A stretch of DNA of 64,000 bases from Sphingobium lactosutens DS20 (lineage in GTDB: Bacteria; Pseudomonadota; Alphaproteobacteria; Sphingomonadales; Sphingomonadaceae): positions 62,001 through 126,000 of the forward strand of contig NZ_ATDP01000092.1 of the NCBI RefSeq assembly GCF_000445105.1, written 5' to 3'. Both the position numbers and the translations under genes were made by a program. Of this stretch, positions 1-64,000 are shown in pieces. Each line of letters starts with the position of its first letter. The first letter of the stretch is position 1. Under the pieces are notes generated by a model. That model saw nothing but the letters and a program-made list of their open reading frames with translations, was not told the origin of the DNA and did not search any database.

Positions 1-759
1 CCGATCTTGCGCCGCCTTGTGAATCCCCGGCGCGGCGCACAGCAAGCCAAAGGCGGTCGGCTGCGGCCGGTTGAAACGCAACGGATCGCCCATCGCATCG
101 GTCACGATCGCCCCCGCCTCCTGGCAGATGAGCGCCGCCGCCGCGACATCCCATTCATTGCCCCAGCGCACCGTAGCGACCAGATCGGCCTCGTCAGCGG
201 CGACCAGCGCCATGCGCAGCGCGATGCTGTTGGGCTTTTCCACCGCAACCAGATCGCGGTCAGCGCGCGGCAATTGGTCGGCAGGCACCCGCGCACCCGG
301 CAGCATCGTGCGCGTGCCTGCCTTCAGCGCCTTGCCATTGCGGGTCGCACCGCGCCCGGCCTGCGCCACCCATAATTCGTTGCGCGCGGGCGCCGCCAAT
401 ATCCCCAATCGCACCGCGCCATCCTCGACCAGCGCCACCGATACCGCCCAGCCGCGCCGCCCGCGCAAATAGTCACGCGTGCCATCGATCGGATCGACGA
501 CCCATACGCGCGACAGGCCCAGCCGGTGGACGGTATCGGCCGTCTCTTCCGACAACCAGCCAGCAGTAGGATCAATCGCGGTCAGGCTGTCGCGCAGCAT
601 CACGTCCAGCGCCAGATCGGCCTCACACACCGGATGGCCGGGCACCTTTTCCCACTGACGCACGCGCGTTTCGCCATTGGCCCATAAGGTCAGCCCATGG
701 TCGGCCGCATCCGCCACGGCGGACACGATCGCGCGCAGCGGCAGTTCAGCCTCCGGCAA
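1..759 (-). CDS. Inositol monophosphatase-family phosphatase (CysQ/SuhB/HisN-like), partial
   Basis: This gene runs off the left edge. About 253 residues are visible. They carry the family signatures: a metal-binding Glu in LSEETAD, the DPIDGTRDY motif, and a C-terminal WDVAAAALICQEAGA motif. Members are Mg-dependent, Li-sensitive phosphatases acting on inositol phosphate, 3'-phosphoadenosine 5'-phosphate or histidinol phosphate; the substrate cannot be told from this fragment. An in-frame stop lies just upstream of a TTG codon at 759, so that TTG is the most 5' possible start. It overlaps the end of the upstream pmbA gene, which implies translational coupling in one leftward transcript. Confidence 0.85.
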   Translation of the reverse strand, partial: MPEAELPLRAIVSAVADAADHGLTLWANGETRVRQWEKVPGHPVCEADLALDVMLRDSLTAIDPTAGWLSEETADTVHRLGLSRVWVVDPIDGTRDYLRGRRGWAVSVALVEDGAVRLGILAAPARNELWVAQAGRGATRNGKALKAGTRTMLPGARVPADQLPRADRDLVAVEKPNSIALRMALVAADEADLVATVRWGNEWDVAAAALICQEAGAIVTDAMGDPLRFNRPQPTAFGLLCAAPGIHKAAQDR

Positions 760-2092
760 CGGTCATCCCGTCGATGCGGAGAGTGGGCACATTCATGGCA
801 TAGCGGAAATAGAGGTCGCTCGCCGGCGTCATGTTGCGGAACATATCCTTCAAGTTGCCGGCGATGGTGATTTCCGACACCGCATTCATGACCGCGCCAT
901 TTTCGATCAGGAACCCGGACGCGCCGCGGCTATAGTCCCCGGTCACAGGGTTAACGCCCATGCCGATCAGTTCGGTTACATAGATGCCGCGCTTCACATC
1001 ATAGCGCAGATCCCCCGGCGACGTCGTGCCTGCTTCCATATGGACGTTGGTGATGCTGGCGCCGGGCGCGCCGCTGCCGCCGCGGCTCGCATGACCTGTC
1101 GGCTCCAGCCCCAATTGCCGGGCCGAAGCGCTGTCGAGCAGCCATCCGGTCAGCACACCGTCCTCGATCAGCGCGCGCCGCTCGACCGGCAGGCCTTCGC
1201 CATCGAAAGGGCGCGATCGCAAGCCGCGCGGGCGCAGGGGATCGTCGATGATCGTGATGCTGGAGTCGAAAATTGCCTTGCCCAACTGATCCAGCAGGAA
1301 ACTCGACCGGCGCGCAATGGCCGGGCCGACAATGCCGCTCACCAGATGGCCGATCAGGCTGGACCCGATACGCGGATCGAAAATCACCGGCATGACGCCG
1401 CTGCCGACCTTGACCGGATTGAGCCGCGCGACCGCGCGCTGCCCTGCCCGCGCGCCCACGGCGTCGGCATGGTCCAGATCGCGCAGATGCCGCGCCGAAT
1501 GGCTGGCATGATCGCGCTGCATGTCGGACCCACTGCCCGCCAGCACGCTGGCCCAGGTCGAATGGCTGGTGCCGGCATAGGCGCCGGCAAAGCCATGGCT
1601 GGTCGCGAGCGCCACCTGGCTACGCCCGCTCGATGCGCCGCCGCCCTCGCTATTTGTGATGCCCGGCACGCCGCGCGCCGCATCCTCGGCCATCAAGGCG
1701 CGCTCGCGCAGGGCGGCGGGTTCGGGCTCCTCCTCGTCTGTCAGATCCAGCGAAGGCGGCCGCCGCTTCAGCAACCGATCCTCGGGCGCAAGCCCGGCAT
1801 AGGGGTCTTCCGGCGCTTCGCGCGCCATCGCGATGCAGCGTTCCACCAGCGTATCGAGCGTTGCGGGATTCATGTCCGACGCGGAAATGCTGGCCGACCG
1901 CTGGCCGATGAAAACGCGCAGGCCGATTTCTTCGCCTTCGGACCGTTCGACATCCTCCAGCGCGCCCAGGCGCACCGACACATTGGTCGACGCGTTGCAG
2001 GCATAAATGGCGTCGGCCGCATCCGCGCCCGCCTTCCGCGCTGCATTCACAAGATCCTGCGCGCGTGACTGGGCTTCTTCTAGGCTGAGCAT
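746..2092 (-). CDS. pmbA: TldE/PmbA, subunit of the TldD-TldE metalloprotease
   Basis: The protein of about 448 residues is a PmbA/TldE homologue, with the typical N-terminus (AGADAADAIY, VRLGALEDVERSEGEEIGLRVFIG) and C-terminal MGVNPVTGDYSRGASGF. TldE is the non-zinc partner of TldD in a heterodimeric cytosolic protease that processes peptides such as microcin precursors and helps degrade antitoxin. TldD itself is encoded at 56500-57942, so the pair is split. I chose ATG 2092 because homologues begin near MLSLEEAQ. The frame stays open to a GTG at 2131, 4 bases after the nudC stop, as an alternative start. The gene overlaps the downstream phosphatase start. Confidence 0.9.
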   Translation of the reverse strand: MLSLEEAQSRAQDLVNAARKAGADAADAIYACNASTNVSVRLGALEDVERSEGEEIGLRVFIGQRSASISASDMNPATLDTLVERCIAMAREAPEDPYAGLAPEDRLLKRRPPSLDLTDEEEPEPAALRERALMAEDAARGVPGITNSEGGGASSGRSQVALATSHGFAGAYAGTSHSTWASVLAGSGSDMQRDHASHSARHLRDLDHADAVGARAGQRAVARLNPVKVGSGVMPVIFDPRIGSSLIGHLVSGIVGPAIARRSSFLLDQLGKAIFDSSITIIDDPLRPRGLRSRPFDGEGLPVERRALIEDGVLTGWLLDSASARQLGLEPTGHASRGGSGAPGASITNVHMEAGTTSPGDLRYDVKRGIYVTELIGMGVNPVTGDYSRGASGFLIENGAVMNAVSEITIAGNLKDMFRNMTPASDLYFRYAMNVPTLRIDGMTVAGG

Positions 2093-2135
2093 GGAGGAAA
2101 GATAGTCCTTGATCGGGGGAAAGGAAGGCACGGCC

Positions 2136-3053
2136 TTACGCGCTTGCGCCAGCGCTCACAACCGTGGCCAGCCAATGGTCCAGCAAATGCCAGGCCACCG
2201 CCATCTGCGGTGGCGCGATAAAGGGCGCGCTCGAATCGCCGGCCATCGCCGCGCGCACGCCATCGGCATCGCACCAGAATGCATGTTCGATCTCGGTCGC
2301 GTCGATCCGCAATGCGTCGTCCTGCGCCTGCGCGACGCAGGCGATCATCAGCGACGATGGGAAGGGCCAGGGCTGACTCATGACATAGCGGACCGAATGG
2401 ACCCGCACGCCCGCTTCCTCATATATTTCACGCGCCACCGCTTCCTCGATCGTCTCGCCCGGTTCGACAAAACCGGCGAGCGCGGAATAGCGCCCTTCGG
2501 GCCAGCTATGCTGCCGCCCCAGCAGCCCCCGCCCCTCATGCTCCGCCAGCATGATGACGACAGGGTCGGTGCGGGGGAAATGTTCCGCGCCGCACGCTTC
2601 GCACCGGCGCGACCAACCTGCCTTGACCGGCCGCGTCGATCCGCCGCAGACCGAACAAAAAGGATGTCGCGCATGCCAATGCACCAGGCTGCGCGCCGCG
2701 CCATAAAGCGCCACTTCCTCCGCCGGGATCAGCCCCGCTATGGCGCGGCTGCGCGGTGTGGGCACCAGATTGGGGCCAAGATCCGTCACCAGCCGCGCAA
2801 AGATCGGCCGCGCCTGCGGATCAACGCCCAGCAGCACATGGTCGGCTATCTGCGCACCCGCGCCGATCGGCTCCAGCAGCAAATGCCCCTCCGCCTCGAC
2901 CGGCTCCAGCCCCTCCAGCACCAGCCGCCGCGCGGCCGGATCGGCAAAGGCTTGCGCCAGCAGCGCGGGATTGGTGCGGACATGGTCGACCCGGTCCAGC
3001 GTGCCGCCGACAAAGCCGGGCAGCGGCCGTTCAATCTGTTGCGTTCCGTGCAT
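2136..3053 (-). CDS. nudC: NAD(+)/NADH diphosphatase NudC (Nudix hydrolase)
   Basis: 305 residues with all NudC hallmarks. There is a four-Cys zinc ribbon (C133, C136, C151, C154) and a Nudix box starting at G194 (GFVEPGETIEEAVAREIYEEAGV read in two parts: GFVEPGETIEE then AVAREIYEEAGV). The SQPWPFPSSLM motif around 226-236 separates NADH pyrophosphatases from other Nudix enzymes. It cleaves NAD(H) to NMN(H) and AMP and is linked to removal of NAD caps from RNA. A good ribosome site (AGGACAAGG) precedes ATG 3053. The start lies inside the 3' end of mutY (23-base overlap), so the two are probably co-expressed. Confidence 0.95.
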   Translation of the reverse strand: MHGTQQIERPLPGFVGGTLDRVDHVRTNPALLAQAFADPAARRLVLEGLEPVEAEGHLLLEPIGAGAQIADHVLLGVDPQARPIFARLVTDLGPNLVPTPRSRAIAGLIPAEEVALYGAARSLVHWHARHPFCSVCGGSTRPVKAGWSRRCEACGAEHFPRTDPVVIMLAEHEGRGLLGRQHSWPEGRYSALAGFVEPGETIEEAVAREIYEEAGVRVHSVRYVMSQPWPFPSSLMIACVAQAQDDALRIDATEIEHAFWCDADGVRAAMAGDSSAPFIAPPQMAVAWHLLDHWLATVVSAGASA

Positions 3054-4101
3054 CCTTGTCCTTTCTCACTGCGTCGGCCGCGCGCGCAAACAGCGCCGGC
3101 AGCCCAGCCTCGCCAATGCGCTCGACCGGCCACCATTCGCCCGTCCCCTTTGGCTCCATGCCTGCGTCCAGATGGGCGCGATGAAGCGCAAGCGCCAGCG
3201 AGAAATGGGTGAAGACATGGCTGATCGGCTCGGCAAGGCCGGTCCATTTCGCATCGACGGGCGGCGTCCATTCGGGCGTGGCGCTCCAATCGGAACTTGG
3301 CAGCGCGCGCATTCCACCCAGCAACCCCTTGTCCGGTCGGCGCACCAGCCAGACATGGCCATCGCGCTCGATCCACCAGCCATGGCCCAGCCGGTGCGGC
3401 TTCGCCTTTTTCGGCGCCTTGACAGGAAAAGCGGCGGGGTCGGCGGTGGCAAGGGCCGCGCAGTCCTGCCGTAGCGGACAGATGCCGCAGGCGGGATTGC
3501 GCGGCGTGCAGATGGTCGCGCCCAGATCCATCATCGCCTGCGCGAAATCGCCGGCCCGTGCGTCCGGCGTGATGGCGTCGGCAGCGACGCGGATCGCGGG
3601 TCGCGCGGCTGGCAGCGGCGTATCGATGGCGAATAGTCGCGCGACCACCCGCTCGACATTGGCGTCCACCACCACCGCCCGCCGGCCAAAGGCGATGGCA
3701 GCGACGGCGGCGGCGGTATAGGCGCCCACGCCCGGCAAGGCGCGCAGCCCTTCCTCTGTATCGGGAAAGCGCCCATCATGGTCGCGCACCACCGCCCGCG
3801 CGCAGGCCAGCAGGTTGCGCGCCCGCGCATAATAGCCAAGGCCAGCCCATGCCGCCATGACATCCGCGTCCTGCGCCGCCGCCAGATCCTCGACCGTCGG
3901 CCATCTGGCAGTGAACGTCGCGAAATAGGGACCGACGGCCGCCACCGTCGTCTGTTGCAGCATCACTTCGGACAACCAGACCCGATAGGGATCGCTGGCA
4001 TTGGCGCCCGGTGGCGCGCGCCACGGCAGGCGGCGCGCATGAACATTGTAATGCGCAAGCAGGTCGCCCGCGATTTTTGACTCTCGACCCTCGACGCGCA
4101 T
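3031..4101 (-). CDS. mutY: A/G-specific adenine glycosylase MutY
   Basis: 356 residues. The DNA glycosylase core has catalytic Glu45 in SEVMLQQT, a helix-hairpin-helix LPGVGAYTA (122-130) and Asp147 in VVDANVERV. A 4Fe-4S loop follows with cysteines C198, C205, C208 and C214 in the C-X6-C-X2-C-X5-C spacing of MutY/Nth. The C-terminal third (from about 225) is a Nudix-like domain for 8-oxoguanine recognition. The enzyme removes adenine mispaired with 8-oxoG or G. It is transcribed divergently from the DciA-like gene with only 26 bases between start codons, so the promoters must overlap coding sequence or each other. Confidence 0.96.
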   Translation of the reverse strand: MRVEGRESKIAGDLLAHYNVHARRLPWRAPPGANASDPYRVWLSEVMLQQTTVAAVGPYFATFTARWPTVEDLAAAQDADVMAAWAGLGYYARARNLLACARAVVRDHDGRFPDTEEGLRALPGVGAYTAAAVAAIAFGRRAVVVDANVERVVARLFAIDTPLPAARPAIRVAADAITPDARAGDFAQAMMDLGATICTPRNPACGICPLRQDCAALATADPAAFPVKAPKKAKPHRLGHGWWIERDGHVWLVRRPDKGLLGGMRALPSSDWSATPEWTPPVDAKWTGLAEPISHVFTHFSLALALHRAHLDAGMEPKGTGEWWPVERIGEAGLPALFARAADAVRKDKDARNATD

Positions 4102-4127
4102 GGCAGCCCTATGCCATTAAGCGGGCC

Positions 4128-4670
4128 ATGACGGAACGCCCGGCCAGCCCGAAAATGAAAATGCGCAAAGTGCCTGCCGAGGAACGCCCGCGCGTCGGCG
4201 CGCCACGCCAGATCGCGGACCTGATGCCCGACATCGGGCGCGCCGCATTCCGCAAGTTCGGTTTCGTCCAGTCGAGCATCGTCACCCGCTGGACCGAAAT
4301 TGTCGGCCCCCATTATGCGGCGGTGTCCGCGCCTGAATCGATTCGCTTCCCTGTCGGCAAGAAGGCCGGCGGCACGCTGCAACTGACCGTGATGAGCGGC
4401 CATGCGCCAATGATCCAGCATGTGCTGCCCGACATCATCGAACGGGTGAACCGCTTTTTCGGCTATGCCGCAGTGGCCAAGGTCGCGATGCGCCAGGGCC
4501 AGATCGCTTCGATCAGTGCGGAACGCCGGCCACCGCCGCGCAATTTGCGGCCCATTCCGGTGGAGCTGGGCGATTCGCTGCGCGATATTGGCGATCCCGA
4601 ATTGCGCGCGGTGCTTGAATCGCTGGCGCAGGGACTCGCCAACAGCAGTGGTCTGCCCAAGGTCAGCTAG
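4128..4670 (+). CDS. DUF721 / DciA-family protein (probable replicative helicase loader factor)
   Basis: 180 residues from ATG 4128. The central part (PDIGRAAFRKFGFVQSS, W-EIVG-HYA) and a beta-rich C-terminal half (GTLQLTVMSGHAPMIQHV, IIERVNRFFGY) are typical of DUF721. Members of this family (DciA) recruit or load the DnaB helicase in bacteria lacking DnaC. An upstream in-frame extension exists but overlaps mutY, and the chosen ATG fits the family N-terminus better. No strong Shine-Dalgarno is visible. The two thioredoxin-fold genes downstream in the same direction may share its transcript. Confidence 0.8.
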   Translation: MTERPASPKMKMRKVPAEERPRVGAPRQIADLMPDIGRAAFRKFGFVQSSIVTRWTEIVGPHYAAVSAPESIRFPVGKKAGGTLQLTVMSGHAPMIQHVLPDIIERVNRFFGYAAVAKVAMRQGQIASISAERRPPPRNLRPIPVELGDSLRDIGDPELRAVLESLAQGLANSSGLPKVS

Positions 4671-4725
4671 TTTAGCCGTGGTTCAGCCTACCCCGTCTAT
4701 GTCAGCCTTTTTTGGACGCGCGCCC

Positions 4726-5391
4726 ATGAAGAAGCTTCTTTCGCTCAGCCTGCTTGCCCTTCCCGCCGCCCTTGTCGCAGCGCCCGCTGCCAACTGGGTC
4801 AGCCGCGTCACCATGACGCCGATCGGCGGCCATTATATGGGCAATCCCGCCGCGCCCACCAAATTGGTCGAATATGTCAGCTACACCTGCTCGCACTGCG
4901 CGCATTTCGTCAGTGAGGCGAGCGCGCCGCTGCGCACCGATTATGTGAAGGGCGGCAGGGTCGGGGTCGAGGTGCGCAATGCCGTGCGCGACAAATATGA
5001 CCTGACCGCCGCCCTGCTCGCGCGCTGCGGCGGACCGGCGAAGTTCATGGGCAATCATGAGGCGCTTTTCGCCAACCAGAGCGCCTGGATCACGCAGGTC
5101 GAAAGCTATGACCGCGACGCGCAAAAGCCCGCCGATCAGATCCCCGCGCTACAGGATATCGGCCAGAAGACCGGTCTCTATGCGCTGATGAACAAGCGCG
5201 GCTTCACGAACGCCCAGCTCAACGCCTGCATCGCCAACCCGCAATCGATGAAGCAAGTGCTGGCGATGACCGACGAGGCCTGGACCAAGGTGAAGATTAC
5301 CGGAACGCCCGGCTTCACCATCAACGGGACGAAGGTGGACGGGTCGAACTGGGCCACGGTCAAGGCCGCATTGCCCCCCGCCGCCCGCTGA
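4726..5391 (+). CDS. DsbA-family thioredoxin-fold protein, periplasmic
   Basis: 221 residues. A Sec signal peptide (MKKLLSLSLLALPAALVAAP, cleavage near residue 19-20) precedes a thioredoxin/DsbA fold with active site C55-S-H-C58 and a cis-proline loop in TGTPGF near the C-terminus. It probably oxidises or isomerises disulfides in the periplasm. Alphaproteobacterial relatives are annotated as thiol:disulfide interchange or protein-disulfide isomerase. I chose ATG 4726 because the signal peptide starts there; an in-frame ATG at 4699 would add nine residues. A second paralogue with the same CSHC site follows after 42 bases. Confidence 0.85.
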   Translation: MKKLLSLSLLALPAALVAAPAANWVSRVTMTPIGGHYMGNPAAPTKLVEYVSYTCSHCAHFVSEASAPLRTDYVKGGRVGVEVRNAVRDKYDLTAALLARCGGPAKFMGNHEALFANQSAWITQVESYDRDAQKPADQIPALQDIGQKTGLYALMNKRGFTNAQLNACIANPQSMKQVLAMTDEAWTKVKITGTPGFTINGTKVDGSNWATVKAALPPAAR

Positions 5392-5433
5392 TCTACACCA
5401 CGCCCATCGCCAATCATCGGAGCCCTGCCCGTC

Positions 5434-6165
5434 GTGAAAGCCTTTACCGGTCTTGCCCTAGTCGCCGTCAGCCTCAGCCTTGCCGCCTGCAACAGCAGCG
5501 AGGAAGCAGCCAAGCCCAGCGGCGCGCCAGTGGCCGCCGTACCCGCGCCCGCCGGCACGACATGGTCTGCGACGGTGAACGAAACGCCCGAGGGCAATTT
5601 CGTGATGGGCAATCCCGACGCGAAGGTGAAGCTCGTCGAATATGGCTCCTTCACCTGCAGCCATTGCGCCGAATTTGCCGAAACCGCTTCGCCGGAAATC
5701 CGCAAGCTCGTCGATACGGGCAAGATGAGCTATGAATTCCGTACCTATGTGCGCGATCCCATCGACCTGACCACCGCCCTGCTCGCACGCTGCGGCGGCA
5801 AGGACGTCTTCTATCCGCTGTCCGAACAGTTTTTCGCCAATCAGGGCGCGATGTTCGAAAAGGTGCAGGGCCAGGACGACGCCTTCAAGGGCGTGGAGCA
5901 ATTGTCGCCCGCGCAGCGCCCGGTCGCCATTGCTCAGATCGCGGGGCTGATCGACTTTGCCAAGCAGCGCGGCATTTCCGAAGATCAGGCCAAACAGTGC
6001 CTCGCCGACACCGCCACCGCCGAAAAGCTGGCAAAGGGCGTCGAGGCGGCGAACAATCAATATCAGATCACCGGCACGCCAAGCTTCCTCATCAACGGAG
6101 TACTGGTGGACAACGCCGCCAACTGGGCCTCGCTCGAACCTCGTCTCAAGGAAGCAGGTCTCTGA
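5434..6165 (+). CDS. DsbA-family thioredoxin-fold lipoprotein
   Basis: 243 residues starting at GTG 5434. The N-terminus has a lipobox ending at C19 (SLAAC) followed by an Ala/Pro-rich linker, so this paralogue is probably membrane-anchored, unlike its soluble neighbour. Active site C75-S-H-C78 and cis-Pro TGTPSF match the preceding gene. The sequences align over the whole domain (MGN-P-A-KLVEY and LTTALLARCGG are shared), which points to a tandem duplication. Both likely act on exported proteins. smc starts 74 bases downstream in the same direction and may be read from the same transcript. Confidence 0.85.
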   Translation: MKAFTGLALVAVSLSLAACNSSEEAAKPSGAPVAAVPAPAGTTWSATVNETPEGNFVMGNPDAKVKLVEYGSFTCSHCAEFAETASPEIRKLVDTGKMSYEFRTYVRDPIDLTTALLARCGGKDVFYPLSEQFFANQGAMFEKVQGQDDAFKGVEQLSPAQRPVAIAQIAGLIDFAKQRGISEDQAKQCLADTATAEKLAKGVEAANNQYQITGTPSFLINGVLVDNAANWASLEPRLKEAGL

Positions 6166-6239
6166 TTGCGCGGCGGGGGGCTGACATCGCCGCCTGACCG
6201 AAGGGGAGCCGGGGCGGCGCGCTGCCCTGGATCGCCGCC

Positions 6240-9200
6240 ATGCAGATAAAGCGGCTCAAGCTTTCCGGCTTCAAAAGTTTCGTCGATGCCACCGAATTGC
6301 GGATCGAGCCGGGATTGACCGGTATCGTCGGCCCCAATGGCTGCGGCAAGTCCAACCTGCTGGAAGCCATTCGCTGGGTCATGGGCGAATCGAGCGCCAA
6401 ATCCATGCGCGGCGCGGGCATGGAGGATGTGATCTTCGCCGGCACCGCCAGCCGGCCCCGGCGCGACTTTGCCGAAGTGTCGCTGCTGACCATCCAGGAG
6501 CAGGGCGAGCTGTTCAACGCGGTGGACGTCGGTGCCGATGGCGAACTGGACGTCACTCGCCGGATCGAACGCGGCGCGGGCAGCGCCTATCGCGCCAATG
6601 GCAAGGATGTGCGCGCCAAGGATGTGGCGCTGGTCTTCGCTGACGCGGCTACTGGCCCGCATAGTCCCGCACTTGTCAGCCAGGGGCGCATTGCCGCCGT
6701 CATCGCGGCGCGGCCGCAGGAACGCCGTGCGATGCTGGAGGAGGCGGCGGGCATTGCCGGGCTGCACGTTCGGCGCAAGGATGCCGAACAGAAATTGCGC
6801 GCGGCCGAAACCAATCTCGCGCGCCTGGACGAAATCCTGCTCGACATGGATATGCGCGCCAACGCCCTGCGGCGGCAGGCGAAGGCCGCGGAACGCTATA
6901 TCCGCCTGTCCGACCAGATCCGCGTCGCGGAAGGCCGTGTTCTCTTCGCGCGCTGGCGAGAGGCCCATGCCAGCGCGGAAGCGGCCCGCGCCGAGGCAGG
7001 CCAAGCCGACGCTGCCGTCGCCGCCGCGCAAGAAGCACACCTCGCCGCCGCGGCCCATGCGCAGGCCGCCCTTGCCACGCTGGGGGAATGCCGGGTGGCG
7101 GCGCAGGCCGCCCGCGATGCCGCAAGCGAGGCGGGCCACCGGCTCGCCGCCCTGCGCACCGAACGGGAATCGGTTCTTCGTCGCCTTGCCGATCTCACAC
7201 AACAGGCCAGTCGGCTGGAGGAGGATCGCGCGCGCGAAGGCACGCTTGCCAATGACGCCGCCGACGCGATCGCGCGGCTGACCGCCGAAATTGGGATGCT
7301 CAAGTCCCGCATCACCGAAACCGAAAAGCTGCGCCCCGATTTTGCCGCACGCATTGCGAAGGCCGAAGGAGAAGCGCGCGACGCCGAACTCGATTTGGCC
7401 CGCGCCATGGCGACGCAGGCGGCGGAACAGGCCGAACTGCGCGTCGCCGAGGCCGCGCTCGCCGCTGCCCGCAACCAGCGCGATCGGGCGGAACGGGAGA
7501 TGGCGCGGATCGAAGCCGACGCGGCTGCCCTGCCCGATCCTGATCCGCTGATGGCCAAGCACGAAAGTGCGCAGGCGGACCAGGCTCGGGCGCAGGATGA
7601 CCGCGATACCGCCGAAGCCGCGATCGAGGCCGCTGAGCAGGATAGACAGGCCGCCGCCGATGCGCGCGCGACGGCGGAAGCCGTCTTGGCATCGGCCCGC
7701 GCGACACTCGCCGCGCTGGACAGCGAAGCCGCCGCGCTCAAGCGCGCGGTCGATGGCGGCGCAGGCGCGAAGGCGCGCGCTCTGGATCAGGTAAAGGCTG
7801 CGCCCGGCTATGAGCGCGCTCTTGCCGCCGCGCTGGGGGACGATCTGGAAGCCCCGGTCGCTATGGAGGGCAAGCGCCGCTGGTCCGGCGCAGAGCCTTC
7901 CGCGCAGGACCCTGCGCTTCCCACCGGCGCGACCCCGCTGGCCGATCATGTCACGGCCCCTGCCGCGCTGGCCCGCCGCCTTGCGCAGATTGCCGTGATG
8001 GATAGCGACGAAGGCCAGCCATTGGCGGTCGGACAGCGCCTCGTCACGCGCGACGGTCAGTTGCGCCGCTGGGACGGCTATGTCGCGCTGGAAGGCGGAG
8101 CTGCGGCGGCCGAACGGCTGATCCGCCTCAACCGGCTGGATGCGATCGCCCTCGCGCGCCCCGCCGCGCAAGTGGAGGTGGAGGATGCCGCCGACGCGCA
8201 GGATGAAGCCAAAGCGCGCGAGCAAGCGGCGGTCGCTGCCTTGTCGATCGGGCGCACCGCGCTCGCCCAAGCCGACCAGAAGCTTCGCGCGGCGCTGCGT
8301 GCAGGCGATGAAGCCACGACGGCGCTGGAGCGGCTTGCCGGGCGGCGCGAAGCGGCGGAGGAACGGCTCGCCGGCGCGCGCGCCGACCTGCTGCGCGCAC
8401 AGGCCGAGCAGGAGAAGGCGCAGGCCGCGCGCACTTCGATGCCCGATGGCGCGGCAACCGGTCAGCTTGTTACTGCCCTCACCCAGGCCAGCGAGAAAGC
8501 GCGCGCCGCCGTCAGCCAGTTACAGGCCGATCAGGCGCTGGCCGATCGCGCACTGGACAGCGATCGCGACAGGCAGGCAGCCGCCGATGCGGAGATCAAG
8601 AGTTGGCGTGCCCGCGCTGGCGAGGCCGCCAAACGCATCGCCGCCATGGCTGCGCGCGGCGATGACATTGCGAAAGAACGGACGGAAATCGAGGACATGC
8701 CCGACCGCCTCGGCCAGGCGATTGCCGAGCTTGAAACGCAAGGATCGGCGCTGACCGAGGCCGCCGACCAAGCACGCGGGGCAGAACTGGCTGCGGAGGC
8801 GGCGCTGCGCCAAGCCGAAGCCCAGGCGGCGCAGGCTGGCGAAACGCTCGCCGCTGCCCGAGAATCGCGCGCCACCACCGTCGCCCGCGCCGAAGCGGCC
8901 GATGAACGCCGACGGGAAACCAACCGCCTGTCGGGCGAACGCTTCGAATGCCCACCCCCGGTGCTGCCCGAAAAGCTTGGCTTCGCCAGCGCCGACATCC
9001 GCATCGCCCAGACCGAACAGGCGGAGCATGACCGTTTCGTCGCCGACCGTGAGCGGATCGGGCCGGTCAATCTGGTCGCCGCGCAGGAACTGGCCGAGCT
9101 GGAAACCAGTCAGGCGAGCAGCCGGGCCGAAAGCGCCGAGCTCACCCAAGCCATTCACCAGCTGCGCGGATCGATCGGCAGCCTCAACCGGGAGGGCCGT

Positions 9201-9683
9201 CAGCGCCTGCTCGCTGCGTTCGAGGCGGTGGACGGCCATTTCCGCCGCCTTTTCACTACCCTGTTCAATGGCGGCCAAGCACATCTGGAACTAATCGACA
9301 GCGACGATCCGCTGGAGGCGGGGCTGGAAATCATGGCGCAGCCGCCCGGCAAGAAACTCGCTGCGCTCACGCTGCTGTCCGGTGGCGAACAGGCGCTGAC
9401 CGCCGTGGCGCTGATCTTCGGCCTGTTCCTGACCAATCCGGCGCCGATCTGCGTGCTGGACGAGGTCGACGCGCCGCTGGACGACGCCAATGTCGAGCGT
9501 TTCTGCGACCTGCTCGACGCGATGGTCGCGCAGACCAACACCCGCTACCTCATCGTCACCCACAATGCCGTCAGCATGGCTCGGATGCACCGCCTGTTCG
9601 GAGTCACCATGGTCGAACCCGGCGTCAGCCGCCTGGTGTCCGTCAATCTGCACGGTGCCGAAGCGCTGCTGGCGGCGGAATAG
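6240..9683 (+). CDS. smc: Chromosome segregation protein SMC
   Basis: 1147 residues, normal for SMC. The N-terminal ATPase half has Walker A GPNGCGKS at 31-38. Long Ala/Glu/Arg-rich coiled coils flank a hinge at roughly 500-650. The C-terminal head has the ABC signature LSGGEQ and Walker B VLDEVDAPLDDAN. SMC forms the condensin-like complex with ScpA/ScpB that compacts and separates chromosomes. No clear Shine-Dalgarno precedes ATG 6240, but the residues from MQIKRLKLSGFKSF match the conserved SMC start, so the start is secure. Large antisense reading frames over the coiled coil are codon-bias shadows. Confidence 0.97.
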   Translation: MQIKRLKLSGFKSFVDATELRIEPGLTGIVGPNGCGKSNLLEAIRWVMGESSAKSMRGAGMEDVIFAGTASRPRRDFAEVSLLTIQEQGELFNAVDVGADGELDVTRRIERGAGSAYRANGKDVRAKDVALVFADAATGPHSPALVSQGRIAAVIAARPQERRAMLEEAAGIAGLHVRRKDAEQKLRAAETNLARLDEILLDMDMRANALRRQAKAAERYIRLSDQIRVAEGRVLFARWREAHASAEAARAEAGQADAAVAAAQEAHLAAAAHAQAALATLGECRVAAQAARDAASEAGHRLAALRTERESVLRRLADLTQQASRLEEDRAREGTLANDAADAIARLTAEIGMLKSRITETEKLRPDFAARIAKAEGEARDAELDLARAMATQAAEQAELRVAEAALAAARNQRDRAEREMARIEADAAALPDPDPLMAKHESAQADQARAQDDRDTAEAAIEAAEQDRQAAADARATAEAVLASARATLAALDSEAAALKRAVDGGAGAKARALDQVKAAPGYERALAAALGDDLEAPVAMEGKRRWSGAEPSAQDPALPTGATPLADHVTAPAALARRLAQIAVMDSDEGQPLAVGQRLVTRDGQLRRWDGYVALEGGAAAAERLIRLNRLDAIALARPAAQVEVEDAADAQDEAKAREQAAVAALSIGRTALAQADQKLRAALRAGDEATTALERLAGRREAAEERLAGARADLLRAQAEQEKAQAARTSMPDGAATGQLVTALTQASEKARAAVSQLQADQALADRALDSDRDRQAAADAEIKSWRARAGEAAKRIAAMAARGDDIAKERTEIEDMPDRLGQAIAELETQGSALTEAADQARGAELAAEAALRQAEAQAAQAGETLAAARESRATTVARAEAADERRRETNRLSGERFECPPPVLPEKLGFASADIRIAQTEQAEHDRFVADRERIGPVNLVAAQELAELETSQASSRAESAELTQAIHQLRGSIGSLNREGRQRLLAAFEAVDGHFRRLFTTLFNGGQAHLELIDSDDPLEAGLEIMAQPPGKKLAALTLLSGGEQALTAVALIFGLFLTNPAPICVLDEVDAPLDDANVERFCDLLDAMVAQTNTRYLIVTHNAVSMARMHRLFGVTMVEPGVSRLVSVNLHGAEALLAAE

Positions 9684-9783
9684 GGCCAACGGTTGTTTCG
9701 ATCGCGACCATGCGAAAGCTTATGCAGTGCGCACATCATGACCAGCCTGTCATTTGCGGGCCGTCACGCACCGTTATCGGTCA

Positions 9784-10590
9784 TCACGGCTGAATGCCAT
9801 CGTAGAACCGTTCCATGCCATTACGATCCGCAACACCGACTTTGCTGTAAGCGCGCCGGCGATAGGTGATGACTGTTTCAGGACTGACACCAGCTATCCT
9901 TGCGATCTGTTTCGTGTTTCGTCCCGTGATAATCAGTGCGCATATTTGAGCTTCGCGTGGGCTAAGCCTCATATCGGTACCGAGCAATTTCTGAACAATG
10001 TGCGCGACCGGTGGATGCCGCGGGATTTTTGCGGCCTCAAACTCTGCATGCTTACTGATTAACGACGCAAAGACATCGCCATATGCAGAAATGCATTCAA
10101 CTTGGTCACGTTCAAAGCAACTATTTTTATCAAAACGATAAAAATTCAACATTGTTATATTATTTGAATGGCTAATGTATACCGATATTCTTTCTATGAC
10201 ATTATAACGATCATATACAGATTTAAATTCAGGATCTAATATATTTGGAATATCAAGCCTTCCGATCACGGCCTGATCGCTTTTCATGCAATATGGTATG
10301 GCCTTCTTGAGATTGAAATCGAGATGACAATAGTGTGCGGCATACTCTCTAGCCGCTTTAGCGGTGGTTTCGTCGACAACTGGCCCACTTCCAATGGATA
10401 AAAGATATTGTGGCGCTGCCGATTGGCCAATGAGGAATGCCGAACAGAAATCGGCACGAAACAAACCGGAGAGGGCTGACCTAAGTTCATAATAAAAGGA
10501 TGGCGTCCCCAATGCCATTATCAGGTTGCTGGCAACAGGGGCCGGGGTCGCACTGATTTGGGAAGAGTGCATCAAGGAATTGTCTTCCAC
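9784..10590 (-). CDS. LuxR-type transcriptional regulator
   Basis: 268 residues. The C-terminal LuxR/FixJ helix-turn-helix spans about 209-265 (LSPREAQICALIITGRNTKQ then IARIAGVSPETVITYRRR). The N-terminal 190 residues look like an autoinducer/GAF-type sensor fold but lack the clear W/Y/D/P pattern of acyl-homoserine-lactone binders, so the ligand may be something else. The start at GTG 10590 has AAGGGG ten bases upstream; ATG 10572 is an alternative. The gene is clearly A+T-richer than its surroundings (for example 10130-10260), a sign of transfer. It is divergent from the Rieske oxygenase and is the obvious candidate to control it. Confidence 0.85.
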   Translation of the reverse strand: MEDNSLMHSSQISATPAPVASNLIMALGTPSFYYELRSALSGLFRADFCSAFLIGQSAAPQYLLSIGSGPVVDETTAKAAREYAAHYCHLDFNLKKAIPYCMKSDQAVIGRLDIPNILDPEFKSVYDRYNVIERISVYISHSNNITMLNFYRFDKNSCFERDQVECISAYGDVFASLISKHAEFEAAKIPRHPPVAHIVQKLLGTDMRLSPREAQICALIITGRNTKQIARIAGVSPETVITYRRRAYSKVGVADRNGMERFYDGIQP

Positions 10591-10795
10591 GTCTTGAACG
10601 CCCCTTTTTCGACATTTGTCAACGAATCAGCAGTCCGCAGAGATGTTGAGCACGCGCCAAAAATGCTAATCTCATCTGCGCGAACCTTAAAGACATTCGT
10701 ATCTTCACAAAACCGTTGCCGTCTGGCTCTTGGCTTACATGCTGCGGACACACGAGCATTTGGCTGATCGCAAAAAGGGATGGTGATCGCCCCAT

Positions 10796-10816
10796 TGTCC
10801 CACGACAAGGGGGACA
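10796..10816. promoter_or_regulatory. Inverted repeat TGTCCC-N9-GGGACA, candidate operator
   Basis: Six-base perfect arms separated by nine bases give a 21-base dyad, close to the size of lux-box-type sites. It lies between the LuxR-type regulator and the Rieske oxygenase, 118 bases upstream of the oxygenase start. Binding by the neighbouring regulator is inference from position only. Confidence 0.4.
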
Positions 10817-10873
10817 GACGGCTTTGGACCCAGACGTCATAATCTATCCGCAATATTTCGCACTGTGAAGACT

Positions 10874-10902
10874 GCGGATCGAACGACCTGCCCTCGATCC
10901 GC
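10874..10902. promoter_or_regulatory. Inverted repeat GCGGATCGA-N11-TCGATCCGC upstream of the Rieske gene
   Basis: Nine-base perfect arms with an 11-base spacer end 31 bases before the oxygenase ATG. As DNA it could be an operator; as RNA it could form a hairpin in the 5' leader just before the ribosome site. It is the strongest dyad in the divergent region. Confidence 0.45.
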
Positions 10903-10933
10903 GATCCGATAGCAAAATAAGAGAGGAGAGATC

Positions 10934-12025
10934 ATGACCAACAGCGTAGCACCCAGAGCGGATGTCCCCAGCAAAGGGCCAGGAATTGCTGACCGAAACA
11001 CGCCATTTTTACGCGATTACTGGTATGTGGCGGCATTTTCGGACGAGATTACCCGGACACCGATCCGCCGGACGATATTGGGCGAAGATATCCTGTTGTA
11101 CCGCACGCAAGACGGCTTGCCCGTGGCCATGCAAAACCGGTGTCCGCATCGGTCTTTTCCTTTGCACAAGGGCTTCCTCAAGGGCGACCGCATCGTCTGC
11201 AACTATCACGGCATCGAATTCAATCCGGATGGGTCGTGCGGCCATGTGCCTTCTCTTGGAACTGCTCCTCCCGCCATTCGCCTCGATCGATACCCCCTGG
11301 AAGAAGACGGTCCCCTCACATGGATATGGATGGGCGACGCCTCTGCCCCGGACTATAGCCGACTCGTCCGGATGGAATGGTGCACATCCCCGCAATGGGC
11401 TTTTGTGAAAGGCGCCATGTATGTGAAGGCAAATTATCTCGGCCTTCATGAAAACCTGATGGACCTGACGCATTTCTTGTTCACGCATGGAAAATGGAAC
11501 ATCGTAAAGCCGGAACACATCCTGGATCGCCCTGTCCTCAAGGAACAGGACGACATGATCGTTCAGGAGGAGGTTCACGAAAATGCGGAGCCGCCTGCTG
11601 AGCGGATGGAGAAATTGGGAATGACCGGCCCGTTCACCATGTTTGTCAGTCAGACTGTCAAAATTCCGGGACTGCATCAAGGGCTGACCCGGACCACCGA
11701 CAATTCAAATCCACCCAAACAAGATGTTCAGCATATCATTCATATATTGACGCCCGAAACCGCCAATACAATGCATTATCTCTGGGCGATTGCGTATGAC
11801 GCCGTTCTTCACGACGACACGTTCGCCAACACAATGCAGCAAGTGGGCGCCGCAGTTTTTGAAGAAGACAAGGTCGTATTGGAGGATATCGAAGAAGTTT
11901 ACAGGCGCGATCATCGCCCGGACTTTCGTGAAAAGATCATCAGGACGGATAAGGGCGGCATTCAGCTATTACGGATGTTCAGCAGAATGGCAGCGGCTGA
12001 GCAGGAATCCGCCCTCGTACCTTGA
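10934..12025 (+). CDS. Rieske non-heme iron oxygenase, O-demethylase (VanA/DdmC-like) type
   Basis: 363 residues. The Rieske 2Fe-2S ligands are C70-P-H72 and C89-N-Y-H92. The mononuclear iron site is in NLMDLTHFLFTH (H180, H185), with an Asp in the C-terminal half (LHDDTFAN region) as the likely third ligand. The HILTPETA and EEDKVVLEDIE segments resemble dicamba and vanillate O-demethylases, so an aromatic ether or related side-chain oxidation is likely; the substrate is unknown. The start is supported by a strong GAGAGGAGAG ribosome site. Such enzymes need a ferredoxin and reductase: a reductase flavoprotein lies nearby at 12211-13437 but no ferredoxin gene is seen. The G+C is lower than in the core genes. 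Confidence 0.88.
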   Translation: MTNSVAPRADVPSKGPGIADRNTPFLRDYWYVAAFSDEITRTPIRRTILGEDILLYRTQDGLPVAMQNRCPHRSFPLHKGFLKGDRIVCNYHGIEFNPDGSCGHVPSLGTAPPAIRLDRYPLEEDGPLTWIWMGDASAPDYSRLVRMEWCTSPQWAFVKGAMYVKANYLGLHENLMDLTHFLFTHGKWNIVKPEHILDRPVLKEQDDMIVQEEVHENAEPPAERMEKLGMTGPFTMFVSQTVKIPGLHQGLTRTTDNSNPPKQDVQHIIHILTPETANTMHYLWAIAYDAVLHDDTFANTMQQVGAAVFEEDKVVLEDIEEVYRRDHRPDFREKIIRTDKGGIQLLRMFSRMAAAEQESALVP

Positions 12026-12080
12026 TGAGGGTGCAATCGTTAATCGCAAAATCGCTCGTTCGGCAAAATAGCCGGTTCAG

Positions 12081-12114
12081 AATGGGTCCTGCTGCATCGG
12101 CTGTAGGACCCATT
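12081..12114 (+). terminator. Rho-independent terminator after the Rieske gene
   Basis: A perfect ten-base stem AATGGGTCCT / AGGACCCATT with a 14-base loop, followed by TTGTT, lies 56 bases after the oxygenase stop. It isolates the oxygenase from the convergent reductase gene. Confidence 0.8.
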
Positions 12115-12210
12115 TTGTTAAGTACCGTCGGAATTTGCCAAATATTCATGTGGCTTGCAGCGTAGAGGCAGCAAGATTTTCGACATCGCCCCTGGACCGA
12201 AGGTCGCGCG

Positions 12211-13437
12211 TCAGGCCAGCCCCACTTCCTTTAGCGGAATGGTGGGGTCGGCCAGTTGTTCTTTATCCAGCGCCGCGCCGGACAGGACGTGGGCGCGGCC
12301 CTGCACATAATCCTTGACCGCATTGACGCAGTCGAGCGCGATCACCTTCCCGCCTTTCAGATAGACGACGGAAAAACTCCGGCTGTCGGGATCGCCGCGC
12401 ACCACCACATCATCGAAGCCCGTAGAAAGACCGACCGTCTGAAGCTTCAAATCATATTGGTTCGACCAGAACCAGGGCACCGCATTATAGGGCTCGCCCG
12501 TTCCGACGATGTGCGAGACGGCGGTCTTCGCCTGGTCATTGGCGTTCTGCACCGATTCCAGCCGCATCGTCGCGCCCCCGGCAAATCGATTGGCGTGCGC
12601 GGCGCAATCGCCGATCGCATAGATGTCGGGCAGCGATGTGCGGCAATATTCATCGACGTCAACGCCATTGCCACCGGCCGCGCCCGCCGCGATCAGGGGG
12701 CCGGTTTCAGGCACGATGCCTATGCCCACGATCACCATGTCGGTTTCGATCCGCTCGCCATCAGCCATCAGCACGGCCGTGGCCTTGCCGTCAGCGACCT
12801 CGATGCAATCCATCCGCGCACCGGTGCGCAGGTCGACGCCATGGGCGCGATGCTCCGCTTCGTAAAAGCGCGACAGCGGCTCGCCCGCCACGCGCGCCAG
12901 CACACGGTCCAGCGCCTCGAGCAGCACGACCGTCTTGCCGAACTTGGTCAGCACGGCCGCCGCTTCCAGCCCGATATAACCGCCCCCGATGATGGTCACA
13001 TGGCGGACGCTGTCCATCTTGGCCATCATCGCATCGACATCGGCGCGGCGTCGCACGGCATGAACGTTATCGGCTTCCGCGCCATTGCAGGTCAGCATGC
13101 GCGGGCTGCCGCCGGTGCACCAGATCAGCTTGTCATAGCCAATCTCCTTCCCCCCCACGGTCACGAACTTGCCCGCCGGATCGACGCTCTTCACCCGCTT
13201 GCCCAGCAGCATGTCGATATTGCGCTCTTCCCAGAAGGCGGCGGGGCGGATCAGGATACGCTCGAACGGCTTGTCGCCGGCGAAATATTCCTTGGACAGC
13301 GGGGGACGCTCATAAGGCGGGTCCTTTTCGTCGCCGATCATGCCGATCGACCCTTCAAACCCCGATTGCCGCAGCGAAATCGCCGCCTGGGCGCCGGCAT
13401 GGCCCGCACCCACGATCAGAACGTCATAAAGGCTCAT
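12211..13437 (-). CDS. FAD-dependent ferredoxin reductase (putidaredoxin/rhodocoxin reductase-like)
   Basis: 408 residues. FAD site VGAGHAG at 9-15; NAD-binding [10 protein letters not shown] at 151-160; second FAD motif YAIGDCAAH; and a C-terminal reductase domain ([15 protein letters not shown]). This is the family that passes electrons from NADH to 2Fe-2S ferredoxins of P450 or Rieske systems. ATG 13437 has a GAGGA ribosome site. Upstream in-frame sequence overlaps the tRNA gene and is not coding. It converges on the Rieske oxygenase and could serve it, but the higher G+C and different orientation suggest it was already resident. No ferredoxin gene is adjacent. Confidence 0.9.
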
Positions 13438-13533
13438 ATGCCCGCAATCCTCTTCACCTTGCCGCCTTTTGCGGGGCTGATTGGCCCGCTTTGTCCGCGC
13501 TGGCAAGGAAGATATGCGAAAAAACGGGTGAAA

Positions 13534-13610
13534 TGGTAGCGGAGGAGGGACTTGAACCCCCGACACGCGGATTATGATTCCGCTGCTCTAACCAGCTGAG
13601 CTACTCCGCC
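13534..13610 (-). tRNA. tRNA-Met (CAU), elongator type
   Basis: A 77-base cloverleaf including an encoded CCA. The 5' end GGCGGAG pairs with CTCCGCT. D-arm AGCTCAGCTGGTTAGAGCA, anticodon loop ATCATAA (CAU), T-arm GGGGGTTCAAGTCCC. The D-arm and acceptor match elongator tRNA-Met rather than initiator tRNA. The 3' end points toward the reductase and the A+T-rich Rieske segment. Confidence 0.95.
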
Positions 13611-13884
13611 CCATGGGCATCGCGCGGCGCCATGGCCGACGGTGAGGCGGCGCTATACGCAGCGGCGGTCGACCGGTCAACGGGGCGCGCGAAAAATTTG
13701 GCCAGCACGCAATACGCTTCTCAAAATCCCGAGCAAAAACGAAGATAAACGACTTTTCCGCCATTTAGGGTCAACGCTCTGGCAACCTTTTTGCCGCTCG
13801 CCACTTTTGCCTTGCATTCACCACGGCGCGGCGCACTAATATTGCAATGCACAACCGGCCGCCGGCCGAGGGAGGATCGTCCAC

Positions 13885-15294
<1,410 letters not shown>

Positions 15295-15298
15295 TGCG

Positions 15299-16231
15299 AT
15301 GCTGAGCCGGACCGCCGAAAATCTTTTCTGGATGGCGCGCTACATGGAACGCGCCGAAGCCACTGCGCGGCTGCTGACCATGGGGCAGCGCATGGCGATA
15401 CTGCCGGGCGCGCATCATCGCGACGAATGGCGGTCGGTGGTGCGCGCGACGGGGGCGGAATATCGCTTTCCAGAAGGCTCGACCGTGACCGAGAGCGACG
15501 CCGTCGCCTATCTGATGCTGGACCTCGACAATGCCAGCTCGATCCGGTCCTGTTTGTTGAAGGCGCGCGCCAATGCCAAGTCCGCCCGCACCATGTTGAC
15601 GCAGGATATGTGGGAAGCACTCAACGAGGGCTGGCGCAAGCTCGACAGCTATGACGTGGTTGAAGCGCGCCAACAGCTGCCCAGCCTGATCGACTGGGTC
15701 AAGACCCGCGTCATGACCTTTCGCGGCGCGGCCCATTCGGGCCAGTTGCGCAACGAAGGCCATGATTTCCTGCGCTGCGGATCGGCGCTGGAGCGGGCGC
15801 AGATGACGCTGCGCCTGCTCGACGTCAAATATTATGTCCTGCTGCCCGAAACCGAAGTCATCGGCGGCAATCGCGATCATTATCAATGGACCTCGGTGCT
15901 CTATGCACTGTCGGGCGCGCGCGCCTATCATCATGTCTATGGCGGCACCTATACCCCTTGGCAGATCACCGACTTCCTGATGCTCAATCGCCTGTTCCCG
16001 CGCAGCGTCGCCTATTGCTACGACCAGCTGGCCTACCGGCTCAATCGCCTGGCCGGCTGGCATGATGCCAAGGGGCCGTGTCACGACACGGTCAAGGACA
16101 TGGTGGCGGGCCTGGAAAGCCAGGACAGCGGCGAAATCTTCCGACAGGGTCTGCATGAGACCGTGCAGCATGGCCTGATGGTGACGAACAGGCTGGGGGC
16201 AGAGATCGCCCAGACCTATCATTTCGGCTGA
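15299..16231 (+). CDS. Alpha-E domain protein (DUF403)
   Basis: 310 residues, all-helical, with the family start MLSRTAENLFWMARYMERAEATARLL and the later RGAAHSGQLRNEGHDFLRCG segment. Alpha-E proteins almost always accompany the circularly permuted ATP-grasp protein, sometimes as a fusion, and are thought to be its partner. The start is four bases after the ATP-grasp stop codon, with AGGA upstream, so the pair is translationally linked. Biochemical function is not established. Confidence 0.9.
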   Translation: MLSRTAENLFWMARYMERAEATARLLTMGQRMAILPGAHHRDEWRSVVRATGAEYRFPEGSTVTESDAVAYLMLDLDNASSIRSCLLKARANAKSARTMLTQDMWEALNEGWRKLDSYDVVEARQQLPSLIDWVKTRVMTFRGAAHSGQLRNEGHDFLRCGSALERAQMTLRLLDVKYYVLLPETEVIGGNRDHYQWTSVLYALSGARAYHHVYGGTYTPWQITDFLMLNRLFPRSVAYCYDQLAYRLNRLAGWHDAKGPCHDTVKDMVAGLESQDSGEIFRQGLHETVQHGLMVTNRLGAEIAQTYHFG

Positions 16232-16250
16232 TAGCGCGGATGACCCCATC

Positions 16251-17123
16251 ATGAAGCTGATCGTCCGCCACCAGACCATCTACAGCTATGCCGCAGCCGC
16301 TGGCCGCGTCGCCATGCGGCTGAAGCTGATGCCGGTCGATACGCCCGCGCAGCGCGTGCTGGACTGGCAGGTATCCGTGAACGAGGAGCCGCTCACCAGC
16401 TTTCGCTCCAACAGCTATGGCGAAATGGAAGCGATCTGGGTGCGGCACGACCGGCTGGACCATGCCGTCATCGTGGCCGAAGGGCTGGTCGAAACCCAGG
16501 AGCGCCATGGCGTGCAGGGGCATCTGGGCAGCAAGGTCGATCCGCGCTATTTCCTGCGCGACACCCGCCTTACCCGCCCGTCCGAGGCGATAGCGGCAAT
16601 GGCCAGGTCCTTGCCGGCCGACGGCACTCCGCTTGGGACTCTGCATGCGCTATCGGCCGCGGTCAGCGACGCCATTCACTATCGCGCCGGCGTCACCACC
16701 GCCGACACATGCGCGGCCGACGCCTTCGCGCTGGGCGCAGGCGTGTGCCAGGACCATGCGCAGGTCTTCATCGCCGCCGCCCGCACGATCGGCATGCCGG
16801 CCCGCTATGTCACAGGCTATCTGCTCGCGGGCGAAGGCGACACGCTGCACGAAACCCATGGCTGGGCGGAGGCTTGGCTTCCGGACCTGGGCTGGATCGG
16901 CTTTGACCCGTCCAATCGCGTCTGCGTCACCGAACGCTATCTGCGCGTCGCCAGCGGCCTGGACGCCGACGACGCCGCGCCGATCCGCGGATCGGTGACG
17001 GTCACGGGCGACATCTGGATCGACGCCGACGTGCGCATCGCGCAGGCGCACGAGGGCGTGGAGGAACGGCAATTGCAGCGGCAACAGCAACAAAGCACAC
17101 CCCCACCCCAAGCAGCAGGTTGA
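16251..17123 (+). CDS. Transglutaminase-like cysteine protease family protein
   Basis: 290 residues. An N-terminal beta-rich domain (MKLIVRHQTIYSY) precedes a transglutaminase-like core with catalytic triad C166 (GVCQDHAQ), H203 (HETHGWAEAW) and D219 (GFDPSNRVC). In bacteria this fold usually acts as a peptidase or amidase. The last 20 residues are Gln-rich (QLQRQQQQSTPPPQ) and probably disordered. It sits between the alpha-E gene and the Anbu gene with short gaps, as in other genomes with this cluster, and may cut or recycle the product of the ATP-grasp enzyme (inference). Confidence 0.9.
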   Translation: MKLIVRHQTIYSYAAAAGRVAMRLKLMPVDTPAQRVLDWQVSVNEEPLTSFRSNSYGEMEAIWVRHDRLDHAVIVAEGLVETQERHGVQGHLGSKVDPRYFLRDTRLTRPSEAIAAMARSLPADGTPLGTLHALSAAVSDAIHYRAGVTTADTCAADAFALGAGVCQDHAQVFIAAARTIGMPARYVTGYLLAGEGDTLHETHGWAEAWLPDLGWIGFDPSNRVCVTERYLRVASGLDADDAAPIRGSVTVTGDIWIDADVRIAQAHEGVEERQLQRQQQQSTPPPQAAG

Positions 17124-17199
17124 AAATGGCGGTCGCACGTCGGATGGAGGGTCCGACGATTCGTCGATCGGGTCAATTGCATCGGGAGGCCGGGGGGCC

Positions 17200-17937
17200 G
17201 TGACTTATTGTGTGGCCGTGCGCGTCGACCAGGGGCTGGTGATGCTGTCCGACACCCGCACCAATGCGGGCATGGACAATATCGCACGCTTTCGGAAGAG
17301 CTTTACCTATCATGTGCCCGGCGAGCGGGCGATCACCCTGCTATGTTCGGGCAATCTGTCGATCACCCAGGGGGTGAAGTCGATGCTGAGCAAGGCGATT
17401 AAGGAATCGGCCTTCGACCCCGATGTCGAAACCATCCTCAATTGCGACACCATGTATCGCGTGGCGCAGATTGTCGGCGCGGCGATGCAGGCGATGCAGC
17501 AGCGCTATCGCGAAAATATTGAAATGGGCGGATCGGGCGCCAGCGCGTCGATCATGATCGCGGGCCAGCGCCGGGGCGGCAAGCCGCGCCTCTACCTCGT
17601 CTATTCGGCCGGCAATTTCATCGAGGCGACCGAAGACACGCCCTTCTTCCAGATTGGCGAGCATAAATATGGCAAGCCGATTCTCGACCGGATCATCGCC
17701 CGCGAAACCAGCCTGGAGGACGCGACCAAGGCGGTGCTGGTGTCGATGGATTCGACGCTGCGCTCCAACCTGTCGGTCGGCATGCCGCTGGATCTGGTCG
17801 TCATCCCGACCGACATGTTCGATTTTCGCGTCCGCACCCGCATCGAAGCGGATAATGAGGAATTCGCCCGCATATCGCAAAGCTGGAGCGCCGCCCTGCG
17901 CAAGGGATTTGAGGATCTGCCCAACGTGCTGGGCTGA
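17200..17937 (+). CDS. Anbu, proteasome-type peptidase
   Basis: 245 residues beginning GTG ACT TAT TGT, i.e. M-T-Y-C-V. Removal of Met exposes the N-terminal Thr nucleophile of the proteasome beta/HslV fold. The LVMLSDTRTNAGMDN segment and YSAGNFIEATEDTPFFQIGEHKYGKPILDR are typical of Anbu (ancestral beta subunit, COG3484), a self-assembling proteasome relative of unclear substrate. A GGGAGG site precedes the start by about ten bases. It is the last gene of the ATP-grasp, alpha-E, transglutaminase set. The conserved linkage suggests ATP-dependent peptide tagging or synthesis coupled to proteolysis. Confidence 0.92.
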   Translation: MTYCVAVRVDQGLVMLSDTRTNAGMDNIARFRKSFTYHVPGERAITLLCSGNLSITQGVKSMLSKAIKESAFDPDVETILNCDTMYRVAQIVGAAMQAMQQRYRENIEMGGSGASASIMIAGQRRGGKPRLYLVYSAGNFIEATEDTPFFQIGEHKYGKPILDRIIARETSLEDATKAVLVSMDSTLRSNLSVGMPLDLVVIPTDMFDFRVRTRIEADNEEFARISQSWSAALRKGFEDLPNVLG

Positions 17938-18011
17938 CGCCGCCGGCCCTGACGACATATTTCGACAGCAAAAGCGACAGGTCGAAGCCATTTGCCCGAA
18001 GCCCGCGGCAC

Positions 18012-18039
18012 TGGACATCTTGGTCAGACGACCTATATA
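18012..18039 (+). promoter_or_regulatory. Probable tetR promoter
   Basis: -35 TGGACA (18012-18017, five of six to consensus), 16-base spacer, -10 TATATA (18034-18039). Transcription would begin near 18046, only a few bases before the tetR ATG at 18049, so the mRNA would be leaderless or nearly so. The palindromic operator overlaps the -10 and start site, fitting autorepression. Confidence 0.55.
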
Positions 18040-18050
18040 CCGATCGGTAT
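18037..18050. promoter_or_regulatory. TetR operator O1, ATACC-gatc-GGTAT
   Basis: A perfect 14-base palindrome overlapping the -10 region and the first two bases of the tetR start codon. The same half-sites with the same four-base gap recur twice upstream of the efflux operon (18688-18701 and 18737-18752), so this is almost certainly the binding site of the encoded repressor. Confidence 0.75.
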
Positions 18051-18657
18051 GGAAACGGTGACACAAAGCGGGAGGGGCAGACCACGGGAGTTTGATCCCG
18101 AAGAAGCGCTGTCGGCTGCGTTGCAGGTGTTCTGGCGTCGCGGCTATGAAGGGGCGTCGCTGGCCGAACTCACCGAGGCCATGGGCATCACCAAGCCCAG
18201 CCTTTATGCCTGTTTCGGCAACAAGGAAGCGCTCTTTCGCAAGGCGCTCGACCTCTACGAGCGCGACAAGCTGTGCTATATGAAATCCGCGCTGGATGCG
18301 CCGACGTCGCGGGACGTGGCCGAGCGGTTGTTGCGCGGATCCCTGGCGATCCAGACCAACAGCACCGATCCCAAGGGGTGCATGGGCGTCATCAGCGCGG
18401 TGGGCGGCACTGCCCATTCCGAATGTATTCGCGACGAAATCCTGGCCCGGCGGGCCTCATCGGACCGTGCGCTGGTCGCGCGGCTGCAACGCGCGCGGGA
18501 TGAAGGCGACCTGCCCGACCATGTCGATCCGGCTGCTCTGGCCTGTTATCTGTCGACGGTGTTGCAGGGCATGGCCGTGCAGGCCGGCGCGGGTGTCGCG
18601 GTCGAACGACTGGAAGCACTGATCGACACCACCTTGTCGATGTGGCCGGGACGCTGA
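18049..18657 (+). CDS. TetR/AcrR-family repressor of the adjacent RND efflux operon
   Basis: 202 residues. The N-terminal HTH (GRPREFDPEEALSAALQVF through LAELTEAMGITKPSLYACFG) is classic TetR, followed by an all-helical ligand domain with C-terminal QGMAVQAGAGV. ATG 18049 is chosen because residues from METVTQSGRGRPREF fit the family and an operator covers the start; a GTG at 18058 is a weaker option. No Shine-Dalgarno is visible, consistent with a leaderless message. Matching operators upstream of this gene and of the RND genes indicate autoregulation plus repression of efflux. The inducer is unknown. Confidence 0.9.
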   Translation: METVTQSGRGRPREFDPEEALSAALQVFWRRGYEGASLAELTEAMGITKPSLYACFGNKEALFRKALDLYERDKLCYMKSALDAPTSRDVAERLLRGSLAIQTNSTDPKGCMGVISAVGGTAHSECIRDEILARRASSDRALVARLQRARDEGDLPDHVDPAALACYLSTVLQGMAVQAGAGVAVERLEALIDTTLSMWPGR

Positions 18658-18687
18658 GGTCCGCTCCCATGCCGCATCGCAAATAAA

Positions 18688-18701
18688 ATACCTACCGGTA
18701 C
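18688..18701. promoter_or_regulatory. TetR operator O2, ATACC-tacc-GGTAC
   Basis: Same half-sites and four-base gap as O1 with one mismatch in the last base. It lies upstream of the -35 of the efflux promoter, 49 bases (start to start) from O3. Confidence 0.6.
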
Positions 18702-18712
18702 AGAAAAGCCTC

Positions 18713-18740
18713 TTGACCGGACAGCTCCGGTTAATATATA
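18713..18740 (+). promoter_or_regulatory. Probable promoter of the RND operon
   Basis: -35 TTGACC (18713-18718), 16-base spacer, -10 TATATA (18735-18740). Operator O3 overlaps the -10, so repressor binding would block RNA polymerase directly. The expected start is near 18747. Confidence 0.6.
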
Positions 18741-18752
18741 CCGCCTGGTATA
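18737..18752. promoter_or_regulatory. TetR operator O3, TATACC-gcct-GGTATA
   Basis: Six-base perfect arms around four bases (16-base dyad), matching O1 and extending it by one base each side. It overlaps the -10 of the efflux promoter. Confidence 0.7.
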
Positions 18753-18786
18753 GAAGGAACTGGGCGCTGGCCCGGGGAGGTCAATC

Positions 18787-18822
18787 TTGAACAGCATTCC
18801 CATCATCATCCGCTGTCGCTGA
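18787..18822 (+). CDS. Putative 11-residue leader peptide MNSIPIIIRCR
   Basis: A TTG-started frame of 11 codons plus TGA, preceded at six bases by a very strong ribosome site GGGGAGG (18774-18780). It lies in the leader of the RND efflux operon, downstream of the promoter and operators. The end Arg-Cys-Arg fits the +X+ motif at which macrolide-bound ribosomes stall in erm leader peptides, and the three Ile codons could also slow ribosomes. A seven-base stem begins two bases after the stop. That it is translated and regulatory is inference from this arrangement; no homologue was searched. Confidence 0.5.
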   Translation: MNSIPIIIRCR

Positions 18823-18823
18823 C

Positions 18824-18924
18824 GGCGGGCTAGTGGCGCGCATCGGGTCCGCCCGGTCGCACCATTTTCATCATCACAGCCTGTTCCCCTGACGTGCAGC
18901 CGCGCGGTCAGACGGGACGGTCTG
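18824..18924 (+). promoter_or_regulatory. Candidate attenuator stem-loops in the RND leader
   Basis: Stem A pairs GGCGGGC (18824-18830) with GTCCGCC (18847-18853), seven pairs with one G-U. Further on, CTGAC (18889-18893)/GTCAG (18907-18911) and CAGAC (18909-18913)/GTCTG (18920-18924) overlap and cannot form together. The stems are short; a folding calculation with the leader peptide frame occupied or free would test the idea. Confidence 0.35.
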
Positions 18925-19031
18925 CGCAAAATTCGGGCGCAAGCCGCGGGACGCTACCAGCGTGATTCCCGGGATAAGGCCGCGCGTCCGCTTCAGGCAG
19001 GTTCTCAACAGGGACAGGAAGGAGCATCCTC

Positions 19032-19424
19032 ATGGCTTTCCTTGATTTCAGCCAACCCATGGCCGGCCCCGCTCCGGTCGCGTCAACAGCGCAAGCGGTT
19101 GCCGGCCCCACCGACTTCACCCCGCAAGAATGGCAGATCGTCGCGCTGGCCCGCACCGATGGCCTACGGTCACTGCAGGGACCGGGGCGCTTCGTCCGCC
19201 TGCGCCGCTGGATTTTCGGCGAAGACACCAATTTGACGCTCGCCAGCGAAAGGCTGGAGGCGCTGCGCCGCCTGGCCGTCGAAGCCTGGCACCGCGGCTA
19301 TGCCGTATCGCTCTCTGCCCTGGCCGCCTTCCGCGCGGCCGGCTTTTCCACCGCGCAGCTGGAACTGCTGCTCGCCACCATCAGCGCGGGCCGTCATGCC
19401 CGCCCACGCCGGAGTTTTGCATGA
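19032..19424 (+). CDS. Hypothetical 130-residue protein, first gene of the RND operon
   Basis: No family recognised. The first 30 residues are Ala/Pro-rich; the rest is amphipathic helical (FTPQEWQIVALARTDGL, RLEALRRLAVEAWHRGY, STAQLELLLATIS). There is no signal peptide or membrane span, so a cytosolic role is likely. It starts with a strong AGGAAGGAG site and its TGA overlaps the ATG of the efflux adaptor (ATGA at 19421-19424), which ties its translation to efflux expression. The motif between 30 and 60 (QEWQIVALARTDGLRSLQGP) might be DNA- or protein-binding, but that is a guess. Confidence 0.75.
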   Translation: MAFLDFSQPMAGPAPVASTAQAVAGPTDFTPQEWQIVALARTDGLRSLQGPGRFVRLRRWIFGEDTNLTLASERLEALRRLAVEAWHRGYAVSLSALAAFRAAGFSTAQLELLLATISAGRHARPRRSFA

Positions 19425-20683
19425 ACCAGATGACCAAAATCACGACGGACGGCGCGCACGATGCAACTTCGCATGGGCCGCGCCGGCACTGGTCGCGCCG
19501 TCAGGGAGGGATCGCCGCAATCGCGCTGGTAGTGGCGCTGGGCGGCGTGTGGAAGCTGGTCGACAAACCGCAAGCGCAGGCGCAGGCGGCGCAGATCGCC
19601 ACGGTGGGCATATCCGCGCCGCTGCAACGCGCCGTGACGCAATGGGACGACTATGTCGGCCGCTTCGCCCCCAGCCAGACCGTCGACATTCGCCCGCGCG
19701 TGTCGGGCGCCGTGACCGCCATTCATTTTCAGGACGGCGATTATGTGCGCGAGGGCCAGCTGCTCTTCACCATCGACCAGCGTCCGTTCCGCGCCGCGCT
19801 GGCCGAAGCCCGGGCAAGCGTCGCATCAGCGCGCAGCGCGCTGCTGCTGGCGCAGAATGACTATGCCCGCGTCCAGCGCCTGACCGGCGACGAAGCGGTT
19901 TCCGCAAGCGAAGTCGATGCCCTGCGTTCCCGGTTGCAGGCGGCCCAGGCGGAGCTGGCGGGCGCGCAGGCGCGCGAACGCAGCCGCGCGCTCGACGTCG
20001 AATTTACGCAGGTTCGCGCGCCCATTTCCGGCCGCGTGTCGGATCGCCGCGTCGATATCGGCAATCTGGTGTCGGGGGCGGAGGGCAATGGTGCGACTCT
20101 GTTGACCACGATCAACAAGCTCGATCCCATTTACTTCAATTTCGACGCGTCCGAAGCGCTTTACCTCAAGTCGCAGCGGGATCAGGCCGATGGTGGCCTG
20201 GTCGAGGTGCGATTGCAGCATGAGGCCGATTATCGCCACAAGGGCAGGCTCGACTTTACCGACAATGGCCTTGATCCGCGATCCGGCACCATCCGCATTC
20301 GCGCGGTCTTTGCCAATCCCGACAATTTCCTGACGCCGGGCCTGTTCGGCAATATGCGCCTTGCCAATGGCGGGAAGGCGAACGCCCTGCTGGTGCCGGA
20401 CGCAGCGATCCAATCCGATCAGGCGCGCAAGACGGTGCTGGTCGTGGGCAAGGATGACAGCGTTGCCGCCAAGCCCGTCGAATTGGGACCCGTTGTCGAT
20501 GGGCTGCGCATCATCCGCAGCGGCCTTGACCCGCAAGACCGCGTCGTCATCACCAATGTTCAGGCGGCCATGCCCGGCGCCAAGGTCGCGACCCGGCCTG
20601 CGACGATCCGGCCTGCGCCGGCGCCCGTGACCCCTGTCGACAGCGTGGCCCCGGCCGCTGCGCAGGCGACGTTCGCCCGATAA
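19421..20683 (+). CDS. RND efflux periplasmic adaptor (MexE/AcrA-type)
   Basis: 420 residues. An uncleaved N-terminal anchor or signal (GGIAAIALVVALGGVWKLV, about 30-48) precedes the adaptor core: biotinyl-lipoyl half-motifs (VDIRPRVSGAVTAIHFQDGDYVREGQ and VRAPISGRVSDRRVDIGNLV, here given by their ends), an alpha-hairpin with Ala-rich repeats between them, and the beta-barrel domain. The C-terminal 40 residues are Ala/Pro/Val-rich. It bridges the inner-membrane pump and the outer-membrane channel. The start overlaps the preceding small gene by four bases (ATGA). Confidence 0.93.
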   Translation: MNQMTKITTDGAHDATSHGPRRHWSRRQGGIAAIALVVALGGVWKLVDKPQAQAQAAQIATVGISAPLQRAVTQWDDYVGRFAPSQTVDIRPRVSGAVTAIHFQDGDYVREGQLLFTIDQRPFRAALAEARASVASARSALLLAQNDYARVQRLTGDEAVSASEVDALRSRLQAAQAELAGAQARERSRALDVEFTQVRAPISGRVSDRRVDIGNLVSGAEGNGATLLTTINKLDPIYFNFDASEALYLKSQRDQADGGLVEVRLQHEADYRHKGRLDFTDNGLDPRSGTIRIRAVFANPDNFLTPGLFGNMRLANGGKANALLVPDAAIQSDQARKTVLVVGKDDSVAAKPVELGPVVDGLRIIRSGLDPQDRVVITNVQAAMPGAKVATRPATIRPAPAPVTPVDSVAPAAAQATFAR

Positions 20684-20770
20684 GCGTCCGTAACTGCCCG
20701 ATATTCCAAAGCCCGTGATCCGGCCCCGCCGGATCGCGCGGCATCCCTTTCGCTCGCAAAGGACGATCCG

Positions 20771-23700
20771 ATGCGCTTTTCCCGTTTCTTCATCGACCGG
20801 CCGATCTTCGCCGCCGTGATCGCGGTGGTCATCACCGTGGTCGGCGCGCTGGCCTTCATCGGCCTGCCGGTCAGCCAATATCCCGACATCGTGCCGCCCA
20901 CCGTGACGGTGTCCGCCCAATATCCCGGCGCATCGGCCGAAACGGTTGCATCGACCGTCGCTGCCCCGATCGAGCAGGAAATAAACGGCGTCGACGACAT
21001 GCTGTACCAGAGCAGCCAGTCGACCGGCGATGGCAAGGTGACGATCACCGTCACCTTCAAGATCGGCACGGACCTCGACGCCGCGCAGGTGCTGATGCAA
21101 AACCGCGTCGCGGTTGCCGTGCCGCGCCTGCCCGAAGAGGTGCAGCGGTTGGGCGTCGTCACGCGCAAGACTACGCCCGAATTCCTGATGGTCGTGAACC
21201 TGCAATCGCCCGACGGCACGTTCGATCGCAATTACCTGTCCAACTACGCGCTGACGCAGGTGCGCGACCGGCTGGCGCGGCTGGACGGCGTGGGCGATGT
21301 GCAATTGTTCGGGTCACGCGATTATGCGATGCGCATCTGGATCGACCCGGACCGGGCCGCCGCGCTGGACCTGACCGCGGGCGAGATCGTGTCGGCGCTG
21401 CGCGCGCAAAATGTGCAGGTGTCCGCGGGGTCAATCGGCCAGCCGCCCTACGACCGGGGCGAAGCCTTCCAGATCGGTGTCGAAATGCAGGGCCGGCTCA
21501 AGACGCCCGAGCAATTTTCCGACATCGTCATCCGCAGCGACGCCGACGGGCGACAAGTGCGCGTGCGCGACGTCGCCCGCGTCGAACTGGGCGCGCAGGA
21601 TTATGGCATCAACACCTATCTGTCGAACAAGCCCACCGTCGTCATCGCGGTGATGCAGCGGCCCGGCTCCAACGCGCTCGACGCGGCGGAAAAGGTGCAG
21701 GCGGAAATGGATCAGCTGTCGCAGCGCTTCCCCAAGGGGCTGGAATATAGCGTCATCTACAATCCCACCGAATTTATCAGCCAGTCGATCGACGCCGTCT
21801 ATCACACGCTGATCGAAGCGGTGCTGCTGGTGGTGCTGGTGATCCTCGTCTTCCTGCAGAACTGGCGCGCGGCGATCATTCCGATCATCGCCATTCCGGT
21901 ATCGCTGATCGGAACCGCGACGATCCTGGCGGGGCTGGGCTATAGCCTCAACAACCTGTCGCTGTTCGGGCTGGTGCTGGCGATCGGCATCGTCGTCGAC
22001 GACGCCATCGTCGTGGTCGAAAATGTCGAGCGCAATATCGAAAACGGCCTGTCGCCGCTGGAGGCCGCGCGCCTGTCCATGGACGAAGTGTCGACCGCGC
22101 TGATCGCGATCGTGCTGGTGCTGTGCGCGGTGTTCGTGCCGACGCTGTTCATCACCGGCATTTCAGGCGCCTTCTATCAGCAGTTCGCCGTCACCATCTC
22201 GACCGCGACGGTCATCTCGCTGATCCTCTCGCTCACTTTGTCGCCGGCGGCCGCCGCGCTGCTGCTCAAACCTAAACATGGCCCCCGCGACCGCAGCGGC
22301 GATCCGGTCTGGCGGCAGAAACTGGGCCAGGGCGCTGACGCGTTCAATCGCGGGTTCGACCGGATGAGCGCGGGCTATGGCCGGCTAACCCGCTTCCTGG
22401 TCGCACGGCCCAAGAAGATGCTGCTGACCTATGCGGGCCTGATCGCCGCCACCATCGCCCTGTTCTGGGTGACGCCCGGCGGTTTCATCCCGGCGCAGGA
22501 TCAGGGCTATTTCCTGGCCGTCGTCCAGCTGCCTTCGGGCGCGTCGCTGGAGCGCACGGACAAGGTGACGCGCGAGGTCGCGGAGAAGATCCTGCCGATC
22601 AAGGGCCTGCGCGGCGCGGTGATGTTCGCCGGCTTCCATGGCCCGTCGCAGACGCAGGCCCCCAACAGCGCCGCCATCTATTTCCCGTTCAACAGCTTTG
22701 CCGAGCGGGAGAAGGAAGGCGTCACCTATGCGGGCATCATGGAGCAGGCGAACAAGGCTGTCGCGGGCTATGACAAGGCGCGCATCCTGCTAGTCCCCCC
22801 GCCGCTCATCCAGGGCATCGGGTCCGCCGGCGGCTATCGCATGATGCTGGAGGACCGGGAGGGGCGCGGCTATGCCGACCTCAACAAACAGGCCAATGAC
22901 CTGATTGCCAAGGCGAACCAGTCGCCCAGCCTGTCGATGGTCTACACATTGTTCGACGTCGGTACCCCGCGCGTCTATGCCGATGTCGATCGCCGCAAGG
23001 CCGACCTGCTGGGCGTGCCGCCCGAACGCATCTTCGAAGCGATGCAGGTCTATCTCGGCTCCGCCTTCGTCAACGATTTCAATCTGCTCGGCCGCACCTA
23101 TCGCGTCACCGCGCAGGCCGATGCGGACCATCGCGGATCAGTGGCGGATATCGCGAACCTCAAGACCCGCTCCAACAGCGGGCAGATGGTGCCGATCGGG
23201 TCTGTCGCGACTTTCGAGGACAAGACCGGTCCCTATCGCGTGGTGCGCTACAATCTGATGCCCGCGGTGGAAATCGATGGCGACACGGCGCCGGGCTATT
23301 CGTCGGGCCAGTCGCTCATGACGATGGAGAAGCTCGCGGCACAAGCGCCGTCCGGCTATGGCGCGGAATGGACGGGCGTCGCCTTCCAGCAGAAGAGCGC
23401 GGGCAATACCGCAGGCCTCGTCTTTGGCATGGCGGTGTTCTTCGTCTTCCTAGTGCTGGCGGCGCAATATGAAAGCCTGACGCTGCCGCTGTCGATCATC
23501 CTGATCGTGCCGATGTGTCTGTTCGCGGCCATGCTGGGCGTGAACCTGCGGGGGATGGACAATAATATCCTGACGCAAATCGGCCTGGTCGTGCTGATCG
23601 CGCTGGCGGCAAAGAACGCCATCCTGGTGGTCGAATTCGCCAAACAGGCGGAGGAAGACCAGGGCCTGTCGCCCATCGAGGCGGCAGTTCAGGCGGCGCA

Positions 23701-23956
23701 GACCCGGTTGCGGCCGATCCTGATGACCAGCTTCGCCTTCATCCTGGGGGCGGTGCCGCTGGTGATCGCGAGCGGCGCGGGCGCGGAATTGCGCCAGGCG
23801 CTCGGCACGGCGGTCTTCTTCGGGATGACCGGCGTCACGGCCTTCGGCCTGCTCTTCACCCCCACCTTCTATGTCGTGTGCCGCGCGCTGGGCGATCGTT
23901 TCGCCCGTCGCCGGCCCGGGCAGGCGGACGCCAGCGCAATCCAGCCCGCCGAATGA
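20771..23956 (+). CDS. RND multidrug efflux permease (HAE1, MexF/AcrB-like)
   Basis: 1061 residues, normal length for HAE1 pumps. It begins MRFSRFFIDRPIFAAVIAVV (TM1), contains the large periplasmic loops, the TM2-TM6 block with VLAIGIVVDDAIVVVENVER carrying the paired proton-relay aspartates, and the second half with NILTQIGLVVLIALAAKNAI (relay Lys). It exports amphipathic drugs by proton antiport. Many sphingomonad and pseudomonad relatives pair with a MexE-type adaptor and NodT-type channel exactly as here. Control is inferred to be by the TetR repressor at 18049-18657. Confidence 0.95.
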   Translation: MRFSRFFIDRPIFAAVIAVVITVVGALAFIGLPVSQYPDIVPPTVTVSAQYPGASAETVASTVAAPIEQEINGVDDMLYQSSQSTGDGKVTITVTFKIGTDLDAAQVLMQNRVAVAVPRLPEEVQRLGVVTRKTTPEFLMVVNLQSPDGTFDRNYLSNYALTQVRDRLARLDGVGDVQLFGSRDYAMRIWIDPDRAAALDLTAGEIVSALRAQNVQVSAGSIGQPPYDRGEAFQIGVEMQGRLKTPEQFSDIVIRSDADGRQVRVRDVARVELGAQDYGINTYLSNKPTVVIAVMQRPGSNALDAAEKVQAEMDQLSQRFPKGLEYSVIYNPTEFISQSIDAVYHTLIEAVLLVVLVILVFLQNWRAAIIPIIAIPVSLIGTATILAGLGYSLNNLSLFGLVLAIGIVVDDAIVVVENVERNIENGLSPLEAARLSMDEVSTALIAIVLVLCAVFVPTLFITGISGAFYQQFAVTISTATVISLILSLTLSPAAAALLLKPKHGPRDRSGDPVWRQKLGQGADAFNRGFDRMSAGYGRLTRFLVARPKKMLLTYAGLIAATIALFWVTPGGFIPAQDQGYFLAVVQLPSGASLERTDKVTREVAEKILPIKGLRGAVMFAGFHGPSQTQAPNSAAIYFPFNSFAEREKEGVTYAGIMEQANKAVAGYDKARILLVPPPLIQGIGSAGGYRMMLEDREGRGYADLNKQANDLIAKANQSPSLSMVYTLFDVGTPRVYADVDRRKADLLGVPPERIFEAMQVYLGSAFVNDFNLLGRTYRVTAQADADHRGSVADIANLKTRSNSGQMVPIGSVATFEDKTGPYRVVRYNLMPAVEIDGDTAPGYSSGQSLMTMEKLAAQAPSGYGAEWTGVAFQQKSAGNTAGLVFGMAVFFVFLVLAAQYESLTLPLSIILIVPMCLFAAMLGVNLRGMDNNILTQIGLVVLIALAAKNAILVVEFAKQAEEDQGLSPIEAAVQAAQTRLRPILMTSFAFILGAVPLVIASGAGAELRQALGTAVFFGMTGVTAFGLLFTPTFYVVCRALGDRFARRRPGQADASAIQPAE

Positions 23957-23967
23957 GGACGTAAATC

Positions 23968-25374
23968 ATGACAAGGACTTTCATCACCCTGCTGCTTGGC
24001 GCCAGCGCGCTGACCGCCTGCGCCGCCGGGCCGGATTATCGCCCGCCCGTAACGCGCACCAGTGCGGCCGCCCCTTTCATCGGAGCGGAGGACCCGGCGG
24101 TCGCACAAAGCCCGGCGCAGGATCATTGGTGGCGGCTCTATGACGATCCGCTGCTCGACACGCTGGTGCGGGATGCGCTGGCGGCCAATACCGACATCCG
24201 CGTCGCGGTCGCCCGGCTGGAGCGCGCCCGCGCCCAGTTGCGCGGCGCGCGATCGGACCGGCTGCCCAGCACGACGCTCAGCGGATCGCCGACCTATGGC
24301 CGCGCGTCCCAGGCTCAGACGCTGCCCGGCATGGATCGGGAAAACTGGACCATCGATATGGGACTGAACGTCGCCTATGAGGTCGATCTGTTCGGCCGGG
24401 TCAAACGGTCGATCGAGGCGGCACGCGGCGACACTGCGGCGGCCGCCGCCGATGCCGACGCCGTCCGGGTAGTAGTGGTGGCCGATACGGTGCGCGCCTA
24501 TGTCGACGCCACCGCCTCGGCCGAACGGATCGCTGTTGCCCGTCAGACGGTGGATTTGCTCGACCGGTCGTTACGCATCACCCAGGCCCGCTTTGACGTC
24601 GGCCGGTCGGACCGGCTGGACGTGGTGCGGGTGACGTCGCTGCGCGATCAGCAGGCCGCGCTCATCCCGTCGCTGGAGGCCGATCGCAACGCCGCCCTGT
24701 TCCGCCTTGCCACATTGACCGGCCGCACGCCGCAGGACCTGCCGGACGCGGTGCGCGCGGCGCGGCAGACGCCCGACCTGACACAGCCAATTCCGGTCGG
24801 CGACGGCCGCGCGCTGCTGGCGCGACGGCCCGACGTCCGGGCGGCGGAGCGGCGGCTGGCGGCGGACACGGCGCGGATCGGCGTGGCGACCGCCGATCTC
24901 TATCCCCGCATCACGCTGGGCGGATCGGTCGGCACGACGGCGATTGGCGGCGGCAATCTGTTTGGCGGCGGCCCGTTGAACTGGTTGCTGGGACCGTTGA
25001 TCAGCTGGGCCTTCCCCAACCAGGAGGCCAATCGCGCCCGCATCGCCGCGGCGCGCGCCGATGGCGACGCCGCGCTCGCCAGCTTCGATGGCACGGTGCT
25101 GCGCGCACTGGAGGAAACGGAAACGGCGCTATCCAATTATGCGCAAGCGCTGTCCCGGCGCGCCGCGCTCCAGACCGCGCGGGACGAAGCCGCGCGGGCG
25201 GCGCGCATCAGCACGGCGCGCCAGCGGGAGGGGCGGATCGATTTCCTGACCGTTCTCGACGCGCTGCGCACCCAAGCAGCGGCCGACGCAGACCTGGCGA
25301 GCGCGGACCGCACCGTCGCCTTCGCGCAGGTCGACCTGTTCCGTGCACTGGGCGGCGGCTGGACGGAGGGTTAA
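23968..25374 (+). CDS. Outer-membrane efflux channel lipoprotein (NodT/OprM family)
   Basis: 468 residues. A lipobox ending at C18 (LTAC) is followed by AGPDYRPP, the usual start of NodT-type channels. Two repeats of long helices (ADAVRVVVVADTVRAYVDA and the LRALEETETALSNYAQALSRR region) alternate with beta strands. It completes the tripartite pump with the two upstream genes; the start follows the permease stop by 11 bases with GAGGAC upstream. A stem-loop follows the gene. Confidence 0.92.
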   Translation: MTRTFITLLLGASALTACAAGPDYRPPVTRTSAAAPFIGAEDPAVAQSPAQDHWWRLYDDPLLDTLVRDALAANTDIRVAVARLERARAQLRGARSDRLPSTTLSGSPTYGRASQAQTLPGMDRENWTIDMGLNVAYEVDLFGRVKRSIEAARGDTAAAAADADAVRVVVVADTVRAYVDATASAERIAVARQTVDLLDRSLRITQARFDVGRSDRLDVVRVTSLRDQQAALIPSLEADRNAALFRLATLTGRTPQDLPDAVRAARQTPDLTQPIPVGDGRALLARRPDVRAAERRLAADTARIGVATADLYPRITLGGSVGTTAIGGGNLFGGGPLNWLLGPLISWAFPNQEANRARIAAARADGDAALASFDGTVLRALEETETALSNYAQALSRRAALQTARDEAARAARISTARQREGRIDFLTVLDALRTQAAADADLASADRTVAFAQVDLFRALGGGWTEG

Positions 25375-25379
25375 AGCCC

Positions 25380-25408
25380 GGAAGGCGGGGCGCACATCCC
25401 TGCCTTCC
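25380..25408. terminator. Stem-loop between the efflux operon and the nitroreductase gene
   Basis: An 11-pair stem (GGAAGGCGGGG / CCCTGCCTTCC with one G-U) and a seven-base loop lies between two convergent genes. It has no U-tract on either side, so termination is likely but not certain. Confidence 0.5.
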
Positions 25409-25417
25409 GTCCTGCCA

Positions 25418-26011
25418 TCAGTGGCGGAAATTGCCGGCGAAGGCGAACTCCTCGATCGGTTTGCGGCCGCTCGGCATTTCGCGGGCCTGCAAATGATCGG
25501 GCAGGATGCCTTTGTCCGCCTGGCGGCCGATGGCGACGGCGGCTTCCAGGCGGAAGCGGTCGGGCACCGCGAGTTCGGTGCGGGCGCGATCGAAATCGAC
25601 GCCCGCCATGGCGTGCGTGTGATAGCCCATGCGGGTCGCCTGCAACGCCAGCGCCAGCCAGGCTGCGCCCGCGTCGAAGCTGTGGCTGTGCGAGGGCTTC
25701 ACCTCATCGGACCCCGGCGCTGAGGTCAACGTGTCGGACAGCACCATCATCAGCACCGACGCCTGTTTCGCCCAGACGCTGTTGCCCGGCACCAGCAAGT
25801 CCAGAAACCGCTGCCAGTCCGCGCTGTGGCGATGGGCATAAAGGAACCGCCAGGGCTGGTAATTGGAGGCGGACGGCGCCCAGCGCGCTGCGTCGAACAG
25901 CGTATCCAGATCCTCCTGCGGCATCGCCGAACCGTCAAAGGCGCGCGGCGACCAGCGCTCCAGCAACAGGGGGTCGACAGGACGGGAAACGGCGCGCGGG
26001 TCTGTTGCCAT
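25418..26011 (-). CDS. Nitroreductase-family FMN oxidoreductase
   Basis: 197 residues. N-terminal ERWSPRAFDG with the FMN-binding Arg/Ser pattern, DAARWAPSASNYQPWRFLYA, then AGAAWLALALQATRMGYHTH and a C-terminal hydrophobic end. These flavoproteins reduce nitro groups, quinones or enones with NAD(P)H. ATG 26011 has a TGAGG site seven bases upstream; two earlier in-frame ATGs are less well placed. The 53-residue gene lies 83 bases upstream on the same strand and may share its transcript. Confidence 0.88.
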   Translation of the reverse strand: MATDPRAVSRPVDPLLLERWSPRAFDGSAMPQEDLDTLFDAARWAPSASNYQPWRFLYAHRHSADWQRFLDLLVPGNSVWAKQASVLMMVLSDTLTSAPGSDEVKPSHSHSFDAGAAWLALALQATRMGYHTHAMAGVDFDRARTELAVPDRFRLEAAVAIGRQADKGILPDHLQAREMPSGRKPIEEFAFAGNFRH

Positions 26012-26094
26012 GATTTGCCTCATAAGGATGAACGTCGCGCCATCCATGCCCGGCCATCGCGCCGAAACGAAGCCCTAAATTGGCAACATAGCGT

Positions 26095-26256
26095 TCAGTC
26101 GACGCTTTCACCGACATGCAACGGCGCGCGCAGCACGGTGTCCGCGTCACTATCATCATCATGCGTGTCGAGCAGGATGATCGCGGGATCGCGGATCAGG
26201 GCCTGTGTCAGGCGCGTCCACCAGGATGGGGCTGCCTCTGGCTCGATATGGGTCAT
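26095..26256 (-). CDS. Small hypothetical protein, 53 residues
   Basis: MTHIEPEAAPSWWTRLTQAL is followed by a short hydrophobic IRDPAIILLD segment and an acidic stretch THDDDSDAD. A strong AAGGAG site lies four bases before ATG 26256, and a promoter with a palindrome lies upstream. These signals make a real gene likely despite its size. There is no signal peptide; function is unknown. It lies just upstream of the nitroreductase on the same strand. Confidence 0.6.
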   Translation of the reverse strand: MTHIEPEAAPSWWTRLTQALIRDPAIILLDTHDDDSDADTVLRAPLHVGESVD

Positions 26257-26288
26257 GGCTCTCCTTCGCGCCGACTCGTCGCGGCTTA

Positions 26289-26322
26289 CTATCATTATGA
26301 TAGAGATAAGCCGGGCAAGCAA
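26289..26322 (-). promoter_or_regulatory. Promoter with palindrome CTATCAT-T-ATGATAG upstream of the 53-residue gene
   Basis: On the minus strand: -35 TTGCTT (26317-26322), 17-base spacer, -10 CATAAT (26294-26299). A perfect 15-base inverted repeat (26289-26303) covers the -10, as expected for a repressor site. The small protein starts 32 bases further on. The repressor is unknown; none is encoded next to it. Confidence 0.5.
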
Positions 26323-26379
26323 TGTTCGCCGCGCAGACAGAAATGCTTGCCCAGCAACATCGCCAAAGAGGAGATCGAG

Positions 26380-26505
26380 ATGGAGGTAAAATCGACCCGG
26401 ACAGCCTGTGGACGCGTGCAGTTCGCCAAAGGCTGTCCGGGCGCAACGTCGTCTGCCTTGGAGAGGGAAATGACAACGTTGTCCAAGCGTGATAGAGGCA
26501 TTTGA
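26380..26505 (+). CDS. Possible small gene, 41 residues
   Basis: ATG 26380 follows a strong GAGGAG site by six bases. The frame MEVKSTRTACGRVQFAKGCP and onward ends at 26505. A 12-base perfect inverted repeat (26396-26407 / 26430-26441) lies inside the frame, so the mRNA would fold strongly just after the start codon. It has no known family. It could be a real micro-protein, or the hairpin could be the functional element. Confidence 0.3.
   Translation: MEVKSTRTACGRVQFAKGCPGATSSALEREMTTLSKRDRGI
26396..26441. repeat. Perfect 12-base inverted repeat CCCGGACAGCCT / AGGCTGTCCGGG
   Basis: Arms at 26396-26407 and 26430-26441 with a 22-base loop. It is not followed by a T-run on either strand, so it is not a standard terminator. 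It lies within the possible 41-residue gene in an otherwise gene-poor 350-base stretch (26257-26606). Confidence 0.6.
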
Positions 26506-26549
26506 CCCAAATTGCAAGTCTGCTGATACGCTGTGGATGGAATGAAAAA

Positions 26550-26579
26550 GGGAGCGGTGGGCAATGGCCCGCCGCTCCC
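26550..26579 (-). terminator. Terminator of the lactonase-mutarotase transcript
   Basis: Stem GGGAGCGG / CCGCTCCC with an inner GGGC / GCCC pairing. Read on the minus strand it is followed by TTTTTC, a good intrinsic terminator 28 bases after the lactonase stop codon. Confidence 0.8.
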
Positions 26580-26606
26580 GATTTTCCCTTGAAATTTGCC
26601 CCTTTT

Positions 26607-27464
26607 TCAGCCCGCGAACAGATGCGTGGGCAAGCCCTTCACGCCGCAGTCGACTTCAAAAAAACCGCCATCATGCTCCGACGGGTCGTCTAGGCCGACC
26701 GTCGCTGAACTGACAAACATGCGATCAAGATCGCGGCCGGCGAAGCAGATATTGGTCACCTGCCGCGCCGGCAAGGCGATCGCGCGATCTAGCTGGCCCT
26801 CAGGCGTGAAGCGGCTGATCCGGCTACCGCCCCAATGCGCCACCCAGATATGTCCGTCAGCATCGACGGTCATGCCATCGGGATAGCCGTCCGCCTCTGC
26901 GAACTGGATGAAGGGTTCGCGATCCGTGGCGCCTTCCTCCGTCCGGCGGAAGCGGTACATCTGCCGGCTGGCCGTATCGCTATGATAGAGCCATTGTCCG
27001 CAGGGCGAGAAACAGGGGCCGTTGGGCACGCGATAGCCACTGTCGACGCACGTCCAGCTGCGGTCGGGCGCGAGGCGGTACAGCGCGCCGCGGTCATGCT
27101 CCTCCGCCATGTCCATCGTGCCGCACCAGATATGACCCTGCGCGTCCGCCTTGCCGTCATTCATCCGGTTACCCGGAAAATGGGGCTCGGGGTCGCCGAT
27201 CGGCGTGATCGTCAGCGGATCCAGTTGGATTTCGGCAAAGCCGCTCTGGAAGCCGGCGATGAAACCGCCCGCCTGCCGTTCTGTCACCCAGCCGAGCGGC
27301 TCCGGCATGGCGACTCGGGTGACGGCCCCGTCATCGAGCGACAGGCGGTTGAGCGCCGGGGCAAGAATGTCGACCCAGTAGACGGCGTTTTCCCGCGCCG
27401 ACCACAATGTCCCCTCCCCTAATATATCCGCGCCTTCCCGCGCGATCATCCGCCATTGCGGCAT
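26607..27464 (-). CDS. SMP-30/gluconolactonase-family lactonase (probable L-arabinolactonase)
   Basis: 285 residues of a six-bladed beta-propeller. Metal-site segments are GEGTLWS near the N-terminus, NRMNDGKADAQGHIWCGTMD in the middle and YPDGMTVDADGHIWVA. The family hydrolyses sugar lactones. With the sugar dehydrogenase at 32079-33005 and the arabinan genes, L-arabino-1,4-lactone is the likely substrate (inference). The ATG overlaps the mutarotase stop (TGATG), so the two genes are translated together. No signal peptide: it is cytosolic, whereas the mutarotase is exported. Confidence 0.88.
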   Translation of the reverse strand: MPQWRMIAREGADILGEGTLWSARENAVYWVDILAPALNRLSLDDGAVTRVAMPEPLGWVTERQAGGFIAGFQSGFAEIQLDPLTITPIGDPEPHFPGNRMNDGKADAQGHIWCGTMDMAEEHDRGALYRLAPDRSWTCVDSGYRVPNGPCFSPCGQWLYHSDTASRQMYRFRRTEEGATDREPFIQFAEADGYPDGMTVDADGHIWVAHWGGSRISRFTPEGQLDRAIALPARQVTNICFAGRDLDRMFVSSATVGLDDPSEHDGGFFEVDCGVKGLPTHLFAG

Positions 27465-28612
27465 CAGCGCTTCACCGAGAGGCGATAGATCATCTGATGA
27501 TGGTAGGGTTTGCCCGGATCGACCCGCGCCGACAGGAAGGCCGGCTTGTTCGGCGCGTCGGGGAATTTCTGCGGTTCCAGCGCGATGCCATCGCCCATGC
27601 GATAGAGATGACCGCCCTTGCCGACCAGCGTCCCGTCGAGGAAGTTGCCGGCATAAAATTGCACGCCCGGTTCGGTCGTCAGCACTTCGAGCACCCGGCC
27701 CGACACCGGGTCCTCCAGCCGCGCGGCCAATTCTGGCGTCCGGGTCGCGCCCTTGTCGAGCGCCCAATTATGGTCATAGCCCCGGCCATAGACGATCTGC
27801 TGGTCGCGACCGTCGCGAATGCCGTCAGCAACGCGGCGGGCCGTGCGGAAATCGAACACGCTGCCATCGACCGGCTTCAATTCGCCCGTCGGGATGAGGT
27901 TGGCGTCAACCGGCGTGAAGGCCTTGGCGGGGATGGTCAGCACATGACCCAGCGCGCCTTCGGGTGATCCTTCGCCCGCCAGGTTGAAGATGGCATGGTT
28001 GGTCATGTTGACGATGGTTGGCTTGTCGGTTTTGGCGTCGAAGGCGATGCCCAGATTGCCGTTTTCGTCGAGGGTATAAGTGACGGTCACGTCGAGCTTG
28101 CCGGGATAGCCCGCGTCGCCATCAGGACTTGTGAGCGCCAGCACCGCCTTGGCAGTCGGGCCGCTCTTGATCGACACGACCTTCCAGACCTGCTTGTCAA
28201 AGCCCTTGCCGCCGCCGTGAAGCGAATTGACGTCATTGTCATTGACCGGCAGCTGATAGGACGTGCCGTCCAGGCTGAACTTGCCACCAGCAATACGATT
28301 GGCGTAGCGGCCGACCGTGACGCCGAAATAATTGGGATGGTCGGCATAATCCTTGGCGTCGTCATAGCCGAGCAGCACGTCGGCGATTTGCCCATCCTTG
28401 CCCGGTGCCATCAACGACTGAAGCGTCGCGCCATAGGTCAGGATCTTTGCCGTCACGCCTTTGCCGTTGGTCAGCGTCAGTGTTTCGATGGCCGCGCCGT
28501 CGATCGTGCCGGCCGGCGCGCGGCTCGCTTCGGCGGCAAGCGCTGTTCCGCTTGCGAGGCTGAGGGCGAGCGCATATGACAACGCTGTTTTCAACGTGAC
28601 GACCTTTCGCAT
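27464..28612 (-). CDS. galM: Aldose 1-epimerase (mutarotase), exported
   Basis: 382 residues. A Sec signal peptide (TALSYALALSLASGTALAAE, cleavage near 28) precedes the GalM beta-sandwich with VGRYANRIAGGKF, NSLHGGGKGFD (catalytic-His region), NMTNHAIFNLAG and the later TTEPGVQFYAGN containing the general-base region. It interconverts alpha and beta anomers, here in the periplasm, preparing sugars for uptake or oxidation. ATG 28612 has a GGAGG site. The promoter upstream carries the TGTCGGAGTA motif shared with the TonB receptor. Confidence 0.92.
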   Translation of the reverse strand: MRKVVTLKTALSYALALSLASGTALAAEASRAPAGTIDGAAIETLTLTNGKGVTAKILTYGATLQSLMAPGKDGQIADVLLGYDDAKDYADHPNYFGVTVGRYANRIAGGKFSLDGTSYQLPVNDNDVNSLHGGGKGFDKQVWKVVSIKSGPTAKAVLALTSPDGDAGYPGKLDVTVTYTLDENGNLGIAFDAKTDKPTIVNMTNHAIFNLAGEGSPEGALGHVLTIPAKAFTPVDANLIPTGELKPVDGSVFDFRTARRVADGIRDGRDQQIVYGRGYDHNWALDKGATRTPELAARLEDPVSGRVLEVLTTEPGVQFYAGNFLDGTLVGKGGHLYRMGDGIALEPQKFPDAPNKPAFLSARVDPGKPYHHQMIYRLSVKR

Positions 28613-28659
28613 TGGACTTCCTCCCGGTGACGTGCGCCCATTGACGGGCGGTTTCGCGG

Positions 28660-28689
28660 GATATACTCCGACAAAATTGGCGTGCGCAA
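28660..28689 (-). promoter_or_regulatory. galM promoter with TGTCGGAGTA motif
   Basis: Minus strand: -35 TTGCGC (28684-28689), then TGTCGGAGTA (28673-28664) inside the spacer, running into a TATATC or GTATAT -10. The same -35 and motif layout is seen at the TonB receptor promoter (37355-37392). The site lies in the 124-base divergent region shared with the MFS transporter. Confidence 0.5.
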
Positions 28690-28736
28690 CCCTTGATCGG
28701 TCGCCCGCCGCCTGGAACTGCACTGGAGAAGGATGA

Positions 28737-30044
28737 ATGGCAGGACCGATCTCGTCTGGCGCTGCGCCGGCCGCAACGCATAATCCCGGCACGCGCTACG
28801 GCCCCGCCCTCGCGCTGCTTGCCAGCCTCTTCTTCATGTGGGGCTTCATCACCGTCATCAACAACACGCTGCTGCCGCATCTGCGCAGCGTGTTCGATCT
28901 AAGCTACACCCAGACGACGCTGATCGAATCAGTCTGGTTCATTGCCTATTTCTTCGCCTCCATTCCGTCGGCCAAGTTGATCGAACGGGTGGGCTATCAA
29001 AAGTCGATGGTGATCGGCTTGCTCATCATGGCGGCGGGCGCGCTGGGCATGACACTGGCGGCGTCTATCCCATCCTATGGTGTGACGCTGGTCATGCTGT
29101 TCGTGATCGCCAGCGGCATCACGCTGTTGCAGGTCGCGGCCAACCCCTATGTCGCGGTCGTCGGCAAGCCGGAAACCGCCTCCTCGCGCCTCAACCTTGT
29201 GCAGGCGATGAATTCGGCGGGCACGATGCTGGCGCCGATGTTCGGGGCCTATCTGATCCTGGGCCGGTCAAAGGGGGGCACCGCGCAGGGCGAGGTTGTC
29301 CTCACCCAGGCCGAGCGGCTGGCCGATGCGCAGTCGGTCATCCTGCCTTATGTGCTGGTGGCGATCGTGCTGACCGTGCTGGCCGTGGTGATTGCCCGCT
29401 TTCCCCTGCCCGCCATGGGCAATGCGACGCAGCGCCACAACAAGGAAGAGCGCAAGAAGCATTCGCTGTGGAAGCACCGCAACCTGGTGTTCGGCATTCC
29501 CGCGATCTTCATCTACCTGATCGCGGAAATCGGGGTTGCCAACCTGTTCATCAACTTCGTCAGCCAGCCGCAGATCGCCAACCTGACGCATGAGCAGGCC
29601 GGCAACTATCTGACCTTCCTCTGGGGCGGCATGATGGTCGGCCGCTTCGCCGGCTCCGCGATCATGCAGCGCTTTGATGCCGGCCATGTCCTGGCCGCCT
29701 TCTCGATCGGCGCGTTCATCGTGATGCTGGTTACCGTCTTCACCACCGGCCCCATCGCCATGTGGTCGCTGATCCTGGTTGGCCTGTTCCACTCCATCAT
29801 GTTCCCGACCATCTTCACGCTCGGTATCAAGGGGCTGGGTCCCCTGACCGAGGAAGGATCGGGCCTGCTCATCATGGCGATTGCCGGCGGTGCGCTGGTG
29901 GTGGTGCAGGGTTGGCTGGCCGACCATTATGGCCTGCAGACCAGCTTCCTGCTGACCGCAGCCTGCGAACTCTATGTACTCTTTTATGCGCTGTGGGGGT
30001 CAAAAACGACCAACGCGCTGCCGGACCAGCAAATCGAGGCGTAA
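28737..30044 (+). CDS. MFS sugar:proton symporter (FucP/FHS family)
   Basis: 435 residues, 12 predicted membrane segments. The FHS signature is LLASLFFMWGFITVINNTLL at the N-terminus, then LLQVAANPYVAVVGKPETASSR (read in parts: LLQVAANPYV, KPETASSRLNLVQAMNS). These carriers import fucose, glucose, galactose or other monosaccharides across the inner membrane. In this locus L-arabinose is the most likely cargo (inference). GGAGAAGGA precedes ATG 28737. It is divergent from galM and followed by a bidirectional terminator. Confidence 0.92.
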   Translation: MAGPISSGAAPAATHNPGTRYGPALALLASLFFMWGFITVINNTLLPHLRSVFDLSYTQTTLIESVWFIAYFFASIPSAKLIERVGYQKSMVIGLLIMAAGALGMTLAASIPSYGVTLVMLFVIASGITLLQVAANPYVAVVGKPETASSRLNLVQAMNSAGTMLAPMFGAYLILGRSKGGTAQGEVVLTQAERLADAQSVILPYVLVAIVLTVLAVVIARFPLPAMGNATQRHNKEERKKHSLWKHRNLVFGIPAIFIYLIAEIGVANLFINFVSQPQIANLTHEQAGNYLTFLWGGMMVGRFAGSAIMQRFDAGHVLAAFSIGAFIVMLVTVFTTGPIAMWSLILVGLFHSIMFPTIFTLGIKGLGPLTEEGSGLLIMAIAGGALVVVQGWLADHYGLQTSFLLTAACELYVLFYALWGSKTTNALPDQQIEA

Positions 30045-30078
30045 CGAGCCGAGGGGTCGCACCATCGGACAGGAAAAA

Positions 30079-30113
30079 GGGCCGGCGCGAGGACTATGCG
30101 CCGGCCCTTTTTT
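30079..30113. terminator. Bidirectional terminator between the MFS and gntR genes
   Basis: A perfect ten-base stem GGGCCGGCGC / GCGCCGGCCC with a nine-base loop, flanked by AAAAA on the left and TTTTTT on the right, so it works for both convergent genes. Confidence 0.9.
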
Positions 30114-30132
30114 CGTCCCGCTTTCTGCGCTT

Positions 30133-30897
30133 CTATCGCTCCATCGCGCTGGCCGTGTCTTCCAGCGCGAGATCGACGAGCACGCCCATCGCCTCTGCCG
30201 CGGCCTGCGGGTCGCCCGCGACGATGGCATCATAGACGCGGACATGGTCGGGAATGGGATTGCGCGGCAGGGCGCGGGCGCGCTGCTTGAACTGGGTGGT
30301 CCAGTTGACCGCCGCACCGATGCTGGCGGTCAGCACCAGCAACGCATCGTTACGCGTCGCATTGAGGATCGCATTGTGAAAATCCCGGTCGGCCGCGCGC
30401 CCCGCCTCGGTCGCCAGCGTATGACGACGCATCGCGGCAAGCGCCTCCTTCATGAGCTTGAGGTCATCCTTGTCACGCCGCTGCGCCGCCAGCCGTGCCG
30501 CGGCCGGTTCGACGATGGCGCGCAATTCGAACAGGTCGCGCACGAACTGAATGTCCGGCTCCCCAGCAAAGGCCCAGGCGAGGACATCGGGGTCCAGCAG
30601 GTTCCAGCGCGTGCGCGGCAGGACGCGCGTGCCCGCCTTGGGCCGGCTTTCCACCAGCCCCTTGGCAGTCAGCACCTGAATCGCCTCACGATAGGCGCTG
30701 CGCGACACTTCCAGTTCTTCGGCGAAGGCGACTTCGCCAGACAGCGTATCTCCGGGCTGATACTGCCCTGACAAGATCGCCGTGCCCAGCTTGTGGGCGA
30801 TCGCGCCGTGCAGCCGTCGACCCGGCCCTCGCGTCGCCCGGTCCCTGCCGTTGCCAACCGCCTCTTCCGCTTGCAACGACGGACTTTGCTTCACCAT
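30133..30897 (-). CDS. GntR-family (FadR subfamily) regulator of the arabinose locus
   Basis: 254 residues. The winged HTH (LSGEVAFAEELEVSRSAYREAIQVL) spans about 50-100. A FadR/FCD helical domain (FELRAIVEPAAARLAA, DRDFHNAILNATRND, PDHVRVYDAIVAGDPQAA) follows with metal-binding Asp/His residues. Such proteins usually sense a sugar-acid intermediate. ATG 30897 has GGGAGG seven bases upstream; the frame extends to 30999 but without a ribosome site. It is divergent from the AraD1-family gene; a TGTCGGAGTA motif lies between them and is the likely operator (inference). Confidence 0.88.
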   Translation of the reverse strand: MVKQSPSLQAEEAVGNGRDRATRGPGRRLHGAIAHKLGTAILSGQYQPGDTLSGEVAFAEELEVSRSAYREAIQVLTAKGLVESRPKAGTRVLPRTRWNLLDPDVLAWAFAGEPDIQFVRDLFELRAIVEPAAARLAAQRRDKDDLKLMKEALAAMRRHTLATEAGRAADRDFHNAILNATRNDALLVLTASIGAAVNWTTQFKQRARALPRNPIPDHVRVYDAIVAGDPQAAAEAMGVLVDLALEDTASAMER

Positions 30898-30977
30898 TCG
30901 GGCTCCTCCCACCTCGATCCTTTGAGGCATAGTTTGCTGTAAAATACAATCATTGCCTTTGCCATCGCCTTGCAATA

Positions 30978-30987
30978 TGTCGGAGTA
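30978..30987 (+). promoter_or_regulatory. TGTCGGAGTA motif between gntR and the AraD1-family gene
   Basis: An exact copy of the ten-base motif found (on the other strand) at galM and in near-identical form twice at the TonB receptor. It is followed by ATT as at the receptor. It lies 81 bases upstream of the gntR start and 94 bases upstream of the AraD1-family start. Confidence 0.5.
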
Positions 30988-31080
30988 ATTCAGTTTCATT
31001 GCGCGGGCGGCGTTGCGTCGCTCGGGCAGCAGCTATTTGGTCGGGACCAGCGCCGGCAGGGCGCGCGGGAGGAGAGCTTC

Positions 31081-32073
31081 ATGTCATTGCGTCTGTTGCA
31101 GCATCGTTCGGATTCGGGCGAGCGCGCCGTCATCGCGGCGCAAGGTGATACCGCCTGTTTCGTTCCGGGCTTCACCAGCATTCGCGCACTGGCGCTCCAC
31201 GCGATCGCCCAGGGAATCGACCTGGCGCAGGCGGTGGCGAATGCCGGTCAGGGCAGTGCGATCGACATTTCGGCGGAATATGAAGCAGGGCGCCTGCTGG
31301 CTCCGATCGACCATGACGACGGCGCGCATGTGCTGATGACCGGAACCGGCCTTACCCATCTCGGATCGGCCGAAGGTCGCGACAAGATGCACCGGGAAGC
31401 GGCCGCAGCGGAAAAGCAGACCGATTCCATGCGCATGTTCCTGGAAGGACTGGAAGGCGGAAAGCCGGCGGCCGGCGAGGTCGGGCAACAGCCCGAATGG
31501 TTCTACAAGGGCGACGGGTCGCAACTGGTCGATCCCGGCGCGCCCTTCACCATGCCCGCCTTTGCCCAGGATGGTGGCGAGGAACCGGAACTGGCCGGCA
31601 TCTACCTGATCGGCGAAGACGGCACGCCCTATCGATTGGGGCTGGCGCTCGCCAATGAGTTTTCCGACCATGTCACCGAACGGCATAATTATCTCTGGCT
31701 TGCCCATAGCAAGCTGCGCCAGGCCTCGCTGGGTCCGGAATTGCTGGTCGGCGCGCCACCCGAACATATCGAAGGATCAAGCCGCATCCTGCGCGATGGC
31801 GAGGTGATCTGGGAAAAGCCCTTCCTTTCGGGCGAAGGCAATATGTCGCACAACTTTGCCAATCTGGAACATCATCACTTCAAATATGACCTGTTCCGCC
31901 GGGCTGGTGACGTCCATGTCCATTTCTTCGGCACCGCCACCCTGTCCTTCAGCGATGGCGTGACCTGCCAGGAAGGCGACGTGTTCGAAATCCTCGCCGC
32001 GCCCTTCACGCTGCCCGTTCGCAACGCGCTCACGCGCGCTGCACCTGTCCAGGTCGCCGTCAAGACGCTCTGA
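31081..32073 (+). CDS. AraD1/GguC-family protein of the fumarylacetoacetate hydrolase fold
   Basis: 330 residues. The C-terminal FAH-fold domain has TGTGLTHLGSAEGRDKMH, QPEWFYKGDGSQLV, GNEFSDHVTE (here ANEFSDHVTERHNYLWLAHS) and GEGNMSHNFANLEHHHFKY with acidic and His metal ligands. Relatives are linked to L-arabinose and other sugar-acid oxidation, acting on 2-keto-3-deoxy sugar acids. GAGGAGAG precedes ATG 31081. It is followed by the sugar dehydrogenase after five bases, so the two are one operon. The exact reaction here is not proven. Confidence 0.85.
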   Translation: MSLRLLQHRSDSGERAVIAAQGDTACFVPGFTSIRALALHAIAQGIDLAQAVANAGQGSAIDISAEYEAGRLLAPIDHDDGAHVLMTGTGLTHLGSAEGRDKMHREAAAAEKQTDSMRMFLEGLEGGKPAAGEVGQQPEWFYKGDGSQLVDPGAPFTMPAFAQDGGEEPELAGIYLIGEDGTPYRLGLALANEFSDHVTERHNYLWLAHSKLRQASLGPELLVGAPPEHIEGSSRILRDGEVIWEKPFLSGEGNMSHNFANLEHHHFKYDLFRRAGDVHVHFFGTATLSFSDGVTCQEGDVFEILAAPFTLPVRNALTRAAPVQVAVKTL

Positions 32074-32078
32074 TCCCC

Positions 32079-33005
32079 ATGGACCCGATCCGCATCGCCA
32101 TCGTCGGCATCGGCAAGATCGCGCGCGACCAGCATGTGCCGGCGATCCGGGGAAATGGCGCGTTCAGCCTGGCCGCGACCGTCAGCCCGCATGATGCGGG
32201 CCTGCCCGGCGTGCCCCATCACGCCAGCCTGGACGCCTTGCTGGCACAGGGGCCGGCGGTGGATGCGGTCGCGCTCTGCACCCCGCCGCAGGTCCGCTAT
32301 GATCTGGCCGCGCAGGCGCTGGGTCGCGGCGCGCATGTGTTCCTCGAAAAGCCGCCCGGCGCCACGCTCGCTGAAGTGGAAGCGCTGAAGACCCAGGCCG
32401 ACAAGGTCGGCGCCACATTGTTCGCCGCCTGGCACAGCCGCTTTGCCGCCGGCGTCGCCCCCGCGCGCGCCTGGCTGGCCGAGCGTCGCATCGACAAGGT
32501 TTCGATCATCTGGCGGGAGGATGTGCGCGTCTGGCATCCGGGGCAGGCATGGATCTGGCAGCCGGGCGGGCTCGGCGTTTTCGATCCGGGCATCAACGCC
32601 CTCTCCATCGTCACCCATATCCTGCCGCGCCCCTTCTTCCTAAAGGACGCGACATTGGTGCTGCCGGAAAACCGCGCCGCCCCGATCGCGGCCGATCTGG
32701 TCTTTCGCGACACGGCCGGCGCGCCGATTCATATGGATCTGGACTGGCGGCAGACCGGCCCGCAAAGCTGGGACATCGTGGTGGAAACCGACGCCGGCAC
32801 GCTCCGCCTCAGCCAAGGCGGCGCGGTGCTGACCCTGCCCACCGGCACCGAACATGGCGACGATATCGAATATGCCGGACTCTATAGCCGATTCGCCACG
32901 TTGATCCGGGGCGGCCGCAGCGACGTCGATACAGCGCCGCTCCGCCTCGTCGCCGACGCTTTCCTGCGCGGCCGCCGCGAAACCACCGACCCTTTTCACG
33001 ACTGA
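32079..33005 (+). CDS. Gfo/Idh/MocA-family sugar 1-dehydrogenase (L-arabinose/D-galactose dehydrogenase-like)
   Basis: 308 residues. The Rossmann start IRIAIVGIGKIARDQHVPAI and the family motif FLEKPPGATL (EKP Lys) are clear. The C-terminal domain has WREDVRVWHPGQAWIWQPGGLG followed by FDPGINALSI, with the catalytic Asp/Asn-His type residues seen in galactose and arabinose 1-dehydrogenases. It oxidises the aldose at C1 to the lactone with NAD(P). With the lactonase at 26607-27464 this gives the first two steps of oxidative L-arabinose breakdown. GH51 follows after 21 bases. Confidence 0.88.
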   Translation: MDPIRIAIVGIGKIARDQHVPAIRGNGAFSLAATVSPHDAGLPGVPHHASLDALLAQGPAVDAVALCTPPQVRYDLAAQALGRGAHVFLEKPPGATLAEVEALKTQADKVGATLFAAWHSRFAAGVAPARAWLAERRIDKVSIIWREDVRVWHPGQAWIWQPGGLGVFDPGINALSIVTHILPRPFFLKDATLVLPENRAAPIAADLVFRDTAGAPIHMDLDWRQTGPQSWDIVVETDAGTLRLSQGGAVLTLPTGTEHGDDIEYAGLYSRFATLIRGGRSDVDTAPLRLVADAFLRGRRETTDPFHD

Positions 33006-33026
33006 TTGCAACAGGAGAGGACCGAC

Positions 33027-34592
33027 ATGATCAGTTATTTGCGCCGCGCGACCGCCGCGCTGCTACTGGCGACCAGCGCGCTGGCGGCCTCGGCCGTCGC
33101 CGACACCGACGGCACGCCGACCAGCGCGACCATCCACGCCGACACGCCCGGCCCGGTCTATGACCGGCGGATCTTCACCCAATTTGCCGAACATCTTGGC
33201 AATGGCATCTATGGCGGCCTGTGGGTCGGCAATGACAAATCCATCCCCAACACCAACGGCTTTCGCAACGACGTCGTCGCGGCACTGCGAAACCTGTCCG
33301 TTCCCGTCATCCGCTGGCCCGGCGGCTGTTTCGCCGACGAATATCACTGGCGCGAAGGCGTCGGTCCCAAGGCGAAGCGCCCGGTCAAGGTCAACACCCA
33401 TTGGGGCGGCGTGACCGAACCCAACAGCGTGGGCACCGACGAATTTTTCGAACTGCTGCGCCAGGTCGGCGCGGAAGCCTATGTCGCGGGCAATGTCGGC
33501 AACGGCACGCCGCAGGAAATGGCCGAGTGGGTCGAATATATGACCGCGCCCGCCGGCACCCTGGCGGATGAGCGCGCGAAGAATGGGCACAAGCAACCCT
33601 ATGCTGTGCCCTATTTCGGCATCGGTAACGAACTATGGGGCTGCGGCGGCAATATGCGCGCCGAATATGCCGCCGACGTGACACGCCGCTACGCCACCTT
33701 CATCAAGGCTCCGCGCGACACGAAAATCCTCAAAATCGCGGCCGGCGCCAATTCCGACGATTATAGCTGGACCGAAACCATGATGCGGGTTGCGGGCGAT
33801 CAGCTGGACGCCCTGTCGCTGCATTACTACACCCTGCCCCAGGGCGGCTGGCCCCCCAAGGCCGATCCGGTCAATTTCGGCGAAGCCGAATGGGCCGATA
33901 CGCTGGCCAAAGCCGTCCATATCGACGAGCTTATCACCAAGCATGTCGCGATCATGGACAAATATGATCCCAAGAAGCGCGTCTTCCTGGCTGTCGACGA
34001 ATGGGGCACCTGGTATGCGCAGGACCCCGGCACCCATCCCGGCTTCCTGCGGCAGCAAAATACGCTGCGCGACGCGCTGGTCGCATCGGTCCATCTCGAC
34101 ATCTTCGCCAAACATGCCGACCGCGTGCGCATGACCGCCATCGCCCAGATGGTGAACGTGCTTCAGGCGATGATCCTGACCGACGGCAACAAGATGGTGC
34201 TCACCCCCACCTATCATGTGTTTGAAATGTACAAGCCCTGGCAGGACGCGACCGTGCTGCCGATCGAGCTTGACACGCCCTGGTATGGCAAGGGGCAGTT
34301 CACCATGCCGGCGGTGAGCGGTTCGGCGGTGCGCGGCAAGGACGGCAGGGTGCATGTGGGCCTGTCCAACCTGGACCCCAATCAGCCCAACACTGTCACC
34401 GTCAAGCTGGATGGCCTCAACGCGGCAACCGTGTCCGGCCGCATCCTGACGGCGTCGGCGATGAATGCGCACAACAGCTTCGATGCACCCGAAGCCATCA
34501 AGCCCGCCCCCTTCACCGGGGCGCAGGTCAGCGGCGGGACGCTCAGCGTCACCCTGCCGCCCAAGTCGGTCGTGGTGCTCGACCTGCAATGA
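33027..34592 (+). CDS. Alpha-L-arabinofuranosidase, GH51, exported
   Basis: 521 residues. A Sec signal peptide (ATAALLLATSALAASAVA, cleavage near 25) precedes the TIM-barrel. Acid/base E202 is in GIGNELWGCGG and nucleophile E325 in VDEWGTWY; the C-terminal beta-sandwich ends PPKSVVVLDLQ. It releases L-arabinose from arabinan or arabinoxylan side chains. Most GH51 enzymes are cytosolic, so the signal peptide here suggests a periplasmic enzyme. ATG 33027 has an AGGAGAGG site. A strong stem-loop follows before the endo-arabinanase gene. Confidence 0.92.
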   Translation: MISYLRRATAALLLATSALAASAVADTDGTPTSATIHADTPGPVYDRRIFTQFAEHLGNGIYGGLWVGNDKSIPNTNGFRNDVVAALRNLSVPVIRWPGGCFADEYHWREGVGPKAKRPVKVNTHWGGVTEPNSVGTDEFFELLRQVGAEAYVAGNVGNGTPQEMAEWVEYMTAPAGTLADERAKNGHKQPYAVPYFGIGNELWGCGGNMRAEYAADVTRRYATFIKAPRDTKILKIAAGANSDDYSWTETMMRVAGDQLDALSLHYYTLPQGGWPPKADPVNFGEAEWADTLAKAVHIDELITKHVAIMDKYDPKKRVFLAVDEWGTWYAQDPGTHPGFLRQQNTLRDALVASVHLDIFAKHADRVRMTAIAQMVNVLQAMILTDGNKMVLTPTYHVFEMYKPWQDATVLPIELDTPWYGKGQFTMPAVSGSAVRGKDGRVHVGLSNLDPNQPNTVTVKLDGLNAATVSGRILTASAMNAHNSFDAPEAIKPAPFTGAQVSGGTLSVTLPPKSVVVLDLQ

Positions 34593-34598
34593 CAGTTT

Positions 34599-34632
34599 GG
34601 AGCGGGCGGAGGGTGGAATCGCCGCCCGCTCC
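34599..34632 (+). other. Intercistronic stem-loop between GH51 and GH43 genes
   Basis: A perfect 11-base stem GGAGCGGGCGG / CCGCCCGCTCC with a 12-base loop, followed by ATCCCTTT, which is not a clean U-tract. It lies seven bases after the GH51 stop inside an otherwise continuous operon. It may stabilise the upstream message or partly terminate transcription. Confidence 0.5.
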
Positions 34633-34685
34633 ATCCCTTTCCGGCCAGTGCCGTGAGCACGCCGGCTACCAATGGAGAGGTCACT

Positions 34686-35726
34686 ATGACCCGACGGATC
34701 ATCTCTGCCTTGACCGGCATTGCCCTGGTCGCAGCCGCGCTGCCCGCCGTGGCGCAACAGCCGGCGGCGCAGCCCGCCCAGGCGTCGCTCAACAGCCGCC
34801 TGGCAGGCGATCTGGTCCCCACCCATGACCCGGTCATCATCCGCGAAGGCGACACCTATCATGTATTCAGCACGGGCCATGGCAAGCGCCTGATCGAAAC
34901 GCGTATGTCGACGGACTTAGTAAACTGGGAGGCCGGCGATCCCGTTTTCACCGCCCTGCCAGCCTGGGCCAGCGAGGCGATCCCCGGCAGCAACGGCATG
35001 TGGGCGCCCGACATCAGCTTCGTCGATGGCCGCTACCGGCTCTATTATTCCGTTTCCACCTTTGGTTCCAACCGCTCGGCGATCGGCCTGGCTACGTCAA
35101 AGACGCTGGACCGCGCCTCACCAGATTATGGATGGCGCGACGAGGGCATGGTGGTCATGTCGACCAAGGACGATGACTATAACGCCATCGACCCCAATTT
35201 CATCATCGACCGGGATGGCCGCCATTGGCTGACGCTGGGCAGTTTCTGGGGTGGCATCAAGCTGTTCGAACTGGACCCGGCGACCGGCAAGCCCATGGAC
35301 CCGAAGGCCACGCCCATCAGCATTGCCCGCCGCCCGGCGCCGGCCGGCGGCCCCGCCCCGGTGGAGGCTCCCTTCATCATTGACCATGGCGGCTATTACT
35401 GGCTGATGGTCAGCTATGATTATTGCTGCAAGGGCGTGAACAGCACCTATTACACGGTCATCGGCCGATCGAAGACAATCACCGGCCCCTATCTGGGCAA
35501 GGATGGCAGCAAGCTGATGGAAGGGGGCGGCACCATCTTCCTGCGCGCCGACTTGCAGGAACAGCAGCGCTGGCGCGGCCCCGGACATGCCGGCTGGCTG
35601 CATGACGAGGACGGCAGAGACTATGTCGTCTATCACGCCTATGACAAGCAGGCCGATGGCGCGCCGACGCTCCGCATAGCGCCGGTGACATGGGGGGCTG
35701 ACGGCTGGCCCGTGGCGCAATATTGA
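34686..35726 (+). CDS. Arabinan endo-1,5-alpha-L-arabinosidase, GH43
   Basis: 346 residues. A signal peptide (IISALTGIALVAAALPAVAQ) is followed by a five-bladed propeller with the catalytic trio D48 (HDPVI), D169 (AIDPNF) and E227 (VEAPFI). The segments GSNGMWAPDISFVDGRYRLY and LTLGSFWGGIKLFEL are typical of endo-arabinanases (GH43 subfamily 5-like). It cuts the alpha-1,5 backbone of pectic arabinan. ATG 34686 follows GGAGAGG by five bases; an earlier in-frame ATG (34653) lacks a signal peptide at its start. Confidence 0.92.
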   Translation: MTRRIISALTGIALVAAALPAVAQQPAAQPAQASLNSRLAGDLVPTHDPVIIREGDTYHVFSTGHGKRLIETRMSTDLVNWEAGDPVFTALPAWASEAIPGSNGMWAPDISFVDGRYRLYYSVSTFGSNRSAIGLATSKTLDRASPDYGWRDEGMVVMSTKDDDYNAIDPNFIIDRDGRHWLTLGSFWGGIKLFELDPATGKPMDPKATPISIARRPAPAGGPAPVEAPFIIDHGGYYWLMVSYDYCCKGVNSTYYTVIGRSKTITGPYLGKDGSKLMEGGGTIFLRADLQEQQRWRGPGHAGWLHDEDGRDYVVYHAYDKQADGAPTLRIAPVTWGADGWPVAQY

Positions 35727-35760
35727 TCCTTATTAGTCTGACTTAACTGGAGAGTTCCTG

Positions 35761-37188
35761 ATGTCTTTCGCCCTGTCCCGTCGCGGCTTCATCGGCAGCG
35801 CTGCTGCCCTGTCGGCCGCTCCGGCCGTGGTGCGCGCGGCCAAGGCCGACGCGGGAGCGCCCGTGCCGGTCAATCCGCTGGTCAAGAACCGCGCAGATGC
35901 GCAGATCTTCCGCCACGAGGACGGCTATTATTACATGACCGGCTCGGTTCCCGAATATGACCGGTTGGTGCTGCGCCGCTCAAAGACGATCGCAGGCCTC
36001 GCTACCGCCAAGGAAGCGGTGCTGTGGCGGCATGAGGCCAACGGGCCACGCTCCGGCTTCCTCTGGGCGCCAGAACTGCAACAGATTGACGGCGTCTGGT
36101 ATATGTATTTCGCCGCTGGCCCAAGCGGCGGCGGGGACGATGTATTCCGCATCCGCACCTATGCCGTGGTATGCGACGGGGCCGACCCCATGACCGGCAA
36201 ATGGCGCGTCTTGGGCGAATTGCAGACGCCGTGGGACAGCTTCAATCTCGATTCCACGATCTTCGTGCACAAGGGCGTGCGCTACATGGCCTGGGCGCAG
36301 CGCGAACCCGGCATCGACACCAATTCCAATCTCTATATCGCGCCGATGAAGACGCCGCTGACGTTCAGTGCGCAGCCCGCGCGGCTCACCGTCCCGACGC
36401 TCGACTGGGAAGTGCGCGGGTACAAGGTCGCCGAAGCGCCTGCCATCCTTCATCGCAACGGCCGCCTGTTCATGACCTATTCGGCCAGCGCGACCGATGC
36501 GCGCTACTGCCTGGGGCTGCTGAGCGCCGACGAAAATGCCGATCTGATGGACCCCAAAAGCTGGACCAAGTCCAAGCAACCGGTGTTCGTCACCAACGCC
36601 CAGACCAGCGTCTACGGGCCCGGCCATAACAGCTTCACGGTCGACGAACAGGGCCGCGACATATTGGTCTATCACGGCCGCGACTATGAGGCGATCAAGG
36701 GCGATCCCCTGTTCAACCCGGACCGCCACACCCGTGTCCAGCGCCTCTATTACACAGCCGACGGTACGCCCGACTTCGGCGTTCCGGTCGGCAACGGCCC
36801 CCTGCCCGAACGATTCGTGTCCGCCGCCAATCCAGCCGCCCTGCTGGCGCATGACGGCGCGCGACTGGTCGGCGGCAACCCCTCATTGGCGCAGACGCAG
36901 TTTCGCCAGACGAAGGGTCGCGCGGGGAAGGACAGCGTCATGCTCTCGCCCATCCTGATGCCCGACCATTATCTGGTCGCCGGCAAGGACGGCACCGTCA
37001 CCTTGCAGCCAGACAGCAAAAGTGCGGACTTTTCGCTGCGCAGCCAGTTTGTGCGGCTGGAGGAAAAGGGGCAGGGATTGCTGCGGTTCGCCGCCGTCGC
37101 CGCTCCGGGCAAGGCCATCGGGATGGTCGACGGGCGGGTTGTGCTGGTGGGAAGTCGCGACAGCGGCGCCTATTGGCGGGCGGATTGA
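35761..37188 (+). CDS. GH43-family arabinosidase, Tat-exported, with C-terminal AbfB-like domain
   Basis: 475 residues. The N-terminus SRRGFIGSAAALSAAPAVVRA is a twin-arginine signal in form, unlike the Sec signals of its neighbours. The propeller has the likely trio D46 (RADAQIFRHEDG), D164 (FNLDSTIF) and E225 (VAEAPAILH). The last 110 residues (LMPDHYLVAGKDGTVTLQ and onward) resemble a beta-trefoil arabinose-binding (AbfB/CBM42-like) domain, less certain. An exo-acting arabinofuranosidase is the most likely role. Strong terminator downstream. Confidence 0.85.
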   Translation: MSFALSRRGFIGSAAALSAAPAVVRAAKADAGAPVPVNPLVKNRADAQIFRHEDGYYYMTGSVPEYDRLVLRRSKTIAGLATAKEAVLWRHEANGPRSGFLWAPELQQIDGVWYMYFAAGPSGGGDDVFRIRTYAVVCDGADPMTGKWRVLGELQTPWDSFNLDSTIFVHKGVRYMAWAQREPGIDTNSNLYIAPMKTPLTFSAQPARLTVPTLDWEVRGYKVAEAPAILHRNGRLFMTYSASATDARYCLGLLSADENADLMDPKSWTKSKQPVFVTNAQTSVYGPGHNSFTVDEQGRDILVYHGRDYEAIKGDPLFNPDRHTRVQRLYYTADGTPDFGVPVGNGPLPERFVSAANPAALLAHDGARLVGGNPSLAQTQFRQTKGRAGKDSVMLSPILMPDHYLVAGKDGTVTLQPDSKSADFSLRSQFVRLEEKGQGLLRFAAVAAPGKAIGMVDGRVVLVGSRDSGAYWRAD

Positions 37189-37220
37189 CGCCCGACAAAG
37201 TCTGACAAAATGATGGTCCT

Positions 37221-37254
37221 AAGGGCTGGCGACTCATCCGTGTCGCTTGCCCTT
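37221..37254 (+). terminator. Terminator of the arabinan hydrolase operon
   Basis: Stems AAGGGC / GCCCTT and inner GCGAC / GTCGC form one long hairpin, followed by TCTTGT. It lies 32 bases after the last GH43 stop and separates it from the TonB receptor promoter. Confidence 0.75.
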
Positions 37255-37354
37255 TCTTGTCCATTTCTGCGACCCATGGGGCCGACCGTTCCCAAAAAAT
37301 GCAGCATATATGTCACAACCCGGGCTTGAGTTGCGCGGCCGACCAACTTTCCGC

Positions 37355-37392
37355 TTGCGCTCCATTTGTCGGAGCAATAATTAGTCGGAGTA
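37355..37392 (+). promoter_or_regulatory. TonB receptor promoter with two TGTCGGAGTA-type repeats
   Basis: -35 TTGCGC (37355-37360), 17-base spacer, -10 TAATTA (37378-37383). TGTCGGAGCA (37367-37376) lies in the spacer and AGTCGGAGTA (37383-37392) at the start site; they are direct repeats 16 bases apart. The layout fits repression by a dimeric regulator, likely the GntR protein at 30133-30897. Confidence 0.55.
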
Positions 37393-37442
37393 ATTGAAGC
37401 TCAGGCATGGCGTATGCGCCAGCCCCCGGGGAGGATTGTTCG

Positions 37443-40268
37443 ATGGCCTTGAAGCCCTTCATTTTCGGTTCCAGTTCGATGGTCGCGCTGATGCTGGCAG
37501 GCGCTGCGCAGGCGCAGACCGCTTCTGCAAACGCTACGCCGCAGGCAGAGGACGAGGTCAACGAAATCGTCGTGACCGGCGTGCGCGCCTCGATCGTGGG
37601 CGCGCTCAACGTCCGCAAGGAATCGACCCAGATCGTCGATTCGATCGTGTCCGAAGATGTCGGCAAACTGCCTGACAATAATGTTGTCGAAGCGCTTCAG
37701 CGCGTGACCGGTATCCAGGTCACCGATCGCGCAGGTGGCGAGGCGGCAACGATTACCATCCGCGGCCTCACTGATCCGCTCACCACCCTCAACGGCCGCA
37801 ATATCTTCACGGCAGCCGGCACGTCCTTCGCGCTTCAGGACATTTCGGCCAACCTCGTCAGCCGCGTCGACGTCTATAAGACGCGTTCGGCCGACCAGCT
37901 GGAAACCGGCCTGGCGGGCCAGATCGACGTGCAGACGCGTCGTCCGCTCGACTTTGACGGCTTCACCATCTCCGGTTTGGCGCGCGGCATTTATTCCGAG
38001 CTGGCGGACAAGGTGAATCCCAATGTGGCGCTGCTGGTCAGCGATCGCTGGGAAACCGGGATTGGCGACATCGGCATTCTGGTGAATGCCAGCTTCACCC
38101 GCGCAGAATATCGCAACCAGAATCTCCAGGCGGGCGCGATGGTGCCCTTCGCCACGGAAAATCCGCCAGAGGGATCGGGCCTCACCCCATTGCAGCGCAT
38201 CTTCCCGGGGGATCGCAACCAAAACTGGACACCGGGCCTCGATGCCGGCTTGCCCATCGCGCCGGGATCGACGCTCAATATCAATGGCGTCGAAACCCCC
38301 TATTATCTCTCGCGAGACGCCGTCATCGCATCGGACCTCTATGGCAAGCGCGAGCGGCCATCGATCAACGCCGCGCTGCAATGGGCGCCCAACGACAGCT
38401 CGGTCTATACTGCCGAAATTTTCTACACCGGCTTTCGCGGCGAAACGTTCAACAGCCTGCATTTCAGCTTCGCCGACTGGTGGGGCGACCTGCCGGCCGA
38501 CGTAGCGAACAGCTTCGAATTGTATGACGGCACGAACATCATCAAGTCGCGACGGATGGGTTCGGTCGCCGGCTTCAACAGCGGCGACATGGCAACCAAT
38601 CGCACGGATAGCTACGTCTATGCCGTGAACGCGAAATGGGACGTCGGATCCCAAGGGAAGATTTCCGCCGACGTCGCCTATCAGGACAGCAAGAACGAAA
38701 CCTCCTTCTTCGCCATCCGCACCGATCGCGGTCCGCTTGATCTGGATGTCGATTTCAACGCCGGGGGTGGCTTGCCCGCTTACAGCTTCGGCAATCAGGA
38801 GGTCCTGACGGACGCAAGTCAGTGGACCGTAGGCAATTTGTTCGACAGCGGCACCAAGAATACCGGCAGCGCGCTTACCTTCATGCTTGATGGCGAGTAT
38901 AAGTGGGATGACGGCTTCCTGCGCCGCATCAAGGCGGGCTTCCGCTATGATGATCGCAAGGCCGACAGCTTCGTTCGCGACCAGGGCGCGGGAGGGCTGG
39001 GTGTGCCCCTGAATGCTTTTGGCGAAGGCACTCCGTTTACCAATAGCGGCTTCTTCGACGGCCGCGCCGACATTCCTACCAGCTGGGTCTTGGCCGATCC
39101 GCGCAGCATGAACAAGGATGCCGTTCGCCAGCTGTATCGCGCCGTCGAGCCGGGCCTTCTGCTGTCGGATCAGATGACGTTCGGGCGCGTGTTCAGCATT
39201 AACGAATCCAACCTTGCCGCCTATATCCTTGCAGATGGGGAGTTGGAGCTTTTCGGACGACCACTCCAGCTGCAGGCCGGCGTACGCTTCGTCGCGATCG
39301 ACACCTTGTATGACTATTTCGATCGGGGCGATGATTTCGCCCGGACCACGGTTTCGACGGGGTCGGAGAAATTCCTGCCGTCCTTCACCGCGCGCTACAA
39401 TATCACCGATAATCTGCGCGTTCGCTTCAACTATGGTGAAACACTGCGCCGTCCCGCCTTTGGCGATCTCAATCCGAACCCTGTTCTGGGCGGCGACCTG
39501 TCGCGCGTCGGGTTTGGCACGGGCACTGCGGGCAATGCCAATCTTCGGGCCACCCATTCGAAGAATATCGACTTGGCACTCGAATGGTATTTCGAACGCA
39601 ATAGCGCGATCTATGTGACAGCGTTCCAGCGAAAGATCGACGGCCTTGTCGTACCGTTGACAGCCCGTGAATTCATCCCGGACAATTATCTTCCGCGCAA
39701 CGAAACCTATACTGAAATTTTCAATATTACCCGTCCGGAAAATGCGTCTGACGGTACTCTCAAGGGCGTAGAATTGGGGCTGACCTATTTCCCGTCCTAT
39801 CTGCCCGGTGTGCTTGACGGCCTCGGCTTTACTGGCAGCGCGACGATCCTGGATTCCGAACAGACCATCCCGGTCGTCAACAACGCTGGCGAAATCACCG
39901 GCACCACCAAATCCGCCTTCTTCGGCGTATCCAAGCTGTCATATAATGCGACCCTAGCCTATGATAATGGCCCGATCGGCGCGCGCCTGTCCTATATCTG
40001 GCGCAAAGGCTTCCTGCAGCGTAACGAAGCCCGATCATTCGCCAACCCGATTGGCTTCTGGCGCGCACCGGAAAAAAGCCTGGATTTCCAGCTGACTTGG
40101 AACGTCAATGACGACATCGGCATCACCTTTGATGCCGTTAACCTGACTAAGGCCAAGCAGCAGGACTATTACAAATTCGGGGATGTCGGCAATCCAACTG
40201 AATTCAACAGCAACACGCTGCTGATCGATCGCACCTTTGCCGTAGGTGTCCGCTTTAAATTCGACTGA
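37443..40268 (+). CDS. TonB-dependent receptor (sugar-locus type)
   Basis: 941 residues. A signal peptide (FGSSSMVALMLAGAAQAQ, cleavage near 25) is followed by a TonB-box-like NEIVVTGVRASI and the plug domain (EDVGKLPDNNVVEALQRV, GIQVTDRAGGEAATITIRGL). A 22-strand barrel ends GVRFKFD. It belongs to the Xanthomonas/Caulobacter oligosaccharide receptor group. Position next to the arabinan enzymes suggests uptake of arabino-oligosaccharides. GGGGAGG precedes ATG 37443. The promoter carries two copies of the locus motif, and two hairpins follow the gene. Confidence 0.92.
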   Translation: MALKPFIFGSSSMVALMLAGAAQAQTASANATPQAEDEVNEIVVTGVRASIVGALNVRKESTQIVDSIVSEDVGKLPDNNVVEALQRVTGIQVTDRAGGEAATITIRGLTDPLTTLNGRNIFTAAGTSFALQDISANLVSRVDVYKTRSADQLETGLAGQIDVQTRRPLDFDGFTISGLARGIYSELADKVNPNVALLVSDRWETGIGDIGILVNASFTRAEYRNQNLQAGAMVPFATENPPEGSGLTPLQRIFPGDRNQNWTPGLDAGLPIAPGSTLNINGVETPYYLSRDAVIASDLYGKRERPSINAALQWAPNDSSVYTAEIFYTGFRGETFNSLHFSFADWWGDLPADVANSFELYDGTNIIKSRRMGSVAGFNSGDMATNRTDSYVYAVNAKWDVGSQGKISADVAYQDSKNETSFFAIRTDRGPLDLDVDFNAGGGLPAYSFGNQEVLTDASQWTVGNLFDSGTKNTGSALTFMLDGEYKWDDGFLRRIKAGFRYDDRKADSFVRDQGAGGLGVPLNAFGEGTPFTNSGFFDGRADIPTSWVLADPRSMNKDAVRQLYRAVEPGLLLSDQMTFGRVFSINESNLAAYILADGELELFGRPLQLQAGVRFVAIDTLYDYFDRGDDFARTTVSTGSEKFLPSFTARYNITDNLRVRFNYGETLRRPAFGDLNPNPVLGGDLSRVGFGTGTAGNANLRATHSKNIDLALEWYFERNSAIYVTAFQRKIDGLVVPLTAREFIPDNYLPRNETYTEIFNITRPENASDGTLKGVELGLTYFPSYLPGVLDGLGFTGSATILDSEQTIPVVNNAGEITGTTKSAFFGVSKLSYNATLAYDNGPIGARLSYIWRKGFLQRNEARSFANPIGFWRAPEKSLDFQLTWNVNDDIGITFDAVNLTKAKQQDYYKFGDVGNPTEFNSNTLLIDRTFAVGVRFKFD

Positions 40269-40277
40269 GTGCCCGGC

Positions 40278-40358
40278 AAAGCGCGGTGTCTCCTCATCGC
40301 GCTTTGCTCCAATGGCGGTCGGACCGGGATTTTCTCCAATCCCGAACCGGCCGCCATT
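40278..40358 (+). terminator. Double-hairpin terminator after the TonB receptor
   Basis: First hairpin AAAGCGCG (40278-40285) / CGCGCTTT (40298-40305). Second, longer hairpin AATGGCGGTCGG (40311-40322) / CCGGCCGCCATT (40347-40358), followed by TTATTTGTT. The second is a clear intrinsic terminator on the plus strand. Confidence 0.8.
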
Positions 40359-40416
40359 TTATTTGTTAGAACAGCGCAGCACGCTCCCGCGCCATGCAGC
40401 GCGGGAACCGCATGCG

Positions 40417-41484
40417 TCAGCTATCGACGCTGATGACGCCGCGGCGAATCTGGTCCAGTTCGATGCTTTCGAACAGGGCCTGAAAATTGCCGTTGCCAAA
40501 GCCCTCATTGCCCTTGCGCTGGATAATCTCGAAGAAGATCGGACCGAACATATTTTCGGTGAAAATCTGGAGCAATATGCCCTCGCTCTCTACATCGCCG
40601 TCGATGAGGATGCGGTTGCGGCGCAGGCGTTCCAGATCCTCGCCATGGCCCGGCACGCGCTTGTCGACCAGTTCATAATAGGTTTCGATCGTGTCCTGCA
40701 GTCGCACGCCGCGCGCCCGCAGCTTTTCCACCGTCTCATAGATATTGTCGGTGGTGAGCGCGAGATGCTGGATGCCTTCGCCATGATAGTCGCGGATAAA
40801 CTCCTCGATCTGGCTCTTGTCGTCCTGGCTTTCATTCAAGGGAATACGGATTGCACGGTCGGGCGCGATCATCGCCTGGCTGGTGAGGCCGGTCGCCTTC
40901 CCCTTGATGTCGAAGAATTTCTGCTCCTCGAAATTGAAGAGCGTGCGGTAGAATTCGCTCCAGACGCGCATCTGGCCGCGCCGGACATTGTGGGTTAGGT
41001 GATCGAGCAGTTCCAGCCCGACACTGTTGGCCGCCTCTTTCTCACGCCAGCCGGGCATCTCCGCCCAATTGGCATAAAGGTCCTCGCCATCCTTAATGAA
41101 GTAGAGATAGGCGCCGCCGATCCCTTCGATCACCGTGTCATCCTCTTCCGTCGCCTTGGCCCCATGGTCGAGCGCCCAGGCAAGCGCCGCCTGCGGATCG
41201 GCGACGCGGAAGGCCATGGCGCTGGCGGACGGACCATGCACCCCGCGAAAGGCCGCGACGCGCCCGGCATCGTCGCGGTTCAGCATCAGGTTGATGCGCC
41301 CCTGCTTGTAGCGGGTGATATTCTTGGTCGGGTGGCGATGCGTCGCGGTGAAGCCCAGCGCCTCGAACTGCGCAGCCATCGCTTCGGGATCGGGCGAGGT
41401 GAATTCGACAAATTCGAACCCGTTAAGGCCTAGCGGGTTGGCGGACGCGATGTCGGATTGCTGGTCCAGCATGGTGGCGGTCAT
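40417..41484 (-). CDS. hppD: 4-hydroxyphenylpyruvate dioxygenase
   Basis: 355 residues, normal for bacterial HPPD. The C-terminal vicinal-oxygen-chelate domain has iron ligands H162 (DHLTHNV), H240 (GIQHLAL) and E319 (FFEII). The N-terminal domain begins NPLGLNGFEFVEFTSPD. It converts 4-hydroxyphenylpyruvate to homogentisate in tyrosine breakdown. The start overlaps the phhA stop by four bases (ATGA at 41481-41484), so phenylalanine hydroxylation and tyrosine catabolism are co-expressed. Confidence 0.97.
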   Translation of the reverse strand: MTATMLDQQSDIASANPLGLNGFEFVEFTSPDPEAMAAQFEALGFTATHRHPTKNITRYKQGRINLMLNRDDAGRVAAFRGVHGPSASAMAFRVADPQAALAWALDHGAKATEEDDTVIEGIGGAYLYFIKDGEDLYANWAEMPGWREKEAANSVGLELLDHLTHNVRRGQMRVWSEFYRTLFNFEEQKFFDIKGKATGLTSQAMIAPDRAIRIPLNESQDDKSQIEEFIRDYHGEGIQHLALTTDNIYETVEKLRARGVRLQDTIETYYELVDKRVPGHGEDLERLRRNRILIDGDVESEGILLQIFTENMFGPIFFEIIQRKGNEGFGNGNFQALFESIELDQIRRGVISVDS

Positions 41485-42350
41485 AAAGGCTCCTCTTCCT
41501 TCTGTCGGGCATAGGCCTGGGTTCCGCGTGTCAGCACGCGATCCTCAGGCGCGATGGTGTCGGTGTCGTGATCGGGCAGCGCGGCCAGATCGGCGTAAAG
41601 CGGCGCGAAGTCCGTTTGCGTCGTCTGCTCCAGCAATTGTTCGAAACTGTCGATGACGAAATAGCTCTGCTGGAAATCGTCGATGCGATAGCGGGTGCGC
41701 ATGATCCGCCGCAGGTCAAAGCCGATGCGGTTGGGCGACGGGTCCTCCAGCGCGAAATGCGATTCCGCGTTGGACGACACGATTCCCGCCCCATAAAGGC
41801 GCAGGCCGGCATCGGTCTGGATCAGACCAAATTCGACCGTATACCAGTAAAGCCGCGCGAGCTTCGCGATCGCGCCCATTCCGTCCGCGCGCAGGCCACC
41901 GCGTCCATAAGCCTGCATATAGTCGGCGAAGACCGGATTGGCGAGCAGCGGGACATGACCGAAGACGTCATGAAAAATATCCGGTTCCTGGAGATAATCC
42001 TCCTGTTCGGGCGTACGGATGAACCGCCCGGCCGGGAAACGCCGGTTGGCGAGATGATCGAAGAAGACACGATCGGGCACTAGTCCCGGCACCGCGATCA
42101 CTTCCCAGCCTGTCGCTGCGCGAAGCCGCTCATTGAGCGCGGCAAATTCGGGTATGCCCGGGCGGTCCATGCGCAAAATGTCGAGGCCTTGGAGAAATTC
42201 CGGGACCACCCGCCCCTCCAGCATCGCCGCCTGTCGTTCGAACAGCCGGTCCCACATGGCGTGATCGCCCGCGCCATAGGCGGTCCAATCCTGCAAAATT
42301 GTCCAGTCGGCTGCCGCGCCGGCGGGCGGATTTTGGGCGTCCCTCTCCAT
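41481..42350 (-). CDS. phhA: Phenylalanine 4-monooxygenase
   Basis: 289 residues, the single-domain bacterial form. Iron ligands H127 and H132 in IFHDVFGHVPLL and E173 in YWYTVEFGL are present. It hydroxylates phenylalanine to tyrosine with tetrahydropterin. No Shine-Dalgarno is visible before ATG 42350; a palindrome GATGATCATC (42353-42362) sits two bases upstream. It heads the phhA-hppD operon and is divergent from an Lrp-type regulator, its likely controller. Confidence 0.96.
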   Translation of the reverse strand: MERDAQNPPAGAAADWTILQDWTAYGAGDHAMWDRLFERQAAMLEGRVVPEFLQGLDILRMDRPGIPEFAALNERLRAATGWEVIAVPGLVPDRVFFDHLANRRFPAGRFIRTPEQEDYLQEPDIFHDVFGHVPLLANPVFADYMQAYGRGGLRADGMGAIAKLARLYWYTVEFGLIQTDAGLRLYGAGIVSSNAESHFALEDPSPNRIGFDLRRIMRTRYRIDDFQQSYFVIDSFEQLLEQTTQTDFAPLYADLAALPDHDTDTIAPEDRVLTRGTQAYARQKEEEPL

Positions 42351-42352
42351 AT

Positions 42353-42362
42353 GATGATCATC
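42353..42362. promoter_or_regulatory. Palindrome GATGATCATC just upstream of phhA
   Basis: A ten-base perfect palindrome two bases from the phhA start, in the 94-base divergent region with the Lrp gene. It could be part of a regulator site; it is short enough to occur by chance. Confidence 0.25.
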
Positions 42363-42444
42363 GCAAATGACGCGCGAAAATGCTTTTCAAAATCCCGACC
42401 ACGTTCGGCCTGACTGAAAGCCTTTTTCGTGATATGCCAATCGC

Positions 42445-42918
42445 ATGACGAATTTATCCAGCCTGGACTTGCTAGACCGCCGTATTCTTTCGGAATTGCA
42501 GCGCGACGCGACGCTCAGCAACGCGGAACTCGCCGAACGGGTCGGCAGCACCGGCCCGTCCTGCTGGCGGCGCGTCCGCGCGATGCAGGATCAGGGCCTG
42601 TTGCGCCGCGCGGTGTGGATCGCCGATCCCAGCGCGCTGGGGCAAGGCGTCATCGTGCTGTGCCATGTCCGGATGAAGGAATTTTCCGCCGAAGCCATTG
42701 CCGCGTTTGAGGATTTCGTGCGCGCCCACGAACAGGTGATGGAATGCTATTCGATGTCGGGCGAATGGGATTATCTGCTGCGCGTCGTCGCGTCCGACGT
42801 CGCGGACTATGAACATTTCCTGATGCGCACCTTGCTCAAACATCCGTCGGTCGCCGGCGCATCGTCGCAATTTGCGCTGTCGACGACCAAATATGAGACA
42901 GCCTTGCCGATCCGCTGA
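42445..42918 (+). CDS. Lrp/AsnC-family transcriptional regulator
   Basis: 157 residues. An N-terminal HTH (LDLLDRRILSELQRDATLSN through LAERVGSTGPSCWRRVRAM) and a C-terminal RAM ligand domain (VIVLCHVRM, VMECYSMSGEWDYLLRVVA) are intact. Lrp regulators next to aromatic amino-acid genes commonly sense Phe or Tyr. It is divergent from phhA-hppD (94-base gap) and probably controls it and itself. Confidence 0.92.
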   Translation: MTNLSSLDLLDRRILSELQRDATLSNAELAERVGSTGPSCWRRVRAMQDQGLLRRAVWIADPSALGQGVIVLCHVRMKEFSAEAIAAFEDFVRAHEQVMECYSMSGEWDYLLRVVASDVADYEHFLMRTLLKHPSVAGASSQFALSTTKYETALPIR

Positions 42919-43027
42919 GCCGGGATTTTACTCTTGCTCCCATCCTGTTACCATGCACAAAGCTTGCCAGCCGCGCGAGGACTGCCAATCTATGCGCGCG
43001 AACCCATGGCTCGCCAAGGATGACAGG

Positions 43028-43813
43028 ATGCATGACGTGACCGTTCAGGACCGGCCGACCCCGGCCCACCCCCTCGCCCCGCAGGAAGTGGGCGATGGCC
43101 TGTCCGTCATCTCGATCGCCAAAAGCTACGACAAGCGCGTGGTGCTGTCCGACGTGTCCTTGACCGTGGGCAAGGGCGAAGTGGTCGGTCTGCTCGGTCC
43201 CAATGGCGCAGGCAAGACGACCTGTTTCTATTCGGTCATGGGGCTGGTCCGCCCCGATCGCGGCCGCATCGTGCTGGACGGTCAGGATATCACCGGCCTG
43301 CCCATGTATCGCCGCGCGATCCTGGGCCTGGGTTATCTGCCACAGGAAACGTCGATTTTCCGGGGCCTGAGCGTCGCGCAGAATATCGGCGCGGTGCTGG
43401 AACTGGCCGAACCGGACAAGGCGGCGCGGGCGGCGCGACTGGAACAGCTGCTCGATGAATTCGGCCTCACCCGGCTGCGCGATTCATCGGCCATGGCGCT
43501 GTCGGGCGGCGAGCGTCGGCGCTGCGAAATCGCCCGCGCGCTGGCAGCCAACCCCTCGATCGTGCTGCTAGACGAACCCTTTGCCGGTATCGACCCCCTG
43601 TCGATTGCCGACATTCGCGATCTGGTAAAGGACCTCAAGAACCGGGGTATCGGCGTGCTCATCACCGACCATAATGTGCGCGAGACGCTGGAAATCGTCG
43701 ATCGCGCCTGCATCATCTATGGCGGTCAGGTGCTGTTTGCCGGCAATCCCACCGAACTGGTCGCCAACACCGAAGTCCGTCGCCTGTATCTGGGCGAAAA
43801 TTTCCAGTTGTAA
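43028..43813 (+). CDS. lptB: LPS export ABC transporter ATP-binding protein LptB
   Basis: 261 residues. Walker A GPNGAGKT at 57-64, signature LSGGE at 158-162 and Walker B IVLLDEPFAGIDP from 178. YLPQETSIFRGLSVAQNI is characteristic of LptB. It powers LptFG extraction of lipopolysaccharide (or glycosphingolipid-type outer-leaflet lipids in sphingomonads) and its move to the cell surface. ATG 43028 has AAGGA eight bases upstream; ATG 42992 is an alternative. rpoN follows after 45 bases, the usual alphaproteobacterial order. Confidence 0.95.
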   Translation: MHDVTVQDRPTPAHPLAPQEVGDGLSVISIAKSYDKRVVLSDVSLTVGKGEVVGLLGPNGAGKTTCFYSVMGLVRPDRGRIVLDGQDITGLPMYRRAILGLGYLPQETSIFRGLSVAQNIGAVLELAEPDKAARAARLEQLLDEFGLTRLRDSSAMALSGGERRRCEIARALAANPSIVLLDEPFAGIDPLSIADIRDLVKDLKNRGIGVLITDHNVRETLEIVDRACIIYGGQVLFAGNPTELVANTEVRRLYLGENFQL

Positions 43814-43858
43814 GATGGGTCGGGGGCGGCCTCTCTTTGTTGATCGGGCGCCCGGCTG

Positions 43859-45373
43859 ATGGCGCTGGGGCCGCGCCTCGACATTCGCCAGAGCCAGTCT
43901 CTGGTGATGACGCCGCAATTGCAGCAGGCGATCAAGCTTCTGGCGCTGTCCAACCTGGAACTCGACGCCTTTGTCGCAAGCGAACTGGAAAAAAACCCGC
44001 TGCTCGACACCGGCGCGGATGATGCGCCCATCCCGGCCGACGGCATTGACCGCGCTGTCGAGGCCCCGGCGCTTGCGGCCGAAAGCGGGGCCAGCGACGA
44101 TCTGATCGCGCAGGGCCTTGGCGCGGCCGACAGCCCGCTGGACGTCGATCATGGTGCGGAAACCTTCATAGACGATGGTCCGGGCGACCGGATCGCGTCG
44201 GCAATGGGCGCCAGCGGCGGTGTGGAACCCCTTGGCGGCGGCTATGCCGACGATGCTCCCGATTTCGACAGCTTCGCTGCCCCCGATATCAGCTTGCAGG
44301 AGCATCTGATGGATCAGGCACGCGCCGCTTTGGCGGGGATGGACCTGTTGATCGCGTCGCAGCTGATCGGCCAGATCGACGAAGCGGGCTATCTGGAAGC
44401 GAACCTGCTGACGACCGCCCATGGCCTGGGCGTGCCGCTTCATCAGGTGGAGCGGGTGCTGGACGTCATCCATGGCTTTGATCCCACGGGCGTTGGCGCG
44501 CGATCGCTGGCCGAATGCCTGGCGCTGCAAGCGAAGGAGGCGGATCGCCACGATCCGTGCATGGCGCGGCTGCTCGTCAATCTGGACCTTTTGGCCAAGG
44601 GCGCGCTGCCCCAGCTGCGCCGCATCTGCGGTGTGGACGAAGAGGATATGGCCGACATGATCGCCGAATTGCGCGGCTATGATCCCAAGCCTGGCTTGCG
44701 CTTTTCCTCTTCCACCGCCGCGCCGGTGACGCCCGACCTCTTCATTCGCCCGGCCAGCGACGGCTGGGCGATAGAGATCAACAGCGCCACCCTGCCCCGC
44801 GTGCTGATCAACCGCAGCTATTATGTCGAACTGTCGACCGGCAAGCAGGACAAGGACAGCAAGGCCTGGCTCGCCGACTGCCTGGCCAGCGCCAACTGGC
44901 TGGTGAAGGCGCTCGATCAGCGACAGAAGACGATCATCAAGGTGGCGAGCGAAATCCTGCGCCAGCAGGAGGGGTTCTTCCAAAAGGGCGTCGCGCATTT
45001 GAAGCCCCTGACGCTGAAGGCCGTGGCCGACGCGATCGGCATGCACGAAAGCACCGTCAGCCGCGTCACAACGAACAAATATCTTTCCTGCCCGCGCGGG
45101 CTGTACGAACTCAAATATTTCTTCACCAGCGGCGTGGCGGCCTCGAGCGGCGACGGCGCGGTGTCGGCCGAAGCGGTCAAAAGCCACATCAAGGCGCTGA
45201 TTTCCGCCGAAGACCCGCAGGCGATCCTGTCCGACGACACGCTGGTCGACATGCTGCGGGCAAAGGGCATGGACATTGCCCGCCGCACGGTAGCCAAATA
45301 TCGCGAAGCCATGGGCATCGGATCGTCTGTGCAGCGCCGCCGGCAAAAGGCGCTCAAAGGCAAGGCCGCCTGA
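43859..45373 (+). CDS. rpoN: RNA polymerase sigma-54 factor
   Basis: 504 residues. Region I is Gln/Leu-rich (RQSQSLVMTPQLQQAIKLL). An acidic region II (about 55-140) precedes the core-binding domain. The HTH (LKAVADAIGMHESTVSRVTTN) and the RpoN box ARRTVAKYRE (474-483) contact the -12 and -24 elements. A matching promoter lies upstream of glnK in this window (55728-55744), tying this factor to nitrogen control. Confidence 0.97.
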   Translation: MALGPRLDIRQSQSLVMTPQLQQAIKLLALSNLELDAFVASELEKNPLLDTGADDAPIPADGIDRAVEAPALAAESGASDDLIAQGLGAADSPLDVDHGAETFIDDGPGDRIASAMGASGGVEPLGGGYADDAPDFDSFAAPDISLQEHLMDQARAALAGMDLLIASQLIGQIDEAGYLEANLLTTAHGLGVPLHQVERVLDVIHGFDPTGVGARSLAECLALQAKEADRHDPCMARLLVNLDLLAKGALPQLRRICGVDEEDMADMIAELRGYDPKPGLRFSSSTAAPVTPDLFIRPASDGWAIEINSATLPRVLINRSYYVELSTGKQDKDSKAWLADCLASANWLVKALDQRQKTIIKVASEILRQQEGFFQKGVAHLKPLTLKAVADAIGMHESTVSRVTTNKYLSCPRGLYELKYFFTSGVAASSGDGAVSAEAVKSHIKALISAEDPQAILSDDTLVDMLRAKGMDIARRTVAKYREAMGIGSSVQRRRQKALKGKAA

Positions 45374-45471
45374 CCATTTCCTGAGAGCTCGCGCCCGCGC
45401 CCGGCGGACATTCCGGCCTTCCCCCGCGCTGCGCTCTAGCCCTTGCCTTCCCCAGTCGCTAAGGCCGCGCC

Positions 45472-47244
45472 ATGGCGCGCGACATCCCCACGCTTCTCCA
45501 CGATATTTTCGGGTTCACCGCCTTTCGCGGAGTTCAGGAACAGGTGGTGGATCGCGTCATGGCGGGCCGCCCGACACTGGCCATCATGCCCACGGGTGCG
45601 GGCAAATCGCTTTGCTACCAGCTTCCCGCCGCCGCGCTGGATGGCTGCTGCATCGTCGTGTCACCGCTTATCGCCCTGATGCACGACCAGCTGCGCGCCG
45701 CCAATGCGGTGGGCCTGCGCGCCGCCAGCCTGACCAGCGTGGACCAAGACTGGCGCGAAACCCAGGACCGGTTGCGCGGTGGCGATCTTGACCTGCTCTA
45801 TGTCGCGCCCGAACGCGCCAGCCAGGAAAATTTCCGCAACCTGCTCCGTTCGGCAAAGATCGCGCTTTTCGCGATCGACGAAGCCCATTGCGTGTCCGAA
45901 TGGGGCCATGATTTCCGACCGGACTATCGGCTGCTGCGGCCGTTGCTCGACGAATTTCCCCACGTCCCGCGCCTTGCCCTCACCGCGACGGCGGACGCGC
46001 ATACCCGCGCCGACATTCTGGTCCAGCTCGGCATTCCCGAAGACGGCCTCATCATCTCGGGCTTCGACCGGCCCAATATCCGCTACGCCGTCCACCCACG
46101 CGAGGGGCTGACGCGCCAGCTGGCCGACCTTCTCGCCCAGCACCCCGGCCCCGGCGTCGTCTATGCCCAGACCCGCGCCGCGACCGAAAAACTCGCCGAG
46201 ACGCTGGGGCGCGGCGGGCGAGCCGTGCGCGCCTATCATGCCGGCATGGACCCGGCGACCCGCGCCGCCAACCAGGCCGCCTTCATCGCCAGCGAGGATA
46301 TGGTAATGGTCGCCACCGTCGCCTTTGGCATGGGCATCGACAAGCCCGACGTGCGCTTCGTCGCGCATGCCGGCCTGCCCAAGTCGATCGAGGGCTATTA
46401 TCAGGAATCGGGCCGCGCCGGTCGCGATGGCGAACCAGCGGTCGCGCATCTTTTCTGGGGGGCGGAGGATTTCGCCCGCGCCCGGATGCGGATCGCCGAA
46501 CTCGAACCCGCCCGCCAGCAGGGGGAGCGCACCCGCATCGCCGCGCTGGGCGCGCTCGTCGAAACCGCCACCTGCCGCCGCGCCATCCTACTGCGCCACT
46601 TCGGCGAAAGCCCGCCGCCGACCTGCGGCAATTGCGACAATTGCCTCGTCCCCCCCGCCAGCATCGACGCCACCCAAACAGCGCGCAAATATCTTTCCGC
46701 CGTCTATCGCACCGGGCAGAGCTTCGGCGCGGGCCATATCGAGGCGGTGCTGACCGGCGCCCCCAACGACAAGGTGCGCGAGCGCGGGCATGACCGCATC
46801 TCGGTCCACGGCATCGTCGATGGCGAGGAAACCGCGCTGCTCCGCCCGGTCTCGCGCGCGCTGCTGGTCCGCGACGCGCTGGAGACGACCGAGCATGGCG
46901 GCCTGATGCTTGGCCCCAACGCGCGGCCCATCCTGCGCGGCGAGGAGGAGGTCCGCATCCTCCTGCCCCCCAAACGCGAAAAGCGCCGCCGCAACGCCCG
47001 TTCAGGCGGCGACGCCAACCCCGTCGGCGATCCGCTGTTCGATGCCCTGCGAGCCTGCCGCCGCGAACTGGCGCAGGAGGCGGGCGTGCCGCCCTATGTC
47101 ATCTTCCACGATTCGACCCTGCGCGAAATGGCCGAACAGCGCCCGTCGAGCATCCGCGACATGAGCCACATCAGCGGCGTCGGCCAGAAAAAGCTCGACG
47201 CCTGGGGCGACGCGTTTCTCGCGGCGATCCGGCCGTTTTTGTGA
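45472..47244 (+). CDS. recQ: ATP-dependent DNA helicase RecQ
   Basis: 590 residues. Helicase motif I MPTGAGKS (39-46), DEAH box (136-139) with the RecQ aromatic loop HCVSEWGHDFRPDY, and motif VI QESGRAGRDGEP are present. A four-Cys zinc site (C in TCRRAILLRHFGE, then CGNCDNC) and a C-terminal HRDC-like domain (RELAQEAGVPPYVIFHDSTLR in parts) follow. It unwinds forked and gapped DNA in recombination repair. It runs in the same direction as rpoN 98 bases downstream. Confidence 0.95.
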   Translation: MARDIPTLLHDIFGFTAFRGVQEQVVDRVMAGRPTLAIMPTGAGKSLCYQLPAAALDGCCIVVSPLIALMHDQLRAANAVGLRAASLTSVDQDWRETQDRLRGGDLDLLYVAPERASQENFRNLLRSAKIALFAIDEAHCVSEWGHDFRPDYRLLRPLLDEFPHVPRLALTATADAHTRADILVQLGIPEDGLIISGFDRPNIRYAVHPREGLTRQLADLLAQHPGPGVVYAQTRAATEKLAETLGRGGRAVRAYHAGMDPATRAANQAAFIASEDMVMVATVAFGMGIDKPDVRFVAHAGLPKSIEGYYQESGRAGRDGEPAVAHLFWGAEDFARARMRIAELEPARQQGERTRIAALGALVETATCRRAILLRHFGESPPPTCGNCDNCLVPPASIDATQTARKYLSAVYRTGQSFGAGHIEAVLTGAPNDKVRERGHDRISVHGIVDGEETALLRPVSRALLVRDALETTEHGGLMLGPNARPILRGEEEVRILLPPKREKRRRNARSGGDANPVGDPLFDALRACRRELAQEAGVPPYVIFHDSTLREMAEQRPSSIRDMSHISGVGQKKLDAWGDAFLAAIRPFL

Positions 47245-47291
47245 GGGGGGCCGCAAAGGGGGAAGGTGGACTCCCGTTGGCGATCACAAAT

Positions 47292-47705
47292 TCAATCCGC
47301 GCAGAAACGATCCTGAACTCGGCCGTCTACGACAGTGGCGCGGCATCCGGAGGGATCAGAAGTCCACTGACATTGTCCTGACACCTTCGCTCCGATGTCC
47401 GGCATTCGAGATGGCTGAACCCGGCCATGGCGCCTAGACTTATTCGTCAGAGGCGGAGGTCGGGTATCATCCCAGTATCGACACTCACCTTCGCAGTCGG
47501 ACGGTCCGGTGCATCTTTTACCTCGGTCAGGAAAGTTTCTTATACAAGCCTCAGCTTGTGTAAGCCCGACCTTTACCACCGATCCACCCTTCGCCAAACA
47601 GGCCTCGACTGCTTTCGGAGCAAGCTTTAACTTGGTTGCAGGGTAAGCAACGCTCCCTGCTGTCATCAAAGTTAAAGTTACGAGACCTGCGAGTGCGCGT
47701 AGCAT
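47292..47705 (-). CDS. Hypothetical secreted Cys-rich protein
   Basis: 137 residues. A signal peptide (LRALAGLVTLTLMTAGSVA) is followed by a small domain with eight cysteines (36, 54, 65, 71, 75, 112, 121, 135), enough for four disulfides. The KRCTGPSDCEGECR segment resembles a small family of exported proteins with a C-x5-C-x3-C core. Function is unknown. No strong ribosome site precedes ATG 47705. It converges with recQ and is divergent from the DUF442 gene. Base composition is slightly lower in G+C than its neighbours. Confidence 0.65.
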   Translation of the reverse strand: MLRALAGLVTLTLMTAGSVAYPATKLKLAPKAVEACLAKGGSVVKVGLTQAEACIRNFPDRGKRCTGPSDCEGECRYWDDTRPPPLTNKSRRHGRVQPSRMPDIGAKVSGQCQWTSDPSGCRATVVDGRVQDRFCAD

Positions 47706-47837
47706 CCAATATAAATGAACAAATGGCGGCTGAAGAACAAGCTTTGATCACTATGCCGCATTCTCAGTCGTATCGCACACTCCCCCCTTGCAACCCCGCC
47801 CGCCGCGTCGCATGGCTCAGCCGCAAAGGAGACGCCC

Positions 47838-48266
47838 ATGTTCCGCCCATTGACCGACCGCATCCTCGTATCCCCGCAGATCAGCATCGCGGACGTCGCT
47901 CAGGCGAAGGCGCAGGGCGTCACCCTCATCGTCAACAACCGCCCCGACGATGAGGAGCCGGGGCAGGTCAACGGCGCGGAGATCGAGGCAGCGGCGAAGG
48001 ACGCCGGCATCGCCTATGTCGCCGTGCCGGTCGCCCATGGCGGCTTTGCCCCCTGGCAGCTTGATGGCATGGCGCAGGCGCTCGACCAGACCGGCGATGG
48101 CAAGATGCTGGCCTATTGCCGGTCGGGCACGCGCAGCACGCTGCTCTGGGCGCTGACCCGCGCGCGGGCGGGCGATCATCCCGACGTTCTGGCGGCGCAG
48201 GCGGCCGCGGCAGGCTATGACATCAGCCCGGTGCGCCAGATCATGGACGCGCTCAAGCCGCAATAA
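47838..48266 (+). CDS. TIGR01244/DUF442 sulfurtransferase- or phosphatase-like protein
   Basis: 142 residues of the dual-specificity-phosphatase-like fold, with active-site loop AYCRSGTRST (Cys, Arg). The N-terminal FRPLTDRILVSPQISIADV and NNRPDDEE are typical of the domain fused to Blh-type persulfide dioxygenase hydrolases. It may act in sulfide/persulfide metabolism. AAGGAG precedes ATG 47838. It converges with dmeF, with nine bases between the stops. Confidence 0.88.
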   Translation: MFRPLTDRILVSPQISIADVAQAKAQGVTLIVNNRPDDEEPGQVNGAEIEAAAKDAGIAYVAVPVAHGGFAPWQLDGMAQALDQTGDGKMLAYCRSGTRSTLLWALTRARAGDHPDVLAAQAAAAGYDISPVRQIMDALKPQ

Positions 48267-48275
48267 GCGGGCGGT

Positions 48276-49256
48276 TCATCCGCACTCCACCGTAACATGC
48301 TCCATGCGCGGCAGCGCCTTGATCCGCGCGCGCACCGCTGCGCCATCGGCGCCCGGCGCAAGGCTCAGGATCGCGGCATGGGCATGCGGGCCGATCCGCC
48401 AGACATGCAGGTCGCGGATTATCGCCCCTTCGGCCTCTGCCTCCAGCCGCAGCCGCGCCATCAGCGCCGGCTCGGCGGTATCGAGCAGGATCGCGGCCGT
48501 GTCCTGCATCAGCCCCCAGGCCCAGCGGGCAATGACCACCGCGCCCAGCAGGCCGACCGCCGGGTCCAGCCACCACCAACCCATATAGCGCCCGGCCAGT
48601 AGCGCCGCGATCGCCAGCACCGAGGTCAGCGCATCGGTCAGCACATGGATATAGGCCGCGCGCATATTATTGTCCGCATGGACATGGCCGTGCGCGTCCC
48701 CATCGGCATGGCTATGGTCATGCCCCAGCAGCAGCGCGCTCGCGATGTTGATGACCAGGCCGATGACCGCCACCAGCGTCGCTTCGCCGAACGCCACCTG
48801 CACCGGCTCAAAGAAGCGCAGCATCGATTCGACCGCGATGAACAGGGCGGTGACGCCCAGCAGCAAAGCGGACGCGAAACCCGACAGGTCGCCAACCTTG
48901 CCCGTGCCAAAGGTGAAGCGCGGATTGCGGGCGTGGCGGCGTGCATAGCCATAGGCCGCCGCCGCCACCGCCAGCGCGCCGGCATGGGTCGCCATGTGAA
49001 ATCCATCGGCCAGCAACGCCATCGATCCTGTGAGCCAGCCGAAGGCAATCTCCACCACCATCGTCGCGGCGGTCAGCCACACCACCCACATGGTGCGCCG
49101 CGCGTTACGATCATGCCCCGCGCTCAGATAAATATGGTCGAAATAATGGCTTTCCTCCGCCTCCCCCGGCGTCGCGGTGGGCAGAGGCGGCGGCGCGTCA
49201 TGATCATGTGCGTGGTCATGGTGATGGTCGTGATGGTGATCGCCGTGCATCATCAT
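48276..49256 (-). CDS. dmeF: Co(II)/Ni(II) efflux transporter DmeF, CDF family
   Basis: 326 residues with six membrane segments. The His/Asp-rich N-terminus (MMMHGDHHHDHHHDHAHDHD) and a second His-rich loop (LGHDHSHADGDAHGHVHAD) bind metal. HDRNARRTMWVV, LLADGFHMATHAGALAVAA and RFTFGTGKVGDLSGF are closely like DmeF of other proteobacteria. The first of three consecutive ATG codons overlaps the stop of the upstream repressor (ATGA), so the two form one operon regulated by metal. Confidence 0.92.
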   Translation of the reverse strand: MMMHGDHHHDHHHDHAHDHDAPPPLPTATPGEAEESHYFDHIYLSAGHDRNARRTMWVVWLTAATMVVEIAFGWLTGSMALLADGFHMATHAGALAVAAAAYGYARRHARNPRFTFGTGKVGDLSGFASALLLGVTALFIAVESMLRFFEPVQVAFGEATLVAVIGLVINIASALLLGHDHSHADGDAHGHVHADNNMRAAYIHVLTDALTSVLAIAALLAGRYMGWWWLDPAVGLLGAVVIARWAWGLMQDTAAILLDTAEPALMARLRLEAEAEGAIIRDLHVWRIGPHAHAAILSLAPGADGAAVRARIKALPRMEHVTVECG

Positions 49257-49525
49257 TTCCCGTAGCGGCGGATAAGCGCCAGCATCTCTTCGGCCGCCGC
49301 CGCGCGGGCAGCGTCGCTCAGCCCCGGTCGCGCGACATGCGCGCGCATATGCTGTTCGATCAGTTCTTCCATCAAACTGCCGACGGCGCCGCGGACGGAC
49401 GCGACCAGCTGCAACGTCTGCGAACAATCGGCGTCGCCCGCCAATTGCCGCTCGACAGCCGCGACCTGACCCGCAATCCGACGCGTCCGCGCAAGCAGCT
49501 TTTCCCTGTCTTCCACAATATGCAT
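49253..49525 (-). CDS. dmeR: RcnR/FrmR-family nickel/cobalt-sensing repressor (DmeR type)
   Basis: 90 residues, all-helical DUF156 fold. Predicted metal ligands H2, C34, H59 and H63 align one-for-one with H3, C35, H60 and H64 of E. coli RcnR, so Ni/Co sensing is likely rather than Cu (CsoR) or formaldehyde (FrmR). Metal binding should release it from a G/C-tract operator; a TATA-C6-TATA element sits directly upstream of the start. It is the first gene of the dmeR-dmeF operon and is divergent from crtY. Confidence 0.88.
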   Translation of the reverse strand: MHIVEDREKLLARTRRIAGQVAAVERQLAGDADCSQTLQLVASVRGAVGSLMEELIEQHMRAHVARPGLSDAARAAAAEEMLALIRRYGK

Positions 49526-49527
49526 AC

Positions 49528-49546
49528 TATACCCCCCTATATTATA
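49528..49546 (-). promoter_or_regulatory. dmeRF promoter and G-tract operator TATA-C6-TATA
   Basis: The symmetric TATACCCCCCTATA (49528-49541) matches the RcnR/CsoR operator form, a run of G flanked by inverted A/T. On the minus strand a perfect -10 TATAAT (49541-49546) abuts it, and the same G-run (AGGGGGG) lies six bases before the dmeR ATG and can act as its ribosome site. Confidence 0.65.
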
Positions 49547-49613
49547 TCCGCTTTTGCGACAAGGGGCGGAAGGGACGCTATCGCAGCCGCGCTCCAGCCC
49601 CTATGAGGGGCCT

Positions 49614-50759
49614 ATGCATTCCATCGACTGTGACCTCGCAATCATCGGCGGCGGCCTTGCCGGCGGCCTGGCTGCGCTCGCGCTGGCCGCCCTGAGGCCG
49701 GAACTTCGCGTGCTGCTGATCGAACGCGACGCAGAGCCGGGAGGCAATCATATCTGGTCTTTCTTCGACGGCGACGTCGCCCCGCAGGATCGCTGGCTGG
49801 TGGACCCCATGGTCGCCCATCGCTGGGCACAGGGCCATGCCGTCGTCTTCCCGGGTTTCAAGCGCGACCTGGCCACCCCTTATAACAGCCTGACTTCCGT
49901 CGCCTTCGCTGTCCATCTACGCAAGATGCTGGGCGATCGGCTGCTCGCGGGAGCGACGGTTCAAACCCTTGCGCCCGATCATGTCACGCTGGTCGATGGC
50001 CGCACGATCCATGCACAGGCGGTGCTCGACGCACGCGGGCCAGGCGACCTGGCCGCGCTGCGCTGCGGATGGCAGAAATTCGTCGGGCACGCGCTACGCT
50101 GCGCTGCGCCGCACGGCGTCGCACGGCCCGTCATCATGGACGCCAGCGTCGATCAAATGGACGGCTACCGCTTCGTCTACCTGCTCCCCTGGGATGATCG
50201 CACCATCTTCGTCGAAGACACTTATTATAGCGACACGCCCGATCTCGACGGCACAGCGCTGGACGATCGCATCGCCGCCTATGCCAAAGCGAAGGGATGG
50301 GCCGCCCAGAGCATCCATCGGGAAGACGGCGTGCTTCCGGTCGTCCATGGCGGCGATTTTGATCGCTACTGGCCGGCATCCGACCCCGTCGCGCGCGCGG
50401 GCGTGCGCGCCGGCCTGTTCCAGCCAATGACCGGCTATTCCTTGCCCGACGCCGTCCGCTTCGCGCTCTGGCTGGCCCGTCAACCGCTGGACGGCCTGCC
50501 TGCCGCCACTCGCGCCTATGCCAAGGCGCATTGGCGAGATGGCAGCTATTACCGCATGTTGGGCAAGATGCTGTTCGGCGCAGCCCGGCCCGAGGAGCGC
50601 TGGCGGATATTCTCGCGCTTCTACCGCCTCAGCCCCGCGCTCATCCAGAGATTCTATGCCGGCCAGTCAACCATGGCTGACCGTTTGCGCATCTTGTGCG
50701 GCAAGCCGCCCGTCCCCATAAGGAGCGCCATGCGCACCTTGCTGAACCCGCCCGCCTGA
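49614..50759 (+). CDS. crtY: Lycopene beta-cyclase
   Basis: 381 residues. FAD site DLAIIGGGLAGGLAA at the N-terminus, then ERDAEPGGNHIWSFFD and YRFVYLLPWDDRTIFVEDTYYSD with the conserved cyclase motif, and FQPMTGYSLPDAVRFA near the C-terminus. It closes both ends of lycopene to beta-carotene, precursor of nostoxanthin- or astaxanthin-type pigments in sphingomonads. GAGGGG precedes ATG 49614. The crtI start overlaps the stop (TGATG). Bears the operon promoter in the 88-base gap from dmeR. Confidence 0.95.
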   Translation: MHSIDCDLAIIGGGLAGGLAALALAALRPELRVLLIERDAEPGGNHIWSFFDGDVAPQDRWLVDPMVAHRWAQGHAVVFPGFKRDLATPYNSLTSVAFAVHLRKMLGDRLLAGATVQTLAPDHVTLVDGRTIHAQAVLDARGPGDLAALRCGWQKFVGHALRCAAPHGVARPVIMDASVDQMDGYRFVYLLPWDDRTIFVEDTYYSDTPDLDGTALDDRIAAYAKAKGWAAQSIHREDGVLPVVHGGDFDRYWPASDPVARAGVRAGLFQPMTGYSLPDAVRFALWLARQPLDGLPAATRAYAKAHWRDGSYYRMLGKMLFGAARPEERWRIFSRFYRLSPALIQRFYAGQSTMADRLRILCGKPPVPIRSAMRTLLNPPA

Positions 50760-52246
50760 TGTCCCGAACCGCGATCGTCATCGGTGCGGGCTTTGGCGGC
50801 CTCGCCCTTGCCATCCGCCTCCAGTCGGCCGGCGTCCAGACCACCTTGGTGGAAGCGCGCGATCGCCCAGGCGGCCGCGCCTATATGTGGGAAAAGGCCG
50901 GCTTCACTTTCGACGCGGGGCCGACCGTCATCACCGATCCCGATTGCCTTGCCGAACTCTGGCGGCTGTCGGGCCATGACATGGCGCAGGACGTCACGCT
51001 GATGCCGGTGTCCCCTTTCTATCGGCTTAACTGGCGCGACGGTACCAATTTCGATTATTCCAACGACGAACCCGCGCTTCGGGCCGAGATCGCCAAGCTC
51101 GATCCGGGCGATGTCGCTGGCTATGAGCGCTTCTGCGATTATGCCGCCGGTGTGTATGAAGAGGGCTATCGCAAGCTTGGCCATGTTGCCTTCCTCGATT
51201 TCGCGTCGATGGTGAAGGCTGCGCCTGCGCTCGCCAAGCATCAGGCCTGGCGATCGGTCTATTCGATCGTCGCGTCCTATGTGAAGAATGAGAAGCTGCG
51301 CGAGGCACTGTCCTTCCACACCCTGCTGGTCGGCGGCAATCCGATGAAAACCAGCTCGATCTATGCCCTCATCCACAAGCTGGAGAAAGACGGCGGGGTC
51401 TGGTTTGCGAAAGGCGGCACCAATCGCCTGGTGCAGGGCATGGCCACCCATTTCGAACGGCTGGGCGGCATGCTTCGCCTGGGTGATCCGGTCACGCGGA
51501 TCGAAACCTATGGCGACAAGGCAACGGCGGTGCACACCGCATCGGGCTGGCGCGGCGAGGCCGATGCGGTCGCCTCCAACGCTGACCTTATGCACAGCTA
51601 TCGCGACTTGCTCGCCCATCATCCGCGCGGGCAGAAGCAGGGCGAAAAGCTGGCGGCGAAGCGCTGGTCGCCCAGCCTGTTCGTGCTGCATTTCGGGATC
51701 AAGGGCAGCTGGCCGGGCATCCCGCATCATATGATCCTGTTTGGTCCGCGCTACGAAGGGTTGCTGACCGATATTTACGATCATGGCGTGCTGCCGCAGG
51801 ATTTCTCGCTCTATCTGCACCACCCGACCGTCACCGATCCCTCGATGGCGCCCGATGGCCATTCGACTTTTTACGCCCTCGCGCCGGTGCCCCATATGGG
51901 AAAACTGCCGATCGACTGGGATCAGTTCGGCGCGGCCTATTCCGAAAGGATATTGGACGAGATCCAGCATCGCCTGATCCCCGACATCCGATCGCGCATC
52001 GTCACCCAGTTCCACTATACGCCGCGTGACTTCGGCCGGGATCTTGCCGCCCATATGGGCAGCGCCTTCAGCCTGGAGCCCTTGCTGACCCAAAGCGCCT
52101 TCTTCCGCGCGCATAATCGCGACGATGTCATTCCCAACCTCTATCTGGTAGGGGCCGGCACCCATCCCGGCGCGGGCATCCCCGGCGTGGTGGGCAGCGC
52201 CAAGGCGACCGCCGCGCTGATGCTGGATGACTTGAGCAGGACCTAA
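50759..52246 (+). CDS. crtI: Phytoene desaturase
   Basis: 495 residues. The dinucleotide site AIVIGAGFGGLALAIRLQ and the CrtI signature near the C-terminus (NLYLVGAGTHPGAGIPGVVG in parts: LYLVGAGTHPG, AGIPGVVGSAK) are intact. It carries out the four desaturations from phytoene to lycopene. It begins one base inside the crtY stop and ends directly against the start of the LOG-family gene, so translation runs through the operon. Confidence 0.96.
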   Translation: MSRTAIVIGAGFGGLALAIRLQSAGVQTTLVEARDRPGGRAYMWEKAGFTFDAGPTVITDPDCLAELWRLSGHDMAQDVTLMPVSPFYRLNWRDGTNFDYSNDEPALRAEIAKLDPGDVAGYERFCDYAAGVYEEGYRKLGHVAFLDFASMVKAAPALAKHQAWRSVYSIVASYVKNEKLREALSFHTLLVGGNPMKTSSIYALIHKLEKDGGVWFAKGGTNRLVQGMATHFERLGGMLRLGDPVTRIETYGDKATAVHTASGWRGEADAVASNADLMHSYRDLLAHHPRGQKQGEKLAAKRWSPSLFVLHFGIKGSWPGIPHHMILFGPRYEGLLTDIYDHGVLPQDFSLYLHHPTVTDPSMAPDGHSTFYALAPVPHMGKLPIDWDQFGAAYSERILDEIQHRLIPDIRSRIVTQFHYTPRDFGRDLAAHMGSAFSLEPLLTQSAFFRAHNRDDVIPNLYLVGAGTHPGAGIPGVVGSAKATAALMLDDLSRT

Positions 52247-52828
52247 ATGAAAAGACTGGCAGTCTATTGCGGGTCGGCCACCCCGGCCGACCTCACCTTT
52301 ATCGACGCGGCGCGCCATGTCGGCCGCACATTGGCGCAGCGGGGCATCGGCGTCGTCTATGGCGGCGGAAGGCTGGGCCTGATGGGCGCGGTGGCGGACG
52401 CGGCGCTGGAGGCGGGCGGCGAAGTGATCGGGGTGATTCCCGAAGCGCTGGTCGGCGCGGAAGTCGCGCACAAGGGCTGCACGCAGCTGCACGTCGTCCA
52501 GACCATGCATCAGCGCAAGCAACTATTCACCGACCTGTCGGACGGGTTCGTGACCCTGCCCGGCGGCGTCGGCACGATGGATGAATTGTGGGAGGCGATC
52601 AGCTGGGCGCAGCTGGGCTATCATGATAAGCCCGTCGGCCTACTCAACGTCGCCGGCTTTTACGACCAGCTGATCGGCTTCAACCGCCAGATGGTGGACA
52701 GCGGCTTCATCCGGCCGCAGCATGCCGGCATTCTGGTCCATGAAAACAGTATCGAAGCGCTGGTCGATGCGATGGCGGCTTATCAGCCCCACGAAACAAT
52801 ATTCGCGATGAAGGCCGCGCGGCTGTAA
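52247..52828 (+). CDS. LOG-family protein (TIGR00730), nucleoside 5'-monophosphate phosphoribohydrolase-like
   Basis: 193 residues. VYGGGRLGLMGAVADAAL and the catalytic PGGVGTMDELWEAISWAQLG define the LOG family, which releases free cytokinin base or more generally cleaves nucleotide N-glycosidic bonds. The ATG abuts the crtI stop with no gap, and crtB follows after 41 bases, so the gene is embedded in the carotenoid operon. No direct link to pigment synthesis is known. No frame damage is seen. Confidence 0.92.
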   Translation: MKRLAVYCGSATPADLTFIDAARHVGRTLAQRGIGVVYGGGRLGLMGAVADAALEAGGEVIGVIPEALVGAEVAHKGCTQLHVVQTMHQRKQLFTDLSDGFVTLPGGVGTMDELWEAISWAQLGYHDKPVGLLNVAGFYDQLIGFNRQMVDSGFIRPQHAGILVHENSIEALVDAMAAYQPHETIFAMKAARL

Positions 52829-52869
52829 CCCCTCGACGCCGGCGATGCGCGCGGGCATGGGTTACGCCC

Positions 52870-53841
52870 ATGACCGATCCCATTGCTCCCGATCGCGCCG
52901 TCCCTGACCGCACCGCTCTGGTCGCCCATGCCCGCGACAGCATCGCGCGCGGTTCCAGAAGCTTCGCCATGGCCTCCAAATTGTTCGACCGGCAGACGCG
53001 GGAACGCGCCTGGCTGCTCTATGCCTGGTGCCGCAAGTGCGACGACATTGCCGACGGCCAGGATCATGGCGGGGCTTTGAGCGTCGTTGCCGATGCGCAG
53101 GCCCGCCTGTCGGACATGCGGGTGATGACCGATCGCGCCTTGCGCGGCGAACCCACAGGCGATCCAGCCTTTGACGGCTTTGGCTTGGTGATGCGCGAAT
53201 GCGCGATCCCCCATCGCTACGCCCATGATCTCATCGAAGGATTTGCGCTGGACGCCCGCGACTGGCGACCGCGCAGCCAGGATGACATGCTGCGCTATTG
53301 CTATCATGTCGCCGGTGCGGTCGGCTGCATGATGGCGGTGTTGATGGGGGTCGATCCGCAGGACGACGCGACGCTGGATCGCGCCTGTGATCTGGGCCTT
53401 GCCTTTCAACTGGCCAATATTGCGCGCGACATTGGCGAGGATGAAGCGGCGGACCGCTGTTACCTGCCCGTGGAATGGCTGGTGGAAATGGACATTCCGC
53501 CGGGCGAGCATATGAAACCGTGGGTTCGCCCCCGCCTTGCCATCCTTGGCCGCCGGCTCGCCGACATGGCCGCCGCCTATGAGGCGAGCGCGCGGCACGG
53601 CACCGGCGCGCTGCAACCCCGTGCGGCCTGGGCGGTGCTTGCCGCGGCCGGCATCTATGGCGACATCGCTCGCACAGTAGCGCGGCGCGGACCAATGGCG
53701 TGGGATCATCGCGTGGTGACGCGCAAGAGCGACAAGCTGATGTGGGTCGCGCGCGCGGGGCTTCAGGTGATCGGGCGCGCACGGCGCTGGCCTGGGGGAA
53801 CCGTCCGGCCTGAGAGCCTTTGGCGTCGGCCTGCCGCCTGA
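52870..53841 (+). CDS. crtB: Phytoene synthase
   Basis: 323 residues of the squalene/phytoene synthase fold. The two aspartate-rich motifs are CRKCDDIADG and QLANIARDIGED; YCYHVAGAVGCMM and YLPVEW are also conserved. It condenses two geranylgeranyl diphosphates to phytoene. The C-terminal 25 residues are basic. It is last in crtY-crtI-LOG-crtB and faces the convergent amtB. Confidence 0.95.
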   Translation: MTDPIAPDRAVPDRTALVAHARDSIARGSRSFAMASKLFDRQTRERAWLLYAWCRKCDDIADGQDHGGALSVVADAQARLSDMRVMTDRALRGEPTGDPAFDGFGLVMRECAIPHRYAHDLIEGFALDARDWRPRSQDDMLRYCYHVAGAVGCMMAVLMGVDPQDDATLDRACDLGLAFQLANIARDIGEDEAADRCYLPVEWLVEMDIPPGEHMKPWVRPRLAILGRRLADMAAAYEASARHGTGALQPRAAWAVLAAAGIYGDIARTVARRGPMAWDHRVVTRKSDKLMWVARAGLQVIGRARRWPGGTVRPESLWRRPAA

Positions 53842-53890
53842 GCCAGAACGGGATCGCCAGTAGGCCGATCGGCACGCCCTGCCCCCCCCG

Positions 53891-53923
53891 AAAAAAAATG
53901 GGCCGATGCTTTCGCACCGGCCC
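53891..53923 (-). terminator. Terminator of the glnK-amtB operon
   Basis: Stem GGGCCG-A-TG / CA-C-CGGCCC (53900-53923) with a six-base loop. On the minus strand it is followed by A then eight T residues (53891-53898 as A on plus), a strong intrinsic terminator 83 bases after the amtB stop. It may also limit read-through from crtB. Confidence 0.85.
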
Positions 53924-54006
53924 AAGGCATGTTCGCAGGAGGAACATCGGAAGGCGGGGCGGCGATCCCTCTGTCAGGGGTGGCCGCCCGGCCAAATCAG
54001 TGAAAC

Positions 54007-55341
54007 TTACGGGTTGTAGGCACGCTCGCCATGTTCGCCGAGGTCTAGGCCTTCATATTCGACCTCCTGGCTGACCCGCAGGCCAGTGACGGCCTTGGCG
54101 ATATAGATGGCGATGGCGGTGCCAATGGCCGCCCAGACGATCGTGGTGACGGTCGCCAGGATCTGCGTCACCAGCTGGCCGCCGATCGAGAAGTCCGCGC
54201 CGCCAGGACCGCCCAGCGAGGGCGAATAGACGATGCCGGTGCCGATCGCACCGATCATGCCGCCCACGCCGTGGATGCCAAAGGCGTCGAGGCTATCGTC
54301 ATAGCCGAGCTTCGGCTTGAGAACCGTGACGGTGTAGAAGCAGATGACCGATGCGGCCGCGCCCAGGACGATGGCGCCGAACGGACCCGAATTGCCCGCT
54401 GCCGGCGTAACGGCGACGAGGCCAGCGATGATGCCCGAGCAGAAGCCCAGAGCAGACCCCTTGTGGCCATTGACACGCTCGGCGAGCATCCAGAACAGAC
54501 CGGCCGAAGCGGTAGCGACGAAGGTGTTGATCATGGCCAGCGCGGCCGATCCATTGGCCTCCAGCGCCGAGCCGGCGTTGAAGCCGAACCAGCCGACCCA
54601 CAGCAGGCCGGTGCCGACCGCCGTCAGCGTCAGGCTGTGCGGCGGCATGGGCTCCTTGGGATAGCCGATACGCTTGCCCAGGATGAGGCAGGCGACCAGC
54701 GCCGAGACACCGGCATTGATATGCACCACGGTGCCGCCGGCGAAATCCAGCGCGCCCATTTCGAAGAACAGGCCGCCAGCGGCCCACACCATATGGGCGA
54801 TCGGGAAATAGACGATGGTCAGCCAAATGAGGGCGAACACCATGACGGCGGAGAATTTGATCCGCTCGACCACGGACCCCAGCACCAGCGATACCGTAAT
54901 CGCCGCGAAGGTCATCTGAAAGCAGACGAACACATATTCGGGAATGACGACGCCGTCGGTGAAGGTCGCCGCCGTCGAATCCGGCGTGATGCCGGCCAGG
55001 AACACCTTGGAAAGATCGGAGATGAAACCGTTGCTCGGGCCGGCAAAGGCCAGGCTGTAGCCATAGATGACCCAGATCAGCATGGCGAAGCAGGTCGCCG
55101 CGCCAATCTGCGTCATGACCGACAGCATGTTCTTCGTGCGGACGAGGCCGCCATAGAAAAGGGCAAGGCCCGGCAGGATCATCGCCAGGACGAGGATGGT
55201 CGACATCATCATCCAGGCGGTGTCGCCCTTGTCCGGCGTCGGGGCGGCAGCGGCCGCCTCTTGCGCCCATGCGGGCAGAGCGGCGAATAGCGACAGGGCG
55301 CCAGCCCCCGCCACGCCGCAGAATTTCTTGGAAAAGCTCAT
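54007..55341 (-). CDS. amtB: Ammonium transporter AmtB
   Basis: 444 residues. A cleavable signal peptide (GAGALSLFAALPAWAQE) precedes 11 membrane helices, as in proteobacterial AmtB. The transport twin-His residues lie in VVHINAG and DAFGIHGVGGMIGAIGTG. The C-terminal tail (EVEYEGLDLGEHGERAYNP) is the conserved GlnK-contact region. It conducts ammonium and is blocked by GlnK under nitrogen excess. The start is ATG 55341 (or the adjacent 55344) with a GGGGG site, about 11 bases after glnK. Confidence 0.95.
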   Translation of the reverse strand: MSFSKKFCGVAGAGALSLFAALPAWAQEAAAAAPTPDKGDTAWMMMSTILVLAMILPGLALFYGGLVRTKNMLSVMTQIGAATCFAMLIWVIYGYSLAFAGPSNGFISDLSKVFLAGITPDSTAATFTDGVVIPEYVFVCFQMTFAAITVSLVLGSVVERIKFSAVMVFALIWLTIVYFPIAHMVWAAGGLFFEMGALDFAGGTVVHINAGVSALVACLILGKRIGYPKEPMPPHSLTLTAVGTGLLWVGWFGFNAGSALEANGSAALAMINTFVATASAGLFWMLAERVNGHKGSALGFCSGIIAGLVAVTPAAGNSGPFGAIVLGAAASVICFYTVTVLKPKLGYDDSLDAFGIHGVGGMIGAIGTGIVYSPSLGGPGGADFSIGGQLVTQILATVTTIVWAAIGTAIAIYIAKAVTGLRVSQEVEYEGLDLGEHGERAYNP

Positions 55342-55354
55342 CATTTCCCCCTTC

Positions 55355-55693
55355 TTACAGCGCGGTTTCGCCAGTCTCGCCTGTGCGGATGCGCACGGCC
55401 TGACCAACATCGAGGACGAAAATCTTGCCATCGCCAATGGCGCCCGAATTGGCCGCCGCCTGGGTCGCTTCGACCACGCGCGGCGCCAGATCATCTTCGC
55501 AGACGACCTCAACCTTGATTTTCGGGACCATGTTGGTGGAATATTCGGCGCCGCGATAGATTTCGGTCTGCCCCTTCTGGCGACCGAAGCCCTTCACTTC
55601 GCTGACCGTCATGCCGGCAATGCCGAGCGAGGACAGCGCCTCGCGGACATCGTCCAGCTTGAACGGCTTGATGATAGCCATGACAAGTTTCAT
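55355..55693 (-). CDS. glnK: Nitrogen regulatory protein P-II (GlnK)
   Basis: 112 residues. The T-loop with the uridylylated Tyr51 (TEIYRGAEYSTNMVPK), the B-loop region (GKIFV) and the start MKLVMAIIKPFKLDDVREAL are typical. It senses 2-oxoglutarate, ATP/ADP and uridylylation state and gates AmtB. It heads the operon with amtB and is preceded by a textbook sigma-54 promoter, so expression should rise under nitrogen limitation through NtrC and RpoN. Confidence 0.96.
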   Translation of the reverse strand: MKLVMAIIKPFKLDDVREALSSLGIAGMTVSEVKGFGRQKGQTEIYRGAEYSTNMVPKIKVEVVCEDDLAPRVVEATQAAANSGAIGDGKIFVLDVGQAVRIRTGETGETAL

Positions 55694-55727
55694 GTCGCCC
55701 CCTGTGAATGGTGTGCGGGGACATAGC

Positions 55728-55744
55728 AGCAAGGGGCGTGCCAA
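55728..55744 (-). promoter_or_regulatory. Sigma-54 promoter of glnK-amtB
   Basis: Minus strand TTGGCACGCCCCTTGCT matches the -24/-12 consensus (TGGCAC-N5-TTGC) at every key base, with GG and GC ten bases apart. It lies 35 bases upstream of the glnK ATG. The rpoN gene for the matching sigma factor is at 43859-45373. Confidence 0.9.
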
Positions 55745-55848
55745 ATTGCTAAAGGCGCGTTAATGCGGGCCTCACGCCAGCTCGCAGCAGAGCACCCGCT
55801 GCAAAATTGAGCAGTGGAGGAATGTTGCCTATTTTTTGGGCAAGCCGC

Positions 55849-56424
55849 CTACCAATTCTCTCCCTTGGCGACAGCATCCCGTTCCTCGTCGCGGGTTTCG
55901 CGACCAAGCACGGCATTGCGATGGGGAAAGCGGCCAAATTGCGCGATGATTGCGTGATGCTGCCGGGCGAAATCGAGCCATTTGGCGTCGCCCGCTCCTT
56001 CGAACAGGGTCAGGGACAGGTCCTGATCCTCGCGATCTTCGCTATGCATGAAGGGCATGTAGAAGAAGCAGCGTCCCGCCCCGCCAATCTGCACATCATA
56101 GCCCTGCGCAATCGCGCCGCGGGCAATGTCGCGGGCCAGGGCATCGGTTGCAAAGGCGTCCGCGCTATCCCGGAACATATTGCGGGGCAGTTGATCGAAC
56201 AAAAGGATCGCCGCCAAAGCATCATCGGCGCGATCCAGAAAATCCTCAGCAGGTTGAGCCTGTTTGTCGCGCCAAAGCTCGGCAAATTTTTCGGTGCAGA
56301 CACGATCCAGCCTGGGATCATGGCTCCACCATCCTTCTTCACCAACCTGATTGAACCAGAAATCGAGCAGCGCGGCCGCCCAGTCGGCGGTCACGGCATC
56401 ATGGCTGTCGGTCAGCATGTTCAT
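55849..56424 (-). CDS. DUF924-family protein
   Basis: 191 residues from ATG 56424. The family features are WAAALLDFWFNQVGEEGWW at the N-terminus, AILLFDQLPRNMFRDSADAFATD in the middle (given in parts: LLFDQLPRNMFR, ADAFATD) and YMPFMHSEDREDQDLSL. Function is not established; the fold is helical. The frame opens at GTG 56460 and a further ATG lies at 56418, none with a clear ribosome site. It is downstream of tldD on the same strand, 75 bases away. Confidence 0.82.
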   Translation of the reverse strand: MNMLTDSHDAVTADWAAALLDFWFNQVGEEGWWSHDPRLDRVCTEKFAELWRDKQAQPAEDFLDRADDALAAILLFDQLPRNMFRDSADAFATDALARDIARGAIAQGYDVQIGGAGRCFFYMPFMHSEDREDQDLSLTLFEGAGDAKWLDFARQHHAIIAQFGRFPHRNAVLGRETRDEERDAVAKGENW

Positions 56425-56499
56425 GCAGAACAAATGTCGCACCGAACCAGTAGTTCCCACGCTTGGCGGGACAGGCGGCTCGGTTGGGCGCAGGAAAGC

Positions 56500-57942
56500 C
56501 TATGCCGCCGTGCCACCCACCGTCAGCCCCTCCATCAGCAACGTAGGCTGGCCGACACCGGCCGGCACGCTCTGCCCGCCCTTGCCGCACATACCGATGC
56601 CTTCGTCGAGCGCCCAGTCATTGCCGATGCCGATGACCTTGGTCAGCGCGGTTGGACCGTCACCGATCAGCGTCGCGCCCTTGATGGGATCGCCCAGCTT
56701 GCCATTTTCCACCTTATAGGCCTCGGTGCAGGAAAAGACGAACTTGCCCGACACGATATCGACCTGACCGCCGCCGAAGCTCTTGGCGAAAATCCCGTTC
56801 TTCATGCGGCTGAGCAGTTCTGCAGGATCATCCTGCCCGCCCTTGATGAAGGTGTTGGTCATGCGCGGCATGGGCGCATGGGCATAGCTTTCGCGGCGGC
56901 CATTCCCGGTGGGCGCCACGCCCATCAGCCGGGCATTCAACCGATCCTGCATATAGCCCCGCAATATTCCGTCCTCGATCAGGATATTTTCCTGCGTCGG
57001 GGTGCCCTCGTCGTCGATGGACAAGGATCCGCGGCGATCCATGATGCTCCCGTCATCGACCACGGTGACCCCGGGTGCCGCGACGCGCTGGCCGATGCGT
57101 CCGGAAAAGGCGCTAGTGCCCTTGCGGTTGAAGTCGCCTTCCAGCCCATGGCCGATCGCTTCGTGGACCAGAACGCCTGGCCAACCGGGACCAAGCAGCA
57201 CGGTCATTTCGCCCGCCGGCGCGGCGACGGACGACAAATTGACGCGCGCCTGGGCCAGCGCCTCGTCAATTGCGCGGTTCCACACCGCCTTATCCATCAC
57301 CTGATCGTAGAGATAACGACCACCAATGCCGAACACGCCGGTTTCCCGCCGGCCATTTTCCTCCAATATGATGGAGACGTTGAGGCGGACCAACGGCCGG
57401 ATGTCAGTCGCGGTGAAGCCGTCGGCACGCACGATTTCGGCCACCGACCAGCTGCCCGCGACGCTGACCGACACCTGTGCGACACGGGGGTCGCGCGCGC
57501 GCGCAGCGGCGTCGATCTCAGCACATAGCGCGACCTTCTCCGCAAAGGGCACGATTTCGAGCGGATTGGCATCGGTATAAAGATGGCGATTGGTGCGCTG
57601 GGGCGGCGGGGCCGGCTGATCCTTGGCGGGATCGAGCAAGGTCAGCGTCTGCGCCGCCTTGGCGATGGCCGCCTCGCTCAAATCATTGGCATGGGCAAAG
57701 CCCGTCATCTCGCCCGATACGCCACGCAGACCAAAGCCCGCATCGGTGGAATAATCGGCCGTCTTCAACCGGCCATCGTCAAACCCGAAGCTCTCGCTGG
57801 CGCGATATTGCAGATAAAGCTCACCGTCGTCGCAGCGCGCAAGCGCCTGCGCCGTCAGCCGGCGCGCGCCATCAGGATCGAGCAAGCCCGGACGGTACAG
57901 AAGGCCACGGGCGTCGGTGAAAAGGGAAGCGGTATCGGTCAT
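56500..57942 (-). CDS. tldD: TldD, zinc metalloprotease subunit
   Basis: 480 residues. The zinc motif HEAIGHGLEGD (260-270; H260, E261, H265) is intact, with downstream DDGSIMDRRGSLSIDDEGTP (parts: DDGSIMDRRG, IDDEGTP) and C-terminal GMCGKGGQSVPAGVGQPTLL typical of TldD. It is the catalytic partner of PmbA/TldE, encoded at 746-2092. It is the second gene of a zinc-finger, tldD, DUF924 series on the minus strand. The upstream in-frame sequence before ATG 57942 is not coding. Confidence 0.96.
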   Translation of the reverse strand: MTDTASLFTDARGLLYRPGLLDPDGARRLTAQALARCDDGELYLQYRASESFGFDDGRLKTADYSTDAGFGLRGVSGEMTGFAHANDLSEAAIAKAAQTLTLLDPAKDQPAPPPQRTNRHLYTDANPLEIVPFAEKVALCAEIDAAARARDPRVAQVSVSVAGSWSVAEIVRADGFTATDIRPLVRLNVSIILEENGRRETGVFGIGGRYLYDQVMDKAVWNRAIDEALAQARVNLSSVAAPAGEMTVLLGPGWPGVLVHEAIGHGLEGDFNRKGTSAFSGRIGQRVAAPGVTVVDDGSIMDRRGSLSIDDEGTPTQENILIEDGILRGYMQDRLNARLMGVAPTGNGRRESYAHAPMPRMTNTFIKGGQDDPAELLSRMKNGIFAKSFGGGQVDIVSGKFVFSCTEAYKVENGKLGDPIKGATLIGDGPTALTKVIGIGNDWALDEGIGMCGKGGQSVPAGVGQPTLLMEGLTVGGTAA

Positions 57943-57986
57943 GCGCCCGATATAGGCGCTGCCCGGCCGCAACCCAACCGAAAAGC

Positions 57987-58214
57987 TTACAGGCTGGCGC
58001 CCGATGCGATATCCGGCTTCGTGACGACATCGGGCGTATCGGCCACACCACCGATCAGCACGAAGCGGCGGTCGCAATAGCCGCAATCGACATAGCCATG
58101 CTCGTCAATTTCCAGGAACACCCGCGGATGCCCAAGCGCCGCGGGAATATCCCCCGACCCATCACAGGACACACGGGCTTTCGAGACTCGGATGATTTCG
58201 GGCGGCTGGATCAT
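57987..58214 (-). CDS. Zinc-finger domain protein (NDUFS6/complex I zf-CHCC-like)
   Basis: 75 residues. VSCDGSGD, GHPRVFLEIDEHGYVDCGYCDRRFVL (given in parts: GHPRVFLEID, VDCGYCDRRFVL) contain the Cys-His-Cys-Cys zinc site found in alphaproteobacterial relatives of the mitochondrial complex I subunit NDUFS6. It probably helps assemble or stabilise NADH dehydrogenase. It is 44 bases upstream of tldD. Confidence 0.88.
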   Translation of the reverse strand: MIQPPEIIRVSKARVSCDGSGDIPAALGHPRVFLEIDEHGYVDCGYCDRRFVLIGGVADTPDVVTKPDIASGASL

Positions 58215-58280
58215 GAAACGGAATTAGCAGCGGCCGCACTGCACCGCAATATGGTCAATATATATGCAGCGCGGATAGAC

Positions 58281-58355
58281 TGGCTGGGGCGGCAGGATTC
58301 GAACCTGCGCATGGCGGTACCAAAAACCGCTGCCTTACCGCTTGGCTACGCCCCA
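58281..58355 (-). tRNA. tRNA-Gln (UUG)
   Basis: A 75-base cloverleaf with encoded CCA. Acceptor TGGGGCG / CGCCCCA, D-arm GCCAAGCGGTAAGGC, anticodon loop TTTTGGT (UUG), T-arm GCAGGTTCGAATCCTGC. The TGGGG 5' end and AGCCAAGC D-arm are typical of tRNA-Gln. Confidence 0.95.
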
Positions 58356-58446
58356 GCAGAGCGCCGGCAACGCCAGCGCGGACCGCCATATAGCGGTTGC
58401 TGCGCGAAAGGAAAGCCTAGTCATCACAGTTTGACAACGCCAATAT

Positions 58447-58458
58447 GGGGCGTACCCC
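58447..58458. promoter_or_regulatory. GGGG-CGTA-CCCC dyad upstream of the MarR gene
   Basis: Four-base arms lie 22 bases upstream of the MarR start and 10 bases after a TTGACA element (58431-58436). It may be an autoregulatory site, but the arms are short and no good -10 was found. Confidence 0.25.
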
Positions 58459-58479
58459 TTTATTCGGAACTTCGCTTTC

Positions 58480-58986
58480 ATGGCTCCGCCTTCTTCCTCT
58501 TCCCAGATCAGTCCGGCCTCGCCGCTTTTCCTGCGCGAGGACGAGATACGGCGCGGCATCGAAATGCTGTATTTCGGCTATGGCGCGCTGACGCGGTCCA
58601 TCGACGAAGGGCTGGCGGCGCAGGGGCTGGGCCGGGCGCATCATCGCGCGCTCTATTTCATTTCGCGCCAGCCCGACCTGACGGTCAAGGATCTGCTCCG
58701 CCTGCTTGCCATCACCAAGCAATCGCTGGGCCGGGTGCTGAACGACCTGATCGATCGGGGCTATATCGAAACCCGCGTCGGCGCGAGCGACCGGCGGCAG
58801 AAGCTGCTGCGGCTCAGCCCGCAGGGCGCGGCGCTCGAAGCCGAGTTGTTTCGCGCATTGCGGGAGAAAATGGCGGCGGCCTATGCCCAGGCGGGACAGG
58901 GATCGGTCACCGGATTTTGGCGGGTCTTGGAGGGTCTGATCCCCGAAGAAGACCGGTCCATGGTCTTTGGCCTGCGCGGTGGATGA
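58480..58986 (+). CDS. MarR-family transcriptional regulator
   Basis: 168 residues. The winged HTH is clear: LTVKDLLRLLAITKQSLGRV then LNDLIDRGYIETRVGASDRRQKLLRLSPQG (recognition helix and wing with the DRR motif). Flanking helices form the dimer. The target is unknown; the neighbouring genes (tRNA-Gln, small lipoprotein) give no hint. ATG 58480 is chosen as the first start; there is no strong ribosome site. Confidence 0.9.
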   Translation: MAPPSSSSQISPASPLFLREDEIRRGIEMLYFGYGALTRSIDEGLAAQGLGRAHHRALYFISRQPDLTVKDLLRLLAITKQSLGRVLNDLIDRGYIETRVGASDRRQKLLRLSPQGAALEAELFRALREKMAAAYAQAGQGSVTGFWRVLEGLIPEEDRSMVFGLRGG

Positions 58987-59056
58987 TGACGGTCACGCAA
59001 CTTTATCGGCCCTGCTGCGCTTGTGCCTGTCTACGCAATGGAAGAGAGGAACCATC

Positions 59057-59371
59057 ATGCGCACTGCGATTATCGCTGGAATGACCCTGATCGCCGCTGC
59101 GGGCCTGTCGGCCTGCTCGGAAAAGACCCAGGACAATCTGGAGCGGACCGGCGATTCCATGGGCAACGACATCAGCCGCGCCGCCGATGATGCGGGCGAT
59201 GCCATCGACAACGGCCTGGACGATGCCGGTCAGGCGATTGATCGCGGAGCCGATCGCGTCGACGCCGCCGCCGATGAGGCGGCCGCGGATGCCAAGCGCG
59301 AAACCGGCGAGGCCAAGGATAATGTTGGCGACGCACTGCAGGATGCTGGTCGCGATCTGAAGAACGACTGA
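59057..59371 (+). CDS. Small lipoprotein with amphipathic Asp/Ala repeats
   Basis: 104 residues. The lipobox ends at C20 (GLSAC). The mature part is a run of 11-residue-like repeats rich in Ala and Asp (AADDAGDAIDNGLDDAGQAI, ADRVDAAADEAAADAKRETG), predicted as one long amphipathic helix, LEA- or apolipoprotein-like. It may bind membranes or protect the envelope under stress (inference). AGAGAGGA precedes ATG 59057 and a strong terminator follows. Confidence 0.82.
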   Translation: MRTAIIAGMTLIAAAGLSACSEKTQDNLERTGDSMGNDISRAADDAGDAIDNGLDDAGQAIDRGADRVDAAADEAAADAKRETGEAKDNVGDALQDAGRDLKND

Positions 59372-59426
59372 CAGGCTACAGCCTTGGGGTGTGAACGCCA
59401 CTAGCGAACGCCTCGACACGCATGAC

Positions 59427-59462
59427 ACGGCCCGGCTTCCCTACAGGATGCCGGGCCGTTTT
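59427..59462 (+). terminator. Terminator after the small lipoprotein gene
   Basis: A perfect ten-base stem ACGGCCCGGC / GCCGGGCCGT with a 13-base loop, followed by TTT. It separates the lipoprotein from the convergent hydrolase. Confidence 0.85.
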
Positions 59463-59479
59463 CACATTGGCAAAGCAAG

Positions 59480-60307
59480 TCAGCCTGCCAGAAACATCTT
59501 GCACAGCGCCAGGAATCGCGCCGGCTGGTCCGCCATCACCATATGGCCGCTGGGACCTATCGGTTTGAGCAGTGCCGCCTTGGCGCCGGCATAGGCCTCG
59601 CGGAAGCGGCGCGTGATGGCGGCGGCCTGCTGCGCGTCGGACCCGACGGCGAAGACGACATGAAGCGGCACTGTCAAACGCGGCAATTGCGGGCCGAGAT
59701 CGGCATTGGCCAGGTCGCGCAGGGCATTGGCGATCACGTCCGGATCGCTGTTTTTCGCGCCAGGCGTCTGCGCGACGATCTGGGCCAGATAGCGCCGCCC
59801 CGCCGCCGTGCCGGTAAGGTAGCTGCTGAGCTGATCAGCCAGGAAGCCAAGCCCGCTTGCCGTGCCACCCACCATCGCCGCGCCGGCGGGCAGTATGTCC
59901 ACCACCATCACGCGGCCTGCCCGGCCGCTCAACCCTAGCTTCAGCGAGAGCGTGCCGCCCATGGAATGACCGATGACCGCCGGGCGTTTGAGACCGGCGG
60001 CCGTGATGTAGCGCGCGATCTCGTCGGCCAGCGGCTGGATGAGCGGGCCGCTTTGGTTGGCCTGCGCGGCAAGTCCGGCGAAACCGCGCACATGGATGAG
60101 GTGGAAGCGATAGCCCGGCAATGCCGCCACCAGACCGTTCCAGATACCGGGCCCACTGGCAAGACCGGGGATCAGCACCACGTCCCGACCGTTGCCCCGC
60201 ACGGCCACGTCTATCCGGCGCGACACGAAGGGTGCGGCGCTTGCGCCCCCGGCCCATAATCCCAGCCCCGCCGCGCCACCGCCCATCAGAAGCGTGCGTC
60301 TGTTCAT
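59480..60307 (-). CDS. Alpha/beta hydrolase, exported
   Basis: 275 residues. The N-terminus MNRRTLLMGGGAAGLGLWAG is Tat-like. Nucleophile elbow GHSMGGTLSL, oxyanion-loop VVLIPGLASGPGIWNGLV and a late SGHMVMADQPARF with the catalytic His are present. Substrate is unknown; esterase or lipase-like activity is likely. Two further in-frame ATG codons (60313, 60319) are possible starts and no ribosome site decides. It is divergent from the beta-lactamase-like gene. Confidence 0.85.
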   Translation of the reverse strand: MNRRTLLMGGGAAGLGLWAGGASAAPFVSRRIDVAVRGNGRDVVLIPGLASGPGIWNGLVAALPGYRFHLIHVRGFAGLAAQANQSGPLIQPLADEIARYITAAGLKRPAVIGHSMGGTLSLKLGLSGRAGRVMVVDILPAGAAMVGGTASGLGFLADQLSSYLTGTAAGRRYLAQIVAQTPGAKNSDPDVIANALRDLANADLGPQLPRLTVPLHVVFAVGSDAQQAAAITRRFREAYAGAKAALLKPIGPSGHMVMADQPARFLALCKMFLAG

Positions 60308-60492
60308 GCCCATGGTCATGGCGCGGCTATTGCCCGGTTGCCCCTGAACCGCAACTGCGCATATCCTGCCCAGGATCAAGAGGTTGCGGCATCGACCCTC
60401 CCCCCATCGCATTTGCGGACTCATTCGTCGCATCTGCCTTGAAGCGAGGACCGAGCCAACGGCCTATGATCACCATAAGTTCGGGGAATTTC

Positions 60493-61629
60493 ATGTCGTT
60501 TAGAGAAAGCCGGGGGGCGACGGCGCGCCTTGTCCTGTTGATCGCCGCCTTGTCCGCTTGCGTCAGCGCGCCCGAGCGTCCACGCGCCCTGGCTGCCGCA
60601 GCCACCCCGCAAAAGCCGCAGCCCACCACCAATAGCTGGCCGATCCGTCAGGTCGCCAACCCTCCCCTGCCCTATCAGGATATCAACCAGAATGAGGCGC
60701 CGCCCCCGGCGCTGGTCAGCGTTATCCGCAACCTTGGCCAAAGCTTCAAGGGCAAGGTCGGCATCGCTGTCCGCCGCGTGGGCGCGGACTGGACCGTCGC
60801 GTGGAACGGCAACGCCCTGTTCCCGCAACAAAGCGTGTCGAAACTGTGGGTCAGCATGACGTTTCTGGATGCGGTCGACCGGGGCAAGCTGCGCCTGACC
60901 GACACGACGACGCTGACGCGCAACGACTTGACGTTGTTCCACCAGCCCAGCGCGGCACTGGTTGCAAAACAGGGCGGCTGGACCACCAGCTATTCCGACC
61001 TGATGCGCCGGGCGATGACGCAAAGCGACAATACCTGCAACGACGCGTTGTTGCGCGCGGGGGGCGGGCCGGACGCGGTGCGCGGGTTCCTGGCGCGGCG
61101 GATGATCAAGGATATCCGCTTCGGCCCGGGCGAGCGATTGCTGCAATCGGCAACGGCGGGGCTGGACTGGCGGCAGGATTATTCGCTGGGCCGCAATTTC
61201 TATGCGGCGCGCGCGAAGCTGCCCATGTCGGTGCGGGTGAAAGCGCTCGACAATTATCTGTCTAATCCGCCCGATGGCGCGGCCCCCAGTTCGATCGTCG
61301 CCGCGCTGGCAAAGCTGAAGCAGGGCGACATGCTGTCACCCGCATCGACGCGGCTGCTGCTCAATATCATGAGCGAAGCGAAGACGGGGCCGCAACGGGT
61401 GAAGGGCGGCGTACCGGCCGGCTGGCATTATCTGCACAAGACCGGAACCGGGCAGGATCTCGCGCCCCGCTCGACCGGCTATAACGACGTTGGCATCATG
61501 ACCGCGCCCGATGGCACCAGCTATGCCGTCGCGGTCATGATCGGGTCGACCACCGTGCCGATCCCCGAACGCTGGGCGCTGATGCAGGCGGTGTCGAAGG
61601 CGGTCGCGGCGAACCACGAGACGCGGTAG
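60493..61629 (+). CDS. Class A beta-lactamase-like serine hydrolase, lipoprotein
   Basis: 378 residues. The lipobox ends at C23 (LSAC) and is followed by a 70-residue Ala/Pro-rich linker. Catalytic motifs are S114-V-S-K117, S178-D-N180 and K316-T-G318. E214 lies exactly 36 residues after SDN, as Glu166 does in class A enzymes, but the motif reads ERLLQ rather than ExxLN. A functional beta-lactamase is possible, but related proteins also include non-resistance serine hydrolases. The GGGG site supports ATG 60493. polA starts 41 bases downstream. Confidence 0.85.
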   Translation: MSFRESRGATARLVLLIAALSACVSAPERPRALAAAATPQKPQPTTNSWPIRQVANPPLPYQDINQNEAPPPALVSVIRNLGQSFKGKVGIAVRRVGADWTVAWNGNALFPQQSVSKLWVSMTFLDAVDRGKLRLTDTTTLTRNDLTLFHQPSAALVAKQGGWTTSYSDLMRRAMTQSDNTCNDALLRAGGGPDAVRGFLARRMIKDIRFGPGERLLQSATAGLDWRQDYSLGRNFYAARAKLPMSVRVKALDNYLSNPPDGAAPSSIVAALAKLKQGDMLSPASTRLLLNIMSEAKTGPQRVKGGVPAGWHYLHKTGTGQDLAPRSTGYNDVGIMTAPDGTSYAVAVMIGSTTVPIPERWALMQAVSKAVAANHETR

Positions 61630-61670
61630 CGGGCTGGAGGGGCGCGCGGATACAGGCTATCCCGCTGCCC

Positions 61671-64000
61671 ATGACCCAGAATCACCTCTACCTCGTCGAC
61701 GGCTCGGGCTATATCTTCCGCGCCTATCACCAGCTTCCGCCGCTGACCAACCGCCATGGCCAGCCGGTGGGCGCGGTCTATGGCTATACGACGATGTTGT
61801 GGAAGCTGGCCGAGGAGCTGGGCAAAGCCGAGGGGCCAACGCACATGGCCGTGATCCTGGACAAGGGGTCGCACACGTTCCGCAACGATATGTACGACCA
61901 ATATAAGGCGAACCGCCCGCCCGCGCCCGAGGATCTGGTTCCGCAATTCCCCATGATCCGCGACGCCACCCGCGCCTTTTCCCTGCCCTGCATCGAGGAA
62001 GACGGGTTTGAGGCCGACGACATCATCGCCAGCTACACCAAGGCGGCGGTCGCAGCGGGATGGCATGTCACCATCGTCAGTTCCGACAAGGACCTGATGC
62101 AGCTGATCCAGCCCGGCGTCGACATGTACGACACGATGAAGAATGAGCGGCGCGGAGCCGACTATGTCATGGGCAAGTTCGGCGTGCAGCCCGAACAATT
62201 GGGCGACGTGCTGGCGCTGATGGGCGACAGCGTCGACAATGTGCCGGGCATACCCGGTATCGGCCCCAAGACGGCGGCGAAGCTCATCACCGAATATGGC
62301 GGGCTGGAGGCGGCTCTGGAGGCCGCGCCTTCGATGAAGAAATCGAAGATGCAGGAAAATCTGATCGCCCATGCCGACATGGCGCGATTGTCGCGCCGGC
62401 TGGTTGCGCTGCACGATGCGATGGACCTGCCCGAGCCGCTGGAGGAACTGACGCTCAAGGGCATTCCGCCCGAACCGCTCCAGGCCTTTCTGGAGCATCA
62501 TGGTTTCAAGACATTGCTTAATCGCCTGGGCGCACCGGCCGCGGCGGTCGCGGTGGCGGCAGCCGCCGCCGCTGCGACGGATGAGGCCGCTCCGCCCCCT
62601 CCCGCCTTTGCCGATGAACCCGCGATCGACCGGAGCCTTTATGAAACGGTGGTGACGCAGGACGCGCTCGATCGCTGGATCGCGGCGGCCCGGGAACAAG
62701 GCGTGGTGGCGGTGGATACCGAAACCGACATGCTCGACTGCGTATCCTGCGGCCTTGTCGGCATCAGCCTGGCGGTCGGGCCAAACGCGGCCTGCTACAT
62801 CCCGGTCGGCCATGGCGGCACCGACATGTTCGCCGAGCGGCCCGGGCAGCTCGACAAGGCATTGGTCCTCGCAAAGCTCAAGCCGCTGCTGGAAGATGAC
62901 GCCGTGCTCAAGGTCGGCCAGAACCTCAAATATGACATGACGGTTCTGCGCCGCCACGGGATCGAGGTTGCGCCCTATGACGACACGATCGTCATGAGTT
63001 TCGACCTGGAAGCGGGCAAATCGCTGTCCGGCCATGGCATGGATGAAGCCGCGCGCACGCACCTTGGCCATGAATGCATCAGCTTCAAGGAGGTGGTGGG
63101 CACGGGCAAGAACCAGATCAGCTTTGCCGAAGTGCCGCTCCCTCGCGCGACCGAATATGCAGCGGAGGACGCCGACGTTACGCTGCGCCTGTGGAAGCGG
63201 TTCAAGGCGCGGGTGGCGAATGAGGGGGCAAACCGGATCTACGAACTGGTTGACCGGCCACTGGTCGGTGTGATCGCCGGCATGGAGCATCGCGGCATCA
63301 AGGTGGACCGCGAAGCCTTGTCGCGCCTGTCGGCCGAATTCACCGCCGGCATCGCCGCGCTGGAAACCGAAATCCATGAGATCGCCGGCCAGCCCTTTGC
63401 GATCGGCTCGACCCAGCAATTGGGCGCGATCCTGTTCGACAAGATGGGGTATAAGGGGGGCAAGAAGGGCAAGTCGGGCGCCTATTCCACCGACGTCACC
63501 ATATTGGAGCAGTTGAAGGCGCAAGGCGCGCCCATTGCCGCCAAGGTGCTGGAATGGCGGCAGCTCTCCAAGCTCAAATCCACCTATACCGATGCCTTGC
63601 AGGCACAGATCAACAGGGATACGGGCCGCGTCCACACCAGCTATTCGCTGACCGGCGCGCAGACCGGCCGCCTGTCCTCGACCGATCCCAATTTGCAGAA
63701 TATTCCGATCCGCACCGAAGTCGGCCGGCAAATCCGCCATGCCTTTGTCGCGGAGCCGGGCCATGTCATCCTGGCGGCGGACTATAGCCAGATCGAGTTG
63801 CGGTTGGCCGCGCACATGGCCGATGTGCCTGCGCTCAAGGAGGCGTTCGCCGCGGGCGAGGACATCCACGCCGCCACCGCCGAGCAATTGTTCGGCGAGG
63901 TCAACCGCGACACGCGCGGTCGCGCCAAGACGATCAACTTCGCCATCCTCTACGGCATTTCGCGCTGGGGGCTTGCCGGCCGGCTGGAAATCAGCGCGGA
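61671..64000 (+). CDS. polA: DNA polymerase I, partial (C-terminus beyond window)
   Basis: 776 codons are visible. In order: a 5'-3' exonuclease domain (YLVDGSGYIFRAYH, FEADDIIASY, SSDKDLMQLI, GDSVDNVPGIPGIGPKTA), an Ala-rich linker (about 285-310), the proofreading domain with D349 and E351 in VDTETD and QNLKYDM, and the polymerase domain through motif A DYSQIELR (D704) to the O-helix region RGRAKTINFAILYG. Proofreading residues are retained, so this is a full three-activity enzyme. The start ATG 61671 matches the family N-terminus. The frame is open at the right edge. Confidence 0.97.
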   Translation, partial: MTQNHLYLVDGSGYIFRAYHQLPPLTNRHGQPVGAVYGYTTMLWKLAEELGKAEGPTHMAVILDKGSHTFRNDMYDQYKANRPPAPEDLVPQFPMIRDATRAFSLPCIEEDGFEADDIIASYTKAAVAAGWHVTIVSSDKDLMQLIQPGVDMYDTMKNERRGADYVMGKFGVQPEQLGDVLALMGDSVDNVPGIPGIGPKTAAKLITEYGGLEAALEAAPSMKKSKMQENLIAHADMARLSRRLVALHDAMDLPEPLEELTLKGIPPEPLQAFLEHHGFKTLLNRLGAPAAAVAVAAAAAAATDEAAPPPPAFADEPAIDRSLYETVVTQDALDRWIAAAREQGVVAVDTETDMLDCVSCGLVGISLAVGPNAACYIPVGHGGTDMFAERPGQLDKALVLAKLKPLLEDDAVLKVGQNLKYDMTVLRRHGIEVAPYDDTIVMSFDLEAGKSLSGHGMDEAARTHLGHECISFKEVVGTGKNQISFAEVPLPRATEYAAEDADVTLRLWKRFKARVANEGANRIYELVDRPLVGVIAGMEHRGIKVDREALSRLSAEFTAGIAALETEIHEIAGQPFAIGSTQQLGAILFDKMGYKGGKKGKSGAYSTDVTILEQLKAQGAPIAAKVLEWRQLSKLKSTYTDALQAQINRDTGRVHTSYSLTGAQTGRLSSTDPNLQNIPIRTEVGRQIRHAFVAEPGHVILAADYSQIELRLAAHMADVPALKEAFAAGEDIHAATAEQLFGEVNRDTRGRAKTINFAILYGISRWGLAGRLEISA

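Follow-up and report, generated by a model that had tools for sequence, protein, structure and literature searches.

We report that the leader of an RND efflux operon in Sphingobium lactosutens DS20 carries a tiny open reading frame (uORF), and that this frame is conserved together with the ribosome site, the length class and the association with the 130-amino-acid first gene of the operon. That the uORF is real and conserved we consider highly probable. As to its role, translation of the frame, what it senses and the step by which it acts on the operon are what we infer, and our preferred reading, to which we assign a probability of about 0.4, is that the uORF senses the status of translation, largely independently of its peptide sequence, and not one drug through one motif.

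If this is true, a whole bacterial family would possess a translation-coupled layer of control on a TetR-controlled multidrug pump, and induction of the pump could track ribosome trouble generally, beyond the substrates of the pump. The target, 36 bases long, is easily mutated and, together with about 30 natural variants, offers a test of whether a uORF acts without a specific arrest peptide.

The efflux locus and its promoter

The window analysed here is a stretch of 64,000 nucleotides, in which an HAE1 RND multidrug operon stands beside a TetR gene; the TetR repressor, the adaptor, the HAE1 permease and the outer membrane channel are all present (Table 1). For the repressor the top NCBIfam model was MtrR, with a score under the model cut-off. 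The protein encoded by the first gene of the operon matched nothing in Pfam or NCBIfam at 0.001, and DUF1127 gave no match either. It is 98% identical to the protein of the S. abikonense locus, and homologues of its gene were found in 77 of 397 family genomes (E <= 1e-10), with adaptor matches in 160 of the 397 (E <= 1e-70). Structure comparison of a model of the 130-amino-acid protein (mean pLDDT 71.9) returned no match at 0.001; the model ranks weakly near the AhpD/carboxymuconolactone decarboxylase folds (best E 0.098), despite which the protein contains no Cys. A separate run of genes at 13885-17937, which we take to resemble an Anbu cluster (ATP-grasp-like, alpha-E, transglutaminase-like), ends in a proteasome-type protease (17200-17937, PF00227), the one member of the run that the profile search covered.

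The promoter of the efflux transcript was not detected by a sigma-70 consensus scan; its pattern recurs upstream of orthologous operons (Table 1), and from its position the leader would be about 285 bases long. Among 30 orthologous operons scanned, many are preceded by operator-like palindromes resembling TACCTACCGGTA. At the other end of the repressor gene, the palindrome TATACCGATCGGTAT overlaps the tetR ATG (18049) and TATATA lies nearby (18034-18039), so that tetR may control its own expression from a transcript with almost no leader.

Table 1. Features of the efflux locus, with positions in the window
Feature	Position	Strand	Basis
TetR-type palindrome TATACCGATCGGTAT at tetR start	18036..18050	.	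sequence; putative binding site
tetR, TetR-family repressor gene, 202 aa	18049..18657	+	PF00440 E 1.4e-13, PF16925 E 9.3e-7
Palindrome TACCTACCGGTA, upstream operator-like copy	18689..18700	.	sequence
Promoter, TTGACC (18713-18718) ... TATATACC (18735-18742)	18713..18742	+	pattern shared by 57 of the 102 upstream regions of orthologous operons
Palindrome TATACCGCCTGGTATA, operator-like, covering -10/start region	18737..18752	.	sequence, orthologous regions
Hairpin H1 (CTGGGC-GCTG-GCCCGG), before and into ribosome site	18760..18775	+	A-U for G-C replacement in relatives
Ribosome site of uORF, GGGGAGG	18774..18780	+	SD energy -12.0; GGGAGG/GGGGAGG in 15 of 15 genus leaders
uORF, MNSIPIIIRCR, TTG start (18787-18789), TGA stop	18787..18822	+	genus and family conservation
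Hairpin H2 (CCGCTGTC-GCT-GACGGCGG; arms 18810-18817/18821-18828), spanning last codons and stop	18810..18828	+	RNAalifold: 9 pairs, 2 changed on both sides
Hairpin H3, UNCG or GNRA tetraloop, ending in TTTT in the window	18832..18866	+	C-G to G-C replacements in core; -19.6 kcal/mol
C-rich, G-poor stretch, possible Rho loading site	18849..18888	+	99.2th percentile of 40-nt windows
Operon gene 1, 130 aa, no family match	19032..19424	+	profile searches
RND periplasmic adaptor	19421..20683	+	TIGR01730 over cut-off; top model MexE, under its cut-off
RND permease, multidrug (HAE1) type	20771..23956	+	NF000282 and TIGR00915 over cut-off; PF00873
Outer membrane channel, NodT type	23968..25374	+	TIGR01845 over cut-off; PF02321

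Conservation of the reading frame within the genus

A first-pass annotation, made from the sequence of the window, had picked out the GGGGAGG site (18774-18780) and an 11-codon frame from TTG (18787-18822), and both are present as read: TTG AAC AGC ATT CCC ATC ATC ATC CGC TGT CGC TGA, 11 codons before the stop. A search of 94 genus genomes with the leader DNA gave a match in 16, one of which (G033) was excluded, its 53-base match lying near a contig end and the first gene being absent from the fetched stretch. In the window and 14 relatives, that is, in all 15 genus genomes with the leader, the ribosome site, a start 5-6 bases downstream of it, a frame of 10-11 codons and the stop are kept, as is a Cys among the final three residues, and the conservation on which the annotation had staked its proposal is thus confirmed for frame and ribosome site alike. 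One group within the genus has CGA in place of TGA, with TAG as the following codon, which favours selection for a stop.

Read with the first codon as M, the genus peptides are MNSIPIIIRCR, MNNIPIIIRCR, MNVIPIIFRCR, MHDISITCRCR, MQHIHQDRPCR, MQQF(HH/NL/KH)RRCRR, MRHNLKHSRCC, MRHNLKYRRCC, MRHTLKHWRCC and MQHYPTTSCR, to which a genus member lying further away (G080; L037 and L102) adds MQDRGCRQ. Twelve of the 13 entered the motif count given below, MNNIPIIIRCR being omitted. Cys stands among the last four residues of all 12 and, by eye, among the last three of all 13.

A covariance model of the leader, run against the genus genomes with stricter filters, matched once per genome, and by coordinates at this operon, in 15 of the 94, with one more, weak hit in a sixteenth genome (G089, E 0.0026); a dispersed RNA motif is rejected or weakened on these grounds. 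An Rfam search of the DNA returned two tRNAs and no leader family. The ribosome-site pattern found 69 loose matches (<=2 mismatches) in the source genome, against 6 for the reversed control.

Orthologous leaders across the family

The wider survey took in 102 upstream regions, made up of 30 best-match loci, 60 further rows by score (one row at a contig end being skipped among these) and 12 genus loci. The 45 that lack the promoter pattern were dropped, and the 57 that carry it comprise 46 distinct leaders. With a uORF defined as an ATG frame of 4-15 codons, with SD <= -5 kcal/mol and +40 to +80 from TATACC, a zone chosen after inspecting the sequences, 29 of the 46 leaders contain one; 40 dinucleotide shuffles gave 1.1 on average and never more than 3. 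Allowing GTG and TTG starts, the version in which the window's own uORF enters the count, raises this to 32 of 46, shuffles then averaging 2.9 and reaching 7 at most. By hand tally, a uORF occurs in one or more leaders of 18 of the 22 genera in which the promoter is found, the exceptions being g53, g64, g91 and g102.

The uORF goes with the 130-amino-acid gene, being found in 30 of 37 leaders that have the gene and in 2 of 9 that do not (Fisher p 0.0016, uncorrected for relatedness and with five genus leaders set as having the gene). The 7 leaders among the 37 that fall outside the uORF definition count against our reading, although one of them, L187, does so only because its ribosome site scores weakly.

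Of the 26 non-Sphingobium-type uORFs, 12, from six genera by our tally, have exactly six codons before the stop and encode differing peptides, such as MKNPIQ, MKTLAL, MKMATS, MVTAAT, MTGTIT and MIRPTC. In composition, with 20 residues tested, these 26 uORFs are slightly over-represented in Cys (9 against 3.7 expected, p 0.012) and over-represented in Thr (30 against 18, p 0.006), Thr being the final residue before the stop in 6 of them.

The retention of frame and ribosome site in the genus and the recurrence of tiny ORFs throughout the family make a uORF in the leader of this RND operon well supported, and the presence of similar micro-genes in the same slot of many related genera implies that the uORF probably reads the state of the ribosome. 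A broader proposition, which we offer as possible though doubtful, is that sphingomonads carry an ancestral RND operon with a micro-ORF of 5-15 codons between an operator-bearing promoter and a first gene of about 130 amino acids, the existence and length of the micro-ORF being selected and its peptide mostly not, so that it would serve as a peptide-independent ribosome gauge coupling translation inhibitors generally to a multidrug pump.

The encoded peptides

The first-pass annotation had proposed that macrolide-bound ribosomes stall at the terminal Arg-Cys-Arg. As an alternative to our reading, this amounts to macrolide or ketolide arrest at a +X+ motif (Arg/Lys-X-Arg/Lys) in the manner of the erm leaders, opening the operon through a switch of stems. 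The motif is present in the window peptide and in 6 of the 11 other distinct genus peptides, and +X+ in leader uORFs is reported to cause such arrest in ErmDL (PMC8298421). It is missing, however, from the remaining 5 of the 12 genus peptides, which end in RPCR, SRCC, WRCC, SCR and GCRQ, and from 27 of 35 family peptides, a set that does not include two of the MQQF variants, both with +X+. Since no more than 7 of 12 genus peptides and 8 of 35 family peptides have the motif, the general role is unlikely to be that of a dedicated macrolide trap, and +X+ arrest as a general mechanism is rejected or at least weakened by this lack of conservation. These leaders thus lack the conserved arrest motif, such as +X+, that an erm-type leader would have; what they share with that type, as their conservation suggests, is a short uORF that precedes the regulated gene and has a ribosome site of its own.

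Selection on the codons points the same way. In a crude count over three groups of three close relatives, which take in 9 of the 11 coding sequences typed and give small numbers of changes, the body of the peptide gave pN 0.174 against pS 0.100, a value of pN that is inflated because codons with any residue change were scored entirely as non-synonymous. There is no sign of purifying selection in this count, which fits a role of translation and not of the peptide. The last three sense codons, by comparison with the body, show no change at all within the three groups, synonymous or otherwise. We conclude that the ORF and its ribosome site are selected and that the peptide, it seems, mostly is not; the RC[R/C] ending and the Cys in all 12 genus peptides are the observations against this, and through them the peptide could yet have a role.

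Structure of the leader RNA

RNAalifold of 14 genus leaders gave the hairpins H1, H2 and H3 (Table 1), with 8 of 23 pairs having a sequence in which both sides are changed; 3 of the 23 are long-range and were not relied on, and some of H1 is shifted by one column in the alignment. Compared with shuffles, the stop-spanning segment has a mean z of -2.08 in seven distinct Sphingobium-type leaders (6 of 7 below -1), against 0.09 in 26 other leaders (6 of 26 below -1), one of which, L102, belongs to the same genus.

The last codons of the frame form part of this hairpin, and H2 may account for the constant RC[R/C] ending. Taken further, the ending would be a by-product of a functional RNA hairpin, for example a protein-binding site, to which the ORF is secondary. 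The unchanged last codons in the three groups and the mean z of the seven leaders are in keeping with such a hairpin, but tiny ORFs persist elsewhere in the family without it, and the leaders L062 and L037 keep Cys-Arg while the hairpin sequence changes, and we judge this explanation improbable.

A seven-base stem starting just after the stop had been put forward as the switch that a stalled ribosome would operate. The pairing does exist, in that GGCGGGC (18824-18830) and GTCCGCC (18847-18853) can be drawn as a 7-pair stem, but it is no part of the predicted fold, H2 and H3 together being more stable: the segment 18811-18872 reaches -29.7 kcal/mol in its best fold against -22.1 kcal/mol with the stem forced, and masking the first H2 arm leaves H3 as the most favourable structure. 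For this lesser stability the stem is rejected or weakened as a switch. Among the elements whose conservation the annotation had looked to, the ribosome site is kept, the particular codons of IIIRCR are not, and the stem 18824-18853 is outcompeted in folding, the last of which tells against macrolide arrest as well.

Possible routes from the reading frame to the operon

In our preferred reading, the frame at 18787-18822 would be a uORF that is translated close to the start of a TetR-controlled efflux transcript. A ribosome would load on the very strong site right behind H1, make a disposable peptide some 6-11 residues long and depart. Under normal translation the long untranslated leader would then favour low expression, through premature and probably Rho-dependent termination, through decay, or both. 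Drugs or a shortage of ribosomes would slow initiation or early elongation and leave a ribosome parked on a short 5' segment, and this ribosome would alter access to the leader or protect the message, so that the pump operon would rise on top of its control by TetR.

Folding of 12 leaders bears on the output step. When the bases that a ribosome stalled on the last uORF codons would cover are masked, accessibility of the first gene's ribosome site shifts by no more than 0.08, up or down, so that the occupied and free states, which had been expected to reveal switching, scarcely differ at the main ribosome site. Unmasking of the 130-amino-acid gene's ribosome site by such a stall, a further property of erm-type leaders, is rejected or weakened on these folds, and with the main site hardly affected by a simulated stall, macrolide arrest is, in our view, about as improbable as a functional H2. 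With the ribosome masked at the start codon instead, access to the first gene's site rises by at least 0.05 in 6 of the 12 leaders and falls by at least 0.07 in 2.

Transcription termination offers another route. A trp-type attenuator that senses whether charged tRNA for Cys or Arg is in good supply, its alternative structures being H2, the 7-pair stem and H3-TTTT, would draw on the Cys in the last four residues of all 12 genus peptides and on the terminator-like run of H3 into TTTT in the window. The T-run directly at H3, however, occurs only in the window and its near twin L059 among 14 aligned leaders (L102 has a different hairpin followed by TTTT), and a conserved intrinsic terminator is accordingly rejected or weakened. 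Terminator-like sites are only in slight excess overall (9 of 33 leaders; 20 shuffles averaged 4.6 and did not exceed 7), masking the first H2 arm does not displace H3, and Cys supply has no evident link to an efflux pump; we regard tRNA sensing as very improbable. In L062 (Sphingobium sp. C100), GCAGAC-GGGGCG-GTCTGC followed by GCTTTTTT forms an intrinsic-terminator-like element roughly 110 bases upstream of the first gene; no such T-run occurs there in the other aligned genus leaders.

For Rho, the candidate site is the C-rich stretch of Table 1. It is unexceptional for this DNA, its excess of C over G being matched by 403 of 2000 random 287-nt segments at 40 nt and by 1098 of 2000 at 78 nt, and this, together with the lack of a predicted structural switch, stands against a sensor of translation status. 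In favour of that sensor, a C-rich, G-poor stretch lies behind the uORF in the genus, and the best 35-nt window after the uORF favours C over G in 25 of 33 leaders (22 of 33 at 50 nt); in a control from the end of tetR, G is on average favoured over C. As between Rho-dependent termination and protection of the mRNA as the output, the putative Rho site speaks weakly for the former.

Protection might also suffice by itself, H1 and a ribosome tightly bound on the tiny ORF blocking decay at the 5' end, with the peptide and the downstream leader irrelevant. In the 26 leaders that are not of the Sphingobium type, the segment before the SD tends to form a stable hairpin (mean z -1.34, 14 below -1), the SD energy is -10 or stronger in 13 of the 46 leaders, and in S. 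meliloti the mRNA is stabilised under tetracycline, an effect that the authors ascribe to ribosomes trapped at starts (PMC12218461). In the seven leaders of the Sphingobium type itself, however, H1 is weaker against shuffles (-0.65), and protection leaves the stop-spanning hairpin of that type, H3 and the long leader unexplained. We consider protection as the sole mechanism unlikely, and sensing of translation status remains the reading that we prefer.

Comparison with known systems

MexZ, the repressor of MexXY, is of the TetR type, and mdtJI encodes an SMR-type exporter. A literature search, with subscription papers mostly outside its scope, gave no such sphingomonad leader among the matches listed. 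The macrolide leaders of the ErmDL type (PMC8298421) resemble the present one in their very short uORF and, for the window, in +X+ near its end; they differ in that the motif here is not conserved and no switch is predicted. B. pertussis cruR (PMC9426467) likewise combines a uORF with Rho-dependent termination, here only a candidate, and involves Cys, but its product is long, is exported and has the motifs CXXC and RAPP, and the response is to copper.

Two further systems concern exporters. In E. coli mdtU-mdtJI (PMC7815308) a uORF lies in the leader of an exporter operon (278-nt in mdtU) and acts through Rho-dependent termination, for which the present leader offers only a candidate site; the mdtU uORF, however, has 34 codons and a conserved C-terminus and responds to spermidine. 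P. aeruginosa PA5471.1 - armZ (PMC12057347) ties ribosome-targeting drugs, through a leader peptide, to a repressor-controlled RND pump, MexXY, as we propose here, but acts on the gene of an anti-repressor and not on the pump transcript, with terminators proposed; the arrangement appears unique to MexXY in the account given by that review.

The nearest documented logic, by analogy, is that of the S. meliloti DUF1127 leader, in which translation of a uORF controls a probably Rho-dependent termination, the RNA and not the peptide matters, with synonymous changes acting like deletion, and tetracycline relieves the attenuation and so induces (PMC12218461). The duf1127-1 leader too is alphaproteobacterial, with a uORF and ribosome site near its 5' end before the gene of a small protein, with C-rich elements and with a drug response, which in the present case is our proposal (PMC12218461). 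It differs in heading a DUF1127 gene where the leader described here heads an RND operon, in a longer uORF, stops at codons 15 and 17 having been tested, and in the position of the first of its two attenuation elements, which lies inside the uORF, unlike here (PMC12218461).
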